Shown here piece by piece: positions 1-64,000 of a stretch of DNA of 64,000 bases. Within the stretch, counting starts at the first letter, position 1; every line of letters starts with the position of its first letter. The DNA lies in contig JAKVBG010000009.1 in NCBI GenBank assembly GCA_022447605.1, forward strand, positions 1-64,000, read 5' to 3'. The DNA comes from Mariniblastus sp. (lineage in GTDB: Bacteria > Planctomycetota > Planctomycetia > Pirellulales > Pirellulaceae). The translations under genes and the position numbers were made by a program. The notes below the pieces were generated by a model. That model ran no database searches. It saw nothing but the letters and a program-made list of their open reading frames with translations, and was not told the DNA's origin.

Positions 1-150
1 GTGGTAGGTCAGTTCAATCGGATCTTCTTCACCGCGCGGCAGGAAACGCATCGCTGTCTGATCCGGAATGGCAAGAGCCCAGTAACGGATTTGCTCAACA
101 AAATCAACGAGCGGTGGGGAAAACGGTGCAAATGTGTCGGTCAGGTTCAC
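1..150 (-). CDS. AMP-dependent synthetase/ligase, fatty-acyl-AMP ligase-like (N-terminal fragment, runs off the window)
   Basis: Only the first 50 codons are inside the window; the gene continues beyond base 1. Reading leftward from a GTG at 148-150, the frame gives a stretch of the type FVEQIRYWALAIPDQTAMRF followed by an acidic segment and IELTYH. This matches the typical start of acyl-AMP ligases and acyl-CoA synthetases (a 'PDQTAxRFL..GEE...LTY' N-terminus). Enzymes of this family activate a carboxylate, usually a fatty acid, with ATP for transfer to CoA or an acyl carrier protein. A GGAGA lies 10 bases upstream of the GTG, and the frame is closed by a TGA at 205-207. The choice of FAAL over acyl-CoA synthetase is a guess from the N-terminus alone. 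Confidence 0.7.
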   Translation of the reverse strand, partial: MNLTDTFAPFSPPLVDFVEQIRYWALAIPDQTAMRFLPRGEEDPIELTYH

Positions 151-590
151 TCGTCTCGGGTCTCCGGTGTCGCATCGAAATGCGGTTTTGAATCGGTTGC
201 AGAATCAAATTTCGATCGAGGCAGTTTGACTGCCTCGAGAGTCTGGATGATTGATGGAAGTCCGTTAATTATGATCGAACGCAGGCCGGCTCGGGGTCAA
301 GGTGAAATCGTTGCGAACCGTAAAATCGATACCGAAAGAAGGGTTCGGTTTGCCGCTTTCGGGGTTTTGAGCCCGCACGACCGTTTTAACCGTTAGCGAA
401 CCTAGATTCTAATCCATTTTAACTCGTGTGGTCTGCAATTCTTCCAGTTGTCATTGACTATTCCAGTTGAATGGTAAAATAGGATGGGATTCTGCCTCGG
501 ATCTCGATTTGCCCTGTTTATGCATAGTGAATCGTAATTTCTGACGCGAGTTTCTCTGTTCCGTGTTGCACTTCCAATTCCAGGTCAACA
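151..590. other. Divergent intergenic region
   Basis: This 440-base gap separates the acyl-AMP ligase start from the small zinc-ribbon gene. An open frame on the plus strand across 1-396 has no recognisable protein character and overlaps the ligase, so I do not call it. The base 410-480 stretch is AT-rich and holds two copies of TTCCAGTTG (442-450 and 461-469). It also has a weak promoter-like pair, TTGACT at 454-459 and TAAAAT at 475-480, with a spacing of 15 that is shorter than ideal. Otherwise I see nothing in it. Confidence 0.4.
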
Positions 591-827
591 TTGACTACTT
601 CCAAGAATATCGCCGAATCGAACGAATTGCTGGATACGTTTCAAGACGTTGACAAGCCAGCTGCCGGCGTCGTCAAGCACTGCCGATCCTGTTGGCGACA
701 GGAATTGCATTACCCGATCTCGATTCCACCATTCGCCTTGGGGTTCCTGATGATCTTCACCCTGGGGCTGGTTCTTTTTGTGCGGCCCAACCAGTGTACC
801 TGTTGCGGCAGGACAAGACTCTTTTGA
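591..827 (+). CDS. Small membrane protein with two CxxC knuckles
   Basis: This 78-residue protein has a CRSC pair near residue 32, a single hydrophobic segment (about residues 44-64, FALGFLMIFTLGLVLFV) and a C-terminal CTCC pair followed by GRTRLF. Two CxxC knuckles flanking one membrane span suggest a zinc-ribbon-like or redox membrane peptide. The two knuckles are only about 38 residues apart and could share one metal if both ends lie on the same side, but one transmembrane span would place them on opposite sides, so this is unresolved. The start used is a TTG with no good ribosome-binding site; the frame is open further upstream without an ATG. I do not recognise a family. Confidence 0.5.
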   Translation: MTTSKNIAESNELLDTFQDVDKPAAGVVKHCRSCWRQELHYPISIPPFALGFLMIFTLGLVLFVRPNQCTCCGRTRLF

Positions 828-1111
828 GTTGCCGATAGACGGGATCGATGATGGTGACCCGTTTGGTTTAACGGGCAAGTTGTGGAGGTGCCGGCCTCGG
901 TAACCCCCGGGGTGTTTTTCAGGTCAATCTCTTTGGGTTGTTTTATCTTCGCCAAACAGAGTAAGCCCGCATTATCGATTCTTGAAAATGCAACGTCCAG
1001 TCTGGCAACCTTGGCCCACCAGGCCTGTTTGCATCACGAAGAGGGGATGAAAACGAACCTTAGCACGGCAGTGGCAATGGGGTTCTACATGATCCGCAAG
1101 CAAACTAAAGA

Positions 1112-1657
1112 TCAGCCAATGCGCGATCGGGCGAACATTTCCATCTTCCTGACCGGTATCGGTTGATTCAATACCGGAACCATCTGTAAATCATCACCCC
1201 GGTAAGCTCGCTCCAGCCTGCGTCCGGCCGAATGAAGGAAATAATCGATCTTCCGATCGTGCCGATTCCAGAAAATGTCGGCAATCGTCGCCACCATCGG
1301 TTTCAGTTTACCCATCTTTGACTTGACTTCCACGAGGTCGTCCAATTCGTAACCCTCTGATTCCACTTCATACCACATTGTCGGTTTGACTCGGATCGAC
1401 TGTTTGCCGTAACGGAGCAGGGAGTAAGGGGCCTCATCGTCCTGCCGGCAAAAGACCCGCTTGCTGGGGATCAAGGCGAAGGCCAGTTCAACGTCGTCGG
1501 GATGAACCCAGTCGAACCCCTCTTCGGGCCACCATAAATAGACCCCGTAGCGGGGTGGGCGACGCAAGTCGGGCAGCGGTGGAGAAGGTCGTTTCAACAG
1601 GAAACCTTGATCTCGGACGGGGTTGGCAGTGGGAGGGAAGGAGTGGCGACGGGACAT
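1112..1657 (-). CDS. Conserved hypothetical protein, probably cytosolic
   Basis: This 181-residue protein has no signal peptide or membrane segment. A proline-rich N-terminal 30 residues lead into a recognisable core, RYGVYLWWPEEGFDWVHPDD, then ELAFALIPSKRVFCR. The rest is mixed charged sequence with aromatic residues (VKPTMWYEVESEGYELDDLVEV, shown only in part here). A core of this kind, with a tryptophan pair, an HPDD motif and 'LIPSxRVFxR', looks like a compact conserved domain that I have seen only in uncharacterised proteins. The ATG is preceded by AGGGA at about 11 bases. It lies downstream of gapA on the same strand, but the gapA terminator separates them, so it is probably transcribed on its own. 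No function is proposed. Confidence 0.7.
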   Translation of the reverse strand: MSRRHSFPPTANPVRDQGFLLKRPSPPLPDLRRPPRYGVYLWWPEEGFDWVHPDDVELAFALIPSKRVFCRQDDEAPYSLLRYGKQSIRVKPTMWYEVESEGYELDDLVEVKSKMGKLKPMVATIADIFWNRHDRKIDYFLHSAGRRLERAYRGDDLQMVPVLNQPIPVRKMEMFARSRIG

Positions 1658-1690
1658 CTACAATTTATCCCTAACCGGCCCAGGGGTCCA

Positions 1691-1729
1691 ATAAAAAAAG
1701 CCCCAGCCCCGTTAATCGGGGGCTGGGGC
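1691..1729 (-). terminator. Rho-independent terminator of gapA
   Basis: On the minus strand a GC-only stem (GCCCCAGCCCC paired with GGGGCTGGGGC, loop of about 7 bases) is followed directly by a run of seven Ts. It lies about 50 bases after the gapA stop codon. Confidence 0.85.
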
Positions 1730-1777
1730 GACAAATTGGGACGTCTGGGTTCCCTCAGTTTTTTCAGTGTGCTACCG

Positions 1778-3811
<2,034 letters not shown>

Positions 3812-3836
3812 GGAAGTGGAATCAGAGGAGGAGACT

Positions 3837-4145
3837 ATGTCACGGCGAGAGCAGCTTGAGGCGATGTTGGTCAATGACCCCAACGACACGTTCCTGCGCT
3901 ATGCGTTGGCAATGGAGTTGGAAAGTGCTGGAGAAAACGAACGGGGTATCGAAATGTTTCGTGGCCTGATGCAGGACTCACCCCCGTACGTTCCTGCCTT
4001 TTTCATGCTGGGCCAACTGCTGGCCCGGGTGGAACAGGTTGAGGAATCGCGCCGTGTGCTGGTCGAGGGAATTGAGCAGGCGCGGGCCCAAAATGACTCG
4101 CACGCCGCTGGCGAAATGAGTGAGTTCCTCGCTTCCCTCGGTTAA
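3837..4145 (+). CDS. Small TPR-repeat protein
   Basis: This 102-residue cytosolic protein consists of about two to three helix-turn-helix tetratricopeptide units. The first is RYALAMELESAGENERGIEM, followed by PAFFMLGQLLARVEQVEESR and a third helical pair to the end. TPRs normally bind peptides or assemble complexes; a free-standing protein of this size has no predictable partner. The ATG at 3837 has an excellent AGAGGAGGAG ribosome-binding site. The frame is open back to 3702, inside the methyltransferase gene, but that part is a shadow. It converges with the polysaccharide locus 46 bases downstream. Confidence 0.8.
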   Translation: MSRREQLEAMLVNDPNDTFLRYALAMELESAGENERGIEMFRGLMQDSPPYVPAFFMLGQLLARVEQVEESRRVLVEGIEQARAQNDSHAAGEMSEFLASLG

Positions 4146-4191
4146 CCAGGCGGGGTGAAGCCCGATCGGATGCACGGGCCGGCTGGAAAAC

Positions 4192-5163
4192 TCAGACAGA
4201 ATTTTTCTCGGCCGACCTCTCGGTCAACTCGAGATACTGGCCCTCGGCCAGCCCGCTCCGGATCAGGTGCGAAGTCCAGGTATCTGAATCTGAAATGAAA
4301 CGCTTGGCCCGCGAACAGATCAACTCCCATCGCGATTCACGGGCAAGCTGTTTCGGGTCGCCGTTATGGTCCGGGTCCCTGGCAACCAGCATTCGCCCCT
4401 GGCCGATAAAGTAATCTCGAATGTAAGCGGCCGTTTGGCGTTCCGGACCAATCATATGAGAAACACGGGCGGCCGGTATCCAGTGCCCGCTATGCCCGTT
4501 TTCGAGCAGTCTTTGCAAGAGTGCGATTTCGTCGTGGCCGACGACCGAGTCGCCGCGGCGTCCGAGTTCCGTGTCGAAAGGGTGCTGCTTCTGGGTGTCC
4601 GTGCGGATCGCGAAATTGGCTCCGTAAGGCAATGTTTCACTCGTGAAAGGAAAGGGAGTCTCTCCCAGCTGGCGTTCTGCAAAACAGCCTTTGAACTTGT
4701 CCCAATTTTCATCGATCCAGACAGGTTGCCGGGGCGTGAAAACGGGTCGGATGGGACCCCCGAAAAAAGTGCTGTCCCGGAATTCCCGAATCGCTTCAGT
4801 GTAGGCGCTCAACCAGTGGGTATCGACCTGGACATCATCATCGGTCCAGATCAGCCAGTCACCTGTGGCCTGTTCGATGGCGTGGTTCCTGGCCAATGAA
4901 TGTCCTCGCCTGGACTCGTGGAACAGGGAGAGATCGAGTTGGTCGAAGAAGGATTGAACGACGGACTTCGTTTCATCGTCGGAGTCGTTGTCAACGATCA
5001 GGAAACGCAATTCAACCGAGTCCGGTGATTCCATGACTGCCATGCTCTCCAGCGTTTGCCGCAGGAATTCAGCGCGATTCCGGGTACAGATGGCAATGTC
5101 AATGTTCATCGCAATGGGCGGGGGAGCTTGGACGGGAACCGAATCTCTGCCAGTATCCAACAT
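4192..5163 (-). CDS. Family 2 glycosyltransferase
   Basis: This GT-A inverting transferase would add a sugar from a nucleotide donor to a growing glycan. It opens, after a short leader, with the family 2 signature IDIAICTRNRAEFLRQTLES. It contains the metal-binding run IWTDDDVQVD and later FGGPIRPVF, typical of the 'succinoglycan/rhamnosyl' type GT2 enzymes. No membrane segments are present, so it acts on the cytoplasmic face. An ATG at 5107-5109, starting at MNIDIAI, is a plausible alternative start. It is the last gene of the minus-strand polysaccharide locus and lies 17 bases after the GT4 gene. Confidence 0.88.
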   Translation of the reverse strand: MLDTGRDSVPVQAPPPIAMNIDIAICTRNRAEFLRQTLESMAVMESPDSVELRFLIVDNDSDDETKSVVQSFFDQLDLSLFHESRRGHSLARNHAIEQATGDWLIWTDDDVQVDTHWLSAYTEAIREFRDSTFFGGPIRPVFTPRQPVWIDENWDKFKGCFAERQLGETPFPFTSETLPYGANFAIRTDTQKQHPFDTELGRRGDSVVGHDEIALLQRLLENGHSGHWIPAARVSHMIGPERQTAAYIRDYFIGQGRMLVARDPDHNGDPKQLARESRWELICSRAKRFISDSDTWTSHLIRSGLAEGQYLELTERSAEKNSV

Positions 5164-5180
5164 TTTCCGGAAACGGGAAG

Positions 5181-6326
5181 CTATTGCGGAACCGATTTTG
5201 GCACAATCGACTTGATCCGTTCAGCGAACTCTCGGATTGGGTCCTGGGGGTATCGCTGGCGAATATGTTGGCCGGCAAGTTGTCCCATCACTTGCCATTT
5301 CTCCCGTTCCGACCAGGCCTTTTCCAGGGTTTCATCCAGCAGTCGGGAAATGGCCCCGTCCGCAATGAAACCGGTCTCTCCCTCGTCAATCAACTCCCGG
5401 TTCCGGCCAATATCCGTAGAGATTGAGACGCGATTGCAGAGCATCGCTTCGATGACCACCAACGGGGCGCCCTCGTACCGGCTGGGAAGGAGCAGGGCGT
5501 GGTTCTCGGCCCAGATATCTTCCACTTTCTCTTTGAAACCACCCAGTTTGAGCTGGTGCTGCAGGCCGTGCATCTGGATCAGGTCTTCGAGTTGTTTCTG
5601 GTTTCCCTGATCATGGCCATAAAAGGTGATTTCTACCTTTCGCTCCCGCCATTTCTCCTGTTTCATCACGTCGACAATCAGGTCCTGGCCCTTGGATTGA
5701 AAGTGGATCCGACCGACACAGGCGATCCGGTAGACCGGCTCCGGGTCGGGCCATTGAGGGCTCGAATCGTAGTCGACATTAAACGGGTTGGCGACAATTT
5801 CGGCGTTTTCCAACTTCGCGGCAATGTTGGTTTCCAGCTTGTGCTGGTTTTCCTCGCTCACAAAGAACACCTTGGCCGCACCTTGGTACCAGCGGCGATA
5901 TTTTTCCAGCAGGTCACTGTGGATAAAGAAAAAGTGACTGGCGCACTGGACGTTGATCGCGTAGGGGATGCCGTGTTTCAGGCATTCGTCGGCAACGGGA
6001 ATCTGGTCGGGGTGATAGCCGAGCGTGACCAGGACCATTTCAGGCCGGGTCTGTTCCAGCCAGGATTTGTTCGAACCATTGGTGGAAAACAGCCGCTTGA
6101 GGGAGGCCTTGCGTGACTCAAAGAAACTGACCGGTTCGTCCCTCGACCAGACCGAACCACCATGTTCCTCGATTTCGACCAGCTGTCGGGCTTTTTCCGG
6201 CCACCACTTGTAGTTGACCAGGATATGGTGCCCGTCTTTCTGTAGCAAACGCGCAGCCCGCCACCAGAGCTCTTCGCTACCGCCCCAGGGCATGCCGGAC
6301 ATACAGGAATAGAAGGCAAGTTTCAC
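5181..6326 (-). CDS. Family 4 glycosyltransferase
   Basis: This 381-residue GT-B retaining transferase has the C-terminal donor-binding domain typical of the family: RIACVGRIHFQSKGQDLIVD, then LLLPSRYEGAPLVVIEAMLC, the EX7E motif. The N-terminal half, starting KLAFYSCMSGMPWGGSEELW, is the acceptor domain, with a glycine-rich loop. The start codon is GTG at 6324-6326. The gene sits between a sulfotransferase and a GT2 gene in the same orientation, consistent with building one sugar linkage of the exported polysaccharide. Which sugar is transferred cannot be told. Confidence 0.9.
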   Translation of the reverse strand: MKLAFYSCMSGMPWGGSEELWWRAARLLQKDGHHILVNYKWWPEKARQLVEIEEHGGSVWSRDEPVSFFESRKASLKRLFSTNGSNKSWLEQTRPEMVLVTLGYHPDQIPVADECLKHGIPYAINVQCASHFFFIHSDLLEKYRRWYQGAAKVFFVSEENQHKLETNIAAKLENAEIVANPFNVDYDSSPQWPDPEPVYRIACVGRIHFQSKGQDLIVDVMKQEKWRERKVEITFYGHDQGNQKQLEDLIQMHGLQHQLKLGGFKEKVEDIWAENHALLLPSRYEGAPLVVIEAMLCNRVSISTDIGRNRELIDEGETGFIADGAISRLLDETLEKAWSEREKWQVMGQLAGQHIRQRYPQDPIREFAERIKSIVPKSVPQ

Positions 6327-6388
6327 GTTTTTAATCGGTCATGCAAGGACCGGCCTGTCAGATTGCGAGTTGGGGTGTAACGATTTGA

Positions 6389-7150
6389 TCAACCAGCCTT
6401 CGATGCCACAGCTTGGTCCGGCAGAGTGGACGAAGTAGCGGGGGACTGACTCTCGTTCGTACGGTAATTTTCCAGTGCAAAATTATAAACTCTCTTGAGC
6501 AGTGGATAGTCGTGGTAAAATTTGTCGCGAAGGTAGTTGGGAACGACCTCGTCGTAATTGGAGACGTTCGTCAGCGGTAGTTCTGCTTTGGGTTTTCCTA
6601 ACAGGATGCCCAGGTTGTCGATCGATTGTTGGAGATCTTCGAAGACACCGATGTAGACGAATCGCTTGTTCAATCGCTCTTCGAAATTGTCCAGCGTGAT
6701 ATCTTGAGGCAAATGGTTGAACAGCCAGTACGGGTAGGAAGAGACATAGCTCTCGACGGTTGGGAATTGATCCCGGATATCAACCTGTTCTCCCCGGAAC
6801 CAAAACTCACCCCGAATACTACGTCCCTTGGCAAAAAAGTACATAGAACAGGTGAGGTCAAACGGGTCCCGCAGGATCGTAAAGTATTGATCGAGTTCCG
6901 AATAAAAGTACGGCAGGCCATACCCGCGACCATGGTTGAAATGGCCGTGAATACATTTGACATTCTCCAGCCACTGGCCCTGGTCATCCTGGGTCGGGAC
7001 CCGCGGCAAGAGAATGTCCTTCGTCTCGTCCTGGTTTAGTTTGTGATACGTTTCACCAAACCAGCTTCTCAACAATCGAACCACGCTCGTCCCGGCGCAC
7101 TTGGGGATGTGCGTGTAAATGATCGGTCTGGATGGATCGTATTGACGCAT
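6389..7150 (-). CDS. Sulfotransferase family protein (first of two)
   Basis: This 253-residue enzyme has the 5'-phosphosulfate-binding loop of PAPS-dependent sulfotransferases, IYTHIPKCAGTSVVRLLRSW near the N-terminus. It also has the 3'-phosphate motif FTILRDPFDLTCSMYFF. Family members, like animal heparan-sulfate and chondroitin sulfotransferases (the Sulfotransfer_2 type), transfer sulfate from PAPS to a carbohydrate hydroxyl. No signal peptide is visible, so it should act in the cytoplasm before export. The neighbours are glycosyltransferases and an ABC exporter. I infer that it sulfates the polysaccharide made by this locus. Confidence 0.85.
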   Translation of the reverse strand: MRQYDPSRPIIYTHIPKCAGTSVVRLLRSWFGETYHKLNQDETKDILLPRVPTQDDQGQWLENVKCIHGHFNHGRGYGLPYFYSELDQYFTILRDPFDLTCSMYFFAKGRSIRGEFWFRGEQVDIRDQFPTVESYVSSYPYWLFNHLPQDITLDNFEERLNKRFVYIGVFEDLQQSIDNLGILLGKPKAELPLTNVSNYDEVVPNYLRDKFYHDYPLLKRVYNFALENYRTNESQSPATSSTLPDQAVASKAG

Positions 7151-7249
7151 CGGGCTTTCTGTCTTTTGGTCTCTCTATTTTGCCTGTATTAAAACGTAAG
7201 TGTCAGAATGTTGGAAGACCGTTTTGACCCGCGAATCGCCTTGTCAACT

Positions 7250-8614
7250 TCACTTTTTCGGTTGGATTCCCAAGATACGACGCAATTTCATGATCCGTTG
7301 CCGCAGGTCGGTGATTCTCAATTTCATCTCGTCCCGCTGCTGAAGCAGTTGGGCGATGTACTGGTTTTTTTCGACCAGGTCTTGGGGCAGCGTGTCCAGT
7401 CGTTTCACCAGCTGTGACAATTCAGCCTGCAGTTGCTGGTTGTCCTCGGTCTGAAAGGCGTCGTTGCCCGGAAACAGGTTGGCCATATCGAAACTCGCTT
7501 CCACACTGGTAAACCCCTGGTCGGGGTCGTCCACGATCCGCTGCGGGAATTGGAGAGGTCTGCCGTGCGAACGGGCCTGCTGACCCAACTCGACCATCGT
7601 CTCGACCAACTTCAGCAGTCGCGGTTTGGCAGGTTCCCGGCATTGCAGGTTGTCGTGCAGTGACGTCTCCTGGAACAGCATTTTCGGTAACGGCGGGTCG
7701 GCGAGTTCCCCCAGGATCGTATCGATATGTTGCGGGCCGTGGATCGTCCAGGCGGCCGGAACGAACTGCGGTGTGTTGTGGAAATCGAGAATGGCTGTCG
7801 GCCGTCGCCGCAGCGCGCTCTCCAGGAAGAGTGTCGAAGGGGTGGTGATGACGGCATCGGCCGCATCGATTTCCGCGGCCAGGCTGGGCCGCTCTTCCTG
7901 TTCTCCTTCGGCCTCCTCCAGGATTGGTAAACCGATCGACTGTTCCAAGTTGTCCGTCAGTCGCCAGCAGATTTGCACCGCGCGGTCGTTGATCGAATCG
8001 ATGGCAGACAGTTGTTGCTTGACGCGGTCGAGCGACTCGATCACCGTGTCCCGCTGAGCCTCGTCAAAGGCGGGTGTGTTGGCCGTCGCCACCAACAAGC
8101 GGAACGGTCCTTCCCGGTTAATCGGAGCCGGTTCCTGTTGGAGGACATCGTCCAGACGGGGCAGGCCAACCACCTCGGCCCGGCCCGGGTTTCCCCACGA
8201 TTCAAGGATTCTTGCCTGGCCCCTGCCGAGACAGGCGATCTTGTGACCAATCAACGGCTGGAACATCGATCCATCGGCCAACTCGGGGTGTTCCCACGTA
8301 TTGCGGTACTCCAGGATCCCGTCGGCCAATACCAGGACGGGAACGGCCGAGGCCTGGAAGATCTTTCGCAGCGCATGGATCTCTTCCCAGCGGTAGTGCA
8401 TGTGCGTGATCACGATGCCGGCGTCGGCGGGCACCTGCCAGGTCGGCAGGTAGTCATCCACCACTACGCACGGGATCGGGCAGTCCGCCATCCACGTATT
8501 GTAGATGGGGCTGCGATCGGCAAATCGACAGAGGATATAAGCCTTCAAGTTGGCGTCCGATCCTTTGCTAGTCATGGTTTCATGGTTGACGGGGTTGTCT
8601 GACGATGCGGCCAA
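7250..8614 (-). CDS. Uncharacterised GT-B-like protein with C-terminal coiled coil
   Basis: This 454-residue protein has no close family that I can name. The middle resembles the donor half of GT-B enzymes such as capsule or CDP-glycerol transferases: an AVITTPSTLFLESALRR stretch followed by PTAILDFHNTPQFVPAAW. The N-terminal half has Rossmann-like strands (YILCRF, GIVITHMHYRW, PVLVLADGILEYRNTW). About the last 70 residues form a long charged helix ending RDEMKLRITDLRQRIMKLRR, likely a coiled coil. An ATG at 8573-8575 is an alternative start. Placed between two sulfotransferases in a polysaccharide locus, it may be a glycosyl- or polyol-phosphate transferase; this is inference. Confidence 0.72.
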   Translation of the reverse strand: MAASSDNPVNHETMTSKGSDANLKAYILCRFADRSPIYNTWMADCPIPCVVVDDYLPTWQVPADAGIVITHMHYRWEEIHALRKIFQASAVPVLVLADGILEYRNTWEHPELADGSMFQPLIGHKIACLGRGQARILESWGNPGRAEVVGLPRLDDVLQQEPAPINREGPFRLLVATANTPAFDEAQRDTVIESLDRVKQQLSAIDSINDRAVQICWRLTDNLEQSIGLPILEEAEGEQEERPSLAAEIDAADAVITTPSTLFLESALRRRPTAILDFHNTPQFVPAAWTIHGPQHIDTILGELADPPLPKMLFQETSLHDNLQCREPAKPRLLKLVETMVELGQQARSHGRPLQFPQRIVDDPDQGFTSVEASFDMANLFPGNDAFQTEDNQQLQAELSQLVKRLDTLPQDLVEKNQYIAQLLQQRDEMKLRITDLRQRIMKLRRILGIQPKK

Positions 8615-8658
8615 GTGGCCGTTTTAATGTCGGCCATTTTAACGTCGGCCGTTTTAAC
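8614..8658. repeat. Three tandem copies of a 15-bp unit
   Basis: Three near-identical units of the form GTCGGCCGTTTTAAC lie head to tail at 8614-8628, 8629-8643 and 8644-8658, with two or three substitutions between copies. The array lies in the 120-base gap between two genes of the polysaccharide locus, immediately upstream of the 7250-8614 gene, whose start codon it touches. Confidence 0.85.
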
Positions 8659-8734
8659 GTCGGGTTAGCCAACCGGTCCTCCTGGGGACAATCGTAGTCA
8701 TTCGGGGGAGATGCGATCAAGCCGGGCGGGCTGC

Positions 8735-9685
8735 CTAACAGTCTCCCGGGGCTGGCAGGGTCAGTTCTTCGGGCAGTGAATCGACCCAGGTGTCATCTGG
8801 GACATAACCGAGGGCCAGCAGTTGTTCGCCCGCGATTTGCTGGAACAATTCGCCATCCCTCTTGGTAAAGTAGTTCTTCCAGTCCCCCGTAATTCCCTTG
8901 CGGGCTTTTTCCAGGGGACGTTCTTCGCCCGCTTCACGACCCGTTGCCTGATGGAAGGTCGTGGCGGCCACGCAGGACTCGATGATCTCGGGCGACGGGT
9001 CGACCTCCAGCAGCTGGAAGATCCGCTGTAATTCCTGCCCGTGATTCGTTTTCAAGGATTCGTAACGGGTAACGAGATTGGGTGGATGACGCTCAAATCC
9101 ATCTGCCACGTCTCGCCAGTCGGTTGCCCACTGCCGGATGGCCTGGTCGTCAAAGAAACGGGTGAGTCTCAGGCCGGGTGTCTGCTCGACGAAGTACGCA
9201 TGCCGGTCCGTGCCGGCCGAGTCGAGATGCAGCCAGTCAAAGGTGCCGCTGGTGGCCACGTCCCGCCCATCGCGCACGAGTTGGATCACGCGGGAATCGG
9301 GTAACCTCCGGTGAATGCTGCGCAGAACGCGATCGGCCGTACCCGAATACGGAGTGATCTTGTCGACCAGCATTTTTTTGCCCGTCTGTTGCAAACCGAA
9401 TGCGGCCAACTGCTGGATGAGGTGATCCTGCATTTGCCGGATAAAATCCTGTTTCTCCAGTTGCAGCTCGTCGAAAAAATAGTAGCCGGCCAGGTTTCGA
9501 ACGTAAGCATCCTGGGTGATCTTGAGCGCCTGTCCCCCGCGACGATCGGACCACAGGTCGACATGCTCGCCAAACAAGCGTTGCTCGGTGGCGAAGATGT
9601 CCGGGTGCAGGTTCAGCGACCGGGCCAGCCAGGTGGAACCGCTGCGTGGGGCGCTGACGATGAAATGGATAGGGGTTGATGCCAT
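8735..9685 (-). CDS. Sulfotransferase (second of two)
   Basis: This 316-residue PAPS-dependent sulfotransferase has a textbook 5'-phosphosulfate loop, FIVSAPRSGSTWLARSLNLH. It also has a 3'-phosphate motif, VIQLVRDGRDVATSGTFDW, and a second loop around TGDWKNYFTKRDGELFQQI. That last stretch matches the 'G-WKN-FT' element of cytosolic sulfotransferases. It is only distantly similar to the sulfotransferase at 6389-7150, so the two probably modify different positions. Its ATG overlaps the TGA of the upstream wzt-like gene by one base (TGATG), which implies translational coupling with the exporter ATPase. Confidence 0.9.
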   Translation of the reverse strand: MASTPIHFIVSAPRSGSTWLARSLNLHPDIFATEQRLFGEHVDLWSDRRGGQALKITQDAYVRNLAGYYFFDELQLEKQDFIRQMQDHLIQQLAAFGLQQTGKKMLVDKITPYSGTADRVLRSIHRRLPDSRVIQLVRDGRDVATSGTFDWLHLDSAGTDRHAYFVEQTPGLRLTRFFDDQAIRQWATDWRDVADGFERHPPNLVTRYESLKTNHGQELQRIFQLLEVDPSPEIIESCVAATTFHQATGREAGEERPLEKARKGITGDWKNYFTKRDGELFQQIAGEQLLALGYVPDDTWVDSLPEELTLPAPGDC

Positions 9686-10929
9686 CAGTCGGATTCCCAG
9701 CGATGAGGCAGTTTCAGGATACCTCCCAGCCCGCGACCGTCACCCAGCAGCGGCGGACCCACAATCCGGAAGTTCCCCTGCAAGGTACGTCGTTGGAAAA
9801 AATCAGTCTGCTCCGGGCCGTACAGGGAAATGTTGAAATGGTAGGCCCCGATCAACAGCGGTAAACTTGGGAACTCGAGGTAGATCGTCCGCTCGCCGGC
9901 CGGCAGGTCGAACTGGAAATCGAGGTAGGCGGTCGACATGGACGCCACCTTGCCATGGACGGGGGAACAGATGGCGGCGATCAGGCGGGCATTTCGGATT
10001 TCCTCCCGGGCGCTCATGCGAATCTGCAAGCGCAGCTTCTCGTCTGTATGGAATTCAAGTTGCGGTTGTCCCTGTTCGTTCAGCACGTTGACTTCTTCGA
10101 TCCGGGCTTTCGAGCTGGCCTGGTCCTCCTCCCGTCTTTCGCTGGCCTGGGAGGGGACGTTCATCATCTCCTCGTAAATGGTCGAACCGGTCGGCAGGTC
10201 CCCGTCGTACACGATCTTTCCCTTGCCGAAGACAATCGATCGTGTGGCGACCCGCCGCAACATGGTGACGGCGTGCGTGACGACAATGATCGAAACGCCC
10301 TCTTTGATCAGTTCCCGCAAGTGGGCGAAACATTTCATGCGGAAGCCAACATCGCCCACCGCCAGGACTTCATCCATGATCAGCAGGTCGGGTCGCAGGT
10401 TGGCGGCTACCGAAAATCCGAGCCGCACGCGCATGCCGGAGCTGTACGTTTTGACCGGGTCGTTGATGACATCTTCCAGTTCGGCAAAATCGACGATCTT
10501 GTCGAAGATCCGGTCGACTTCCCGTTTGCCAATGCCGAGCACGGCCGCATTGATGTAGATGTTTTCCCGACCGGAAAGGATCGGGTTGAAGCCGGTCCCC
10601 AGTTCAATCAGGGCGGCCACCTTGCCCCGGATCGAGATCTTGCCGGCGTCCGGGCGGACCAGCCCGTTGATCATCTTGAGCATCGTACTCTTGCCGGCCC
10701 CATTGGGACCGATCAGTGCCACACACTCACCGCGGCGGACCTGGAAATTGGCATCCCGGATGGCGAAAAACTCGCCCGGCCGCAGACCCGTGACGGTGCG
10801 GTCGTGGCCCTGCCCGGTGATTTCACGGCCCAGGTCGCGCAGCCCGTACCACATCGCCCGTTTCAGGTTCCGGCAATAGACTTTCCAGACGTGGTCCACG
10901 TCCAACACGATTTCAGACGAATTTGACAT
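9685..10929 (-). CDS. Polysaccharide ABC transporter ATP-binding protein, Wzt type
   Basis: This is the ATPase of an ABC-2 exporter that moves a lipid-linked polysaccharide across the inner membrane. The nucleotide-binding domain has Walker A LIGPNGAGKST, a Q-loop region ELGTGFNPILSGRENI, the reduced signature TYSSGMRVRLGFS and Walker B LLIMDEVLAVGD. A His switch sits in VVTHAV. About 150 residues follow the domain and end in a beta-rich part with IYLEFPSLPLLIGAYHFNIS. Such extensions in Wzt proteins bind the capped glycan end and decide which polymer is exported. It lies 12 bases after the permease gene and overlaps the next sulfotransferase gene. Confidence 0.93.
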   Translation of the reverse strand: MSNSSEIVLDVDHVWKVYCRNLKRAMWYGLRDLGREITGQGHDRTVTGLRPGEFFAIRDANFQVRRGECVALIGPNGAGKSTMLKMINGLVRPDAGKISIRGKVAALIELGTGFNPILSGRENIYINAAVLGIGKREVDRIFDKIVDFAELEDVINDPVKTYSSGMRVRLGFSVAANLRPDLLIMDEVLAVGDVGFRMKCFAHLRELIKEGVSIIVVTHAVTMLRRVATRSIVFGKGKIVYDGDLPTGSTIYEEMMNVPSQASERREEDQASSKARIEEVNVLNEQGQPQLEFHTDEKLRLQIRMSAREEIRNARLIAAICSPVHGKVASMSTAYLDFQFDLPAGERTIYLEFPSLPLLIGAYHFNISLYGPEQTDFFQRRTLQGNFRIVGPPLLGDGRGLGGILKLPHRWESD

Positions 10930-10941
10930 GTCAGGTTGCGG

Positions 10942-11904
10942 TTAAGCCATCATCCTTTCAATCAGAACCGGCAAGGATACGCGGTAGACGACGAGGCTGA
11001 TCAACAGCAGGACGATCGCTGACAGCCCGAACACGATGGCCAACATCCCGAAATTGGTTCCCCCGTAGAGCAGCAGTTCGCGCGACACGATCAGCAGCGG
11101 CGCCGCCGGGTTGACCCAGTTCAACAGGGAGGCGGGGAATTCGGCGGACGGGACATAGATGATCGGTGTGACAATCATCCAAAACGGGAGGACCATGGTG
11201 ACGAAGCGGCCCACATCCTGGTACAGCGTACCGATCGGGATCAGCAGGATACCGAGCGCCAGACCGAGCAGGAGCATCCCGAAGATCGAGACCGGTGCCA
11301 ACAGGATCGACAGGTGCAACGGGACCGAGAACAGCAGGAAGGCCGGGATCAACAGGACCAGTCGAATCGACAGGTTGAAGCAGGTTTCCAGGAAGGCCAC
11401 GGTCAGCAGTGATTCCCGCGGGAACTTGAGCTTGGCCACCATGTTCTTGTTGGAATTCAGCAGCTTGCCCGGTGACTGGAAGGCGTCGATAAACCCTTGC
11501 CAGAGAATCATGCCGGTCAGGATATAGACCGTCGAGTTGACCCCCGTGTCGCCGATCTGGAAGACATTCTGCGATTGGAGAAAGATCCAGACCGCCGTGT
11601 TGGCGATCGGTGGCAGGAAGGCCCAGAACAGCCCGAGCAGCGTCTGGCGATAGAGGCCGCGCAGGTTGCGGATGAATAGTCGCCAGGCGAGTTCCCGGCC
11701 GGCTACGAAGTCGTGGACAATTTCCCGGCAAAGCTTGATCGGTGTGCGGATTTCCGACACGGCGGAATACGTTGTCAGTTGCGCATCGTCAACCGTGGCG
11801 GCGCTGGCCGAATCGAGCTCCCCTTCGGCCGCCTCGGCAGACTGGTTCCCGGACGCCGGTGGCGCGGCGGGATCGTCGTTCGCGATGGATCGGTTCTCAA
11901 CCAA
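10942..11904 (-). CDS. Polysaccharide ABC transporter permease, Wzm type
   Basis: This 320-residue ABC-2 membrane subunit partners the ATPase encoded 12 bases downstream. After an acidic, low-complexity N-terminus of about 55 residues comes the amphipathic segment FVAGRELAWRLFIRNLRGLY, typical of Wzm/KpsM/TagG permeases. About six transmembrane helices follow (for example LLGLFWAFLPPIANTAVWIF and LLLGLALGILLIPIGTLY). The helix pair around PFWMIVTPIIYVPSAEFP is also characteristic. The extra N-terminal acidic stretch is unusual for the family. It forms the channel of the exporter. Confidence 0.92.
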   Translation of the reverse strand: MVENRSIANDDPAAPPASGNQSAEAAEGELDSASAATVDDAQLTTYSAVSEIRTPIKLCREIVHDFVAGRELAWRLFIRNLRGLYRQTLLGLFWAFLPPIANTAVWIFLQSQNVFQIGDTGVNSTVYILTGMILWQGFIDAFQSPGKLLNSNKNMVAKLKFPRESLLTVAFLETCFNLSIRLVLLIPAFLLFSVPLHLSILLAPVSIFGMLLLGLALGILLIPIGTLYQDVGRFVTMVLPFWMIVTPIIYVPSAEFPASLLNWVNPAAPLLIVSRELLLYGGTNFGMLAIVFGLSAIVLLLISLVVYRVSLPVLIERMMA

Positions 11905-11920
11905 TGTCCCCCCTGCCTTT

Positions 11921-12919
11921 TCAGGCCAGGCCCGCCCGGATCAGGTCGTGTAAATGGACCAGGCCGATCAGTTGGCCCTGGGGGTCCACCACCGGCAGGC
12001 TGGTGATCTTCTTCGCTTCCATCAGCTTGATCGCATCGACGGCCAGGGACTCGGTCCCGATCGTCTGTGGTTGGACCGTCATCCAGTCTGCCACGCTTTC
12101 GTCCAGTGGTGCCGGGCAACGTTCGAACGTCCGGCGGAGATCGCCATCGGTTAGCAGGCCGAGTAACTCTTTATCCTCACCGATGACCAGCGCGGCTCCC
12201 AGTCGCTTCTGGCTCATCGTGACAATCACTTTGCGGAGTGGGTCCTGACGGGCGACCGTCGGCAGGTCCTGGCCGGCGTGCATGAAGTGCTCGACCGTCG
12301 CCAGCAGTCGTCGGCCCAGGTTGCCCCCCGGGTGGAACAGCGCAAATTGCTCACGGGTAAATCCGCGTCTCTGCATCAGGGCCACGGCCAACGCATCGCA
12401 CATCGCCAGGGCGACGGTGGAGCTGCTGGTGGGTGCCAGTTCGATCGTGTCGGCCTCAGACGGGACCGAGACATCGATCGCGATCTGGCTGCGGCTCGCC
12501 AGCTCACTGGCCGGGCAACCAGTCAGGCTGATCACGGGTATATCAAAACGGTGCATGTAGGGGAGGATGGCGTTGACCTCGGCGGTCTCTCCACTTTTGG
12601 AAAGGGCCAGCAGGACATCCCCCCGACTGACCATCCCCAGGTCGCCATGGGCCGCTTCCCCGGGGTGCAGAAAGACGGCTGGGGTACCCGTACTGCAGAA
12701 TGTGGCGGCCGCCTTGCGGGCGATGTAGCCCATCTTTCCCATGCCGGTAACGATCGTCCGCCCACGGCACTGCAGCAACAGGTCGACTGCCTGTTCCACC
12801 CGTTCATCCAGCCGTCCGGCAATCCGCTCGATGGCGGCTGACTCGGCGCGGAGCACGTCCTGGATCAGGTCCCGCGTCGAGCGGTCGGGGATCGGGTTGG
12901 AGGCTGGGTTGGTTGACAT
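11921..12919 (-). CDS. kdsD: Arabinose-5-phosphate isomerase (KpsF/GutQ family)
   Basis: This enzyme interconverts ribulose 5-phosphate and arabinose 5-phosphate, the first step towards the sugar acid Kdo. The SIS sugar-isomerase domain shows GRTIVTGMGKMGYIARK, TPAVFLHPGEAAHGDLGMV and ALSKSGETAEVNAILPYM. The family motif FHPGGNLGRRLL follows, and then two CBS domains occupy about the last 125 residues. The 332-residue length is normal. It is the first gene of the locus, 16 bases before the permease. Kdo is often the linker between lipid and exported polysaccharide, so its place here fits a Kdo-type anchor or Kdo in lipopolysaccharide; no other Kdo gene is in the window. Confidence 0.93.
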   Translation of the reverse strand: MSTNPASNPIPDRSTRDLIQDVLRAESAAIERIAGRLDERVEQAVDLLLQCRGRTIVTGMGKMGYIARKAAATFCSTGTPAVFLHPGEAAHGDLGMVSRGDVLLALSKSGETAEVNAILPYMHRFDIPVISLTGCPASELASRSQIAIDVSVPSEADTIELAPTSSSTVALAMCDALAVALMQRRGFTREQFALFHPGGNLGRRLLATVEHFMHAGQDLPTVARQDPLRKVIVTMSQKRLGAALVIGEDKELLGLLTDGDLRRTFERCPAPLDESVADWMTVQPQTIGTESLAVDAIKLMEAKKITSLPVVDPQGQLIGLVHLHDLIRAGLA

Positions 12920-13278
12920 GGCGGGTGGCCGCTGGAGACCGGGTTTTACACTGGATTTTACGGGAGAAGTTCTGCTTGATTATAGCGCCTAACTAGGCCG
13001 GAATCGGGTTGGTGGCCGACCCAGGCGAAAACGTTTCGCTTCGCCCGCAGTCGCCCCGGTGGAATCGGAACATCGCAAACAACCGAACGTTGACCAATCG
13101 GACCAGGTCGTGCAACCGAACCGGGTAAGGCAATCGGCACAACCGGCAGCCGACCGTGGTGGCTGGCAAAGAGAGTAGCGTGAATCGCCTATTCTACCCG
13201 TCTGTTCTCTCCCGCCCCGGCCTGGGCGCGGCAAGCATGCGATTCAAAATGCGGTTTGAAAGAAGAGGGACCGGACAC
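12920..13278. other. Intergenic region upstream of the polysaccharide locus
   Basis: This 359-base gap lies between the end of pgk and the start of kdsD, so it should hold the promoter of the polysaccharide locus on the minus strand. Several short AACCG/CGGTT motifs are scattered between 13010 and 13160. I see no convincing promoter boxes, no terminator with a T-run for pgk and no credible gene. Open frames crossing it are shadows of pgk. Confidence 0.4.
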
Positions 13279-14466
13279 TTATGTTTTCTGGTCGAGCAGT
13301 TCCACCGCCGCAAACGTTTTTCCTTCCAGCATAGCCAGGCTGGCCCCGCCCCCCGTGCTGACGTGGGTCACCGAGTCCTCGAAGCCGAGTTGGGCGATCG
13401 CCGCTGCGCTGTCGCCTCCGCCGATGATGCTGGTGCAGTCCGTATCGGCGATCGCCTGCGCCACGACCTTGGTCCCCTCATCGAACGGCGGCATTTCAAA
13501 AACGCCCATCGGTCCGTTCCAGACGACCGTTTTGGCATCGTGAATGATCGCGGCAAAGTGACGACCTGTCTCCGGGCCGATGTCGAGCCCCTCGAATCCG
13601 TCCGGGATCTGGCCCGCCGGCACGATCTGTTTATGGCAATCGGCCGAGAAGGCGTCCCCGGCATGGGTGTCGACCGGCAACACGAGTTTGTCGCCACCCC
13701 GCTGCAACAGTTCCCGGGCCAGCTCGACCTTGTCCGGTTCGACCAGGCTGTTGCCGACCGCTCCCCCCTGGGCCAGCGAAAACGTGTAAGCCATTGCGCC
13801 ACCGATCAGTACCTGGTCGCAGATGCCGAGCAGGTTGTTGATCACGTTGATCTTGTCCGAGACCTTGGCCCCTCCCAGGATTGCCACGAAAGGTCGCTGC
13901 GGGTTGGAGATCACCCCGCTCAGATACTCGATCTCCTTCTCGACCAACGAGCCGACCACTTTCGGCTTGCCCGACATCGCCTGGGGGACGGCTACCATCG
14001 AGGCATCCGCCCGGTGACAGGTACCAAAGGCGTTGTTGCAATAGATGTCGGCGTAACTGGCCAACGTCCCGGCAAACGCTTCGTCCCCCTCTTTTTCACC
14101 TGGCTGGAAACGGAGGTTCTCCAACAGCACGATCCCACCCTCGTCCAACGCATCCACTTTGGCCCGGGAATCGTCGCCCACCGTGTCGTGGGCAAACAGG
14201 ACCGGTCGGTCGAGGATTCTCCCCAGCTCACCGGCGACCGGCTCGAGGCTCATGCTCGCCTGAACTTTCCCCTTGGGGCGGCCTAAATGGCTGATCAGGA
14301 TCAGTCGGCCTCCCCGGTCGATCACGCTGCGGATCGAGGGGAGGGCCATCTCAATGCGGCGGTTGTCGGTGATGTTTCCATCGCCATCGAGAGGGACGTT
14401 AAAATCGACCCGCATCAGGACACGCTGGCCCGCTACGTCGACATCATCGATCGTCAATTGACTCAT
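13279..14466 (-). CDS. pgk: Phosphoglycerate kinase
   Basis: This enzyme transfers phosphate between 1,3-bisphosphoglycerate and ADP in glycolysis. The start [20 protein letters not shown] leads into the substrate motif [10 protein letters not shown] and then [11 protein letters not shown]. The hinge and nucleotide elements include [14 protein letters not shown] and [17 protein letters not shown], with GGGDSAAA near the C-terminus. I choose the ATG at 14464-14466, which gives 395 residues (family usual about 390-400) with an AGAGGGA ribosome-binding site. The open frame extends to 14736 but that part overlaps the DUF3467 gene and is not homologous. It lies 88 bases after the DUF3467 gene, probably in one transcript. 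Confidence 0.96.
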
Positions 14467-14554
14467 GCTGTTTCCCTCTTGCTGTTTCCCACTTCTCATG
14501 CTGTGATCGATGATGACCGGGTCGGCCTGACAGGCCAACACGATTCGCTGATTG

Positions 14555-14863
14555 CTAGTTCGCTTCTTTCTTCTGGACCCGTTTTTGCACGTCCGTCTCG
14601 ATCGGGCCAAATACCTCCTCGTGCCGCTGGACCGAGACATGCAGGGCGTGTAACAGCCGCTTGGCCGTAAAGAAGTTGAGCACGATTCGCTGCTGGATTT
14701 CGACCGGTTGTTCCGAGCCACCCATCGGCTGGGCATTCATGCCGAAATCGACGATCAGTTCTTCGGGTGAGCCCGTCACACGACAGAAGTTGGCATAACA
14801 GCTGATCGCTTTCGATTCGTCGACGGGAATGGGGGTCGGAGATTTGGCCGCTTCTTTCGCCAT
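14555..14863 (-). CDS. DUF3467 family protein
   Basis: This 102-residue protein matches the DUF3467 pattern: [20 protein letters not shown] near the N-terminus and [20 protein letters not shown] in the middle. A heptad-rich C-terminal helix with [11 protein letters not shown] follows. Members are small cytosolic proteins of unknown biochemical role. The ATG at 14861-14863 has AAGGGA about 7 bases upstream. It is divergent from the asparaginase gene and precedes pgk on the same strand. The pairing with pgk could be functional or only positional. Confidence 0.85.
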
Positions 14864-14996
14864 GGTAGATCCCTTAAACTGGAGAAAAACAGACTGGAGG
14901 AAAATGTGTTTGGACCTTCAGAGCATCTCCGATAACGGCGCGTCCGTCAATCCAATGACGGGGGCCGGGCAGGGGCAACAGCTTGGGAACCAGTGG

Positions 14997-16019
14997 ATGA
15001 AAAAAATCTGTATCATCAACACGGGTGGAACGATCGGCATGTCGGCCGGGCCGGACGGCTTGCGCCCCGAACCGGGGTTCATCGCCGAGCAGTTGGCGCT
15101 GATGCCCGAGCTGAACAACCCGTCGATGCCCCAGATTACGGTGCAGGAGTACGAACCGGTGATCGACTCCTCCAACATCCAGGTCGCCGACTGGCGGCAA
15201 TTGGCCGGCGATATCGCGGGCCAGTACGAGCAGTTCGACGGGTTCGTGGTGCTGCATGGGACTGACACGATGGCCTACACCGCCTCGGCCCTCCCCTTCA
15301 TGCTGCGGGGTCTGGGCAAACCAGTGATCCTGACCGGCTCGCAGCTGCCGCTGGCCGACGTGCGAAACGATGCCCGGGAAAATTTGAAGACGGCACTCCT
15401 GTTGGCCGCCGGTTACACGATCCCCGAGGTCTGTATCTATTTCGGCGAGCTGTTGTTGCGTGGTTGCCGCGCCACCAAGCATAGCGCGGCCAGCTTCAAC
15501 GCGTTTTCCTCGCCCAACTACCCGCCGCTCGGTTCGGCCGGCACCGAGCTGGAGGTTTTCCAGGACCGGGTGCTTCCCGTTCCCCCGCTCGAGCAAGGCT
15601 TGTCGGTCGAGTCGCTGCAGCCGCAGGAGATCGCCACGTTCCGGCTGTTCCCCGGTGTCTCGGTCGAGGTGCTGCAGAACGTGTTACAGCGACCCTTGAA
15701 GGCGTTGATCCTCGAATCATTTGGCGACGGCAATGGACCCTCCCGCCACCAGGGCTTTGTCGAATGCATCCGGGATGCTTGCCAGGCGGGGATCGTGATC
15801 CTCAACCTGTCGCAATGCGGTCACGGTTCGATTCGCCAAACGGCCTATGAAACGGGGGCCGCCCTGGAAAAGGCGGGCGTCGTGTCGGGCTGCGACATGA
15901 CGATCGAGGCGGCGCTGGCCAAGTTGACGTACCTGTTCAGCCGGGACCTGTCGGTCGAACAGGTCAAAACGGAACTGCAGCGGGACCTGGTCGGTGAACT
16001 GACCGGGACCGTTGCATGA
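14997..16019 (+). CDS. ansA: Type I (cytoplasmic) L-asparaginase
   Basis: This enzyme hydrolyses asparagine to aspartate and ammonia. Both conserved active-site loops are present: INTGGTIGMSAG, with the nucleophilic threonine at about residue 12, and FVVLHGTDTMAYTASAL with the second Thr-Asp pair. The catalytic lysine region, NDARENLKTALLLA, is also there. No signal peptide is seen, which fits the cytoplasmic AnsA type. The frame is open back to 14829, but I choose the ATG at 14997 because it starts directly at the first conserved strand (MKKICIINTGGT). The upstream residues look non-homologous. The protein is then 340 residues, the usual length. Confidence 0.9.
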   Translation: MKKICIINTGGTIGMSAGPDGLRPEPGFIAEQLALMPELNNPSMPQITVQEYEPVIDSSNIQVADWRQLAGDIAGQYEQFDGFVVLHGTDTMAYTASALPFMLRGLGKPVILTGSQLPLADVRNDARENLKTALLLAAGYTIPEVCIYFGELLLRGCRATKHSAASFNAFSSPNYPPLGSAGTELEVFQDRVLPVPPLEQGLSVESLQPQEIATFRLFPGVSVEVLQNVLQRPLKALILESFGDGNGPSRHQGFVECIRDACQAGIVILNLSQCGHGSIRQTAYETGAALEKAGVVSGCDMTIEAALAKLTYLFSRDLSVEQVKTELQRDLVGELTGTVA

Positions 16020-16244
16020 ACGGGTCCCTTTCTTCGTCTGGGCAGAGCGCCCCGGTCAGCACGGAATGTCCGGAATGTCTGAAAAACGCTGGCATTCCAA
16101 ATTCGATGACCGTTTGGAGGTTTCCCGTCCCTCCCAATCGAACAATAATGAGGAGACACGCGGGCATCCACGTTGAAGGGCGATGCGGCGTGATCGATTC
16201 GCGTGATCCATTCAGAAACTTTTTTGAAAGTAGCAACCCAGACG

Positions 16245-17474
16245 ATGACAAGAACCGCTTACCAGAAATACTTGACCGGCCTGTTGTTCTTTTGCTTGTT
16301 GACCGGACCGGCCTGGACCGTCCGTGCGGCGCTGCAGGAGCCGGCCGCCCAACCGTTGCCCCCGGGGATTGTGAAAGAGAAACCGGCCGAGGGTCGCTTC
16401 GTGGAGACGGAGCACGGCTACATGGTCCCCTACACGGCCACCATCCCCGGCACCGACGTCACCTTTGAGATGGTGCCGATCCCGGGCGGAAAATTCCAGA
16501 TGGGCAGTCCGGAGGATGAGGAGGATCGCCGCGACGACGAGGGTCCCCAGTTCGAAGTTGCGGTCCAGCCGTTCTGGATCGGCAAACATGAAGTGACCTG
16601 GGCCGAGTACAAAAAATACATGCAGCTGGACAAACACTTCAAGTCGTTCCAGCAGGCCAAGACCCGCATCGTCAACGACGAGAACCGGCAGGATGCGATC
16701 ACGGCCCCCTCCTCGCTGTACGACCCGAGCTTCACGTTCGAAGCGGGCGAGGAACCGAACGAACCGGCCGCCACCATGACGCAGTACGCCGCCAAGCAGT
16801 ACACCAAGTGGCTCAGCCTGCTGAGCGGCCCGTTCTACCGCCTGCCTTACGAAGCGGAATGGGAGTACGCCTGCCGCGCCGGCACGACCACCGCCTTCTA
16901 CTTTGGCGATGACCCGGACGAGCTGGAAGAGCACGCCTGGTATTACGACAACTCGGACGAACTGCGGCACGCCGTGGGGGAACTGAAACCGAACCCGTGG
17001 GGGCTTTACGATATGTACGGCAACGTGGCCGAGTGGGTGTTGGACGAGTACGACGAAGATCATTACGGGCAGTTCGAGGGGAAGTCGATCTCGCTGACCG
17101 ACTCGTTCAACCAGCCAGAGGAACTTTATCCCCGCGTGCTGCGGGGTGGTTCCTGGGAACTCGAACTGGAGGATTGTCGCAGCGCCGCCCGGCTCGCCTC
17201 GGATGACGAGGAGTGGAAGCTGGAGGACCCGAACTTCCCCAAGAGCCCCTGGTGGTACACCGACACGCCCGGCCTGGGGACCGGCTTTCGCCTGGTTCGC
17301 CCTTTGCACGATCCGGCCGACCGGGATGCCCAGGAAGTCTTCTGGCGGGCCGACCTGGAGGAGATTGTCGAGGATACGAAGAACCGGATCACCGATAATG
17401 GTCGCGGCGCCTTCGGCATCGTCGATCCCGACCTGCCCACAGCGATCGAGCAGATCGACGAAGATGACAAATAG
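16245..17474 (+). CDS. Exported SUMF1/FGE-fold protein, catalytic cysteines not evident
   Basis: This 409-residue protein starts with a signal peptide (MTRTAYQKYLTGLLFFCLLT, cleavage likely after AWTVRA). It carries a full SUMF1-type domain: VPIPGGKFQMGSPEDEEDRR, WIGKHEVTWAEYKKYM, the core YRLPYEAEWEYACRAGTTTA, and NPWGLYDMYGNVAEWVLDEY with RGGSW near the end. Formylglycine-generating enzymes need two cysteines shortly after RGGS, but here that stretch reads ELELED before a single Cys. It is therefore probably a structural or ergothioneine/PvdO-like relative, not a sulfatase activator. A C-terminal tail of about 60 residues after FRLVRPL is extra. Its function is unknown. The ATG at 16245 is chosen because it opens the signal peptide. 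Confidence 0.85.
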   Translation: MTRTAYQKYLTGLLFFCLLTGPAWTVRAALQEPAAQPLPPGIVKEKPAEGRFVETEHGYMVPYTATIPGTDVTFEMVPIPGGKFQMGSPEDEEDRRDDEGPQFEVAVQPFWIGKHEVTWAEYKKYMQLDKHFKSFQQAKTRIVNDENRQDAITAPSSLYDPSFTFEAGEEPNEPAATMTQYAAKQYTKWLSLLSGPFYRLPYEAEWEYACRAGTTTAFYFGDDPDELEEHAWYYDNSDELRHAVGELKPNPWGLYDMYGNVAEWVLDEYDEDHYGQFEGKSISLTDSFNQPEELYPRVLRGGSWELELEDCRSAARLASDDEEWKLEDPNFPKSPWWYTDTPGLGTGFRLVRPLHDPADRDAQEVFWRADLEEIVEDTKNRITDNGRGAFGIVDPDLPTAIEQIDEDDK

Positions 17475-17504
17475 CTTGCTTGAGGTCTTGTAGCCAGATA
17501 AGGC

Positions 17505-17536
17505 TAAAACGTTTGAATAATAAAACGTTTGAATAA
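17505..17536. repeat. Perfect 16-bp tandem duplication
   Basis: TAAAACGTTTGAATAA occurs twice in direct succession (17505-17520 and 17521-17536), just upstream of the promoter-like sequence of the PEP-CTERM gene. Two identical AT-rich copies next to a promoter could be a paired regulator-binding site or a recent slippage duplication. Confidence 0.9.
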
Positions 17537-17538
17537 TA

Positions 17539-17566
17539 TTGACTGGCCATAAAAGCGGACTAGATT
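17539..17566 (+). promoter_or_regulatory. Sigma-70-like promoter of the PEP-CTERM gene
   Basis: TTGACT at 17539-17544 (5 of 6 consensus) and TAGATT at 17561-17566 (4 of 6) are separated by 16 bases. They lie about 50 bases before the ATG, directly after a tandem duplication. Confidence 0.4.
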
Positions 17567-17613
17567 GTGAAGGGCTCTGTCCTCATCCTTCCTCCTGTTG
17601 AAAAGAGTTCGTC

Positions 17614-18843
17614 ATGTTTCGCAGCCACACAAGAAGCACGAGGCGATGGATCACCCTCTTGTCCACCATCGGGCTACTTAGCCTGGGCGGTCTGGCTCGG
17701 GCGTCTATTACCACGGATTTCCCTGCCGGTTACGACAAAGTAACCAAGAACATCTACACACGTCACAGCGAGCTACCCACTACCGCCAGCCAACCAGGTT
17801 TTAAATTGAACTCGCCGACGATCGTGAATCGTGGTGGTGTCGATATGGTTCGGATGAGTTACAGTTTCAACTACAATGATGCTCAGTTTGGTATCCAGGG
17901 GCACATGGCTCTGCTGAGTTCTCAGCATGTTGGCCGACAGGAATCGGGTCTTTACAAGGTCAAGAATGAATGGCTTGATCCAAATCATACCGAGTCTGGA
18001 ACCGTTGCGGTTGGCGGGACGGGTCCTTCAAAACTAAACGCTACAAATACTCCCTGGCTTTCTGTTCACAATCAAGGTACTCGTGGTGAACTGTATGATT
18101 ACTTGACGGATCCAGCGCGAAGTGGGCAATGGAACCTGGATACCGATCCACTCAGCAACAACGTAAATAATCCGTGGCGGCGAACTGCGGCAGCTCTCGG
18201 TATGGCTTACGACACGACCGGTCAAAATAGCGACGGTGGTTATGCCAATAACTATATTGCTACTTTTTGGGTAGACGCGGCTGCCGTCTTTCGGCCAAGC
18301 CTGTATCAGAGCCTGCTGGGCGATGATGCCGGAAGTCACATTATCCCGAACCCACTCAAACCGGGTACCTTCATGGTCGACCCGGTTTGGCATCAACCCT
18401 GGCTCCATGAACACAACTTATGGGGGCCTCGACCGGACACTCGCTGGGGTGGTAGGTTTGGTGATCCGAGCAACTTACACCAGTACGAACACTTCAGTGA
18501 TTTTTATCGAGCGTGGTGGTCCAACAACACAGCGCAATGGGAAACGGGTGGTTTTCCCTGGACTGGCAATGGCTATACGTATGATTGGTACTATCAGGAT
18601 CCGACAGAATGGTCGACACGGGAGAGTGGGCATTTCAGAGGTCAAGGTGTTTCTGAATTTGTGCTGATGCCCAGTATCAGTGAAGCCGTGACATGGAGCA
18701 TTGAAGTTGAGAGTGTTCAGACGACGTATCAATTCCTCGGTGGCCAGAATGGTGATGGCTTTCAGACGCCCGAGCCGACGTCGTTGACGATTTTCGGGAT
18801 GGCCTGTTTGGCTGGTCTCGGGTTTCACCGTCGCCGTTGCTAA
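17614..18843 (+). CDS. Exported protein with PEP-CTERM sorting signal
   Basis: This 409-residue protein has an N-terminal signal peptide (hydrophobic WITLLSTIGLLSLGGLARA after an arginine-rich start). It ends in a complete PEP-CTERM tag: PEPTS, then the hydrophobic run LTIFGMACLAGLGF, then HRRRC. Such tags are recognised by exosortase, which cleaves and anchors the protein at the surface or releases it into the extracellular polysaccharide. The mature part is rich in Trp, Tyr, Asn and Gly and lacks a domain I recognise. Codon use is less GC-rich than in the neighbouring genes, as in many surface proteins, or it may be a sign of transfer. No exosortase gene is in this window. Confidence 0.85.
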   Translation: MFRSHTRSTRRWITLLSTIGLLSLGGLARASITTDFPAGYDKVTKNIYTRHSELPTTASQPGFKLNSPTIVNRGGVDMVRMSYSFNYNDAQFGIQGHMALLSSQHVGRQESGLYKVKNEWLDPNHTESGTVAVGGTGPSKLNATNTPWLSVHNQGTRGELYDYLTDPARSGQWNLDTDPLSNNVNNPWRRTAAALGMAYDTTGQNSDGGYANNYIATFWVDAAAVFRPSLYQSLLGDDAGSHIIPNPLKPGTFMVDPVWHQPWLHEHNLWGPRPDTRWGGRFGDPSNLHQYEHFSDFYRAWWSNNTAQWETGGFPWTGNGYTYDWYYQDPTEWSTRESGHFRGQGVSEFVLMPSISEAVTWSIEVESVQTTYQFLGGQNGDGFQTPEPTSLTIFGMACLAGLGFHRRRC

Positions 18844-18879
18844 GTCCAGCGGACGAATTGAATTCGAAGAAAAGAATAA

Positions 18880-18913
18880 ACGGAGGGTAGGCGTGATCCC
18901 TGCCCGTCTTTTT
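18880..18913 (+). terminator. Terminator after the PEP-CTERM gene
   Basis: ACGG-AGGG pairs with CCCT-GCCCGT (two-base bulge) around a ten-base loop and is followed by CTTTTT. A second hairpin with a GGCC stem and a GTATT/AATAC inner stem follows at 18916-18935. Confidence 0.65.
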
Positions 18914-18954
18914 ACGGCCGGTATTGAATACGGCCATATCAGGGCCTCAAGGCG

Positions 18955-19611
18955 TTACCGCAGCTGCATTGTGCACCAGAGACTCGGGTCTTCGGCGATC
19001 GGCAGTTCGGGGCCGGCGGCCAAGGTCTGCCAGCCGAGTTCCCGATCGACCAGCGCGTAGTAGAAGCCGAGGTTGCGGTGTTCGTCGGTGTCCCAGCCGT
19101 TGAGCGTCGCCCCGGGGATCATGGCCCGCAGCTCGTAACCTGTCTTGTCGAAGCGGCTGGCGATCTTCACCTTGTGACGATTGATGGTGGGCGAGTGATC
19201 CTTGCTCCGGTTGATCTTCAGCATGCTGGCCACCGGGTTTTGATGCTTGGCCCCCTCGCCGCCGGGCGTCAGCACGAACCAGTGACAGAACTTTGAGGCG
19301 CGGTGAATGTTCTGCGTATCGCGGGTATCGATCCAGAGCTGCAGCCCGTCACTCTCGAGCAGCTGGGTCTGGCGACACCAGGTCGACTGTTTTTTGCCCG
19401 TTACCTTGGCCCAGACCAGCAGGCCGTCGGGCCGCCAGCCGATCCGCAGGTCGCCAAAGTGGGCCGTGTTCTCCAGGATCGAAAAACAGGGGACCCGGTA
19501 ACGGGGCTCCAGTTCGAAGTCGGCCGACCAGTCCGTCTCGGTCGCCAGGCAGGGGAAGCGGTAGCGAAAGAGCAGGTTCTTGGGGATTTGCGAAGTGATG
19601 GAGGCGTTCAT
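18955..19611 (-). CDS. CBM9-like/DOMON-like beta-sandwich protein
   Basis: This 218-residue protein has no signal peptide. The central part, GDLRIGWRPDGLLVWAKVTG, then LLESDGLQLWIDTRDTQNIH and later YELRAMIPGATLNGWD, resembles the carbohydrate-binding family 9-like fold. In that fold an aromatic strand is followed by 'DGLQLWIDTRD'. Family members bind sugars, but a cytosolic form without an enzyme partner has no known role. I start at the ATG at 19609-19611. The frame is open back to 20097, inside uvrA, but that part is a shadow. The gene follows uvrA by 50 bases on the same strand and may be its distal cistron. Confidence 0.75.
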   Translation of the reverse strand: MNASITSQIPKNLLFRYRFPCLATETDWSADFELEPRYRVPCFSILENTAHFGDLRIGWRPDGLLVWAKVTGKKQSTWCRQTQLLESDGLQLWIDTRDTQNIHRASKFCHWFVLTPGGEGAKHQNPVASMLKINRSKDHSPTINRHKVKIASRFDKTGYELRAMIPGATLNGWDTDEHRNLGFYYALVDRELGWQTLAAGPELPIAEDPSLWCTMQLR

Positions 19612-19661
19612 AGGGGGTGTCGTTTCGATACAGGATGGATCGTCTCTCGGGTTGGGGCGGC

Positions 19662-22600
19662 TCAGGCGGAATCGGCCGAATCGGCCGGGTCGGCTGTACG
19701 GTCGTGGTGTTCGCGTAAAAACTGTTTGAATTCGGGCTGGTTCAACTGGTCGGCATGTTTCAGGTTGATCCGCACGACCTCCTTGCCCGCCTTGCTGGTC
19801 ACGCTCGGATCGTCGGCCAGGTCGGCCACCCGCCCCAGCGAGACGCTGTTCTCGGGGCCCGAGAGTTGCAGCCAGAGGGCGTCCGGTTTCTTGGTCTGGA
19901 TGCTGGCCCAGGGGTCTTTTCGGTCGGGCAGGTAGAAGTGCACGACCTGCTTGTTCTTCCAGAGGAAATTCGCCTCGGGCGAGACCTCCTGCAGCAGGTC
20001 GCGGAGGACTTCCAGCACCTCCATCTTCCACTGGACCTTGCGGCCGGTGGGGAATCCTTTCGCCATGAAGTGCCATTTCTGGCCCAGCTTGGCCCACGGG
20101 GTATGGTCATCGAGGTTCATCTCGACCCGCTTGACCCGGTTCTGGAAACTGGCGATCGCCTGGTCGAGGAACTTCCAGAAACCGGGGATGTTGATCTCCT
20201 GCCAGGAATAGGCGCGGATCTCAATCTCCTGGAATCCTTTCTTGTTATTCAGAACGCGCACGCGGGGCGTGTTGCCGTAGATCGGCAGTTCGTCCATCTC
20301 GTTGGCCGAGCGGAGCGGGATCTGCTCGAGCAGCTCCTCCCGTTTGAAGGTTCGCGAGCGGACCCGGAATTTCATCTTCAACAGCCACGCTTCTCCCGTG
20401 ATGGCGTGGAAGAACCAGCCTTCTGATTTTTTCTGGCCGGTGACCTCGACCACGGTCCGCTCTGACCAGTCCGTTTCGGCAAAGCCGTCTTCCTGCTGGA
20501 TCTTGTCGACGACCCGCTCCAGGATCTGTCCGTCCCAGTTGACCGGTTCCCCCTTGCGGCCGACCCGGTCCATCGTGTGCCAGCGGCGGCCGTCCGATTC
20601 CCACGGCATCTTGGTCGACTGGCCGACATCCTCGATATCGATATCGTCCTTCCGCCAACGGTCGACCTTGTGCGGGTCGTACTCGGGCCGTTCCTTGTAC
20701 GGTCCGGCCTCCAGCACCTCGGCCAACGCCTCGCCCGTATAACTCGGCGGCAGTTTTGATTTCGGTTTGGCCGCGCGGGCCGCGTATTCGACCACCTGTT
20801 CGGGCGTCCCCTGGACGACGACCTGCCCCCCCTGCACACCCGCCTCGGGGCCCATGTCGATCAACCAGTCGGCCGCCTTGATGATGTCCAGGTTGTGTTC
20901 GATCAGTACCACGCTGTTGCCCAGGTCGACCAGTCGCTGCAGCACCTCCAGCAGTTTGGCCAGGTCGTCAAAGTGCAGGCCGGTGGTCGGTTCATCCAGC
21001 AGGTAGAGCGTCCGCCCCGTATCGGGTCGGGCCAGTTCGGCTGCCAATTTGACCCGCTGCGCTTCGCCGCCCGAAAGGGTCGGCGCGCTCTGGCCGAGCG
21101 TCAGGTAACCGAGCCCCACGTCGCACAACGTCTGCAGGATGCGGCGGATCTTGGGGATGTTGTGGAACAGCTCGACCGCTTCGCCGCAGGGCATCTCCAG
21201 CACGTCGTTGATCGAGCGATTGTTGTAGCGGACAGCCAGTGTCTCGTCGTTGTAACGACGGCCGTGGCACGCTTCACACGGTACCCAGACATCCGGCAGG
21301 AAATGCATCTCGATGCAGATCTGACCGTTGCCGCAACACTCCTCGCACCGTCCGCCCGGCACGTTGAAACTGAAACGCCGGGCCGTGTAGCCGCGCAGCT
21401 TGGCATCCGGCAGGTGGGCGAACAGGTTGCGGATCAGTTCAAAGGCGCCGGTGTAGGTGGCCGGGTTGGAGGTCGGGCTGTTGCCGAGCGGGTTCTGATC
21501 GACCCGGATCACCTTGTTGATATGCTCGATGCCGGCGATGCCGCGGTGCCCGCCCGGGGTGGTCGAGGCGCGGTGCAACCGCTTGGCCAGCGAGTTGTAG
21601 AGCACATCGTTGATCAGCGAGCTCTTGCCACAGCCACTCGGGCCGGTGACGACGGTCAAGGTTCCCAGCGGGATCTGGACGTCGATCTCTTTCAGGTTGT
21701 TGTGATGCGCGCCCAGGATATCGAGTGTATCGGCCAGCGGCAGAGGAGGAGCCGGAGCGGGCTTTGCCTGCTTTTTCGCTCCTTTCTTCTTCGGTTTCTG
21801 GGGAACCTCTTCCACCGAGAGGGCCGGTCGGCGGTTGCTGGGGATCGGGATCGCTTTCTTGCCACTCAGGTACGGGCCGGTCACCGAGGCCCGCCGTTTC
21901 TGGACCTGGGCCGGGCTGCCGTGGGCCACGAGTTGGCCCCCGCCCGAGCCAGCCTGCGGTCCAAAATCGAAGACCTCGTCGCTGTTTTCGATAATCTCCC
22001 GGTCGTGCTCGACCACGATCAGCGTGTTGCCCAGGTCCCGCAGTCGATGCAGGGCCGACAACAGCCGGGTGTTGTCGCGGGGGTGCAGGCCGATCGTCGG
22101 TTCGTCCAAGACATACAGCACGCCGCACAAGCCGCTGCCCAGTTGGCTGGCCAGTCGTATTCGCTGCGCTTCACCGTTGGAGAGGGAGCCGGCCGTGCGG
22201 GCCAGGGTGATGTACTGCAAGCCGACATCGTTGAGGAATTCGACCCGGCTGCTGATTTCGCGGAGCAGTTCACCCGCCACCTTCGACTCTCGCCCGTCCA
22301 GTTTCCAGCTGGCGATCTCCTCGGCCAGTCGCCCAAATGGCATGCGACAGAGCCCGTCGATGACGTGGTCCCGAAAGCGGACGGCGCTGGCGTCGTCTCG
22401 CAGGCGACTGCCACCACAGGCGCCGCATTCGACCTCGCCGATCAGCGATTGCATCTTGTGTCGCAGCGAGGGGGAGAGTCGCGAGGCTTCTTCCAAGGTC
22501 GGGTAGACCCCCTTGAACTGGAAGGAGAAGACGACCTGTTGCTTGTCGGTCACATCGAACCAGCGATCCTGTGTCCCGTAGTAGATCAACCGTCGGTGGC

Positions 22601-25600
22601 GGGCATCGAGTTCATTGAACGGCGTATCGATCGGGATGCCGGTCGATTGGCAGAAGACTTCCAGCATCCGCTTGGCCAGCCGGGTGTTCATCTGTGGCCA
22701 GAGGCCGACCGCTCCGTCGCGGAGGGAGCGTTCCGGGTCGGGGATGACCATTTTCGGGTCGGCGCCCATCTGTGTGCCGATCCCCTCGCAGTCGTCGCAC
22801 CAGCCGAGTCGACTGTTGAACGAGAAGTTGTTGGGTGAGAGCCGCTCGAAACTGCGACCGCACGATTCGCAGGCCAGGTGCTGGCTGTGGCGGATCGTCT
22901 CCCACTGGTTTTCCGGTACCTCGTCCTGTGGGATGGCGACCGAGAGGACCCCCGCCCCCAGCGAGAGGGCCGTCTCGACACTGTCGGCGATGCGACCGTG
23001 CGATTTTTTCTGGACCACGAAGCGGTCGACGACCATTTCCACGGTGTGCCGTGAGCGGCGGTTCGGTGTGGGGGCTTCCTCGACCGGGTAGGTGATCCCG
23101 TCCAGGCGGACACGGGCAAACCCCTTGGAGCGGACCTCTTCCCACAGCTGCTCATACGACTGCGACGCATCGAGTTCCAGCGGGGCCAACAGGACCAGCT
23201 TTTGACCGTTGGGGTGCCGCATGATCTTGTCGACAATCTGGTCGCTGGTCTGGGTCCCGATCTTGATGGCGCACTCGGGACAGTACCCGGTCCCCAGGCG
23301 GGAGAACAGGATCCGCAAGTAATCGTAGACCTCGGTGATCGTGCCGACCGTGGAGCGAGGGGTCGAGCCGAGGTTCTTCTGCTCGATGGCGATGGCCGGG
23401 GAGAGACCTTCGATCTGGTCGACTTTCGGCTTTTCCAACTGGTTGACGAACTGGCGGGCATACGAGCTGAGGCTCTCGACATAGCGCCGCTGCCCCTCGG
23501 CGTAGATCGTATCCATCGCCAACGAGCTCTTGCCGCTGCCGCTGGGGCCACAGAAGACGGTCATCCGGTCCCGCGCGATGTCGGCATCCACCATCTTCAG
23601 ATTGTGCTGCTCCGCACCGCGCACCTTGATCTCGGTCGATTGCACCGGTTTGGCTGACCGTTTGACCCGGGTCGGCCGCTTCGTCTTGCCGACCGGTTTC
23701 TGGCCCCAGGCGCGGGCCAATGCCTGGCCCGTCATCGATCCCTTGGTCTTACTGATTTTTTCCGGCGGGCCGGCCGCCACCAGTTGGCCGCCACCAGCCC
23801 CTCCCTCGGGACCGAGGTCGATCACCCAGTCGGCCGCCTTGATCACTTCCAGGTTGTGTTCCACCACCAGCACGGTGTTGCCCGCATCGACAAACCCCTG
23901 CAACACGTTCAGCAGCAGTTGGATGTCGGCAAAGTGCAGCCCGGTGGTCGGTTCGTCCAGCAGGTACAACGTCTTGCCCGTGCTCCGCTTGACCAGTTCC
24001 CGCGCCAACTTGATCCGCTGGGCCTCGCCACCGGAGAGTGTGGGCGACGGTTGGCCGATCTTCAGGTAGTCCAGTCCGACGTCCCGCAAGGTCTGCAGCT
24101 TGGCCTGGATCTTCGGTATGTTTTCAAAGAAGTCGAGCGCTTCGGCGATGTCCATGTTCAGCACATCGGAAATCGATTTGCCTCGGTACTTGACCTGCAG
24201 TGTCTCCCGGTTGAACCGCTTTCCCTGGCAGACCGGGCAGGTGACCCAGACATCGGCCAGGAAATCCATCTCCAGCTTGTTGCTGCCGTTCCCTTCGCAG
24301 GCATCGCAGCGGCCACCTTTGACGTTGAAACTGAAGCGGCCCGGCTTGAATCCCCGTTTCTTGGCATCGGGCAACTGGGTGTACAGCTTGCGGATCTCAT
24401 CGAACAGCTTGATGTAGGTACCCGGGTTGCTGCGGGGGGTGCGGCCGATGGGGGATTGGTCGATGGCGATCATCTTGTCCATCAGTTCCAGGCCCTGCAG
24501 TTCCCGGAAATGGCCCGGGTCACCGATCCCGTGGTTCAGTTTTTCGCGCAGTGTCTCGACCAGGATGTCATTGACCAGGGAACTCTTGCCGCTGCCGCTG
24601 ACACCTGTTACGCAGACAAACATGCCCAGCGGGATTTCGACATCGATCCCCTTCAGGTTGTTCTGCTCAGCGCCCAGGATGCGGAACATCTTGTCCGGGT
24701 CGGGGGTCCGTCGCTGGGAGGGTGTGGAGATCGTCTTTTGGCCGGTCAGGTACTCGCCCGTTACGCTTTCAGTGGCCGTGGCGATGTCCTGGGGCGGGCC
24801 CTGGTAAACGACGTTCCCTCCATGCACGCCCGGGCCGGGACCGAAATCGATCAGATGGTCGGCTGCCCGCATCGTATCTTCGTCGTGTTCTACCACGACC
24901 ACCGTATTGCCCAGGTCGCGGAGGTGCTTCAGCGTGGCGATCAGCCGGTCATTGTCCCGCGGGTGCAGGCCGATGGAAGGTTCATCCAGGATGTAGAGGA
25001 CGCCCACCAGGCCGGCCCCGATCTGGCCCGCCAGGCGAATCCGTTGGCTCTCGCCACCGGAAAGGGTGGGGGCAGTTCGGTCGAGCGTCAGGTAATCGAG
25101 CCCGACGTTCAACAGGAATCCGAGTCGGTTGCGGATTTCTTTGACCGGTTCCTCGGCTACCAGTGTCCGCGTCTTATCCAGTTCCAGCTCGGTAAAGAAA
25201 GCATGGGCATCGGCGATCGACAGTTGGCAGATATCGGGCAGGGAGAGCGAGGGCGCGTCCTTGAACGCGGGACTCCGGGTCTCGATCCGGAAGTGCCGCG
25301 CCTGTTCGTTAAGGCGCTCGCCGTGACAGGCCGAACAGTCCATTTCATTCATGTACTGTTCCAGCTGGCGAATTTTCGGTGCGCTCTTGGCAGTCCGGTA
25401 TTTCTCGTCCAGTTCGGGGATCACTCCGTCGAACGTGCCGCCGTACTTCATCGGAGAATTGCCACCCCGCCAGGTGTACGTAATATGCAGGTCTCCTGTG
25501 CCGTACAGCCAGAGTGTCTGTAATTCTTCCGGTAGTTCTTCCCAGGCCGTCTCCAGCATCGTCCCCTCGGGCAGTTCCTGTAAGCGCTCGACGGTACTGG

Positions 25601-26630
25601 CCACCCCCTTGTAGATATGCCGTCTCCAACGCCCGAGATCCTTCCATTTTCCAACCAGTTCGATACACCCCTGCTGGAACGACTTGCCCGGGTCCGGGAT
25701 CAGCAGTTCCGGGTCAAAGCTGTAGACATCACCCAGACCGTCACAGCCGTCACACATCCCTTGGGGACTGTTGAACGAGAACATCTGGGGGGTGGGGGGC
25801 GTGAAGCTGACGCCGCAATTGGCACACGCATAGTCGGCCGAGTAGAGTCGGTCGGGCGAGCCCGGTTGCCGGCGGGAACGGCTCGGCCCGGCCTCTTCGG
25901 GAGGCGTCTCCTCTTCCACAGCGATCACGATGGTCCGTTTACCGATCTTCAGGCCGAGTTCCACCGCCTCACTCAGGCGGGCGCGGATCCCCGTCTTGGC
26001 TACCAGCCGGTCGATCACCACCTCGATATCGTGGCGGCGTTGCCGGTCCAGTTGGATGTCGTCAGCCAGGGAGCGGACCTCGCCATTGACACGAACCCGG
26101 GAGAATCCCTGCTTGAGGAGTTCGATAAACAGGTCGCGGTGTTCCCCCTTTTGCGCGCGGACGACAGGTGCCAGGACGGCGTAATGGGTACCCTTGGGGA
26201 GCAGCAGGATGCTGCCAATAATCTGGTCGCGGGTCTGCGCCGAGATCGGTTGGTCGCACTTGGGACAGAAGCCCTGTCCGGCCCGCGCGTAGAGGACCCG
26301 CAGGAAGTCGTAGATCTCGGTCATCGTTCCCACGGTGCTGCGCGGGTTGTTGCCAGACGATTTCTGTGAGATCGAAATGGAGGGGCTGAGGCCCGAGATC
26401 AGGTCGACATCCGGCTTTGGCATCTGCCCCAGGAATTGCCGGGCGAAACTCGACAGGCTTTCCACGTAGCGGCGCTGACCTTCGGCAAACACCGTGTCGA
26501 AGGCGAGTGAGCTCTTGCCGCTGCCACTTACGCCAGTCAGGCAAATCAGTTGATTACGAGGTAAGATCAGGTCGACGTCGCGCAAATTGTGTTCACGCGC
26601 GCCCTTGATCGTAATGTCCGAAGCAGGCAT
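19662..26630 (-). CDS. uvrA: Double UvrA: two fused UvrA units plus a C-terminal extension
   Basis: UvrA is the damage-recognition ATPase of nucleotide excision repair. This 2322-residue protein holds two complete UvrA sequences (about residues 1-975 and 1000-1975). Each has two ABC ATPases, a UvrB-binding domain and zinc-binding CxxC pairs. The Walker A loops are GVSGSGKSSLAFDT, GVSGSGKSSLVNDI, GPSGSGKSSLAMDT and GPSGCGKSSLINDV. Three ABC signatures are LSGGE, but the third is LSNGE (about residue 1483). All four Walker B sites end in LDEP. A tail of about 340 residues follows the second unit and has no domain I know. Chlamydial UvrA is also a fused double copy. I choose the ATG at 26628-26630, which starts MPASDITIKGAREHNLRDVD; 75 upstream bases are open. 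No SOS box is obvious. Confidence 0.95.
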   Translation of the reverse strand: MPASDITIKGAREHNLRDVDLILPRNQLICLTGVSGSGKSSLAFDTVFAEGQRRYVESLSSFARQFLGQMPKPDVDLISGLSPSISISQKSSGNNPRSTVGTMTEIYDFLRVLYARAGQGFCPKCDQPISAQTRDQIIGSILLLPKGTHYAVLAPVVRAQKGEHRDLFIELLKQGFSRVRVNGEVRSLADDIQLDRQRRHDIEVVIDRLVAKTGIRARLSEAVELGLKIGKRTIVIAVEEETPPEEAGPSRSRRQPGSPDRLYSADYACANCGVSFTPPTPQMFSFNSPQGMCDGCDGLGDVYSFDPELLIPDPGKSFQQGCIELVGKWKDLGRWRRHIYKGVASTVERLQELPEGTMLETAWEELPEELQTLWLYGTGDLHITYTWRGGNSPMKYGGTFDGVIPELDEKYRTAKSAPKIRQLEQYMNEMDCSACHGERLNEQARHFRIETRSPAFKDAPSLSLPDICQLSIADAHAFFTELELDKTRTLVAEEPVKEIRNRLGFLLNVGLDYLTLDRTAPTLSGGESQRIRLAGQIGAGLVGVLYILDEPSIGLHPRDNDRLIATLKHLRDLGNTVVVVEHDEDTMRAADHLIDFGPGPGVHGGNVVYQGPPQDIATATESVTGEYLTGQKTISTPSQRRTPDPDKMFRILGAEQNNLKGIDVEIPLGMFVCVTGVSGSGKSSLVNDILVETLREKLNHGIGDPGHFRELQGLELMDKMIAIDQSPIGRTPRSNPGTYIKLFDEIRKLYTQLPDAKKRGFKPGRFSFNVKGGRCDACEGNGSNKLEMDFLADVWVTCPVCQGKRFNRETLQVKYRGKSISDVLNMDIAEALDFFENIPKIQAKLQTLRDVGLDYLKIGQPSPTLSGGEAQRIKLARELVKRSTGKTLYLLDEPTTGLHFADIQLLLNVLQGFVDAGNTVLVVEHNLEVIKAADWVIDLGPEGGAGGGQLVAAGPPEKISKTKGSMTGQALARAWGQKPVGKTKRPTRVKRSAKPVQSTEIKVRGAEQHNLKMVDADIARDRMTVFCGPSGSGKSSLAMDTIYAEGQRRYVESLSSYARQFVNQLEKPKVDQIEGLSPAIAIEQKNLGSTPRSTVGTITEVYDYLRILFSRLGTGYCPECAIKIGTQTSDQIVDKIMRHPNGQKLVLLAPLELDASQSYEQLWEEVRSKGFARVRLDGITYPVEEAPTPNRRSRHTVEMVVDRFVVQKKSHGRIADSVETALSLGAGVLSVAIPQDEVPENQWETIRHSQHLACESCGRSFERLSPNNFSFNSRLGWCDDCEGIGTQMGADPKMVIPDPERSLRDGAVGLWPQMNTRLAKRMLEVFCQSTGIPIDTPFNELDARHRRLIYYGTQDRWFDVTDKQQVVFSFQFKGVYPTLEEASRLSPSLRHKMQSLIGEVECGACGGSRLRDDASAVRFRDHVIDGLCRMPFGRLAEEIASWKLDGRESKVAGELLREISSRVEFLNDVGLQYITLARTAGSLSNGEAQRIRLASQLGSGLCGVLYVLDEPTIGLHPRDNTRLLSALHRLRDLGNTLIVVEHDREIIENSDEVFDFGPQAGSGGGQLVAHGSPAQVQKRRASVTGPYLSGKKAIPIPSNRRPALSVEEVPQKPKKKGAKKQAKPAPAPPLPLADTLDILGAHHNNLKEIDVQIPLGTLTVVTGPSGCGKSSLINDVLYNSLAKRLHRASTTPGGHRGIAGIEHINKVIRVDQNPLGNSPTSNPATYTGAFELIRNLFAHLPDAKLRGYTARRFSFNVPGGRCEECCGNGQICIEMHFLPDVWVPCEACHGRRYNDETLAVRYNNRSINDVLEMPCGEAVELFHNIPKIRRILQTLCDVGLGYLTLGQSAPTLSGGEAQRVKLAAELARPDTGRTLYLLDEPTTGLHFDDLAKLLEVLQRLVDLGNSVVLIEHNLDIIKAADWLIDMGPEAGVQGGQVVVQGTPEQVVEYAARAAKPKSKLPPSYTGEALAEVLEAGPYKERPEYDPHKVDRWRKDDIDIEDVGQSTKMPWESDGRRWHTMDRVGRKGEPVNWDGQILERVVDKIQQEDGFAETDWSERTVVEVTGQKKSEGWFFHAITGEAWLLKMKFRVRSRTFKREELLEQIPLRSANEMDELPIYGNTPRVRVLNNKKGFQEIEIRAYSWQEINIPGFWKFLDQAIASFQNRVKRVEMNLDDHTPWAKLGQKWHFMAKGFPTGRKVQWKMEVLEVLRDLLQEVSPEANFLWKNKQVVHFYLPDRKDPWASIQTKKPDALWLQLSGPENSVSLGRVADLADDPSVTSKAGKEVVRINLKHADQLNQPEFKQFLREHHDRTADPADSADSA

Positions 26631-27014
26631 CTCTAGGCGACAGTTTCCGTTCTTGGCGCTGATTCTGTTGAAAATGCGAACTCGGCATTGTACCACCTGC
26701 ACCACCGATGTCTCAACCGCGTGCCGGCCGATTTAATCATCGCGTAAACCGGAGAAAACCGTAAAAAAAAGGGAAGAACAAACCTGCCCGTCCCCGGACT
26801 GGGGGCGGGCTCCCGACTCGATCCCGGGCCGGGGAGGCATCGCCCAACGGGTCATTTTTCCCTCGCCCGTGATCGTTGCCCCTGATGTTTTCCTCGTTCG
26901 ACAGGGCGGGCGCCTCGGGCTAAACTAGGTCCAGTTCTGTTGGCCGGGCTGTCGTGCGGCACGTCCAGCCGCGTTCATTTTTTGCTTGATGGTGTTTTGG
27001 TATCGGAGGGTTGT
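26631..27014. other. Divergent intergenic region with strong hairpin
   Basis: The 384 bases between uvrA and the DUF1080 gene contain a 10-bp GC hairpin at 26786-26810 (GCCCG-TCCCC, loop GGACT, GGGGG-CGGGC). On the minus strand it is followed within about 15 bases by a run of eight Ts at 26763-26770. It resembles a terminator reading towards uvrA, but no minus-strand gene lies upstream of it, so it could be an attenuator in the uvrA leader. I see no gene in this gap. Confidence 0.5.
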
Positions 27015-27740
27015 ATGAGATTATTCTTCCCCGTTTCAAGTTGTCGGTGGCTGTTACTGGCAGGATTCGTAGTTGGTTTGTCGGCTCAGATCGGTTGGGC
27101 CCAAGCGACACAGGACCCGGCCACAGGCCAGGCGGGAGAGACGGTCTCCTTGCTCCAAGGCGATTCACTCGACCATTTTTCCGGTTACAAGAACGAAAAA
27201 GTTGGTGCGGGCTGGAAGTGTGAAAACGGCGTCTTGACCTTCGATGGTTCGGGGGGAGGGGATATCGTTACCAAGGAATCATTTGGCGACTTTGAACTGA
27301 CGTTCGACTGGCAGGTTGCCGAGGGAGCCAACAGCGGGGTCATGTACCGTGTCTCGATGGGGGACGGTGCTCCGTATTTGAGTGGACCCGAATATCAGAT
27401 ACTGGATGATGCCAAGCATCGGGACGGGCGGAACGAATTGACATCGGCCGGGTCGCTGTACGGTCTGTACAAGCCGTCCGGGAAACAGCTCAAACCAGTG
27501 GGCCAGTGGAATACGGCCAAGATCGTGTTGCGGGGTGACCATGTGGAACATTGGCTCAACGGTAAGAAAGTCGTGGACGTCGAACTCAGTAGTGACGATT
27601 GGAATCAGCGGGTAGCCGACAGCAAGTTTGCCAACTGGAAAAAATTTGGCAAAAACAGAACGGGCCGCATCTGTTTCCAGGACCATGGTGATGAAGTTGC
27701 CTTTCGAAACATCCAGGTAACCAGGCTGGCTGACAAGTAG
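27015..27740 (+). CDS. Exported DUF1080 (3-keto-disaccharide hydrolase-type) protein
   Basis: This 241-residue protein has a signal peptide (VSSCRWLLLAGFVVGLSAQI, cleaved near GWA-QA). The DUF1080 concanavalin-like fold follows: LLQGDSLDHFSGYKNEKVGA, GDFELTFDWQVAEGANSGVM, GPEYQILDDAKH, then GQWNTAKIVLRGDHVEHWLN and ICFQDHGDEVAFRNIQV. Members act on, or bind, glycans; some are 3-keto-disaccharide hydrolases. Such proteins are present in many copies in planctomycetes. The ATG has GGAGGG at 4-5 bases. It is probably monocistronic and secreted to the periplasm or cell surface. Confidence 0.9.
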   Translation: MRLFFPVSSCRWLLLAGFVVGLSAQIGWAQATQDPATGQAGETVSLLQGDSLDHFSGYKNEKVGAGWKCENGVLTFDGSGGGDIVTKESFGDFELTFDWQVAEGANSGVMYRVSMGDGAPYLSGPEYQILDDAKHRDGRNELTSAGSLYGLYKPSGKQLKPVGQWNTAKIVLRGDHVEHWLNGKKVVDVELSSDDWNQRVADSKFANWKKFGKNRTGRICFQDHGDEVAFRNIQVTRLADK

Positions 27741-27836
27741 GGAGCGCAGGCACCTTGGCCGGTCGCGAGACGGGAGGTGCCTTTCACTTCCAGAAATCAC
27801 TCCCACGAACCGTTTTGGCAGATTTGTGGCGACCCC

Positions 27837-29222
27837 ATGAAACAGACCCGCCCCGATTGGACCCGACTCTTCCCGCTCCGTTTAACGAGCATGGAACGGT
27901 TCCACCTGCTGGACGACAACCCGGGTTATTACAATGGAACGTTTGCCAAATTCGAGTTCGAAGGTGAGTTGGATCCGCAACTGGCCCAACAGGCACTCGA
28001 CCTGGCCATCCATCGTCACCCGCTGGTCCATGCACGGGTGGAGAGCGACGGTTCCCGTTTGAACTGGGTCCGGGTTCCGGATTTCCAGCTGCCGGTTGAC
28101 TGGCAACGGGAGGCGACCGATTACGGGCCCACCCGGCGAATTGATATCTTTCGGGAGCCGGGGGTTCACGTGTATGTCGGTTCGGATCGTGATTCGAAGT
28201 TCATGCTGTTCCACGGTCATCACACGACCTGTGATGGGATCGGTGGTGTTCAGTTCACGACCGACTGGTTGACGATCTACGACAATCTGGTTCACCAGCG
28301 CGAACCGTTTGCCGGGTTGCCCCGCCTGGACCCCGGGATGTTGCCCCAGCGGAACAAGCTGCGGATGTTCAGCCGGCGGTACCTCAAGCACTTGTGGAAA
28401 CAGCCGGTCGGGCTGTTTGGTGCCGTCAAGTTCATCTTCCGTAAGATCCGGCCGCTCTACCCGGTGCCCGAATCGTTGCCCGAGTCGTTGCCCGACTGGC
28501 AGCCTGACGCTCAGCCGGCCATTACCGGCACCTGGTTGGACGTGGCGACGACCGCGAACTTGCGAAAGCATGCGCTCGATCGACAGGTGGCGTTCAACAC
28601 GCTGTTGATGAGCGAATTTTTCCTCTGCCTGCAGGACTGGCGAGTCGAGGAACTGGCACAAACGGGCGATGACTGGATCCGCTTGATTGTCCCGATGAGC
28701 ATCCGCGACCTATCCGATCGCCGCCAGTCGGCAATCAATCGGGCCACCATTGTCCAGGTCGATCGCCAGCGAAAAGATTTCCAGGACCGGGATCGGTTTC
28801 TCGCGCGGCTGGACCGTGAAATTGCCATCATCCGGGGTTGGCAACTGAGTAAGATCTTCCTGCTGGCCATCCGCGCGATGGCGGCGACTCCTGGCATGCT
28901 GGCCCGCTCTTCTGCCAGCCGCAAATGTCGCGGTACGGCCGTCTACACCAACTTGAGTGAACCGATCGGTCGACTCGGCTTGCCCCGACACGGTGACTCG
29001 TTCGCAGCGGGCAATCTGCGCATCAAGTCGTTTGATTATGCCGGCCCGATCCGGCCTGGAACGCCGATCTATCTGGCCATTCAGAAACATTTGGAACGGA
29101 CCCGTGTTTCCATGCATTACGATCCCCGGGTAATCGTCGCGTCCCAAGCGGAAAAGCTCTTGTCCAGCTACATCAAACGCCTGAAGGCCCTGGCCACATC
29201 CGGGGATGGGAACCTGGATTAA
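27837..29222 (+). CDS. Condensation-domain/acyltransferase-like protein (HHxxxDG)
   Basis: This 461-residue protein starts with the superfamily pattern MERFHLLDD about 18 residues after the ATG. It has the catalytic motif GHHTTCDGIGG, matching HHxxxDG of condensation domains, PapA acyltransferases and wax-ester synthases. A C-terminal half with LIVPMSIRDLSDRRQSAINR parallels the second chloramphenicol-acetyltransferase-like subdomain. It should join an acyl group to an alcohol or amine, but the donor and acceptor are unknown. No carrier protein or NRPS module is nearby. The ATG at 27837 is chosen because the upstream 20 codons look non-homologous. The gene ends convergently, with a four-base overlap of stop codons, against the SHD1 gene. 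Confidence 0.75.
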   Translation: MKQTRPDWTRLFPLRLTSMERFHLLDDNPGYYNGTFAKFEFEGELDPQLAQQALDLAIHRHPLVHARVESDGSRLNWVRVPDFQLPVDWQREATDYGPTRRIDIFREPGVHVYVGSDRDSKFMLFHGHHTTCDGIGGVQFTTDWLTIYDNLVHQREPFAGLPRLDPGMLPQRNKLRMFSRRYLKHLWKQPVGLFGAVKFIFRKIRPLYPVPESLPESLPDWQPDAQPAITGTWLDVATTANLRKHALDRQVAFNTLLMSEFFLCLQDWRVEELAQTGDDWIRLIVPMSIRDLSDRRQSAINRATIVQVDRQRKDFQDRDRFLARLDREIAIIRGWQLSKIFLLAIRAMAATPGMLARSSASRKCRGTAVYTNLSEPIGRLGLPRHGDSFAAGNLRIKSFDYAGPIRPGTPIYLAIQKHLERTRVSMHYDPRVIVASQAEKLLSSYIKRLKALATSGDGNLD

Positions 29223-30217
29223 TCGTCCTGGTTCGCTTCGGAGATCTCCTGCAGCGCCAGTTTCGCCTGTTCGGGGTCCTCGGCCGCATGTTCCTGGATC
29301 GCTTCCAGCACCAGATCGGACTGGAAACCGAGCGTTCCCAGGCACTCAAAAACTTCCCCGGCCTGGTTCTCTTCAGCATCCGAGGTCACCTCGGCTTCCA
29401 AGACTTCCAGTAGCAGGTTGGCCGCTTCCTCTTCTCCGTCCGATCGCGCGATCGCGCGGCAGGCCGCGACACGGGTCTTGGTGGCCTGCTTGTCCAGTTC
29501 GGTCTGAGCCTCGATCTCGCTGCGTTCTGCAGCCGCGACATTCAGCTGGCCAGAGAAGGCCACCGCTCCCAGATAGGGTAACCCCCGGCTGCCAAACCTC
29601 GAAAAGGGTTTGAGCGCTTTGGACGGGTTGGAGGCGAAGCGATCGGCCAGCGACGGGTTGCGTTTGAATTGATCAACGATCCGCCGGATCGCCACAGGGG
29701 TATCTTCCGCGATGGAGACCAGGCAGACAAAGGCCGCCGAACTCGTTCGCGAGTCGGAAGACGCAATGTGAGGGTCCAGTTGAGGGGCGATATGGCTGGC
29801 CGCAGGACCGTACGTCTTCAAGCGATTGCAGGTCTTGGCAATGATCGTTGGCTTGTTGGAGGCGAGACCCGTCGCCAGCTTGTTAATCTCGCTCCACTTG
29901 CTTTTCCGTTTTTTCTCGATCGCGATTTGTTGACGGATCCACTGCTGTTCTTTGCTGGAGAACTGATTGAGGTTGAACCTCATCTCCTTCCCTTTGACCT
30001 TGATGATGGCCGTTGCTCCTTCGAGTCCTTTCAGTTGACCTTCCACGACGATCGAGCCATCGTCGTCCAGGAAAGGCCGGTCGATCGAAAAGGAGCCGGA
30101 GAGACCGGGTGCGACATCGTTCTGGGCCATCGCCTGAGGGGCCAAGCAGGAAAGGATGGCCACAACCGTAAACAGACCGGTGAAACGCTGAAGCGAAATG
30201 CGATGAAACATGGTCAT
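29219..30217 (-). CDS. Exported protein with SHD1-like domain and helical repeats
   Basis: After a signal peptide (about 30 residues, LFTVVAILSCLAPQAMA), residues about 44-95 resemble the SHD1 domain common in planctomycete secreted proteins: RPFLDDDGSIVVEGQLKGLE, then VKGKEMRFNLNQFSSKEQQW. The rest, about 230 residues, is alpha-helical with HEAT-like pairs (AASHIAPQLDPHIASSDSRT, VCLVSIAEDTPVAIRRIVDQ) and an acidic C-terminus. SHD1 domains bind peptide motifs in eukaryotes; in planctomycetes their role is unknown. The ATG at 30215-30217 is chosen at the start of the signal peptide, with an alternative ATG two codons later. It is located just after the DUF3179 gene on the same strand. Confidence 0.75.
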   Translation of the reverse strand: MTMFHRISLQRFTGLFTVVAILSCLAPQAMAQNDVAPGLSGSFSIDRPFLDDDGSIVVEGQLKGLEGATAIIKVKGKEMRFNLNQFSSKEQQWIRQQIAIEKKRKSKWSEINKLATGLASNKPTIIAKTCNRLKTYGPAASHIAPQLDPHIASSDSRTSSAAFVCLVSIAEDTPVAIRRIVDQFKRNPSLADRFASNPSKALKPFSRFGSRGLPYLGAVAFSGQLNVAAAERSEIEAQTELDKQATKTRVAACRAIARSDGEEEAANLLLEVLEAEVTSDAEENQAGEVFECLGTLGFQSDLVLEAIQEHAAEDPEQAKLALQEISEANQDD

Positions 30218-30327
30218 AGTTTGAATGGCCCTTTGGTCCCCGGATGAATCACCTAATTTAGTCATATACATATACGGGTTTTAAATCAAAGTGTTCAGGA
30301 TCCCCACAGTGCAATTAGCGGGATCGT

Positions 30328-31551
30328 CTACCGCCGTTTTTCGAACAAGTCTTCCGGCTTTTGTCCGGCCGGGATGGTCTTGAGTTTGATCGACTGGCGG
30401 TATCGCTCCATGATATGGCCCCTCGAGACCTGTTCACACCGGATACCGACATTCTCCACAATTTGCGAGGAAAAAAACAAGGGCAAGTCGACAATCCAGT
30501 ATTCGGTGTCGTTGTGAAACCGTTCCCACGGCTCGGAAAAGGAAGGGATGGTGGTTCGCATGGCCAGTTGCTGTCCCTGGCGCGGTCCGGAAATGGCAAC
30601 CCCGGTTAACGGGTCCCATACCGACCCGCTCTGTTGGTCGGTGAAACCCATTTCGTGGGGCTCAAACAGCAAGGTTTCCCCCTCCATCTGTCGGTCAAAG
30701 ACTGTGGCTGATCCGGTCGCTTCCCAGAAGACAACGACCACCGGCTCACCGGCGTATTGGTCATTCAAAATGGGCTGGTTGATCAACTGGTCGAACCGCC
30801 ATGCCCTGGGGCTCTCTCCCGCTTTTCTCATTCCGATCAGGAACTTTCCCATTCGTCCCTGGTAACATTCGTTATCGTAAAAGCTGGTCATCGGTGGCAG
30901 CGTCATCACGCTGGTCAACGGGTTTTTTTCTTTCCATGTTTTCCAGTCCGTCAATACGGAGGCGATGATCGGCAAGGTTTGTCCCTGACGTTTACCCTGC
31001 ATTGCCTTTCCCAACAGTTGGCTCCACAAAGAACCGGAAGATTGATCTTCCAGGATCAGGCTGCGCTGCCAGGTTTTCCCCGACCCGAACAGCGTGAGCA
31101 CCTGATCTTGCTGCTGACGGTCATACACGATGCCGTTGAAGCATATCTGTCACCAGGTGACCAGGATCGGTTGGTCGCCCAGGTAATCGTTGATGACCTC
31201 CTGCTTGGGGCCGGTTAACTGGTTGAGCGGGTAGGCGCGGTAGTCACCGTTGAGGGCAACCCCGATGACCAAGTCATCGTCCTTCACGAATTCGGACGAC
31301 TTTAAATCCACAGCCCGCTCGATGGGTGGCTCGATAATCGGTTGTTGCACCGGTTTGACATGGACGGGCCGGAACGCGCCGTCGGTCCCTGTCGACTCGG
31401 GGACGGAAGACCCGCAACCGGGTAACATTAACCAGGCACTGGAGAGGAGCAGTAGCCGGACGGAGGGCCGGCCAGGAAACGGACTGATACGGCTGACGTA
31501 CCACCGGAATCGGGACATGCTGGCTCTACGGTTCAACCTGTCAGAAGGCAT
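30328..31551 (-). CDS. DUF3179 lipoprotein, candidate selenoprotein (in-frame UGA at 31150-31152)
   Basis: This DUF3179 protein is read through one internal TGA (codon 134). Before it are a lipobox LPGC (Cys 46), which predicts a membrane-anchored lipoprotein, and the domain start DDLVIGVALNGDYRAYPLNQ ... DQPILVTW. After it the frame continues for 273 codons: QICFNGIVYDR, then SLWSQLLGKAMQGKRQGQTL and a repeat of the theme, GSVWDPLTGVAISGPRQGQ. Family members usually read VTYCPLC..VVFDR or VTWC..C, so the TGA falls on the first Cys of CxxC, and UxxC would result. A SECIS-like hairpin follows at 31112-31143. Alternatives are a nonsense mutation or a sequencing error. The start is ATG at 31549-31551, or 31516-31518. 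It is downstream of mtnA. Confidence 0.75.
31112..31143 (-). promoter_or_regulatory. SECIS-like stem-loop for the DUF3179 UGA
   Basis: On the minus-strand mRNA, counting from the base after the UGA, U7-G8-C9 pairs with G36-C37-A38 and A14-C15-G16-G17 pairs with C30-C31-G32-U33. C18-A19-U20 then pairs with A26-U27-G28, with A29 bulged. The apical loop is CGUGU at 21-25, so it starts 20 bases after the UGA and has G in its second position. This agrees with the bacterial SECIS rules of a loop 16-37 bases downstream and a G among the first two loop bases. The pairing was drawn by eye, without an energy calculation. Confidence 0.55.
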
Positions 31552-31597
31552 CAAACGGGTACCTTGGCGGGTGCGTGTCATTCGTGGAATTCGGTCA

Positions 31598-32674
31598 TCA
31601 GGTGACCTGCAGGACGTGCTGGATATTATTGCGATGAACGGGCTGGATGATACCTTTTTCCGTAATGATCGCTTCAATAAGGTCAGCGGGGGTTACGTCA
31701 AAGGCTGGATTGTAAACCTGGATACCATGCGGCGCCGTCTGCCGCCCAAAACCGTGGGTGATTTCTTCTGCCTGTCGCTCTTCAATCGGGATTTCATCCC
31801 CGCTTTGCAGTGACAGGTCAAACGTGCTGCTGGGAGCCGCAATATAGAAAGGGATGCCATGGGCACGTGCCAGGACGGCAACCGAGTAGGTGCCGATCTT
31901 GTTGGCCGCATCGCCATTGGCCGCAATCCGATCGGCCCCGGTGACGACCGCCTGGATTTTCCCTTCTTTCATCACCTGAGCAGCCATCGAGTCACAGATC
32001 AATGTGGCATCGATTCCACGTTGCAACAATTCCCACGCCGTCAATCGGGCGCCTTGCAGCAAGGGGCGGGTCTCGTCTACGAAAACGTGAAACGATCGGC
32101 CCTGGTCCTGGGCCGTAAAAAACACACTCAAGGCGGTGCCATATTCCGCCGTCGCCAAACCGCCCGCATTGCAGTGGGTCAGGACACCCTGGACCTCGTC
32201 ACCGAGCAGCTCGGCCCCAAACTTTCCGATCGCCCGGCACATCTCCCGGTCTTCCAGATGAATGGCCCGGGCTTCGTCCAGCATACGGGCCGTGATCTCG
32301 CTCGGTGTCAACTCGCCGCGCAAGGAGAGGCAGAGCTGGTGCATTCGGTCCAGTGCCCAGAACAGGTTGACGGCCGTAGGCCGACTGGCAGCCAGGTGGT
32401 CCCGGGTCTGGCTGGCGGTGGCAAAGTACGCTTCGTCGTCGTGTGGATCAGCCGACTGCAGTCCAATCACGTAGCCGTAGGCGGCGGCAATGCCGATGGC
32501 CGGTGCGCCGCGCACCCGTAACATCTTGATCGCTTCCCAGACCGTTTCCACGTCGCGGCATTCGATCTGCTTGATTTCACCGGGTAACATCGTCTGGTCG
32601 ATCATGACCAGGTAGCCCTCGACAGCACATCCTGGCCATTGCAGCGTTTCAAGATGGCTGTCGGTTGAGGACAT
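31598..32674 (-). CDS. mtnA: S-methyl-5-thioribose-1-phosphate isomerase
   Basis: This enzyme converts 5-methylthioribose 1-phosphate to 5-methylthioribulose 1-phosphate in methionine salvage. The characteristic motifs are RVRGAPAIGIAAAYGYVIG, VLTHCNAGGLATAEYGTAL (active-site Cys), DETRPLLQGARLTAWELLQ, VTGADRIAANGDAANKIGTY (catalytic Asp) and YIAAPSSTFDL near the end. The 358-residue length is typical, and there is no sign of the eIF2B-type variant. The upstream neighbour purE lies 26 bases before it on the same strand. The DUF3179 gene follows 46 bases after its stop codon, or further if its later start is used. No other mtn gene is in the window. Confidence 0.95.
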   Translation of the reverse strand: MSSTDSHLETLQWPGCAVEGYLVMIDQTMLPGEIKQIECRDVETVWEAIKMLRVRGAPAIGIAAAYGYVIGLQSADPHDDEAYFATASQTRDHLAASRPTAVNLFWALDRMHQLCLSLRGELTPSEITARMLDEARAIHLEDREMCRAIGKFGAELLGDEVQGVLTHCNAGGLATAEYGTALSVFFTAQDQGRSFHVFVDETRPLLQGARLTAWELLQRGIDATLICDSMAAQVMKEGKIQAVVTGADRIAANGDAANKIGTYSVAVLARAHGIPFYIAAPSSTFDLSLQSGDEIPIEERQAEEITHGFGRQTAPHGIQVYNPAFDVTPADLIEAIITEKGIIQPVHRNNIQHVLQVT

Positions 32675-32700
32675 GGTACCTGGTAGCTCCCGATCAGTGG

Positions 32701-33207
32701 TCAGAGCGATGCTTGCAGCTTTTCGTCTTTGGCGGAAATTTTACCGACCAATTTTTCCTTGAACTCCGCCAACGCGGTCTGCAAGTCGGGGTCGGCGGTG
32801 GCCATGATCTGAACCGCGAATAACCCGGCGTTTCTTGGTCCACCCATTCCGACTGCCATCGAGGCGACCGGGACGTCTCCCGGCATCTGGACGGTCGATA
32901 GCAGGGAATCCATCCCTCCCAGGTCGGCCGTTGGAACGGGCAACCCGATGACGGGTAACGTTGTATGCGCTGCAACGACGCCGGCCAGATGGGCTGCGCC
33001 ACCGGCCGCTGCAATGATCACTTGCAGTCCGCGATCGCGGGCGCTGGTCGCGTATTCTGAAACGATGTGTGGTGTTCGGTGGGCGCTCATTACCCTGACT
33101 TCATACCCGACGTCAAACTCATCCAGAGCTTTGGCAACCGCATTGATCTTGGGCCAGTCACTGTCGCTACCCATTACAATACCGACTCGAGTCGATTTGC
33201 TGTTCAT
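32701..33207 (-). CDS. purE: N5-carboxyaminoimidazole ribonucleotide mutase
   Basis: This enzyme moves the carboxyl group of N5-CAIR to form CAIR in purine synthesis. The 168-residue chain shows IVMGSDSDWPKINAVAKALD, VRVMSAHRTPHIVSEYA with the catalytic His, and IIAAAGGAAHLAGVVAAHTT with VIGLPVP. These are diagnostic for class I PurE. The ATG at 33205-33207 has AGGAAGAG about 8 bases upstream. The frame is open to 33270, but the extra residues are not PurE-like. PurK is not adjacent here. It begins a minus-strand unit with mtnA. Confidence 0.95.
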   Translation of the reverse strand: MNSKSTRVGIVMGSDSDWPKINAVAKALDEFDVGYEVRVMSAHRTPHIVSEYATSARDRGLQVIIAAAGGAAHLAGVVAAHTTLPVIGLPVPTADLGGMDSLLSTVQMPGDVPVASMAVGMGGPRNAGLFAVQIMATADPDLQTALAEFKEKLVGKISAKDEKLQASL

Positions 33208-33571
33208 ATGATATTCTCTTCCTAAGTCTCTGTCGGCCGATTCAAGGCCGGGGAAATAAACCTGGGTCACCTGTTTCGGTTCCCTTTCCTTTCTAACACC
33301 CCTATAAACTAAAAGATTTGGATTAATTTCCTATCCCCTTTCCGATGTTTCCGGGAACGGGCAACCGATCGGCTGCCGAGTGGAATCCAAACCTTCCATC
33401 GCCGGGGCCCGCCGCATCCAAATGTCCCCCTGTTTTCGCCTCGTTGCCCCGGGTGTTCTGTTCGCGTGACCTGATGTTCGCCCCCGGCAATCCGGATATA
33501 ATCGCGGGAGCCGGTTCCCGGCATGCTCCGTTTCCCCTTAGACACCCGATTATTTCCCCCTGGACCTTCTG
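33208..33571. other. Divergent intergenic region purE / aminotransferase
   Basis: The 364 bases between two divergent genes include an AT-rich patch at about 33296-33338, suitable for promoters in either direction. I cannot pick out convincing boxes, and I see no gene, hairpin or repeat of note. Confidence 0.4.
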
Positions 33572-34789
33572 ATGCCCAAGTTATCCGAACGAGCTGAGAC
33601 TTTACCCGCCTCACCCATCCGCAAACTGGTCCCGCTGGCCGATGCCGCCGAGCAGCGGGGTGTCGGTGTCTATTACCTGAATATTGGCCAACCGGACATT
33701 CCCACGCCGCCCCAGTTCTTCCAGGCAGTCGACCAGAGCGACATTGCCGTTCTGGCCTACAGCCACTCGGCGGGCAATGAGTCTTTGCGACAGCAAATTG
33801 CCGATTATTACGAACGACTGGGGCATGACATCCGGCCGGACCAGATCATCGTGACCACCGGTGCTTCGGAGGCGCTCAGTTTCGTTTTTGCCGCCATCAC
33901 CAATCCTTCGGATGAGATCATCGTTCCCGAGCCTTTCTACGCGAACTACAACTCGTTCTCGCTGGCCAAGGATGCCAAGGTCGTCCCGGTGACCACCCAT
34001 CTCGAGGATAATTTTGCCCTGCCATCGATCGATGCATTCCGGGAGAAAATCAACGACCGGACACGGGCCATCTTGATCTGCAACCCGGGGAACCCGACCG
34101 GGATCCTCTACACGCGGCAGGAGCTGGAGGCATTGCGGGACCTGGCCAGGGAGCATGACCTTTTCCTGATCGCCGACGAAGTCTATCGCGAGTTCGCCTA
34201 CGATTCCTCGGAGCATCTGTCGATCCTCGGCTTCGAGGGCGTGGATGAGAACGTGATTGTCATCGATTCGATCTCCAAGCGATTTTCTGCCTGTGGTGCC
34301 AGGATCGGCTGCGTGATCAGCCGCAACACCGAGTTGATGGACGTCATCATCAAGATGGCCCAGGCCCGGCTTTCCCCGCCCACCTTCGGTCAAATGGGCG
34401 CCGAGGCCGCCTACCAGTTACCGGCCTCTTACTATGCGGAGGTGGTCGATGAATACCGGGGGCGGAGGGATGCGCTGAAGCAGGCCCTGGCCGAGATACC
34501 CGGTGTCGTCTGTCCCGATATCAATGGGGCTTTCTACGCCATGGTCCAGTTGCCAGTCGACAGTGCCGAGGATTTTTGCCATTGGCTGTTGGACGAGTTT
34601 GAGCACGAGGGGAAAACGATTATGTTGGCCCCTGGGGCCGGTTTTTATGCAACGCCCGGGCTCGGTGTGGACCAGGTGCGAATTGCCTATGTCCTGAACC
34701 AGGAGGAACTGCGGTCGGCGATGAAGTGCCTGGCTGCTGCCCTGACGGCCTACCAGGCCAGGACCAAATCGGTAAATGCCGCACCTTGA
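33572..34789 (+). CDS. Class I/II pyridoxal-phosphate aminotransferase
   Basis: This 405-residue fold-type I aminotransferase resembles the aspartate/aromatic aminotransferase group. It has YLNIGQPDIPTPPQFFQAVD, the cofactor-contact stretch VTTGASEALSFVFAAITNPS, ILICNPGNPTGILYTRQELE and the aspartate DEVYREFAY. The lysine segment IDSISKRFSACGARIGCVI holds the Schiff-base Lys at about residue 234. A C-terminal RIAYVLNQEEL completes it. The amino donor is not predictable; aspartate or an aromatic amino acid is likely. It is divergent from purE and converges with der, with 35 bases between the stops. Confidence 0.9.
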   Translation: MPKLSERAETLPASPIRKLVPLADAAEQRGVGVYYLNIGQPDIPTPPQFFQAVDQSDIAVLAYSHSAGNESLRQQIADYYERLGHDIRPDQIIVTTGASEALSFVFAAITNPSDEIIVPEPFYANYNSFSLAKDAKVVPVTTHLEDNFALPSIDAFREKINDRTRAILICNPGNPTGILYTRQELEALRDLAREHDLFLIADEVYREFAYDSSEHLSILGFEGVDENVIVIDSISKRFSACGARIGCVISRNTELMDVIIKMAQARLSPPTFGQMGAEAAYQLPASYYAEVVDEYRGRRDALKQALAEIPGVVCPDINGAFYAMVQLPVDSAEDFCHWLLDEFEHEGKTIMLAPGAGFYATPGLGVDQVRIAYVLNQEELRSAMKCLAAALTAYQARTKSVNAAP

Positions 34790-34824
34790 TGGCAATGGTT
34801 GCCCCGAACTGCCCGGGGCCCAAT

Positions 34825-36219
34825 TCAATCTTTGTGGCCGTCTTGGTTTTCGCCGCTGACCCGAACGCGCTGTTGATCCAGTTCGTTCTGGGCGTCCGAC
34901 GAGCCCCGTTTCTCCAATACCATACGGATCGGGATTTCCCCGAAGTTGACCGTGTCTCTCAGAACGCCCAGCAGGTATTTACGGTACGACTTCGGGAAGG
35001 CATCCGGGTCGTTGCATTTGAGGACAATCGTGGGAGGTTGGATCCCGATCTGCGTGGCGTAATAGATTTTTGGACGTCGCCGGTTGGCGATCGGTGGCGG
35101 GTGATGATCCAGGGCGGAGCGGATGATCTTGTTCAGTCGAGGCGTGCTGACCCGGTCCAGTGATTGCTTGTACAGCATCTGGGCATGGTTCAACATCTTC
35201 TTGACGTTGCGACCGTCCTGGGCAGTGATGAAGGCGATCGGGACGTTCCATAACGAGCCGAAATTATCGCGCAGGTAATTCGCCCATCGTTCGGTGGGCA
35301 TATGGTCAGCCATCAAGTCCCACTTGTTAACGACCAGGATACATGGCTTGTAGTAAGACTCGATATAGGAACAGAGCTTGCGGTCGACCTTGCTGATCCG
35401 TTGACTGCAATCGAACATCATCAAGACCACGTCCGCATGTCGGATGGAGCGGTGGGCCCGATGAGTCCCGTAAAAATCGATGTCGGTCCGGACACTCTTT
35501 CCTTTTCGCAGCCCCGGTGTGTCAATGGCAACGAATGACTTGCCGTCAATTTCGATTCTCACGTCGACGCTGTCGCGGGTGGTACCGGCCACCGGGCTGA
35601 CAATCATCCGCTCCGATTCCGTGATCGTATTGATCAATGTACTCTTGCCGACATTTCGTCGCCCGACAATCGCCAGTTTCATTTCGGGCGCCTCGAGCTC
35701 GGAATCTTCGGCCGTTTCAAACTCGGGCAGGTTTTCCAGGATCTTGTCGAGAACCGCCTGCTTGTGACGATTATTCTTGGCACTGCAGACGACCGGTTGT
35801 CCCATGCCCAGAGCGAAAAACTCACTCGACTCGATTTCCCAGTTCTGGCCATCACACTTGTTGGCTACCAGAAAGACTGGCTTCTTGATATTTCTCAGGC
35901 GTCGAGCGACCGTTTGATCGAGGGCGGTGACCCCGTCACGGGCGTCCACCACGAACATCAATACGTCGGCGCCCTGGATCCCCAACTCGATCTGTTGTTC
36001 GATCTCTTCATCCAGTTCATCGACATCGTTGATCCCGATACCGCCCGTATCGACGATTTCGAAATAACGTCCTTTTTCCTGCATTAGAAAGGTCATACGA
36101 TCCCGCGTGACCCCTGCCATATCGTCGACGATGGCCAAGCGGCGGCCAGCCAGCCAGTTGAAGACGCTGGATTTTCCGACATTTGGCCGGCCGACGATCG
36201 AAATTTGCGGGATGGACAT
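34825..36219 (-). CDS. der: Ribosome-assembly GTPase Der (EngA)
   Basis: Der is an essential GTPase for 50S subunit maturation. It has two tandem G domains: the first G1 is GRPNVGKSSVFNWLAGR with DTGGIGINDVDE as switch II, and the second G1 is GRRNVGKSTLINTITESERM with DTPGLRKGK. NKCD and NKWD G4 motifs are present, and a C-terminal KH-like domain ends with FPKSYRKYLLGVLRDTVNFG and PIRMVLEKRG. The 464 residues are normal length. The start is ATG at 36217-36219. It is divergent from the uracil-DNA glycosylase gene. Confidence 0.96.
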   Translation of the reverse strand: MSIPQISIVGRPNVGKSSVFNWLAGRRLAIVDDMAGVTRDRMTFLMQEKGRYFEIVDTGGIGINDVDELDEEIEQQIELGIQGADVLMFVVDARDGVTALDQTVARRLRNIKKPVFLVANKCDGQNWEIESSEFFALGMGQPVVCSAKNNRHKQAVLDKILENLPEFETAEDSELEAPEMKLAIVGRRNVGKSTLINTITESERMIVSPVAGTTRDSVDVRIEIDGKSFVAIDTPGLRKGKSVRTDIDFYGTHRAHRSIRHADVVLMMFDCSQRISKVDRKLCSYIESYYKPCILVVNKWDLMADHMPTERWANYLRDNFGSLWNVPIAFITAQDGRNVKKMLNHAQMLYKQSLDRVSTPRLNKIIRSALDHHPPPIANRRRPKIYYATQIGIQPPTIVLKCNDPDAFPKSYRKYLLGVLRDTVNFGEIPIRMVLEKRGSSDAQNELDQQRVRVSGENQDGHKD

Positions 36220-36351
36220 GGTCGAAAGGGCCTGGCGCGGTCGGGCAAACGACGGGTTGGCGGTTCAGCGGGTTCCTAGCTGGCTGTTCAGCAGCGTCAA
36301 AATTTTTTCAAATGATAGCCGAAACTCAAACGACAGTGACGGGCTAAACCA

Positions 36352-37278
36352 TTGAACAGTCAAAAAGATGACAACAAAAACGAGGAGCTGCGGCCAACGG
36401 TCAACCTGGTACGGCAACAACTTGCCAGTTTGAGTCGATTTGGCTTGATGGACCTGCCGAAGCCCACGGGACGATGGGTGCTGGATGGGGAGCAGCCAGA
36501 CCTGGAGTCAGGGCAGCCTGTCAGCGAGGTACCCGGGCAAGCGGGCGAGCAGGAGGCAGCTGTCGGAGCCGACTCGGGAACCACGGCTGCAGCGGGCAAC
36601 ACTCAGACGGTTCCGTCCAGCCGTTTGCGCGGCGAGGCGACTACCGAAATGGATGTGGCACAAGGCGAAGTTGCCCGCTCACTACCGAGTGCGCCGTACC
36701 CGGACCTGGTCCCGCTGGATGAGCGGCCGCGGGAACTGGAGATTTTGTCGAACCAGGTGGCGAGCTGTGTCCGCTGCGCGGAGCTGTCGAGTTGCCGGAC
36801 TCAGACGGTTTTTGGAGTCGGCAATCCGGCCGCCCGCCTCTGTTTCCTGGGTGAGGGGCCTGGCGCGGAAGAAGACCGGCAGGGCGTGCCGTTTGTCGGA
36901 GCTGCCGGTCAATTGTTGGACAAGATCCTCGAGGCTTGCCGGATGCGCCGCGAGGATGTCTACATCATGAACTGCGTGAAATGCCGTCCCCCCGGCAACC
37001 GCAACCCGGACGGTGCTGAGTTGGATCATTGTTGGCCGTATGCTGTTGGCCAACTGGAAATATTGCAGCCCGAGTTCATCTGCTGCCTGGGAAGTGTCGC
37101 GGCCAAGACGCTGCTGGACACGCATTTGTCGATCGGCCGGCTGAGGCAGACCTTTCACGACTACCGTGGCAGCCGGGTGATGGTCACGTACCACCCGGCC
37201 TACCTGCTGAGGAACCCGGATGCCAAGAAATTGGTTTGGGACGACATGAAGCTGCTAATCCGGGAAATGGGGATTTAA
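36352..37278 (+). CDS. Uracil-DNA glycosylase, family 4-like, with N-terminal extension
   Basis: The C-terminal 190 residues are a family 4 (Fe-S) uracil-DNA glycosylase. The first cysteine pair is [11 protein letters not shown], the catalytic and uracil-binding motif is [20 protein letters not shown], and [12 protein letters not shown] with HCWPY supplies the other two cluster cysteines. [13 protein letters not shown] is motif B. It removes uracil from DNA after cytosine deamination. The 120-residue N-terminus is unusual: a conserved-looking start ([19 protein letters not shown]), then a low-complexity Gly/Ala/Glu-rich linker. The start TTG at 36352 is the first in-frame start codon after the upstream stop; no ATG lies before the conserved helix. 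Confidence 0.9.
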
Positions 37279-37583
37279 CCGTTTGCAGGGAAAAACCTGC
37301 ATGAAATGGCCTGCTCGGTCTCAAAACGGCAAAAATCCAGCCCTCAAAGCCGGGCTGGAACAACCGTCAAATTCCGGACGTCAGACGGTCTGATCCGAAA
37401 GAATACAGGGAAAAAAACCAATTTTCTTGCTGCAATCCTAAGCGGCAATTAACATTAAGAACGGAATCAAAATTACGTCGAAATAGATCTGTACAGGGCC
37501 TCGTCGTTAGTAGGCTTTGAACAATTGGATGCGTTCATCAGATAAACGCGCGATCAAACAGCTCTGACGGGAGAAAATACGAA
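37279..37583. other. Intergenic region with two hairpins
   Basis: The gap of 305 bases follows the glycosylase gene and precedes a DUF1598 gene. A stem CCAGCCC/GGGCTGG lies at 37337-37358 and has A-rich sequence on its left side, so it reads best as a terminator on the minus strand. It may be part of a bidirectional terminator. A second inverted repeat, TCAGAC-G-GTCTGA, lies at 37381-37393. The stretch 37410-37500 is AT-rich and could hold the DUF1598 promoter. No gene is visible. Confidence 0.45.
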
Positions 37584-38960
37584 ATGGCCAGTCGCCCTTA
37601 CCGGTTTGCAATCATGTCCATGGTGGTTGCCAGTCTTACCCTTTTAACTTCAATCGGTTTTTGCCAGCAGGATGCGGGTAGTGGTGGAATTGAGATTGAT
37701 GTGAATGGGATTCTGCATTCCCGCACCGTATTGGATCAGTCTGGCAAGTTGACGCGTCAGCGCCTCAATGCAGCCAAGTCCTCGCTGAATAAAGATCTCC
37801 AGAAACAGAGTCCGTTGCGGAAGATTTCCCTCAACCGACTGGAAGCAGAGATCAAAAAACTGCAGGCGGCCGGAAAACCGATTCCGGACGAGATGCGGTA
37901 CATGGCCGGTTTGAACCGGGTCACCCATGTCTTTTACTTCCCCGAAACCAAGGATATTGTCCTGGCCGGGCCCGCCGAGGGATTCTTCATTGATGGCAAC
38001 AACCGTGTTGTGGGAATAAAGAGTCGACAAGCTACCCTGCAACTGGAAGACATGATCGTCGCCCTGCGTGCTTTCGGGCCGGACACCCGTCCCACCGGCA
38101 TGATTTCCTGTTCTATCGACCCGACGCAGCAAGGGCTGCAGCAGATGAAAGTTGCCATGGCAGAAGTTCAGCAGAATTTCCGACCGGGTGACGAGCGACG
38201 CGTGGTCGAACTGTACAAGAATGCTTTGGGCCTGCAGGATGTCACGGTCAAAGGGGTGTCGCCCAAGACACACTTTGCTCGAGTCCTGGTGGATGCCGAC
38301 TACCATATGAAACTGATCGGGATCGGCCTGGAACAGCCTCCGGTTCGCATCACGAGTTTTATTGAAAAAGCCAAGCCGAACACGGTGGGCAAGAACTCGC
38401 TGCAACGTTGGTACTTTGAGCCGGATTACAGCTATGTCACAGTTTCGGCCGATGAGACGGCCATGATGATGGACGGCGGCAGTGTCAAGCTGATCGGTGA
38501 AGATGAGCGGGTCAGTGCCAAGGGTCAACGCTCCGGTACCGGAGGGATGAACCGAGCCAGCCAGGGTTTCTGCCGTTCGTTTACCAAGATGTACAACTCG
38601 CTTTCTGAAAAGAACCCTCTGTATGCGGAACTGCGGAACTTGATCGATATGTCGGTCGCTGCGGCTTTCATCCAGGAAATGGATATGTATAGTGACGCCG
38701 GTTGGAGCATGGAATTGTTTGGTAACGAGGAACTTTTCCCGGTTGAAAAGTACAACGCTCCCAAGCATGTTGAGCCAGCAGTGAACGCGGTCTGGAAAGG
38801 GGACTTTTTCATGACACCGATTGGTGGTGGCGTGCAGTTCCAACCTCGCTTGGCGATTTCTGCGGACTACATGATGGTCGATGAAAAAGGCGAAGTCATG
38901 GAAACGAAGAAGACGATCAAAGTCGAAGACCTGACCGACGGCCAATGGTGGTGGGACTAG
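37584..38960 (+). CDS. Exported DUF1598 family protein
   Basis: This 458-residue protein has a signal peptide (FAIMSMVVASLTLLTSIGFC, followed by QQDAG). The signature of DUF1598, a family mainly found in planctomycetes, is seen in ELYKNALGLQDVTVKGVSPK and HFARVLVDADYHMKLIGIGL. A later conserved part is LQRWYFEPDYSYVTVSADET. The function is unknown. The distribution and the signal peptide suggest a periplasmic or envelope role. It is the only gene of its transcript, with a terminator 26 bases after the stop codon. Confidence 0.88.
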   Translation: MASRPYRFAIMSMVVASLTLLTSIGFCQQDAGSGGIEIDVNGILHSRTVLDQSGKLTRQRLNAAKSSLNKDLQKQSPLRKISLNRLEAEIKKLQAAGKPIPDEMRYMAGLNRVTHVFYFPETKDIVLAGPAEGFFIDGNNRVVGIKSRQATLQLEDMIVALRAFGPDTRPTGMISCSIDPTQQGLQQMKVAMAEVQQNFRPGDERRVVELYKNALGLQDVTVKGVSPKTHFARVLVDADYHMKLIGIGLEQPPVRITSFIEKAKPNTVGKNSLQRWYFEPDYSYVTVSADETAMMMDGGSVKLIGEDERVSAKGQRSGTGGMNRASQGFCRSFTKMYNSLSEKNPLYAELRNLIDMSVAAAFIQEMDMYSDAGWSMELFGNEELFPVEKYNAPKHVEPAVNAVWKGDFFMTPIGGGVQFQPRLAISADYMMVDEKGEVMETKKTIKVEDLTDGQWWWD

Positions 38961-39293
38961 GTTCTGCGATTTAAATTGAGAATTTCAAGGCGGCCATTCG
39001 GTCGCCTTTTTTGTTGGGGCAGTTTGGTCCGGGACGAACCTGCCAGGGGTGATCGTCGGTTTGCTGTAAAAAACACGAGTATTTTTGGCAGGCCTGTGAG
39101 AATCCTCCAAACATCGGGGTTTCCCGGACGAAAAACAATGGACGGTCTGAAGGCACCGCTTGGATCTTGTCGGGAACTTAATCAAAATGGCCTGTACGAC
39201 CGTTCTGTTTGGGATTCTAATTCGGTCGTGCTCGGCCGAGAGTTTGTCAGGCCATTTCAATGTATGTTCGTTTGCGAATTTTACGCTTGAATC
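38961..39293. other. Intergenic region between DUF1598 and App1-like genes
   Basis: Of these 333 bases only the terminator at 38987-39014 is clear. A seven-base inverted repeat, CCTGCCA/TGGCAGG, brackets 39039-39092. The remaining bases show no supported gene; a short open frame at 38976-39290 has no protein character. Confidence 0.45.
38987..39014 (+). terminator. Rho-independent terminator of the DUF1598 gene
   Basis: AAGGCGGCC pairs with GGTCGCCTT around the loop ATTC, and a run of Ts follows immediately. Confidence 0.85.
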
Positions 39294-40373
39294 ATGATCA
39301 AAATTGGCAGGTCGAGTAACTTGTCTGCACAAATCGTTACCTACCCGACTTACGGATTCCAGACGGACAGCCTGGGTTGGCGGATCCACATTGCCGGTGT
39401 CGCTTTCCAGACCGCTCCCCCGACGCTGCGCCAAAGGATGCTGGTCAAGATGCTCGGCAAAACGATGAAGCTGGATGACGAATCGCTCCGTTGTGAGATT
39501 TTCCGGGACCGTGTCTCGCCCTTCCTGGTGGAAGCCGAGAAAGGACTCGAAATGCAGGTCACCGTGGGTGAAACGACCGTGCCATTGAGGAAGCGGACCC
39601 GTAAAAACGGACACTTTTTTGGTGCTCCCCGGTTTCACCAGTCGACGATCAGCGAGGTAGCCAGGACGGATGAATTCGGCCGACAGCGAGTGCCTTACTC
39701 GATCTCGACCGTCGACGGGGACAGGGCGGTCGTCGAAGGGGTCGCCCATTTGATCCCGCCGCAGGGCATTTCGGTCATCTCCGATATTGACGACACGATC
39801 AAGGAAACCCGGGTGGTCGATCGCCGTGAATTGCTGATCAATACATTTTTGAGGGATTTTCGATCGGTTTCTGGCATGGCGGATGTCTACCGTGATTGGC
39901 ATGCCAACGGTGCCGAATTCCATTATGTTTCTTCCAGTCCCTGGCAATTGTTCGATCCACTGCATAAACACCAACGCGATCACGGCTTCCCCAGCGGCAC
40001 CATGCACCTGCGGAATTTCAGGTTGCGTGACCAGTTGCTGAAGCGGGTGATGATGATCCGGCGCCGCGGTAAGGCGACTGCCATCCACCGCATGTTGAAG
40101 GACCTGCCCGAGCGCAAATTCATTCTGGTCGGGGATTCGGCCGAGAAGGACCCGGAAATCTACTTGAAGGTCTGGCGACGCCACCCGGGACAGGTCAGCG
40201 GGATCTTCATCCGGGACCTTCAGGAGCGACCGATGATTGACGAGAGAACCCGCAAGTTGATCCAGTCGTCCAACGGCCATTCGATCTGTACGATTTTCAA
40301 GGATGCCGAGACGCTGGCCCGGGACGCCACCCGGATTTTTTCAGGGTTCACCGCTGCGCACGCGGTTTCCTGA
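39294..40373 (+). CDS. App1-like phosphatidate phosphatase (DUF2183)
   Basis: This 359-residue protein has the DUF2183 catalytic domain of yeast App1, a Mg-dependent lipid phosphatase of the HAD type. The DxDxT motif is VISDIDDTIKET, and the HAD partners include YVSSSPWQLFDP and KFILVGDSAEKDPEIYLKVW. No signal peptide or membrane segment is seen, so it would work at the cytosolic face. Members occur scattered in bacteria. The start ATG is at 39294. It lies between a DUF1598 gene and rpsD on the same strand, with no sign of an operon. Confidence 0.88.
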   Translation: MIKIGRSSNLSAQIVTYPTYGFQTDSLGWRIHIAGVAFQTAPPTLRQRMLVKMLGKTMKLDDESLRCEIFRDRVSPFLVEAEKGLEMQVTVGETTVPLRKRTRKNGHFFGAPRFHQSTISEVARTDEFGRQRVPYSISTVDGDRAVVEGVAHLIPPQGISVISDIDDTIKETRVVDRRELLINTFLRDFRSVSGMADVYRDWHANGAEFHYVSSSPWQLFDPLHKHQRDHGFPSGTMHLRNFRLRDQLLKRVMMIRRRGKATAIHRMLKDLPERKFILVGDSAEKDPEIYLKVWRRHPGQVSGIFIRDLQERPMIDERTRKLIQSSNGHSICTIFKDAETLARDATRIFSGFTAAHAVS

Positions 40374-40671
40374 TACCTGATACGTCGGTCCCAGTTCGAT
40401 CATCGGTCTGAAGTGCCCCGAACGGCTGGAAGTTGGGCATGGGATACTGCCGGTTACGATCGTGGCCCACGGCTATTTTCCCCCTTGTGGAACGTGGGGA
40501 AATTGGGGAAAATTGGTCTCCAATTCGAACTGACGACTCTGCCACGGCCCGGATGACTGATCGATGTTTCCGGGCGAACTTTTTGCCGAAGCCCAGTCGG
40601 GCGAGAGCGGCAATGCCGGCATCTGTTTGCTGGGTGGGCAGCGCGCGGTCTACACGACAGGAACAAGTCTC
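40374..40671. other. Long leader region upstream of rpsD
   Basis: Nearly 300 bases precede rpsD. Ribosomal protein S4 commonly represses its own mRNA by binding a leader structure, but I could not find a clear pseudoknot here by eye. Nothing else is seen. Confidence 0.35.
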
Positions 40672-41286
40672 ATGGCTCGATATACTGGCCCCAAGGGTCG
40701 AGTGAATCGTCGGCTCCAAACGCTGATCTATGAAAACAGTGGAGCCTCCCGCGCTCTTGAGAAGCGCGGAAATCAACCACCCGGAATGCATATCCGCGGA
40801 AGACGCCCATCCAACTACGGGATGGCGTTGATGGAGAAGCAGAAGATCAAGCACTACTACGGGTTTGGTGAACGACAACTGCGGCGTTACTTTGACAAGG
40901 CGACGCGCGCCAAGGGAAATACGGGTGAGAACCTGCTGTTGATATGTGAACAACGGCTCGACAACGTCGTTCGCCGAGTGGGACTGGCCAAGACGCGTCC
41001 CCAGGCCAGACAGGGAATTGCCCACGGCCATTTTCGCGTGAATGGCGTCAAGGTTGACAAGCCGTCCTACATGTTGCGTCCCGGGGATGTCATTACGGTC
41101 AGGAATCGTGAAAACGTTTTGAAGCTGTACCACGGAATCCGTGAACAGGGCGTCGAGGGCGAAGGTATCGAGTGGGTCAGTTTCGACACCGAGTCATTGA
41201 CGGCCACCGTGCAGGGAGTTCCCAGTGGCAGCGATATCAGTTTGCCGGTAGACGCCAATACGGTCGTCGAATTCCTGTCGCGTTAA
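40672..41286 (+). CDS. rpsD: 30S ribosomal protein S4
   Basis: S4 is a primary 16S rRNA binder in 30S assembly. The 204-residue protein begins ARYTGPKGRVNRRLQTLIYE, and has RPSNYGMALMEKQKIKHYYG plus an S4 RNA-binding domain (RLDNVVRRVGLAKTRPQARQ, GHFRVNGVKVDKPSYMLRPG). The N-terminal cysteine zinc knuckle of some S4 proteins is absent. The gene stands alone, not in the S13-S11-S4-rpoA operon order, as in other planctomycetes. I use the ATG at 40672, because the open frame starts at 40564 without S4 homology. A strong terminator lies 20 bases after the stop codon. Confidence 0.95.
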   Translation: MARYTGPKGRVNRRLQTLIYENSGASRALEKRGNQPPGMHIRGRRPSNYGMALMEKQKIKHYYGFGERQLRRYFDKATRAKGNTGENLLLICEQRLDNVVRRVGLAKTRPQARQGIAHGHFRVNGVKVDKPSYMLRPGDVITVRNRENVLKLYHGIREQGVEGEGIEWVSFDTESLTATVQGVPSGSDISLPVDANTVVEFLSR

Positions 41287-41307
41287 CAGATAAATTAGCA
41301 AGGGATA

Positions 41308-41342
41308 AACGGCGAGTCACATGTGACTGGCCGTTTTTTTTG
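41308..41342 (+). terminator. Strong terminator after rpsD
   Basis: AACGGC pairs with GCCGTT around an inner perfect palindrome AGTCACATGTGACT, and a run of seven to eight Ts follows. It separates rpsD from lpdA. Confidence 0.9.
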
Positions 41343-41353
41343 GGTGATTCAAT

Positions 41354-42775
41354 ATGCATACGAAACTGGTTGTGATTGGTGGCGGCCCCGGTGGCTACGC
41401 GGCAGCGTTCCTGGCCGCGGACGTGGGAATCGAGGTAACCTTGATCGAGGCGGCTGGCCGCATGGGCGGAACCTGCCTGTTGCGGGGCTGTATCCCGTCC
41501 AAGGCGCTGCTTCATGTGGCCCGGGTCATCTCTGAGGCAGAAGAAATGGGCGAGGACTGGGGAGTTGATTTCGGCAGTCCCCGGATCGAATTGGCCCAAT
41601 TGCGGGAACGCAAGGAGAAAGTGATCAGCACCCTGTCGGGTGGGTTGGGCCAATTGGCCAAACGCAGGAACGTGACCGTGATCAAGGCCCACGCACGTTT
41701 CCTGGATGCCAACACGCTGTCCCTTGAGGGGGGTGACGACACGATCCCGGAAAGCAAGCAGTTGACATTTGACCAGTGTATCGTGGCCAGCGGCAGCATT
41801 CCTGCCATGCCGGGCGCTTTCGATATCGGTTCCGATCGCGTGATGGACTCTACCGGCGCTCTCGAACTGGCCGATATTCCAGGCTCGATGCTGGTGGTCG
41901 GTGGCGGCTATATCGGTTTGGAGATGGGGACGGTTTACGCTGGTCTGGGAACGGACGTCAGCGTGGTTGAATTACAGGACGGGCTGTTGATGGGCGCCGA
42001 CCGCGACCTGGTCCGCCCGCTGCACCGCCGTTTGAAGCAGCTGTTCCAGGATCGCATCTTCCTGAACACGAAGGTAGGTAGCATTTCGTTGGACGGCGAA
42101 CAGGTGGCCGTGACGTTCGAGGGACCCGACAAGTTCGGCACCGAGCGGTACGACCGTGTGCTGGTCTCGGTTGGCCGTCGCCCCAACACGTTTGATCTGG
42201 GCCTGGAAAACGTAGGGGTTCAACTCGATCAACGTGGGTTTATCCTGCATGATGACCAGATGCGAACCGACGTTCCCAATATCTTTGTGATTGGCGATGC
42301 GGCGGGTGAACCGATGCTGGCCCACAAGGCGAACCATGAAGGCCGCTTGGCGGTTGAGGTGATTCACGGGCAACCGGTGCGGTTTGATAAGCGAGCCATC
42401 CCTGCCGTGGTCTTTACCGATCCCGAGATTGCCTGGAGCGGGATCACGGTCGAGGAGGCGAAAGCCGAAGGTGTCGCGCACGAAGTTTGCATCTACCCCT
42501 GGGCAGCCAGTGGCCGGGCCCAGGCGTTGGGCCGGACCGAGGGGCTGACCAAGTGGATTGTCGACCCGGAGACGGAGAGGGTACTCGGCTGTGGCATTGT
42601 CGGGCCAGGGGCCGGTGAGTTGATCGCCGAAGCGACCCTGGCCATCGAGATGGGTTGCGTGGTTCGGGACATTGCCGAGACGATCCATGCGCATCCCACG
42701 CTGAGTGAAACGATGATGAATGCCAGCGAGGTGTTCTATGGGACGGCGACCGAGATCTACAAACCCAAAAAGTGA
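41354..42775 (+). CDS. lpdA: Dihydrolipoyl dehydrogenase
   Basis: This flavoprotein (E3) reoxidises dihydrolipoyl groups of the pyruvate and 2-oxoglutarate dehydrogenase complexes. It has the FAD Rossmann motif VIGGGPGGYAAAFLAADVG, the redox-active disulfide GGTCLLRGCIPSKALLH (with LLRG between the cysteines rather than the common LNVG) and the NAD motif LVVGGGYIGLEMGTVYAGLG. IFVIGDAAGEPMLAHKA and the catalytic His-Glu pair in IHAHPTLSETM complete it. The 473-residue length is usual. It lies upstream of map. The E1 and E2 components are not nearby. Confidence 0.94.
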   Translation: MHTKLVVIGGGPGGYAAAFLAADVGIEVTLIEAAGRMGGTCLLRGCIPSKALLHVARVISEAEEMGEDWGVDFGSPRIELAQLRERKEKVISTLSGGLGQLAKRRNVTVIKAHARFLDANTLSLEGGDDTIPESKQLTFDQCIVASGSIPAMPGAFDIGSDRVMDSTGALELADIPGSMLVVGGGYIGLEMGTVYAGLGTDVSVVELQDGLLMGADRDLVRPLHRRLKQLFQDRIFLNTKVGSISLDGEQVAVTFEGPDKFGTERYDRVLVSVGRRPNTFDLGLENVGVQLDQRGFILHDDQMRTDVPNIFVIGDAAGEPMLAHKANHEGRLAVEVIHGQPVRFDKRAIPAVVFTDPEIAWSGITVEEAKAEGVAHEVCIYPWAASGRAQALGRTEGLTKWIVDPETERVLGCGIVGPGAGELIAEATLAIEMGCVVRDIAETIHAHPTLSETMMNASEVFYGTATEIYKPKK

Positions 42776-42817
42776 CCCTTGCCAGCGCGGCAGGACGGTC
42801 CGGAAAGAAGCGGTAAC

Positions 42818-43669
42818 GTGGCTCCCTCCGGTGTGAAACGGGTGCTCAGATCACCCCGCGAAATCAAGCTGATGCGGGCCGCCGGCCTGGTCGTATGGCA
42901 GGCGCACCAGGCGGCCGCCAGGATCCTGCAACCGGGCGTCACTACTGCCGAACTGAACGCGGCGTATCGCGATACGTTTGCCCGTTGCGGTGCCGAGCCG
43001 CTCTTCCTCGGTTACGGGGGGCCGCCCCCCTTCCCGGCGGAAACCTGCATTTCGATCAACGAGGAAGTGGTTCACGGTATCCCCGGGCCGAGAGTGATCA
43101 AAGCGGGGGACCTTATTTCTCTTGATACGGGTTGTCGCCTGGCGGGTTGGTGTGGCGATGCCGCCGTTACCCATGCGGTCGGTCCGATCTCGGCAACCGA
43201 TCAAAAACTGCTGGACGTCACGCTGGGGACATTGAATCTGGCCGTCGAGTTGATGGCCACTTGTAACCTGTGGAGCCAGGTCGCCCGGGAAATGGAAGCG
43301 CTGGTCAAAGACTCCGGGTTTTTCGTCGTTGAAGAGATGGTGGGGCATGGGATCGGGCAGAACCTGCATGAACCTCCCCAGGTGCCGAACTATTTCAGCG
43401 AGGCCTTGGCGGGCTCGGAAGATTTTGATTTACGGCCGGGCGTCGTCCTGGCCATTGAGCCGATGGTCAATATCGGTACGCAGAAGATCGTCTGCCTGGA
43501 TGACGGTTGGACCCTGGTCACTGGGGATGGCCAGGCGAGTGCGCATTTCGAGCATACCATCGCGATCACAGCCGACGGCCCGCGGAGGCTGACCGGGCCT
43601 CCTGTCGCGGACGAAATGTCGGGATTGCCTGACTGGCTGCAGGATGCCGAGCGGTGGGTCACCTGGTAA
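42818..43669 (+). CDS. map: Methionine aminopeptidase, type I
   Basis: This metalloprotease removes the initiator methionine. Metal ligands are present: the two Asp in SLDTGCRLAGWCGDAAV, the His in VGHGIGQNLHEPPQVPNY, the Glu in VLAIEPM and the Glu in AHFEHTIAIT. The N-terminal conserved block is LRSPREIKLMRAAGLVVWQA. I start at the GTG at 42818 with GGAAAGAAG upstream, because the TTG at 42779 gives a non-homologous extension; this yields 283 residues. The last 30 residues are extra. It follows lpdA by 42 bases and probably shares its transcript. Confidence 0.94.
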   Translation: MAPSGVKRVLRSPREIKLMRAAGLVVWQAHQAAARILQPGVTTAELNAAYRDTFARCGAEPLFLGYGGPPPFPAETCISINEEVVHGIPGPRVIKAGDLISLDTGCRLAGWCGDAAVTHAVGPISATDQKLLDVTLGTLNLAVELMATCNLWSQVAREMEALVKDSGFFVVEEMVGHGIGQNLHEPPQVPNYFSEALAGSEDFDLRPGVVLAIEPMVNIGTQKIVCLDDGWTLVTGDGQASAHFEHTIAITADGPRRLTGPPVADEMSGLPDWLQDAERWVTW

Positions 43670-43700
43670 GGAGGGTGTAACCGTTTGCCCTTCCGTTTGC

Positions 43701-43742
43701 CTTGAGCCGATTTCCTTGAGCCGATTTCCTTGAGCCGATTCC
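43701..43742. repeat. Three tandem copies of a 14-bp unit
   Basis: CTTGAGCCGATTTC is repeated at 43701-43714 and 43715-43728, with a third copy one base different at 43729-43742. The array lies between the convergent ends of map and the TPR lipoprotein gene and abuts the latter's stop codon. Confidence 0.9.
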
Positions 43743-44825
43743 CTACTTGATCTCGTTCCTGATTTCCTCGGCCACACGAGTTGGACCCGGTTCTGCCTCG
43801 GCTTGTCGTTTGGCAATCTTCTGCCGGGTGGTCGCGGCCAAATCGGAATCCCCGTTGGCTTCCTGCACCTGGGCCAACGTCGTCAGGTTTTCGACCGTTT
43901 CTCCTTCCATGGCAATTGCCTTTTCGATCAGTTCCAGACCCTCGGCGGGCCGGGTAAATTCCGGGTCAGGGCAACTGGCCAACAACCCGGCTGCCTGGCG
44001 GTAGGCGGCCGGCAGCGGGTCGACCTTGGTTGCCTGCAGGTAACAGTCGTAGGCGGCCTGCCAATTGCCTAACTTCTGTTCCGCTTCACCGCAGTTGTAC
44101 TTGGCGACCTGGTTCAAGGGGGCCAATTGGCGGGCCAAACGGTAGTCAGTCAGCGCGGCCTGGTAATCCTCGCTGGCAAACTGGCAGTGTCCCCGGCCGG
44201 TGTAGGCTTGGGCATCGGCCGGGTCGGCTGCGATGACCTTGGAATAGCATTCAATCGCGGACGGGTAATCGGACATGGCAGATTGAACCTCGGCCAGGTT
44301 GAACCAGCCTGCCAGGTGGTCCGGTTGCTGTTGGGTGACGTGTTCAAAATCCTCACGGGCCTTTTCCAAGTTGCCGTCACGGACCATCACCATCCCGCGT
44401 CCCAGGTAGGCTCGCCAGCGGGAAGCGTCCCGCGCGGTCGATTGGTCAAAATCGGTCTTGGCCTGTGCCAGAACGATTTGGCTCTGTTCGCGGTTGCCCG
44501 CGGCCAGGAAAGCGTCGGCCAGGTCGAAGCGGCTGAAACCGCGACGGCAGAGGGCCCAGGAAGCGAGGGAATTGACATACTCCCGCTCCTTGTCCGCCAG
44601 GTCGAGCTGCAGGATCGACTGGCATTGCCGGTCAATCTCCGAGTATTCAGTCGCTTTCTTGGCCGACTGGGTCAGCGCGTAAACGGCAGCAATCTGGTCC
44701 TTGACCGATACCTCTCCTGCCGACTCAACGGGGCTGAGTACCTGGGCCGTGGCTCGTTCGTTTGAGCTGATCCAGCAGCCTGCCAAAATCATCGACAGGA
44801 ACGTCGTGGTCGTGTTCAATTTCAC
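43743..44825 (-). CDS. TPR-repeat lipoprotein
   Basis: This 360-residue protein starts with a short signal and an ILAGC lipobox (Cys about residue 17), so it is predicted to be a membrane-anchored lipoprotein. An alternative is signal peptidase I cleavage after ATA, before Q. About residues 100-320 contain at least five TPR units, for example ASRWRAYLGRGMVMVRDGNL, LAGWFNLAEVQSAMSDYPSA and AQAYTGRGHCQFASEDYQAA. Such proteins form scaffolds. The start is GTG at 44823-44825 with a GGAGGGAAG site 5 bases upstream. It is 54 bases downstream of fumC on the same strand, so it may be the second gene of that transcript. No partner is evident. Confidence 0.88.
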   Translation of the reverse strand: MKLNTTTTFLSMILAGCWISSNERATAQVLSPVESAGEVSVKDQIAAVYALTQSAKKATEYSEIDRQCQSILQLDLADKEREYVNSLASWALCRRGFSRFDLADAFLAAGNREQSQIVLAQAKTDFDQSTARDASRWRAYLGRGMVMVRDGNLEKAREDFEHVTQQQPDHLAGWFNLAEVQSAMSDYPSAIECYSKVIAADPADAQAYTGRGHCQFASEDYQAALTDYRLARQLAPLNQVAKYNCGEAEQKLGNWQAAYDCYLQATKVDPLPAAYRQAAGLLASCPDPEFTRPAEGLELIEKAIAMEGETVENLTTLAQVQEANGDSDLAATTRQKIAKRQAEAEPGPTRVAEEIRNEIK

Positions 44826-44879
44826 CGTCTTCCCTCCATGGAATTTACTGTTTTCTGTTTTGTTGATGATCCTTCGTGA

Positions 44880-46334
44880 TCATTCGTGGGGCTTGGTCAT
44901 GCTCAGGGGATCCAGGGCCTCCTGCAAGGTGTCCGCCGGCAGGACGTCTTGCTCGGTGCAGAGTTCGCGGATCGTATTGCCCGAGGCAAACGCCTGCTTG
45001 GCGAGTTTGGACGCCAACTCGTAACCGATATGCGGATTCAAGCTGGTGACCATTGAGAGGCTTTTTTCCACAAAGGATTCGCAAACCTCCGGGTTGGCCT
45101 GCATTTCGTCCGCACAAAAATCAACGAACGCGTGAGTCCCTTTGGACAGCAACTCGATGCTCTCCAGTGTCGTTTGCCCCATCACGGGCATCATGATATT
45201 CAGCTGGAACTGGCCTCCGCAGGCGCCGCTCATCGTGATGGTCTGGTCATTGCCGCTGACCCTGGCCGTCAACTGCATCATGCTCTCACACATGACCGGG
45301 TTGACTTTCCCGGGCATGATCGAGCTACCAGGTTGCCGGCTGGGTAAAGCGACTTCGTAAAAACCGCAGCGCGGTCCCGATCCCAGCCAACGGATGTTGT
45401 TGGCCACGTTAAACAGGGTTGTGGCGATGGTCTTGAGTTGTCCATGGCAGCCGACCAGGCCATCGCGCTGGGCATTCGCTTCGAAGTGATTAGCGGCCTC
45501 GACAAAATTGATTCCAGTTTCCTTGGCGATTTCAGCGGCGACCCGCTGTCCAAATTCCACATGCGTATTGATGCCCGTACCGACGGCCGTGCCGCCAACG
45601 GGTAATTCGAGGACGGATTCCAATGCCTGTTCAGCCCGTTGTACCGAAAGGTCAAGCTGCCTGGCGAACCCACTGAATTCCTGTCCCAGCGTCAACGGTG
45701 TGGCATCCATCAAGTGGGTCCGGCCAATCTTGATGATGTGCTCCCACTCCTGGGCGTGTCGGTGAAACGTATCGGCCAGACGTTGCAATGCCGGGATCAA
45801 CGAATTTTTGATTTCACAGGCGACTGCCACGTGGATGGCGGTGGGAAATGTATCGTTGGTGCTCTGTCCCATGTTGACGTGATCGTTGGGATGGATCGTT
45901 TTTTCCGCCGAAAAACGATCGCCACCATTGAGCTCGGTCGCGCGATTGGCAATCACTTCATTGACATTCATGTTGCTCGAGGTACCCGAGCCGGTCTGGA
46001 AGACGTCGATCGGGAACTGGTCATCCAGCTTGCCCTCAGTCACCTCGTTGGCCGCGGCCAGCATCGCTTCGACCTGCTCGGCATTGAGCGGGCATTTGCC
46101 AGTGCCGGTCAGTTTTCCCAAATCCCGATTGGCGACCCCGCAGGCATATTTCACGCGGCCCATGGCGTGGATCAGGGGCGGGGCCAGCGTCCAGCCGGAA
46201 ATCGGGAAATTATCGACCGCTCGCTGGGTTTGGGCACCGTAATACGCGTTGGCCGGTACGTGGACCTCCCCCATGGAATCGTGTTCAATCCGGGTTTCCG
46301 TGGAAGCTTGGTTATCTGCTGGATTTGTGGTCAT
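44880..46334 (-). CDS. fumC: Class II fumarate hydratase
   Basis: This enzyme interconverts fumarate and malate in the TCA cycle. The class II signature GSSIMPGKVNPVMCE holds the flexible catalytic loop. Other diagnostic blocks are FQTGSGTSSNMNVNEVIANR, MGQSTNDTFPTAIHVA and GRTHLMDATPLTLGQEF. It starts MTTNPADNQASTETRIEHDS and has 484 residues, slightly longer than typical because of a short N-terminal extension. It is iron-sulfur-free. It precedes a TPR lipoprotein gene and is divergent from pdxH. Confidence 0.96.
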   Translation of the reverse strand: MTTNPADNQASTETRIEHDSMGEVHVPANAYYGAQTQRAVDNFPISGWTLAPPLIHAMGRVKYACGVANRDLGKLTGTGKCPLNAEQVEAMLAAANEVTEGKLDDQFPIDVFQTGSGTSSNMNVNEVIANRATELNGGDRFSAEKTIHPNDHVNMGQSTNDTFPTAIHVAVACEIKNSLIPALQRLADTFHRHAQEWEHIIKIGRTHLMDATPLTLGQEFSGFARQLDLSVQRAEQALESVLELPVGGTAVGTGINTHVEFGQRVAAEIAKETGINFVEAANHFEANAQRDGLVGCHGQLKTIATTLFNVANNIRWLGSGPRCGFYEVALPSRQPGSSIMPGKVNPVMCESMMQLTARVSGNDQTITMSGACGGQFQLNIMMPVMGQTTLESIELLSKGTHAFVDFCADEMQANPEVCESFVEKSLSMVTSLNPHIGYELASKLAKQAFASGNTIRELCTEQDVLPADTLQEALDPLSMTKPHE

Positions 46335-46522
46335 TGAGTTACACTCTCGCGGGACTGCGGTATCATAAATGGTCTTGAAAAAAGGACCAAGGTGAACGGC
46401 CTGGGGTTGCTAGAACTGCTAGCCAATTCCACTTGATTGTAGTGGGAACCTCAGATTTCGTCGAAGCCCCTGCCATTTTGGGTTGGGGTGTGAGAACACG
46501 TCTTAACCCGAGAGCAGATGTA

Positions 46523-47170
46523 ATGGACTTTCAAGCGATCCGCAAGGAATATGAAGACCGGGGACTCGAGCCGGAGCAGTTGGGGTCGGACCCGCTGGCG
46601 GCACTTGCGGCCTGGATGGATGAGGCGACCGAGCAGTCTCCCGGTCGCTGGTTTGAGCCGAACGCCATGTCCCTGGCCACTGCGGACCGGAGTGGCAACG
46701 TCACCGTCCGTCTGGTCCTGCTCAAGGGGATTCAGTCGGAAGGGATCCTGTTCTTTACCAATTACGATTCGTTGAAAGGGAAACAGCTGGCCGACAATCC
46801 ACGGGCAGCCGTCGCCTTGCATTGGCCGTACCAGGGACGGCAGGTGCGGATCGAAGGGGTGACCGAGAAGACGGACCGGTCGATTTCGGAAGCGTATTTT
46901 CATTCACGGCCCGTGGGCTCCCAGTTGAGCGCGTCCGTTTCCCACCAATCGTCGCGCCTAGCATCGCGTTCAGAACTGGAACAGGAAAAACAAACCCTGG
47001 CGGAACGTGTCGATGGCGGACCCGTACCGCTGCCGGATAACTGGGGAGGATACTGGCTGCGACCCGACCGCTTTGAATTCTGGCAGGGGCGCTCCGATCG
47101 GCTGCACGACCGGGTGGTTTACGCGATCGACCCTGACGGGACCTGGGAAATCATGCGGCTGGCACCATGA
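46523..47170 (+). CDS. pdxH: Pyridoxamine/pyridoxine 5'-phosphate oxidase
   Basis: This FMN enzyme oxidises pyridoxine or pyridoxamine 5'-phosphate to pyridoxal 5'-phosphate. Family blocks include EPNAMSLATADRSGNVTVRL with VLLKGI, FFTNYDSLKGKQLADNPRAA, HWPYQGRQVRIEG, the AYFHSRPVGSQLSASVSHQS loop and GGYWLRPDRFEFWQGRSDRLHDR (in part). The ATG at 46523 gives 215 residues, the normal size. The earlier open frame from 46433 adds non-homologous sequence. It lies 34 bases before the convergent end of a GT39 gene. Confidence 0.95.
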   Translation: MDFQAIRKEYEDRGLEPEQLGSDPLAALAAWMDEATEQSPGRWFEPNAMSLATADRSGNVTVRLVLLKGIQSEGILFFTNYDSLKGKQLADNPRAAVALHWPYQGRQVRIEGVTEKTDRSISEAYFHSRPVGSQLSASVSHQSSRLASRSELEQEKQTLAERVDGGPVPLPDNWGGYWLRPDRFEFWQGRSDRLHDRVVYAIDPDGTWEIMRLAP

Positions 47171-47204
47171 CCAAGAAGCGAATAGGTGCCGACATTACGT
47201 CGAT

Positions 47205-49115
47205 TCAACGGATCTGGTCATCCCGCTCGGACGCGGTTTTTTCCTGGTGCGCGGGTTGGAGCAAAACCAGCTGCACATCTTTCTTAAGGAAGAAAGGCGT
47301 TGTTTGGGCAACTTCGTAATGATCCGGCAGCCGGGCCAGCAGTTCGTCGACATGCTGGTTGGTGGTCAGGTAGAACGCCCCTGGTTCCAGCTGGCTGAAT
47401 TCTTCCGGTGTGATGCGGGGTTTCCGTTGCCAGAAGCGGTCCCGTTCAAGATTTCGCCCGGTCGCCTCATTGGAAGATGCCAGTTCGAAGATTGGGCGCC
47501 CCGAGTAGACGACCCAGCTCGATTCCATGACTTGGAAACTGGCAACACTCACGGCCGGGTCGGCCTGGCGAATCGGTTCCAGCACGGTCGAGGTGAGCCG
47601 GTGAGCGTCTACTGCCGTGGTGCCAAAACCGAAGAATGTCAAAGAAAACAGGAACGAGGTCAGGCTGACGGTGATCACCGAGCGGAAACGCTGGTCGGTC
47701 CAGGCAAAATAGACGGCCAACAAGCCACCCAGCAACGGGATCAACCCGATGGCCGCAACCGACCAATCACCCCCCAGGAATTCCTGGCCGACGTAAAACA
47801 GGCCGATCGAGATAATCAGGCCCGCGGTGATCAAACCGGATACGGCCAGCACATACCAGAAGCGGGCGACCGACGTTTGGCCGGTGAGCCAGGAATGTAC
47901 GGTCATCCCGACCAGGATCGCCAGGGCCGGGTAACAGGGGGTGACGTAACTGGGCAGCTTGGTGCTGGCGATCGTAAACAGCGAGATCTGCACGAGGACC
48001 CAGCAGAGTGTGAACAGGATCACGGTCCGATACTTGGAGCCCTGGCTCATTTGACGATCGATCGTGAGTAGCGTGGGAAAGCAGAAAATGGCCCAAGGAA
48101 AAAAACCGATCAACAAGGTCAGGGGGTAGAACCAGAGACCACCGCGGTGGTTTTCCAGGACCGTGGTTGCCCGGCCGAAATTTTCACCCAGCAGAAACTG
48201 CTCGAGGAAATCCCCTTCCGTTTTCAGGCCGACCAGGACGTACCAGGGGCCGGCGATGATGAGGACCAGGGCGATGGCCGTTAGTGGACGCATTGACCAG
48301 CAGGTTTTGATGAAATGCCATGGTGCAAAGGGGCGAAAACAGCCGATCGCCAGGCGGGAGAGCTTGCCCTGTCGGTTCCAGAATTCCGCTGGCAGCGGTG
48401 ACAGTCTCTGGAGCAACAGGAACATCCCGATAATGGCGGTGGGCAGGATCAGTCCGACCGGTCCCTTGGCCAGGACGCCCATCGCCATGGCGGAGTACAT
48501 GCCGACGACATAACCGTAATGCTGTGGAAACCAGCAACCGGCCGTCTTCAGGCGCTGGGCCGGGTCGTTCTCCCTTTGGCGGGCAAACGTCCCCAGCACG
48601 TAGAGCAGGATGGCCAGTGTGCTGAAGAAGATCAATACCGAGTCCGGGGTCGCTGCGCGGGCGGCGACCGAGAACATGATGCTGGTGCTGAGCGCCATCG
48701 CGGCCAACAGACCGACCGTCGGGTTCACCAGGCGGCGGGCGATCCCGTAGGTCATCCAGACCGTGCCGAGTCCCAGGATGGCTGACCAGATCCGGGCGGC
48801 CAATTCCGTTTCGCCCAGGACCAGGAAAGCCGACATCATGAACCAGTAGAGCAGGACCGGTTTCTGTTGCCGTAATTCGTTGTTGAAGATCGGGACGACC
48901 CAGTCACCCCGCTGTAGCATCTCCGAGGCGCAACCGGCGTTTCGCGGTTCATCGCGATCCCATAAACGGGCGGAGCCGAGATTGGTAAAGAAGATGGCCC
49001 CGGCGAACAGGGTGATGATCGCCAGATGCAATGCGGTCTGCCTTGAACCGGTAAGTTGGTTGACTTGATCTGAACCCGCTGTCACCTGGCAACTCCATTT
49101 GCCGCTGTCTTCCAT
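47205..49115 (-). CDS. Membrane glycosyltransferase of the ArnT/GT39-GT83 type
   Basis: This 636-residue integral membrane protein has about 11-12 hydrophobic segments and the signature luminal loop LWDRDEPRNAGCASEML right after the first span. In the ArnT and protein O-mannosyltransferase families this loop carries the catalytic acidic residues that bind a polyprenyl-phosphate sugar. A second conserved part is RGGLWFYPLTLLIGFFPWAI. The C-terminal periplasmic portion of about 130 residues has no recognised domain. It would transfer a sugar from undecaprenyl phosphate to lipid A, a glycan or a protein on the outer face; the acceptor cannot be told. It is divergent from nothing nearby and follows fabG on the same strand. 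Confidence 0.88.
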   Translation of the reverse strand: MEDSGKWSCQVTAGSDQVNQLTGSRQTALHLAIITLFAGAIFFTNLGSARLWDRDEPRNAGCASEMLQRGDWVVPIFNNELRQQKPVLLYWFMMSAFLVLGETELAARIWSAILGLGTVWMTYGIARRLVNPTVGLLAAMALSTSIMFSVAARAATPDSVLIFFSTLAILLYVLGTFARQRENDPAQRLKTAGCWFPQHYGYVVGMYSAMAMGVLAKGPVGLILPTAIIGMFLLLQRLSPLPAEFWNRQGKLSRLAIGCFRPFAPWHFIKTCWSMRPLTAIALVLIIAGPWYVLVGLKTEGDFLEQFLLGENFGRATTVLENHRGGLWFYPLTLLIGFFPWAIFCFPTLLTIDRQMSQGSKYRTVILFTLCWVLVQISLFTIASTKLPSYVTPCYPALAILVGMTVHSWLTGQTSVARFWYVLAVSGLITAGLIISIGLFYVGQEFLGGDWSVAAIGLIPLLGGLLAVYFAWTDQRFRSVITVSLTSFLFSLTFFGFGTTAVDAHRLTSTVLEPIRQADPAVSVASFQVMESSWVVYSGRPIFELASSNEATGRNLERDRFWQRKPRITPEEFSQLEPGAFYLTTNQHVDELLARLPDHYEVAQTTPFFLKKDVQLVLLQPAHQEKTASERDDQIR

Positions 49116-49351
49116 CGATAATGGGCAGTTTACGTCAGTCGCCCCGGCTGGGGCAACGCCACTCTGGCTGGCCCTGCCACGGTTCGGCCCAAGGCTTTCG
49201 GCGGCTAATCGTCACGGGAAACCTGCTTCCCGGCTGGAAACGACCGTTTCCCGGCTGAAAGGAGCTCTTGTGATCCGTCGGATGGATGAGCCTGGATGCT
49301 GGCAAAAAAGGCTTGTTCGGCGCTCGAAATGGCGGCGACTGGGTCCGCGCC

Positions 49352-49381
49352 AACCGACAGCTAACCGACAGCTAACCGACA
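49352..49381. repeat. Tandem 11-bp repeat, almost three copies
   Basis: AACCGACAGCT occurs at 49352-49362 and 49363-49373, then eight bases of a third copy follow. It lies 10 bases beyond the stop codon of fabG, in the gap before the GT39 gene. Confidence 0.85.
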
Positions 49382-49390
49382 GAAAACGAC

Positions 49391-50143
49391 TCAGGCCCAC
49401 CATCCACCGTTGACGTGCAATGTCTGGCCCGTGACGTAGCTCGCCATATCACTACAGAGGAAAAGGACGACGTCCCCGATTTCATGCGGCTCGGCAAACC
49501 GGCCGAGCGGGACATTGGCCAGCATCGCCTTCCGGTTCTCTTCCGGTATCGATTGCCCCATTTCGGTATCGACCACACCGGGGGCCACCGCGTTGACGCG
49601 AATCTTGCTACGGGCCAATTCCTTACTGAGAACCTTGGTCAGCGTCATCACGCCCGCCTTGGCCGAGGCGTAGTTGGCTTGCCCGAAAAACCCGGTGACT
49701 GCCGACAACGAGGCGATATTGACGATTGCACCACCCGGTCCGAGCGAGCCGACCGCCGCTTTGCACGAATTGAATACGCCGGTCAGGTTCGTATCCATGA
49801 CATCCTGCCACTCCGCGTCGCTCATTTTCTTGAAACTGCGATCTCTCAGGATGCCCGCGTTATTGACCAGGATGTCGAGGGTGCCGAAAGTCTGCACTGT
49901 TGTTTCGACCATGTTTGACAGCTCGTCTCCCCGGCGGACGTCGGCGGCGACAGCCAGGGCCCGGTCTCCCAGTTCCGCCACGACCTGTTCGGCGAGTTTC
50001 TGGTTGGTGCCCTCAGCATCCTCAAAATAATTGATTACCGTGTTGGCCCCTGCCGCATGCAGTGTCTGGGCGGTCGCCCGCCCGATCCCCTGGCCGGCCC
50101 CGGTGATCAGGGCCGTTTTTCCGCTGAGGTCAATCGTTTTCAT
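49391..50143 (-). CDS. fabG: SDR-family 3-oxoacyl-[ACP] reductase-like protein
   Basis: This short-chain dehydrogenase is of the FabG/PhaB type and reduces 3-oxoacyl-thioesters with NADPH. It has the cofactor motif TGAGQGIGRATAQTL, NNAG in DILVNNAGILRDRSF, the catalytic Ser in ASLSAVTGFFGQANYASAKA (with YxxxK) and the C-terminal FLCSDMASYVTGQTLHVNGG. The 250 residues are normal. FabG assignment within the SDRs is uncertain. The ATG at 50141-50143 has GGGAG about 11 bases upstream. It lies 28 bases after the enoyl-CoA hydratase gene, so the pair is probably one operon in acyl-CoA metabolism. Confidence 0.88.
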   Translation of the reverse strand: MKTIDLSGKTALITGAGQGIGRATAQTLHAAGANTVINYFEDAEGTNQKLAEQVVAELGDRALAVAADVRRGDELSNMVETTVQTFGTLDILVNNAGILRDRSFKKMSDAEWQDVMDTNLTGVFNSCKAAVGSLGPGGAIVNIASLSAVTGFFGQANYASAKAGVMTLTKVLSKELARSKIRVNAVAPGVVDTEMGQSIPEENRKAMLANVPLGRFAEPHEIGDVVLFLCSDMASYVTGQTLHVNGGWWA

Positions 50144-50171
50144 CTTTCATGCACTCCCAATTGCTTGTCGT

Positions 50172-50960
50172 TCATTCCGGTTGCCAGCCCGGTTTTCTTT
50201 TTTCCAGAAAGGCGGCCAGTCCTTCGCGGGCATCGTCGGTTTCGCGGGCCTGGGCCGAGACGTGAATCGATTTCTCCAGGTCAGCCAGTACGTCGGTCGG
50301 AGCGCAATCGCTGATATGTTGCTTGGTGATGGCCAGGGCCGAAGGGGAGCCGGTTAGAATGGCCTCGACCATCCGGCGGCAGCGGTCGTCCAGATCGTCC
50401 AGGGCCACCACGTCATGGCACAGACCGAAGTTCCTTGCTTCGTGGGCAGAAACACGTTCACCCGACAAGAGCATGTAGGAGGCTGCCCCGCTTCCCACCC
50501 GGTGAATCAGGAAGGGTGTCACCATCGAAGCGGTGATCCCCCGGGCCGGTTCGGGGAGCATGAAGAACGCCTGGTCGCTGGCCAGAATCATGTCGCAGGC
50601 CAGGACCAGTCCCATCCCGCCGGCCAGCACTGGCCCCTGCACCACGGCAATCGTGGGAACGGGCAACTGGAAGAGGGACTTCAGCGTATCGGCAAAAACC
50701 TGCGAGTCCCGTTGCCACTCCTCCTGTCCCTGTTCGGATTCGGCTCGCTGTTGCATTTCGGCCAGGTCCATCCCGGCACAGAACACGCTGCCCTCGGATT
50801 GCAGCAGGAAGACCCGCAATGCGGGTTCCGACGCCAGTTGGGCGATCCCCTGCTGGATTTCCTCGATAAATTGACGTTTCAGGGCGTTTCGCTTGTCAGG
50901 TCGATGGAGGGTCAATCGGCCTACGCCCGATTCAATCGCTACTTTGACAAAGTCCGGCAT
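50172..50960 (-). CDS. Enoyl-CoA hydratase/isomerase family protein
   Basis: This crotonase-fold enzyme of 262 residues acts on acyl-CoA thioesters, probably hydration or isomerisation of a double bond. The oxyanion-hole segments are LLQSEGSVFCAGMDLAEMQ and IAVVQGPVLAGGMGLVLACD. The helical end ITKQHISDCAPTDVLADLEK follows. A typical glutamate pair of hydratases is not fully visible: an AEMQQRAE run is seen, and the second position in the PARGITASMVTPF loop lacks Glu. The reaction may therefore differ. The ATG has GGGAAAGAG upstream. It is the first gene of the unit with fabG. Confidence 0.86.
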   Translation of the reverse strand: MPDFVKVAIESGVGRLTLHRPDKRNALKRQFIEEIQQGIAQLASEPALRVFLLQSEGSVFCAGMDLAEMQQRAESEQGQEEWQRDSQVFADTLKSLFQLPVPTIAVVQGPVLAGGMGLVLACDMILASDQAFFMLPEPARGITASMVTPFLIHRVGSGAASYMLLSGERVSAHEARNFGLCHDVVALDDLDDRCRRMVEAILTGSPSALAITKQHISDCAPTDVLADLEKSIHVSAQARETDDAREGLAAFLEKRKPGWQPE

Positions 50961-51144
50961 GCTCTTTCCCGCTGGGGGTCGATTCGAAACAGGCCCTCAT
51001 TCTAAGTCGGAAAACCGATCCGGCTAGGACCAATCGGGCCGCCCGAATGAATCTGCATGGGCCCCGCTTCCCTCCTTCTCGTCGAATCCGGCCCGATTCG
51101 GTAGAATGCGGTTTTCCAATGACCTGCAAGGATGAAGTAGTGAT

Positions 51145-52527
51145 ATGTCAAACGGTCAGCCAAATCGCGACAAGATCCTGGTTGCCAACGGGCAAGGCTT
51201 CTGGGGCGACAGTATCCTGGGGCCGATCCGCCTCGTGAACGAGGGTCCCCTCGATTACTTGACATTGGATTACCTGGCCGAAGTCACGATGAGCATCATG
51301 CAGAAGCTCAAGAGCCGAAATCCAGAAATGGGTTATGCCACCGATTTCGTGGAAATGGTCCGGCGAGTTCTGCCCGAATGTCGAAAAAAGGGGATCAAGA
51401 TCGTAGCCAATGCGGGGGGTGTCAACCCGCAGGCGTGTCGCCGAGCCGTGGCTGAGGTGATCCGGGAACTGGGACTCTCCGGCATCCGCATCGGCATCGT
51501 GGAAGGCGATGACATTCTCGATGACCTGAAAACGTTGATTGACCAGGGCGAGCCGTTCCAAAACATGGACAATGGGGAACCGCTGGAACCTTATCTGGAT
51601 CGGGTCGTGACGGCGAATGTCTATATCGGTGCCGCGCCGATCGTGGAGGCCTTGCGACAGGGAGCGGATATTGTGATCACGGGACGAGCGACCGATCCAT
51701 CAGTGGTATTGGCCCCGATGATTTATGAATTCAATTGGCCGATGGATAATATGGATCTGATGGCCGCCGGGACGATTGCCGGTCACATCGTCGAATGTGG
51801 AGCGCAGTGCACCGGTGGTAACTTCGTGCATTGGCGCGATATTCCGGAGATGGCCCGCATCGGTTACCCGGTCATCGAGGCGAGGTCCGATGGTACGTTC
51901 AGCGTGACCAAGCATGAGGGGACCGGTGGACGGGTGACCCGGGAGACGGTGACCTCGCAGCTGGTCTACGAGATGGGCGACCCGGGTTGTTACATTACCC
52001 CTGACTGCATTGCCGATTTTACTTCGATTGAATTGGACGAGGCCGGCCCTGACCGCGTGGATATTTCCGGTATCAAGGGACGGCCTGCTACCGACACGTA
52101 CAAAGTATCGATCGCCTTCCGCGAGGGTTACAAGATCCTGGGCCAACTGACGGTGGCCGGGCCGGATGCGGTCGAAAAAGCGAGGCTGTGTGCCGATATC
52201 GTGTTCGACCGTGCGGCGCTGGATGGTGTTGAATTCGATGAGCAGGAGCGGTTTGTGGAGATCGTGGGGACCAACGTCTGTCATGCCGGGATTGCGGATC
52301 CACCAGCGGAGCCGGCCGAGGTCATTTTGAGGATTGGTGCCCGCAGTGACGACAAGCAGAAATTGAACCGCCTGGGCATGGAAATTGTCCCCCTGGTCAC
52401 CAGTGGCCCTCCGGGTGTGACCGGATTTGCCGGCGGGCGACCGAAGGCAACCGAGATCATCAGCTACTGGCCTGCGCTGATCAGCAAAGATAAAGTAACG
52501 ACCCGTGTGTCGGTCGAAGAAGTGTAG
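51145..52527 (+). CDS. AtuA-domain (DUF1446) protein
   Basis: This 460-residue protein matches the AtuA-like family: LVANGQGFWGDSILGPIRLV, DYLTLDYLAEVTMSIMQKLK, IKIVANAGGVNPQACRRAVA, ADIVITGRATDPSVVLAPMI and GTIAGHIVECGAQCTGGNFV. AtuA of Pseudomonas belongs to acyclic terpene utilisation, but its biochemical activity is not settled. The ATG is preceded by AAGGA. It is divergent from the enoyl-CoA hydratase and fabG genes, so the three together suggest degradation of a branched or isoprenoid acyl-CoA; that is inference. No acyl-CoA carboxylase gene is in view. Confidence 0.88.
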   Translation: MSNGQPNRDKILVANGQGFWGDSILGPIRLVNEGPLDYLTLDYLAEVTMSIMQKLKSRNPEMGYATDFVEMVRRVLPECRKKGIKIVANAGGVNPQACRRAVAEVIRELGLSGIRIGIVEGDDILDDLKTLIDQGEPFQNMDNGEPLEPYLDRVVTANVYIGAAPIVEALRQGADIVITGRATDPSVVLAPMIYEFNWPMDNMDLMAAGTIAGHIVECGAQCTGGNFVHWRDIPEMARIGYPVIEARSDGTFSVTKHEGTGGRVTRETVTSQLVYEMGDPGCYITPDCIADFTSIELDEAGPDRVDISGIKGRPATDTYKVSIAFREGYKILGQLTVAGPDAVEKARLCADIVFDRAALDGVEFDEQERFVEIVGTNVCHAGIADPPAEPAEVILRIGARSDDKQKLNRLGMEIVPLVTSGPPGVTGFAGGRPKATEIISYWPALISKDKVTTRVSVEEV

Positions 52528-52596
52528 CGAGCCTGGGAGCGAGCCGTCTGCGGTCGATCGTGCTTCGGGGCACTTTCCAGCGGGGCTCGTTTCTGT

Positions 52597-54285
52597 CTAC
52601 GGCTGGTCCGTCTTCGGTCTCAGGAAAATTGCCAGTAGGCCGACGATCATCGCTCCCAGTCCCAGGAAAATGACAGGCAGGTCACCGACCGAGCGATAGA
52701 GCGAATGGGTATCAGCCGGCTGCACCACTGCCCGTAATGTTTCGGTTGCCTGCCGTGGTCCCTGTTGCAGGATCTTCCCATGGGGGTCGATCTCGGCCGA
52801 TAATCCGGTGTTGGCACAAACGAGGTTGGTTTTCCGCATCTCCACGGCCCGGAAGACATTGCAGGCCAGGTGCAAGTCCAGGCAGCTCGTTCCAAAGAAC
52901 CAGCCATCGTTGGTGATGTTGACCATCACGTCCGGCTCTTTCCCCTCGCTCGCCAACTGGTTGACCTGCCGGCGGATCAGGTGGGGGACGGTGCTTTCGA
53001 AACAGATATTGGGTGAAAACCGGATGTCGTTGACCTGGAAACTTGAGGGATCCGTACCGGCCGTCAGTCCCCGGCCAATGGGTGACCAATCCTGCAGGAA
53101 CGGGAACCAGTCGGATAGCGGCACGTACTCACCGAACATGACCCGGTGGTTCTTGAAATAACGAGACGCCACCTCACCCGACGAGTTGAGCAGGATCGCC
53201 GCGTTGTAAATCTCATCGTTGCCATACGCCGTGGTACCAACCAACATCTCGAAGGGACGAGCAGATCCAGCCGTGACGGCTGACCAGACCTGGCTCGTTT
53301 GCCCGCGATAGGCTAGCAAGCCTGACGGGTTTCCACCCTGCAGGGCACTGTCGAGGATATCGGGAATCGGAAAACTCGATTCGGGCCAGATCATCAGATC
53401 CATTTCGGGCCATTGGCCCGCGGCCTGCCGGGACAATTGGTAATACTCCCGATCCCGTTTCTCCTGGTACGCCATTTGTTCAGCTTGACTGGTGGGAAAT
53501 TCCGTATCGATCGAACCCTGGATCAGGGCGACCTTGGCTTCTCGCCGGTCAGGGTTGTCCGAGTGAAAAGAGTGTTGCAAACGGAGATAACCGTAGCCGA
53601 CCACCAGCAACAGGATGAGGACGGCGATGGCGAGTCCGCTCGTGAGCGACCGGGCGTTGCCGACTCGCTTCCCGGAAAAACAGGTCAGCAGAGCCGCCGA
53701 GAACATGGCCATCAGGAACGTCAGGGTATATCCGCCAAACAGGTCGGAGACCTGAATCAGGATCGGTTGGCGGTACTGGGTGTGCGACAGGCAGACCATG
53801 GCCATCCCCGTGATCACGTTGGAGCGGAGCCATTCGATTCCGACCCAGACCAGGGGACCGGCGAGCAAGGTAGGCCACTGCAGGCGGTGAACCAGTGCCC
53901 GGGAGAGCAGGACAAACAGGGGCAGGTAGAGGGAGAGATAGAGGGAAACAACCAGCCAACCGATCCAGAGAGCCCAGTGGGGAATCGGGATAAAGTAAAA
54001 CGTACCGAGCCAGTAAAGGAGCCCGGCCAGCCAGATCAGGCGGTACGGGCGAGTGCCGATCGTAGGCGTTGCCACCAGCCACATCATCGGGACCAGCGCG
54101 ATCCAAGCGAGCGGCCACCAACCGACGGGTGGGAAGGAGAGCCACAACAGCAGAGAACTGGCCAGGGCGGTCCCCAGGACCATCCTGGCAGAAGGTTCGA
54201 GGGCCAAACTCTGGCCGTCCCGCTTCGCCGGACCGGTCGAATCGGGTGATTCGCTGGTCGGTGTGGGAGTCGAGGCTTCGTTCAT
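52597..54285 (-). CDS. lnt: Apolipoprotein N-acyltransferase
   Basis: Lnt adds the third acyl chain to the N-terminal cysteine of lipoproteins. The N-terminal 220 residues hold about six to seven transmembrane helices; the rest is a nitrilase-like periplasmic domain. Its catalytic residues are visible: Glu in MIWPESSFPIPD, a Lys in the RYFKNHRVMFGEYVPLSDW region and Cys in NICFESTVPHLIRRQ. I start at the ATG at 54283-54285, giving 562 residues, because the longer frame to 54387 is not homologous. A C-terminal span ends LGLGAMIVGLLAIFLRP. It lies in the order trpG-moeA-lnt on one strand. Confidence 0.93.
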   Translation of the reverse strand: MNEASTPTPTSESPDSTGPAKRDGQSLALEPSARMVLGTALASSLLLWLSFPPVGWWPLAWIALVPMMWLVATPTIGTRPYRLIWLAGLLYWLGTFYFIPIPHWALWIGWLVVSLYLSLYLPLFVLLSRALVHRLQWPTLLAGPLVWVGIEWLRSNVITGMAMVCLSHTQYRQPILIQVSDLFGGYTLTFLMAMFSAALLTCFSGKRVGNARSLTSGLAIAVLILLLVVGYGYLRLQHSFHSDNPDRREAKVALIQGSIDTEFPTSQAEQMAYQEKRDREYYQLSRQAAGQWPEMDLMIWPESSFPIPDILDSALQGGNPSGLLAYRGQTSQVWSAVTAGSARPFEMLVGTTAYGNDEIYNAAILLNSSGEVASRYFKNHRVMFGEYVPLSDWFPFLQDWSPIGRGLTAGTDPSSFQVNDIRFSPNICFESTVPHLIRRQVNQLASEGKEPDVMVNITNDGWFFGTSCLDLHLACNVFRAVEMRKTNLVCANTGLSAEIDPHGKILQQGPRQATETLRAVVQPADTHSLYRSVGDLPVIFLGLGAMIVGLLAIFLRPKTDQP

Positions 54286-54417
54286 GCGGGGGATCCGTAA
54301 TTCGGCCCGGTCGTCAATCTGTACCCGTTTTGGGCCAGGCAATCTGGGCCGGGACCGAACGGGCCAACCGCATCGTAAGGAATCCACGTCTGGATCGCCA
54401 ATACCTGTTTCCCGGCG

Positions 54418-55641
54418 TCAGCGTTCCAGTGGCCAGATTTCAACCGGTTCTCCCGCCTGCCATTCATTTTTTTCCAGCGGGAAATGGACCAGACAGTCTG
54501 CTTGCCCCAGGGCCCGCAGGTCGGACGAGCCGTTCCAGGGAAGCGTGGCGACATGACGGGTCATCCCCGAGTCGACCTGAATTTTTCCCGGCCAAAAAGT
54601 CGGTCGGTTGCCCCGAGTCTGGTGATCGTTGACCAGCTGGGCACCACTCCAGCGTTGCTGGTCAGCCTGTTCGAACATGCATTGAATCGCATACCGAACA
54701 AACAGGTGGTAACCGACCAGGCTGCTGAGCGGGTTGCCCGGTAGTCCAAAGACGTAACAGGTGTGGGTACCCGCAGACCATTGGCCAAACCAGATCGGTT
54801 TTCCCGGTTTGACCGCGACCTTGTGGAAAACCTGCTCGACCCCGCATTCGGCCAGCACCTTCGGCACCAGGTCGAGCATCCCGGCTGAGACACCGCCCGA
54901 GAGCAGAAGTACATCTTTCTGTAACCCTTGCTCTACCAGCCGTTTCAACTGGGCCGGGTCGTCGCGCCCTATGTCGAGCGCCTCGACAGCCAAACCTTGA
55001 GCCTGGTTCAAGGCTACCAGCATCGGGCCGTTGCTGTTGCGTATTTGTGCGGGTCCGGGCTGCTGGTCGACCTTGACCAGCTCGTCTCCTGTGGGCAGGA
55101 CGGCAATCGTTGGCTGGCGGTAGACCTCGACCGGGTCACAACCGACTTCTGCCAACAGCCCGATATCGGCGGCGCGAATCTGGTGGCCCCGACTCAATAC
55201 CACGTCGCCCGATCGATAATTTTCCGCGCGTGACATGGTGTGGTGCCCGGGGGCAATCTGTGACAGGTCGATTCTGACCTGCGGCGGTTTCGCGCCTGCC
55301 ACCTCACTTGTTTTCTCGACCATCACGACGGCGTCGGCACCCTCTGGCAGTGGCGCGCCGGTCATGATCCGCGCGGCGCAACCTGCCTTTACTGATTGTT
55401 GGGGGGAACTCCCGGCCACGATGGTCTCGGTGACCACCAGTTCTCGGCAGCCCGCCTGGATATCGGACGAGCGGACGGCATAACCGTCCATCACGCTCTT
55501 GTGGTGGGGTGGGGAGTCGATGTCGGCCAACACGTCCCTGGCCAGGACCATGCCGACCGAGGAGATGAGGTCCTGCGACACGACGGGCCACGGCTGCACG
55601 GTGTTGCGAATCTGCTCCAGGGCAGTTGCTATCGGGATCAT
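54418..55641 (-). CDS. moeA: Molybdopterin molybdotransferase
   Basis: MoeA inserts molybdenum into adenylylated molybdopterin. The 407-residue chain has the N-terminal conserved block DIDSPPHHKSVMDGYAVRSS, MTGAPLPEGADAVVMVEKT, the MoCF-binding domain with VLPTGDELV and SNGPMLVALNQ, LLSGGVSAGMLDLVPKVL, and FGLPGNPLSSLVGYHLFV. A C-terminal beta domain follows. The ATG overlaps the TGA of the upstream trpG gene by four bases (ATGA), implying translational coupling. No other moa or mob gene is in the window. Confidence 0.94.
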   Translation of the reverse strand: MIPIATALEQIRNTVQPWPVVSQDLISSVGMVLARDVLADIDSPPHHKSVMDGYAVRSSDIQAGCRELVVTETIVAGSSPQQSVKAGCAARIMTGAPLPEGADAVVMVEKTSEVAGAKPPQVRIDLSQIAPGHHTMSRAENYRSGDVVLSRGHQIRAADIGLLAEVGCDPVEVYRQPTIAVLPTGDELVKVDQQPGPAQIRNSNGPMLVALNQAQGLAVEALDIGRDDPAQLKRLVEQGLQKDVLLLSGGVSAGMLDLVPKVLAECGVEQVFHKVAVKPGKPIWFGQWSAGTHTCYVFGLPGNPLSSLVGYHLFVRYAIQCMFEQADQQRWSGAQLVNDHQTRGNRPTFWPGKIQVDSGMTRHVATLPWNGSSDLRALGQADCLVHFPLEKNEWQAGEPVEIWPLER

Positions 55642-56225
55642 GGTGTTATCTGAATAAAATTCTGGATCAAATCGGTGCCCGTTTCCGTCAGAAAACTCTC
55701 CGGGTGGAACTGGACACCAAAAACCGGGTACTGTCGATGTTGAATGGCCATGATCTCGGGCACACCCGATGGCGATTCGGCCCAGGCCGTCATCTCAAAC
55801 TCCGGGGCGAGCGTATCTGGCTTGATCACGAGGCTGTGGTACCGCGTGGCTACCATCGGGTTGGGGATTCCCTGAAAAATTCCCCGCTGCAGGTGTTGAA
55901 TCTGATCCGTTTTTCCGTGCATCAGTTTTTCGGCCGGGACGATTTCACTCCCGTTGGCAGCCCCGATCGATTGGTGGCCCAGGCAGACTCCGAGGATCGG
56001 CAGTCGGGCCTGAAATTGCCGGACCACGTCGACCGAGATGCCGGCCTCGTTGGGCGTGCAGGGGCCGGGAGAGATGATCAGATGACTCGGCTGTAGCCCT
56101 GCGATTTCATCGATCGATGTTTTGTCGTTGCGAATAACGCGAGTTTCGATCTGGCGGTCAATTTCACCCAGGCGCTGGACCAGGTTGTAAGTGAACGAAT
56201 CGTAATTATCAATAATCAGAATCAT
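55638..56225 (-). CDS. trpG: Anthranilate/aminodeoxychorismate synthase glutamine amidotransferase
   Basis: This 195-residue class I glutamine amidotransferase subunit supplies ammonia to anthranilate or para-aminobenzoate synthase. It starts ILIIDNYDSFTYNLVQRLGE and has the PGPCTPNEAGISVDVV motif. The catalytic Cys lies in LGVCLGHQSIGAANG, and the His-Glu pair in GVQFHPESFLTE. TrpG and PabA cannot be separated from sequence alone, and no component I gene is adjacent. It overlaps moeA by four bases and is the first gene of the run towards lnt. Confidence 0.9.
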   Translation of the reverse strand: MILIIDNYDSFTYNLVQRLGEIDRQIETRVIRNDKTSIDEIAGLQPSHLIISPGPCTPNEAGISVDVVRQFQARLPILGVCLGHQSIGAANGSEIVPAEKLMHGKTDQIQHLQRGIFQGIPNPMVATRYHSLVIKPDTLAPEFEMTAWAESPSGVPEIMAIQHRQYPVFGVQFHPESFLTETGTDLIQNFIQITP

Positions 56226-56390
56226 CGTGTTGACGCACGTTTCAAGGGTCGGACGTTGCTAGCAATTTTGTACCAGAATACCCTGAAATGGAATGCGTCA
56301 TCGATTGTCTATTGACGCAAACCGCTACCAATTCTATTTTGCCTCAGCTTTTGGTACGTGATGTGAACCGAAAAAAAGGCCCTGAAAAAA

Positions 56391-57575
56391 GTGATTTCAC
56401 CCGAAAAAAATCAGACCGAATCGATCCAATCTGTTCCCCTGCTCGATTTCCATCGTGGCAATGGTCCGCTCAAGGCGGAAATCATGGAGACGATCTCATC
56501 CATCATTGACACGGGTCGTTTTGTTGGTGGTCCTTTCTGCCAACAGCTGGAAGAGATGGTCGCCGAAGAATGCCAAACAGAATTTGCCATCGGTTGTGCT
56601 TCCGGTAGCGATGCCCTGTTGTTGGCCTTGATGGCAGTCGGTATTGAACCAGGGGACGAAGTCATCTGTCCCAGCTTCACTTTCTTTGCCACCGCCAGTG
56701 CGATCCACCGCTTGGGGGCCAAGCCGGTATTTGTCGATATCGATCCGGTGACCTTCAACCTGGCGCCTGACAGGATCCCCTCCCTGATCACCGATCGGAC
56801 CAAGGCAATCATCCCGGTGCACCTGTTTGGGCAATGTTGCGACATGGATCCGATCATGGAGATTGCGCGCGAAAACAACCTGCATGTCATAGAAGACGCG
56901 GCCCAGTCGATCGGGGCAAGTTACCGCGGAAAACGGGCGGGCGGCATTGGTTCCATTGGCTGTTTCAGCTTCTATCCAACCAAAAACCTGGGTGGCTTCG
57001 GGGATGGTGGGATGTTGACGACGAACGACCCCGAGTTGGCCGATCGATTGCGCCTGTTGGCCAATCACGGAATGCGGCCCCGCTATTTCCACCAAGTGGT
57101 CGGTATCAACAGTCGTCTTGATTCGATTCAAGCGGCCGTCCTGGGAATCAAGATGCGTCATCTTTCCCGTTGGTTGGCTATGCGTTCGGAAAACGCTCGA
57201 CAGTACGACAAGTTGATGGTGGAACACGGGTTGTCCTCACTGGTCAAGGCACCCTGTCAGAGCAAGGATGGAGTTCATGTCTGGAACCAGTACACGATCC
57301 GTTTGCCGGCCGGAAGTCGTGATCAAGTTCGCGAATCTCTGGCTGAGCGCAACGTTGGCTCCGAGATTTACTACCCGGTTCCGCTGCACCAGCAAGCCTG
57401 TTTTGATTACCTGAATGTCAATCCGGAGACGATGGTGCAAACCGATTTGGCTGCGGAAGAAGTCCTGGCGCTGCCGATCTTCCCGGAATTGACCCGGGAG
57501 GAACAGCGTTACGCGGTGGACTGTTTGGCAGAGATCGTCCTCTCCGAGCATACCCAGATGCGGATGGCTTCCTGA
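56391..57575 (+). CDS. DegT/DnrJ/EryC1/StrS-family sugar aminotransferase
   Basis: This 394-residue pyridoxal-phosphate aminotransferase makes amino sugars from 4-keto or 3-keto nucleotide sugars. Diagnostic parts are TGRFVGGPFCQQLEEMVAEE, FAIGCASGSDALLLALMAVG, DEVICPSFTFFATASAIHRL, HVIEDAAQSIGASYRG with the cofactor Asp, and the lysine loop GCFSFYPTKNLGGFGDGGM. The substrate is unknown; surface glycans are a likely destination. The start is GTG at 56391 with no clear ribosome-binding site. It converges on the sulfatase gene with a 16-base gap. Confidence 0.92.
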   Translation: MISPEKNQTESIQSVPLLDFHRGNGPLKAEIMETISSIIDTGRFVGGPFCQQLEEMVAEECQTEFAIGCASGSDALLLALMAVGIEPGDEVICPSFTFFATASAIHRLGAKPVFVDIDPVTFNLAPDRIPSLITDRTKAIIPVHLFGQCCDMDPIMEIARENNLHVIEDAAQSIGASYRGKRAGGIGSIGCFSFYPTKNLGGFGDGGMLTTNDPELADRLRLLANHGMRPRYFHQVVGINSRLDSIQAAVLGIKMRHLSRWLAMRSENARQYDKLMVEHGLSSLVKAPCQSKDGVHVWNQYTIRLPAGSRDQVRESLAERNVGSEIYYPVPLHQQACFDYLNVNPETMVQTDLAAEEVLALPIFPELTREEQRYAVDCLAEIVLSEHTQMRMAS

Positions 57576-57591
57576 GCCCGATCGTTTTGCC

Positions 57592-59088
57592 CTACTTTGC
57601 TTCCGTGTCCAGCGCGGCAAAGGGGAACGTGGTTGACGGGGTCCTGGCATCCTTCATCAAGCGGGTCAGTTGCTCCACCAATTCCGGGTGTTCCCTGGCA
57701 ATATCCTTCGTTTCTGCGATGTCGTCGCCCAGGTGATACAGCTGAACGGGCGCAGACGGGTTCTTGAGCAGGCCAGTTCGAATTGCCTTGTAATCGCCCT
57801 GCCGGATTGCCTGCTGGCCACCGTAGGCGGGGAATTCCCAGTACAGGTAGTCATGTTCCCGTTGGCCACCTGTCTGCAGTAGCGTCGGAGCCAGGCTGAT
57901 TCCATCGGTCAGGTGCCGGGTGCGGCAACCGGTCAGGTCGCTGATCGTGACAAACAGGTCCCAAAAGGCGGCGACATGATCGGACTCCCGTCCCGGTTGA
58001 ATCCGGCCAGGCCAGGATACCAACAGCGGCACACGGATACCCCCTTCATACAGCGAACCTTTTCTGCCGCGCAGGGGTCCCGCTGAGCGGAAGAACTCGG
58101 AGTCGGTGCCACCCAGCCGGTTGGGAGCCGGGCCGTTGTCGGATGTGAAGATGACGATCGTGTTTTTTTCAAGACAATACTTTTCAATCCGCTGCATGAT
58201 TTTCCCGATATCCCGGTCCATGTGGGAAATCATGGCGGCGTAACCCGCCCTCGGTTTGGGATGCGGAATGTAGCCGCGATGCTGGTATTCGGCTTCCGGT
58301 ATTTCGCTGCCAAATTCGGTCAGGGAAGATTCGGGTGCCTGGATAGCAAGATGCGGAATCGCAAATGGCAAATACAGGAAGAAGGGGCAATGCCGGTTTT
58401 CATCGATGAACTCGAGAGCGACTTCGGTGAAACGATCCTGGGAATACGTTTGGCCGGTTGCCGTTCGGTCGTTCCCTGGCAACATCTCTCGTTGATCGTT
58501 GCGCCACAGGAAACGGGGGTAATGATTGTGGGCGTGACGCTGACAATTGAAACCATAAAACAGGTCGAATCCCTGTCGATTGGGATCACCGCTGGATCCT
58601 TCGTAGCCAAGTCCCCACTTGCCAATTGCCGCGGTTCGGTAGCCACGCTTCTTCAGTATTTCCGCAATCGTGACGGCCTGCTCCGAGATCGGGTTCTGGC
58701 CGGGGAAGAAAAGCGGGTCGTCGGCACCCATGGTCTTGCGGGCGGCCGGGTTGCCGTTGTTTCGTATCTCGGCGTGTCCCTGGTGCATGCCGGTCAGCAG
58801 GCTGCAGCGGGACGGCGCGCAAACGGCTTGGCCGGAATAAAATTGGCTGAACTTTACGCCCTCACTTGCGATCCGGTCCAGATGGGGTGTTTGAATCCAC
58901 TGCTGGCCGTAGCTGCCCAGTTCGCCATAACCCAGGTCATCGGCCAGGATCAGGACGACATTGGGCGGCCGGGTTGTGGGAGGGTCTGGCCACACTGCGG
59001 GGTCGGACCCCTCAGCTGGATTGGCCATCACGAAGCTGTTGACAAAAACGAGTAAGATCAGTGACAGGAAAGTGTTCAGCTTTTTCAT
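57592..59088 (-). CDS. Exported type I sulfatase
   Basis: This 498-residue enzyme has a signal peptide ([20 protein letters not shown]) and the alkaline-phosphatase-fold sulfatase domain. The conserved formylglycine site is CAPSR at about residues 90-94, a C-x-P-S-R motif needing an anaerobic or FGE-type activator. Metal-site and fold motifs are [36 protein letters not shown] and [18 protein letters not shown]. It hydrolyses sulfate esters, probably of algal polysaccharides. The SUMF1-like protein in this window lacks the catalytic cysteines and is unlikely to be its activator. No partner genes adjoin it. Confidence 0.95.
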
Positions 59089-59282
59089 GGTTTCAGGTTT
59101 TTCATCCGTCGTGCCGGGCCTGTGAAATCAGGCGAGTTAATCTCCAGTTCCCTCGATGATCCCATTCAAACTGGAGAAAGGTTGGCTGGCAAGTTCTGAT
59201 TGGAGAATCGATCCGCTTAACCCCCTTTGTTTTGCCGGGGTGAGCCGGTTAAACTCGCGATTTACAACATTTTTGGGATTCC

Positions 59283-60122
59283 ATGCTAAAAAACGTTCCG
59301 GTCCAAAAACTACGACATGGCGAGTTGACCATCGAGGGTTACTCGCGGGCTGCCGTACAGACGTATTGGCGGATTGCCGAGTTGAAAGTCGGCTTTGATC
59401 TGGGTGCGCACCCCTGGGACTTCATGGGGACGCCGACCTGGATGATCTCCCATGTCCACCTGGACCATATTGCTGCTTTGCCCCTGTACGTGGCGCGCCG
59501 GCGATTGATGAAAATGGCTCCGCCCAGGATTTTTCTGCCGGAGTATTCCATTGAGCACGTCCGACAGATGCTGCGCAGTTTTGAAAAACTGGACCGCGGC
59601 CGTCTGCCCTGTGAATTGATTGGGGTGACTGACGGACAGGAGTTCGATCTTTCGCGGGAACTGGTGATTCGTGTTCTCAAGACGCACCATACCGTGCCCA
59701 GTGTCGGCTACGTGATTTTTGATCGGCGTCACAAGTTGAAAGCCGAGTATTCGGATTTGAGTGGTGAGCAGATTCGGGATTTGAAACAGGCCGGCCAGGA
59801 AGTGACCGAGGAAAAACGGATTCCTCTGGTAGGTTTTACCGGAGACACATCACCGCGCGGTTTGGACGACAATCCACTCTTTTATGAAACCAAGATACTG
59901 ATTACCGAATTGACCTTCGTGGCACCGGACCATCGCAAACAGTTGATCCACAAGCATGGTCATATGCATCTGGATGATTTTGTGGAACGGCAGGCCTGTT
60001 TTCAGAACGAGCTGGTCATTGCCGGGCATCTCAGTACGCGCTATAGCCGTCAGCAGGCGGAGCGGATGGTGCGGAAAAAGATGCCGGATATGATGGGGAA
60101 CCGCTTGTATCTTTGGGGATGA
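59283..60122 (+). CDS. Metallo-beta-lactamase-fold protein, tRNase Z-like
   Basis: This 279-residue protein has the HxHxDH zinc motif in ISHVHLDHIAALPLY. It also has further ligands in LKTHHTVPSVGYVIFD, the Asp in VGFTGDTSPRG, TELTFVAPDH and the final His in IAGHLSTRYS. The combination HTVPSxGYVI with GHMHLDDF resembles the short tRNase Z and its plant and cyanobacterial relatives, which trim tRNA 3' ends. I am not sure of activity, because the exosite arm is short or absent. Its stop overlaps the hemW ATG (ATGA), so the two are translationally coupled. Confidence 0.85.
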   Translation: MLKNVPVQKLRHGELTIEGYSRAAVQTYWRIAELKVGFDLGAHPWDFMGTPTWMISHVHLDHIAALPLYVARRRLMKMAPPRIFLPEYSIEHVRQMLRSFEKLDRGRLPCELIGVTDGQEFDLSRELVIRVLKTHHTVPSVGYVIFDRRHKLKAEYSDLSGEQIRDLKQAGQEVTEEKRIPLVGFTGDTSPRGLDDNPLFYETKILITELTFVAPDHRKQLIHKHGHMHLDDFVERQACFQNELVIAGHLSTRYSRQQAERMVRKKMPDMMGNRLYLWG

Positions 60123-61285
60123 CGATTGGGCATATGGCTGTCGGAACTTTCAATGATGCGCGGTCGCTGTACCTGCATGTCCCATTTTGCCGACACCGTT
60201 GTGGCTATTGTAATTTCACCTTGATTGCCGGCCGCGACGATCTGGTTGATCGGTACCTGGACGCCTTGGAACAGGAGATCGGTCGTTGGCCGGGGACGTT
60301 CGAACTGGACACCCTGTTCCTGGGTGGAGGGACGCCCAGCTACCTGAACCCGAACCAACTGGAACGTCTCGGCCAGATGATTCGTCGGCGGTTTGACCTT
60401 TCGGCAGAAATCGAGTTCACGGCAGAGTGTAATCCAAACGATCTCCATCCGGCCACGGTCGAGGCGCTCGATCAAATCGGTGTCAATCGACTGAGCCTCG
60501 GGATCCAGTCCTTTGACGATCAGAAACTCAGGTTCCTGGAGAGGACACACCGGGCGACCGATGCGATCGGGGCGATTCGGCTGGCACGCCAGTCCTTTGA
60601 CAATCTTTCCGTCGACTTGATCTTTGCCTGCCAGGGTGAGTTGCCCAGTGATTGGGAGAGGGATCTTGAAACGGCCCTGGAGCAACAGCCGGATCATCTT
60701 TCCGTCTACGAACTGACGTATGAAAAGGGGACGCAGTTCTGGAATCGGCTGAACCGAGGTGAGCTGGAGCAAGTCGAAGAAGATCGCCGGGCCGAGTTGT
60801 ACCAAGGAGCGATCGATCGGCTGACATCGGCCGGGCTGGAGCATTATGAAATCAGCAGCTTTTGCCGTTCGGGGTACCGTTGCCGCCATAACCAGGTCTA
60901 TTGGCGTGGTGAACCGTTCCTGGCAGCCGGTCCGGGGGCGAGCCGGTTCGTTGGCGGGACCCGGCAGACGAACCATCGCAGCACGACGCAGTACTTGAAA
61001 TTGATCGAGTCGGGAAGATCACCGGTCGCCGAGTCGGAGGAGGTCGACCCGTTGGGCCTGGCCAGGGATTTGATCGCTTTCGGGTTGCGACTGCTCGACG
61101 GTTTTCCGTTGGAGCTGTTTCGTAGAGCCACCGGGCAGGAACTCGTCGATTTTCTCGGTGCCAGAGGGGAATGGCTGTTGGCAGAGGGCCTGATTTTTAT
61201 CGACGGTGAAACCTGCCGGTTAACCGAGCGGGGACTCCTGGTTTACGACTCGATTGCCGAGCAGATCTACCGGCTGCAGGAGTGA
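60119..61285 (+). CDS. hemW: HemW-like radical SAM protein
   Basis: HemW proteins are radical SAM, heme-binding chaperones related to the oxygen-independent coproporphyrinogen oxidase HemN. The cluster motif is CRHRCGYCNF (CxxxCxxC). Family blocks include LFLGGGTPSYLNPNQLERLG, FTAECNPNDLHPATVEAL, NRLSLGIQSFDDQKLRFLER, HNQVYWRGEPFLAAGPGA, and a C-terminal winged-helix end (LVYDSIAEQIYRL). It lacks the CxxxCxxC-C arrangement of true HemN. I choose the ATG at 60119, which overlaps the RNase Z-like stop codon by four bases; MAVGTFNDARSLYLHVPF at residue 6 is the alternative start. It has 388 residues. Confidence 0.92.
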   Translation: MTIGHMAVGTFNDARSLYLHVPFCRHRCGYCNFTLIAGRDDLVDRYLDALEQEIGRWPGTFELDTLFLGGGTPSYLNPNQLERLGQMIRRRFDLSAEIEFTAECNPNDLHPATVEALDQIGVNRLSLGIQSFDDQKLRFLERTHRATDAIGAIRLARQSFDNLSVDLIFACQGELPSDWERDLETALEQQPDHLSVYELTYEKGTQFWNRLNRGELEQVEEDRRAELYQGAIDRLTSAGLEHYEISSFCRSGYRCRHNQVYWRGEPFLAAGPGASRFVGGTRQTNHRSTTQYLKLIESGRSPVAESEEVDPLGLARDLIAFGLRLLDGFPLELFRRATGQELVDFLGARGEWLLAEGLIFIDGETCRLTERGLLVYDSIAEQIYRLQE

Positions 61286-61301
61286 TGATTGGGACGTATC
61301 C

Positions 61302-62963
61302 TCACGAACCGTCCTGATCATCCTGCCCTGGTGAATCTGCGTCATCAACCGCACCGTCCGTTTCCAGTGATTCCTCCGGTGTCTGGAGTTGCTCGATCGC
61401 CTGCTTGGCCATGTCGACCACCGTTGCATAGGACGCCTGGCCCGAGAATGTACTGACGATCTCTGTCAGTCGGCGGGTTGATTCGGCGACTTGATCGGCC
61501 GTGCTGGCGACGGCCAGTTTTTTGATCAGTTGCTGGAGCGGTGCGATTTCCGTTGGCAACTGCCTCGTTTCTGCGATCTCGACCAACCTGCTCCGGGCTT
61601 CCATGACGATGTGCCGCTCGTCCCCAACCGGATCAACAGTCTCCACCAATGCCTCGAATTCGGATTCTGCCTGGTCGAGATCTCCTTGAACCTGCAAGCT
61701 GATCGCCTCGGCCAGCTTTTTGGTGTTGGGCGATTGGGCCCATAATGCTCGCCCTTTCTGGATCTGTTCCATCATGGTCCTCCGTCTCGATTCATAGTAG
61801 AGGTCGGAGGCTTCTTGGAAGTAGGCGTCATCGGGCCCGCGATCGATAATGGTGCTCAGGTTGCTCCGCGCCTGTCTCCACTGGCTGCTGTCCGGCGAGT
61901 TCATCATCGACTCAGCCTGCTGGTACAGTTTGAGGCTACTGGTAGGGAGCAGGGCAAAACAGATGATGGCGAGCAGCAGCAACAACGAGCCTGCCAGGAA
62001 CGGGACGCGTTCATAGAATGGGCGTTCATCGGCATCCTGGGTCTTGGTTTTTTTGCCGAGTAAGCGGTGCGCCTCGGTCTTGTCGGCCCCCGCCGTCAGT
62101 GCGTTGAAGTGTCCCGAGACCTGGGTTACGGTTGCCCTGCGGTTGGTGTCGATTTTCCTGATTTCTTCAAACGCAAGAACCACGGCCTGCGCCGAATGGG
62201 GACGCAGTCGGGGTGAGGGAGAGAGCATTTGACAGGTGATCCTGTCCAGCCAGATAGGGCAATTCATGACATGAGCGGACACGGAGGGTGCTGCCTGTTC
62301 CATTTTCCTGCGGTTCATTCTTCCCATCGTATCCGGTTCATAGGGAAGTTTCCCCGTCAACATTTCGTACAGGATGACTCCCAGCGAGTAGATGTCCGAC
62401 TTGGGGGTTGCCCCTTCGTTGAATTGTTCGGGCGCCATGTAGGCCGCGATGTCCAGCTCCCGTTTTTGGCCGTCGTCCCAGCGTTTTCGGCGCGAGCGGT
62501 TCAGTCGTAAATCGGCGACCTTGACCCGGTTTTTTTTATCGATAAGGATCTTGTCAGGCGTCAGTTTTCCATGCATCGCTTCCTGTTGATGCAGGTACTG
62601 CAGCAACTCGGCGACCTGTCGTCCAATGTCGACGACCAGATCAGGCGCCAGTCTTCCCCGTCGCGAAAGGAGGGCCGTAAGGGACTCTCCCTTGACCAGT
62701 TTGTGCGCCAAAAAAATCTTGTCGCCCTCGACCCCGGCCCCATACAGTCGGACCAGATTGGGGTGTCGAAATTTTTGCAGGACACGAACTTCCAGCTCGA
62801 TTTTGTTGACGGCCTGGTTCCAATCCACGTTCGGTGGAATGGAAATGAACTTGAGAGCCACCTTTTTCTGCTGTTCGGTTTGCAGGGCTTGAAAGACTTT
62901 TTGCCGGCGGTTCGTACCGAGTCTTTTGAGGATCAGGAATGGGCCAACTTGGGTATTTTCCAC
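61302..62963 (-). CDS. Serine/threonine kinase-like membrane protein, probable pseudokinase
   Basis: This 553-residue protein has an N-terminal Hanks-type fold (about residues 8-270), a hydrophobic span near residue 335 (AGSLLLLLAIICFALL) and an extracytoplasmic helical part of about 200 residues. The ATP lysine is kept (VALKF, residue 38), and MAPEQ and the SDIYSLGVILYEMLTGK block are normal. The catalytic loop HRDLKPEN is changed to HGKLTPDK (131-138), so the catalytic Asp and the LKPxN residues are gone. The DFG motif reads DLR, and the glycine loop is LGTNRRQKVF instead of GxGxxG. It is therefore predicted to bind nucleotide weakly or signal as a scaffold. The start is GTG at 62961-62963. 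Confidence 0.85.
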   Translation of the reverse strand: MENTQVGPFLILKRLGTNRRQKVFQALQTEQQKKVALKFISIPPNVDWNQAVNKIELEVRVLQKFRHPNLVRLYGAGVEGDKIFLAHKLVKGESLTALLSRRGRLAPDLVVDIGRQVAELLQYLHQQEAMHGKLTPDKILIDKKNRVKVADLRLNRSRRKRWDDGQKRELDIAAYMAPEQFNEGATPKSDIYSLGVILYEMLTGKLPYEPDTMGRMNRRKMEQAAPSVSAHVMNCPIWLDRITCQMLSPSPRLRPHSAQAVVLAFEEIRKIDTNRRATVTQVSGHFNALTAGADKTEAHRLLGKKTKTQDADERPFYERVPFLAGSLLLLLAIICFALLPTSSLKLYQQAESMMNSPDSSQWRQARSNLSTIIDRGPDDAYFQEASDLYYESRRRTMMEQIQKGRALWAQSPNTKKLAEAISLQVQGDLDQAESEFEALVETVDPVGDERHIVMEARSRLVEIAETRQLPTEIAPLQQLIKKLAVASTADQVAESTRRLTEIVSTFSGQASYATVVDMAKQAIEQLQTPEESLETDGAVDDADSPGQDDQDGS

Positions 62964-63129
62964 TGGAATGACTCAGGGAACAGAAAGTAGGTTGATGGGG
63001 AACGGGCTCTTCTCAAGGGAGGGGATCCCCTGTCGAGCCAGCATCGAAAAGCCGCTTCATCATACGCCGGAGCGAAACAAAAAGTAAATCGATTGAGCCC
63101 GAAAACCAGGAAAAAATGGCGGTCTTGCT

Positions 63130-63648
63130 TCAGCCACGTGGAAATTGGCGGCAATATTCGTAAACCGCCATCGTTGTGGCCGTTACGACGTTGTAGCTGT
63201 GGGGCAGTCCGTAAACCGGTATCTCGACCAGGTCGTGCAGTAAATCAAGTTCCTCGGGCTGTAAGCCGTTGCGTTCATGACCGATGACCAGGGCTGTCTT
63301 TCGATCGAAGGAGTAATCGTAAAGAACGTGCGATTGGTCTGTCTGTTCAAGACCTACCAGGCGGTAACCTTCTTCCCGTAACTTGACCAGGGCTCGCGAC
63401 AAGTTTTGCCGCCGAACCAGGTTGACCGTTTCTTTGGCGTCACGGGCAATTTTCGAATCGACTTTAAGAGAGCCACAAACGATCATTTGTCGGATCCCTG
63501 CGCAGCCACAGAGCCGGACAATTCTGGAAAGGTTGACTGAGCTGCGAAAATGCGGGCAGGCAATCAACAGGTCGCGAGGCCGCTCCAATGATTGTGGCGG
63601 CTTGTGTCGTAAATGTTCTGGCCGGACCATGGGGTGGATCGTTTCCAC
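63130..63648 (-). CDS. SpoU-family RNA 2'-O-methyltransferase (TrmH-like)
   Basis: This 172-residue SPOUT protein transfers a methyl group from SAM to a ribose 2'-hydroxyl of tRNA or rRNA. The knot motifs are visible: CPHFRSSVNLSRIVRLCGCA (motif 1), ALVIGHERNGL (motif 2) and EIPVYGLPHSYNVVTATTMA (motif 3, with the Asn). No N-terminal extension is present, so it resembles the short TrmH/TrmL forms. The start is GTG at 63646-63648 with no good ribosome-binding site; an ATG at 63628-63630 is an alternative. It is followed downstream on the same strand by the pseudokinase gene. Confidence 0.88.
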   Translation of the reverse strand: METIHPMVRPEHLRHKPPQSLERPRDLLIACPHFRSSVNLSRIVRLCGCAGIRQMIVCGSLKVDSKIARDAKETVNLVRRQNLSRALVKLREEGYRLVGLEQTDQSHVLYDYSFDRKTALVIGHERNGLQPEELDLLHDLVEIPVYGLPHSYNVVTATTMAVYEYCRQFPRG

Positions 63649-63728
63649 GGAGGGTCAGGGGGGATGCGGTCGGTCTACCCTCCCCTCCGTGGCAGACCTC
63701 GCAACGTTGATTCGGTCAGGCCTGGCTC

Positions 63729-64000
63729 CTACATGCTTACGAACCGGCCGATATCCAGATAGATCACGAACAGCATCAGTCCCAGGATGAAAATCAGGCC
63801 GGCATACGTCAACACGATCTGGGCGCGCTCGCTGACTGGCCTGCGGAACAGGCCTTCGTAGGCCAGGAACAGCATGTGGCCGCCGTCGAGAACGGGGATC
63901 GGCAGGAAATTGACGATTGCCAGGTTGGCGCTCAGCAAGGTCAAAAACAGTAGCAACCGCGAGGTCCCCTGGCTCGCTTCGCTGGTAGCTGCCATGGCGA
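63729..64000 (-). CDS. rseP: RIP metalloprotease RseP (C-terminal fragment, runs off the window)
   Basis: Only about 90 C-terminal residues are present; the rest lies beyond base 64000. The part NLAIVNFLPIPVLDGGHMLF contains the third metal ligand motif LDG of site-2 proteases, followed by RRPVSERAQIVLTYAGLIFI, a final transmembrane helix and the carboxy end. RseP cleaves anti-sigma factors and leftover signal peptides in the membrane. The conserved helix sequence makes the family call safe, but the start and the HExxH motif are not visible here. Confidence 0.9.
   Translation of the reverse strand, partial: AMAATSEASQGTSRLLLFLTLLSANLAIVNFLPIPVLDGGHMLFLAYEGLFRRPVSERAQIVLTYAGLIFILGLMLFVIYLDIGRFVSM

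Follow-up and report, generated by a model that had tools for sequence, protein, structure and literature searches.

A DUF3179 gene with one in-frame UGA codon

The window analyzed here, a stretch of 64,000 nucleotides from a Mariniblastus sp. genome, carries on its minus strand a gene whose product matches the DUF3179 family and whose reading frame holds one internal UGA codon. This gene, the features assigned to it, and its upstream neighbor are as follows.

31598..32674, minus strand: upstream neighbor, IF-2B family (Pfam)
30328..31551, minus strand: gene for a predicted DUF3179 selenoprotein of 407 residues, Sec at residue 134 (frame translation, Pfam match)
31414..31425, minus strand: lipobox-like LPGC, with Cys46 as a possible lipid site (by eye, orthologue comparison)
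30889..31329, minus strand: DUF3179 stretch 1, carrying the putative Sec (Pfam, genome search)
31150..31152, minus strand: in-frame UGA, presumed Sec residue 134, first position of UxxC (translation, alignment column)
31141..31143, minus strand: partner Cys, residue 137, +3 position of UxxC (translation, alignment)
31118..31135, minus strand: SECIS-like hairpin at UGA offsets 17-34 (CGGCAU-CGUGU-AUGaCCG; six pairs, a bulged A, and the loop CGUGU)
30508..30834, minus strand: DUF3179 stretch 2, a repeat that lacks the Cys/Sec motif (Pfam, genome search)

Minus-strand translation from 31551 to 30328 yields 408 codons with a single internal stop, the TGA at 31152-31150 (codon 134), beyond which 273 sense codons precede the terminal stop. 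The residues around codon 134 are VTW-[TGA]-QIC-FNGIVYDR and, in wider context, ILVTW-[TGA]-QICFNGIVYDRQ. The read-through product matches Pfam DUF3179 (PF11376) in two stretches with 166.5 bits (E 1.2e-48; curated cut-off, 27 bits), and its halves match the family separately, with E values of 6.2e-10 before and 1.3e-27 after the TGA. Translation and Pfam thereby confirm, on the minus strand, a sequence-only reading of this DNA that had described one stop at 31150-31152 followed by 273 codons with DUF3179 homology; translation and the alignment column likewise confirm its alignment of the UGA with the first Cys of the CxxC motif in this family, with the second Cys (QIC) kept. DUF3179 was the only domain found in a Pfam scan of the protein, and NCBIfam holds no family for either the whole protein or the part downstream of the TGA. 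A whole-genome DUF3179 search returned the same locus with one TGA inside, its two matches corresponding to stretches 1 and 2 of the gene, and found no second DUF3179 gene in the source genome (94% complete, 203 contigs). The start codon is uncertain, as the ATG at 31551 and an in-frame ATG at residue 12 are both candidates; upstream of the former, the frame is open to 31692. A scan of the window lists dozens of TGA codons flanked by open frame before and after, and by eye we read the others as shadows of other genes or as gene-gene junctions; TGA-134 is more than a chance case, because the sequences before and after it match the same family in register and because relatives carry TGA in the same column. 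Within the window, Rfam gave no match at gathering scores and ARAGORN found no tRNA.

The neighbor upstream, presumably of the methylthioribose-1-phosphate isomerase type, ends in an ordinary TGA stop 46 bases before the ATG at 31551. The gene order purE, IF-2B-family gene, DUF3179 gene, unknown gene, and condensation-domain gene is conserved in two genomes of the same genus (G026 and G005), which are also the only ones in the genus, besides the source genome, with a close match to the protein (65% and 54%, respectively); 14 of the 28 genomes of the genus, the source genome included, have any DUF3179 match at E 0.001. Against the G026 orthologue, dN/dS is 0.24/1.38 (approximately 0.17) before the UGA and 0.22/2.08 (approximately 0.11) after it, ratios that are rough since synonymous sites are near saturation and some dS values against another same-genus orthologue (L015) lie beyond estimate. 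Judged by these comparisons, purifying selection is similar on both sides of the UGA.

At its N-terminus, the protein has a hydrophobic run that ends in LPGC, with LFGC and FPGC at this place in two same-genus orthologues (by eye), and a lipoprotein signal is plausible on this basis. A Pro at position -2 is unusual for the lipobox consensus; the lipobox proposed in the sequence-only reading thus stands as a lipobox-like LPGC after a hydrophobic run, but one that departs from the usual consensus.

Conservation of the UGA, the hairpin, and the selenocysteine machinery

Homologues with UGA and homologues with Cys were both found at the position of codon 134. In a first set of 70 loci, 30 of them fetched by search (the window's own included) and 40 chosen so that both TGA-bearing and stop-free matches were represented, the column holds UGA in 53, Cys in 14, Ser in one, and Tyr in one, with one locus unalignable; 53/70 is not a prevalence, as the loci were partly hand-picked. 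The Ser, Tyr, and unalignable loci were dropped from later counts. A second collection of 66 loci, obtained by a scan of GTDB species genomes and overlapping the first set in several contigs, has UGA in 60, Cys in five, and one unreadable column; the titles of its UGA loci name Planctomycetota (under various names), Verrucomicrobia, and Candidatus Poribacteria. Sec or Cys is thus nearly constant at this column (67 of 69 aligned loci). Additional stops occur inside the matched stretch in a few relatives (L016, L031, L036, and G066:C125 in the first set; L113, L115, L138, and L145 in the second), which for some may only reflect alignments that extend past the gene end. The frames of both same-genus orthologues are intact; the decay in close relatives that would have spoken for loss of function was not seen in these two.

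A quickly computed tree of 105 rows, for which the program warns of long branches, places the window gene with L014 and L015 (SH-aLRT 100), within a larger group (SH-aLRT 95) of 77 rows that comprises 71 with Sec and six with Cys. Starred branches require three or more Sec/Cys changes, and the minimum on that tree is eight. As far as the tree can tell, Sec prevails in this clade and has been replaced by Cys in some members. Two loci with a Cys codon in a CxxG motif and a decayed hairpin remnant (L037 and L059, in G023 and G027, respectively) look like such Sec-to-Cys replacements; both genomes also carry a UGA-type DUF3179 gene (L052 and L021) as well as SelA, at least in part, and tRNA-Sec was found in neither. 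Two further types were observed. A longer DUF3179 type, with frames of 485-552 aa, is present in nine genomes of the same genus (L050-L058) and also has UGA at the motif (UTLCG); four shorter DUF3179 relatives (L081-L084) have UxxE in place of UxxC and form the hairpin with its full six pairs.

The hairpin of the window gene starts 14 nt 3' of the UGA and is weak by itself (-2.8 kcal/mol). Across relatives, the stem lies at offsets 17-33 from the UGA and the loop is mostly CGUGU. Hairpins were scored by six fixed pairs, or by a register with one bulged base, with a threshold of at least five pairs. With either register allowed, 51/53 Sec loci of the first set reach this threshold as compared to 2/14 Cys loci (L037 and L059); if the bulged register is left out, the counts are 47/53 and 0/14, and in registers slid by 1 to 6 at least five pairs are formed in at most 5/53 Sec and 3/14 Cys loci. 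The second set gives 60/60 Sec loci versus 2/5 Cys loci. The two Sec loci of the first set that fall below the threshold, L077 and L078, form a stem of seven pairs in a different register. Among 88 distinct Sec sequences, pair 21-29 is A-T in 60, G-C in 26, A-C (the L077/L078 type) in two, and G-T in none. The third base of the Tyr or His codon at +9 thus goes with codon +7: it is T where +7 is Ile (ATC/ATA) or Met, and C where +7 is Val (GTN), a choice that the protein sequence does not impose. By this comparison of sequences, the changes in the hairpin are compensating and in part synonymous. Minimum-energy z-scores (48 nt from the UGA) did not discriminate between Sec and Cys loci (mean, -0.33 for n=53 and -0.40 for n=14; p 0.64).

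The genes for selenocysteine synthesis and insertion, for which the sequence-only reading had proposed a search, are all present in the source genome above curated cut-offs, namely tRNA-Sec (selC; contig C159, 68.7 bits), SelB (377 bits), SelA (574 bits), and SelD (271 bits). SelD (L048; G000:C160:164144-165052) lies within an open frame of 733 aa and may be fused to another domain. Among 197 related genomes, 105 have a tRNA-Sec match at E 1e-10 or better, including 39/44 genomes with a TGA-containing DUF3179 gene as compared to 66/153 others (Fisher p 3e-8, with shared ancestry ignored). The five genomes with a TGA-containing DUF3179 gene in which tRNA-Sec was not detected (G023, G027, G032, G039, and G064) are all drafts; four of them have SelA above the cut-off, and G023, which is 71% complete, has only a SelA fragment. 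One other genome (G077) has two tRNA-Sec matches above the cut-off, with 69.8 and 58.9 bits.

Predicted selenocysteine insertion, redox role, and alternative readings

The sel genes and the conserved SECIS-like hairpin support the UxxC motif and the selenocysteine insertion put forward in the sequence-only reading, and we regard insertion at UGA-134 as nearly certain. SelA and SelD would provide Sec-tRNA and selenophosphate, and SelB carrying Sec-tRNA would recognize the hairpin that begins 14 nt past the UGA, such that UGA-134 would be decoded as selenocysteine in an exported, probably lipid-anchored DUF3179 protein with two repeats. The selenol would then most likely act as the nucleophile in an extracytoplasmic redox reaction. 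With regard to the group that resolves this reaction, the +3 residue is Cys at 46 of the 53 Sec loci, the other seven having G, A, T, or E there, and the same-genus orthologue L015 has UxxG; conventional CxxC exchange is therefore not the mechanism for all of these proteins. Resolution may be by the +3 Cys where it is present and by another thiol where it is absent. Two further Cys are common to the three orthologues, one in CYxGR[ML]G between the repeats and one in CE[EQ]VS in the tail, and could serve as alternative partners. We put the probability of this reading as a whole, an exported two-repeat DUF3179 protein that is probably lipid-anchored, has Sec at UGA-134, and acts in redox chemistry, at about 0.87; a thiol/selenol redox role rather than metal binding is, taken by itself, somewhat the better prediction.

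If the TGA were instead a true stop, the locus would be a pseudogene or would encode two polypeptides, the second restarting at the GTG at 31128, from which a 266-aa frame does run downstream of the TGA; the additional stops in the matched stretch of a few relatives also fit this possibility. Against it, TGA occupies one column in most loci of both overlapping sets, selection is alike before and after it, both same-genus orthologues are intact with conserved gene order, and the window frame has no further stop, all of which makes termination at codon 134 very improbable. An error of sequencing or assembly could be suspected in a draft of 203 contigs, but the same codon recurs together with a matching hairpin in the UGA loci of both sets, nearly all of them from other assemblies, and we consider this source of the TGA negligible. 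We give equally little credence to genome-wide reading of UGA as another amino acid, given that the upstream gene terminates at TGA, that TGA codons at 42773, 44880, and 54418 separate adjacent same-strand genes in the window, and that homologues without UGA have Cys at the column in 14 of 16 aligned cases.

A different alternative concerns the role of the residue rather than its identity, i.e., that Sec/Cys serves mainly to bind a metal or cluster, or is left over from such a ligand, in a Rieske-like fold and is not a redox center of the dithiol type. An AlphaFold2 model (mean pLDDT 87 for the mature protein, 93 for the Sec-bearing domain alone) gave no Foldseek match in the PDB that reached E 0.001. 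Among the best 50 matches listed for each, all those with a probability above 0.5 are Rieske-fold proteins, five for the whole model (8hn2, 3d89, 5cxm, 3gkq, and 4aiv) and eight for the Sec domain (5bok, 3d89, two chains of 3c0d, 4aiv, 4nbh, 1fqt, and 6ll0), counting small subunits of nitrite reductase and certain ferredoxins, which we take to have this fold. By strand order in the model, Sec apparently closes the strand that leads into loop 2, in the place of the Cys of the Rieske CPxH motif, so that UxxC would correspond to the CxxH loop of Rieske [2Fe-2S] proteins (PF00355). In the wider clade, His is frequent at +1 (93% in alignment A2), at +4 (70%), and in an LWSHLLG motif (92%), as would suit a ligand. 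However, the Rieske matches reach probabilities of up to 0.97 but have E values of 0.054 or more; TM-scores normalized by target length are 0.39-0.59 for small Rieske proteins, such that the resemblance is partial, and by strand order the loop-1 ligands have no counterpart in the DUF3179 model. Unlike Rieske proteins, the window protein lacks the CxH...CxxH set of cluster ligands (sequence and column composition), and it has Q, F, and Q at the three His positions. A ligand role is thus improbable.

Homology of DUF3179 to Rieske proteins was considered and is unsupported by profiles, as the profile comparison gave a probability of 1.3% and 2/40 column shuffles scored equally high. A sequence-profile search for a relative of solved structure gave one match (E 0.32), taken as chance. 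In a viral structure library (BFVD), the model resembles uncharacterized giant-virus proteins, the best match being A0A1V0SD44 of Indivirus (E 1.3e-6), followed by A0A1V0SF28 of Hokovirus (E 0.017). On the strength of the model, one may speculate that DUF3179 is a doubled Rieske-type fold that lost its cluster and in which the ligand Cys of loop 2 became a catalytic Cys/Sec, making the protein a selenol enzyme outside the cell that needs only the first motif residue, as its partner can be C, G, A, T, or E; we consider this history doubtful.

Relation to known DUF3179 proteins

The sequence-only reading had taken a selenium-dependent DUF3179 protein to be new, which is wrong, as two reviews (PMC9312934, 2022; PMC13188914, 2026) already list one; their Table 1 has the entry "DUF3179 domain-containing protein, PF11376, UxxC/T", credited to Zhang and Gladyshev 2007, and the 2022 review ranks it under "Predicted". 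The title of the 2007 report, as cited in both reviews, refers to a deltaproteobacterial symbiont. Selenoproteins have also been reported in two planctomycete genomes (PMC4807772), and a planctomycete DUF3179 protein may already be among the supplementary candidates of that study. Within the open-licence literature searched, the two reviews make no mention of planctomycetes nor, in the main text, of Rieske proteins; one further open-licence paper has DUF3179 in a single table row. The window gene and the protein of the reviews share the Pfam domain, the putative Sec at the first position of UxxC, and prediction from sequence; they differ in that the gene described here is from a planctomycete and has two DUF3179 stretches. 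The Cys-type DUF3179 proteins (VTYCPLC) of other planctomycetes (e.g., L063, L064, and L069) have the same domain and the same column, but a Cys codon in it, and a main-register hairpin of at least five pairs in none of the 14 Cys loci. From its sequence, the window gene is a further case of an already predicted selenoprotein type, in a clade that is mostly of the Sec type.

An apparent pseudogene thus becomes a well-supported predicted selenoprotein. Gene calling with UGA only as a stop would truncate the DUF3179 proteins of Planctomycetota, Verrucomicrobiota, and Poribacteria at this motif. A nearly invariant Sec/Cys whose partner varies speaks against the customary assumption of a CxxC pair. 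As Sec is the rule in the supported group (71 of 77 rows), this clade is a good setting in which to ask what DUF3179 does and why selenium is retained in it.

Elsewhere in the window, the minus strand at 19662-26705 has a frame of 2347 aa that by eye contains two UvrA-like halves in tandem, i.e., a double UvrA, with a repeated motif of the type GKSSLA.DT..AEGQRRYVESLSS.
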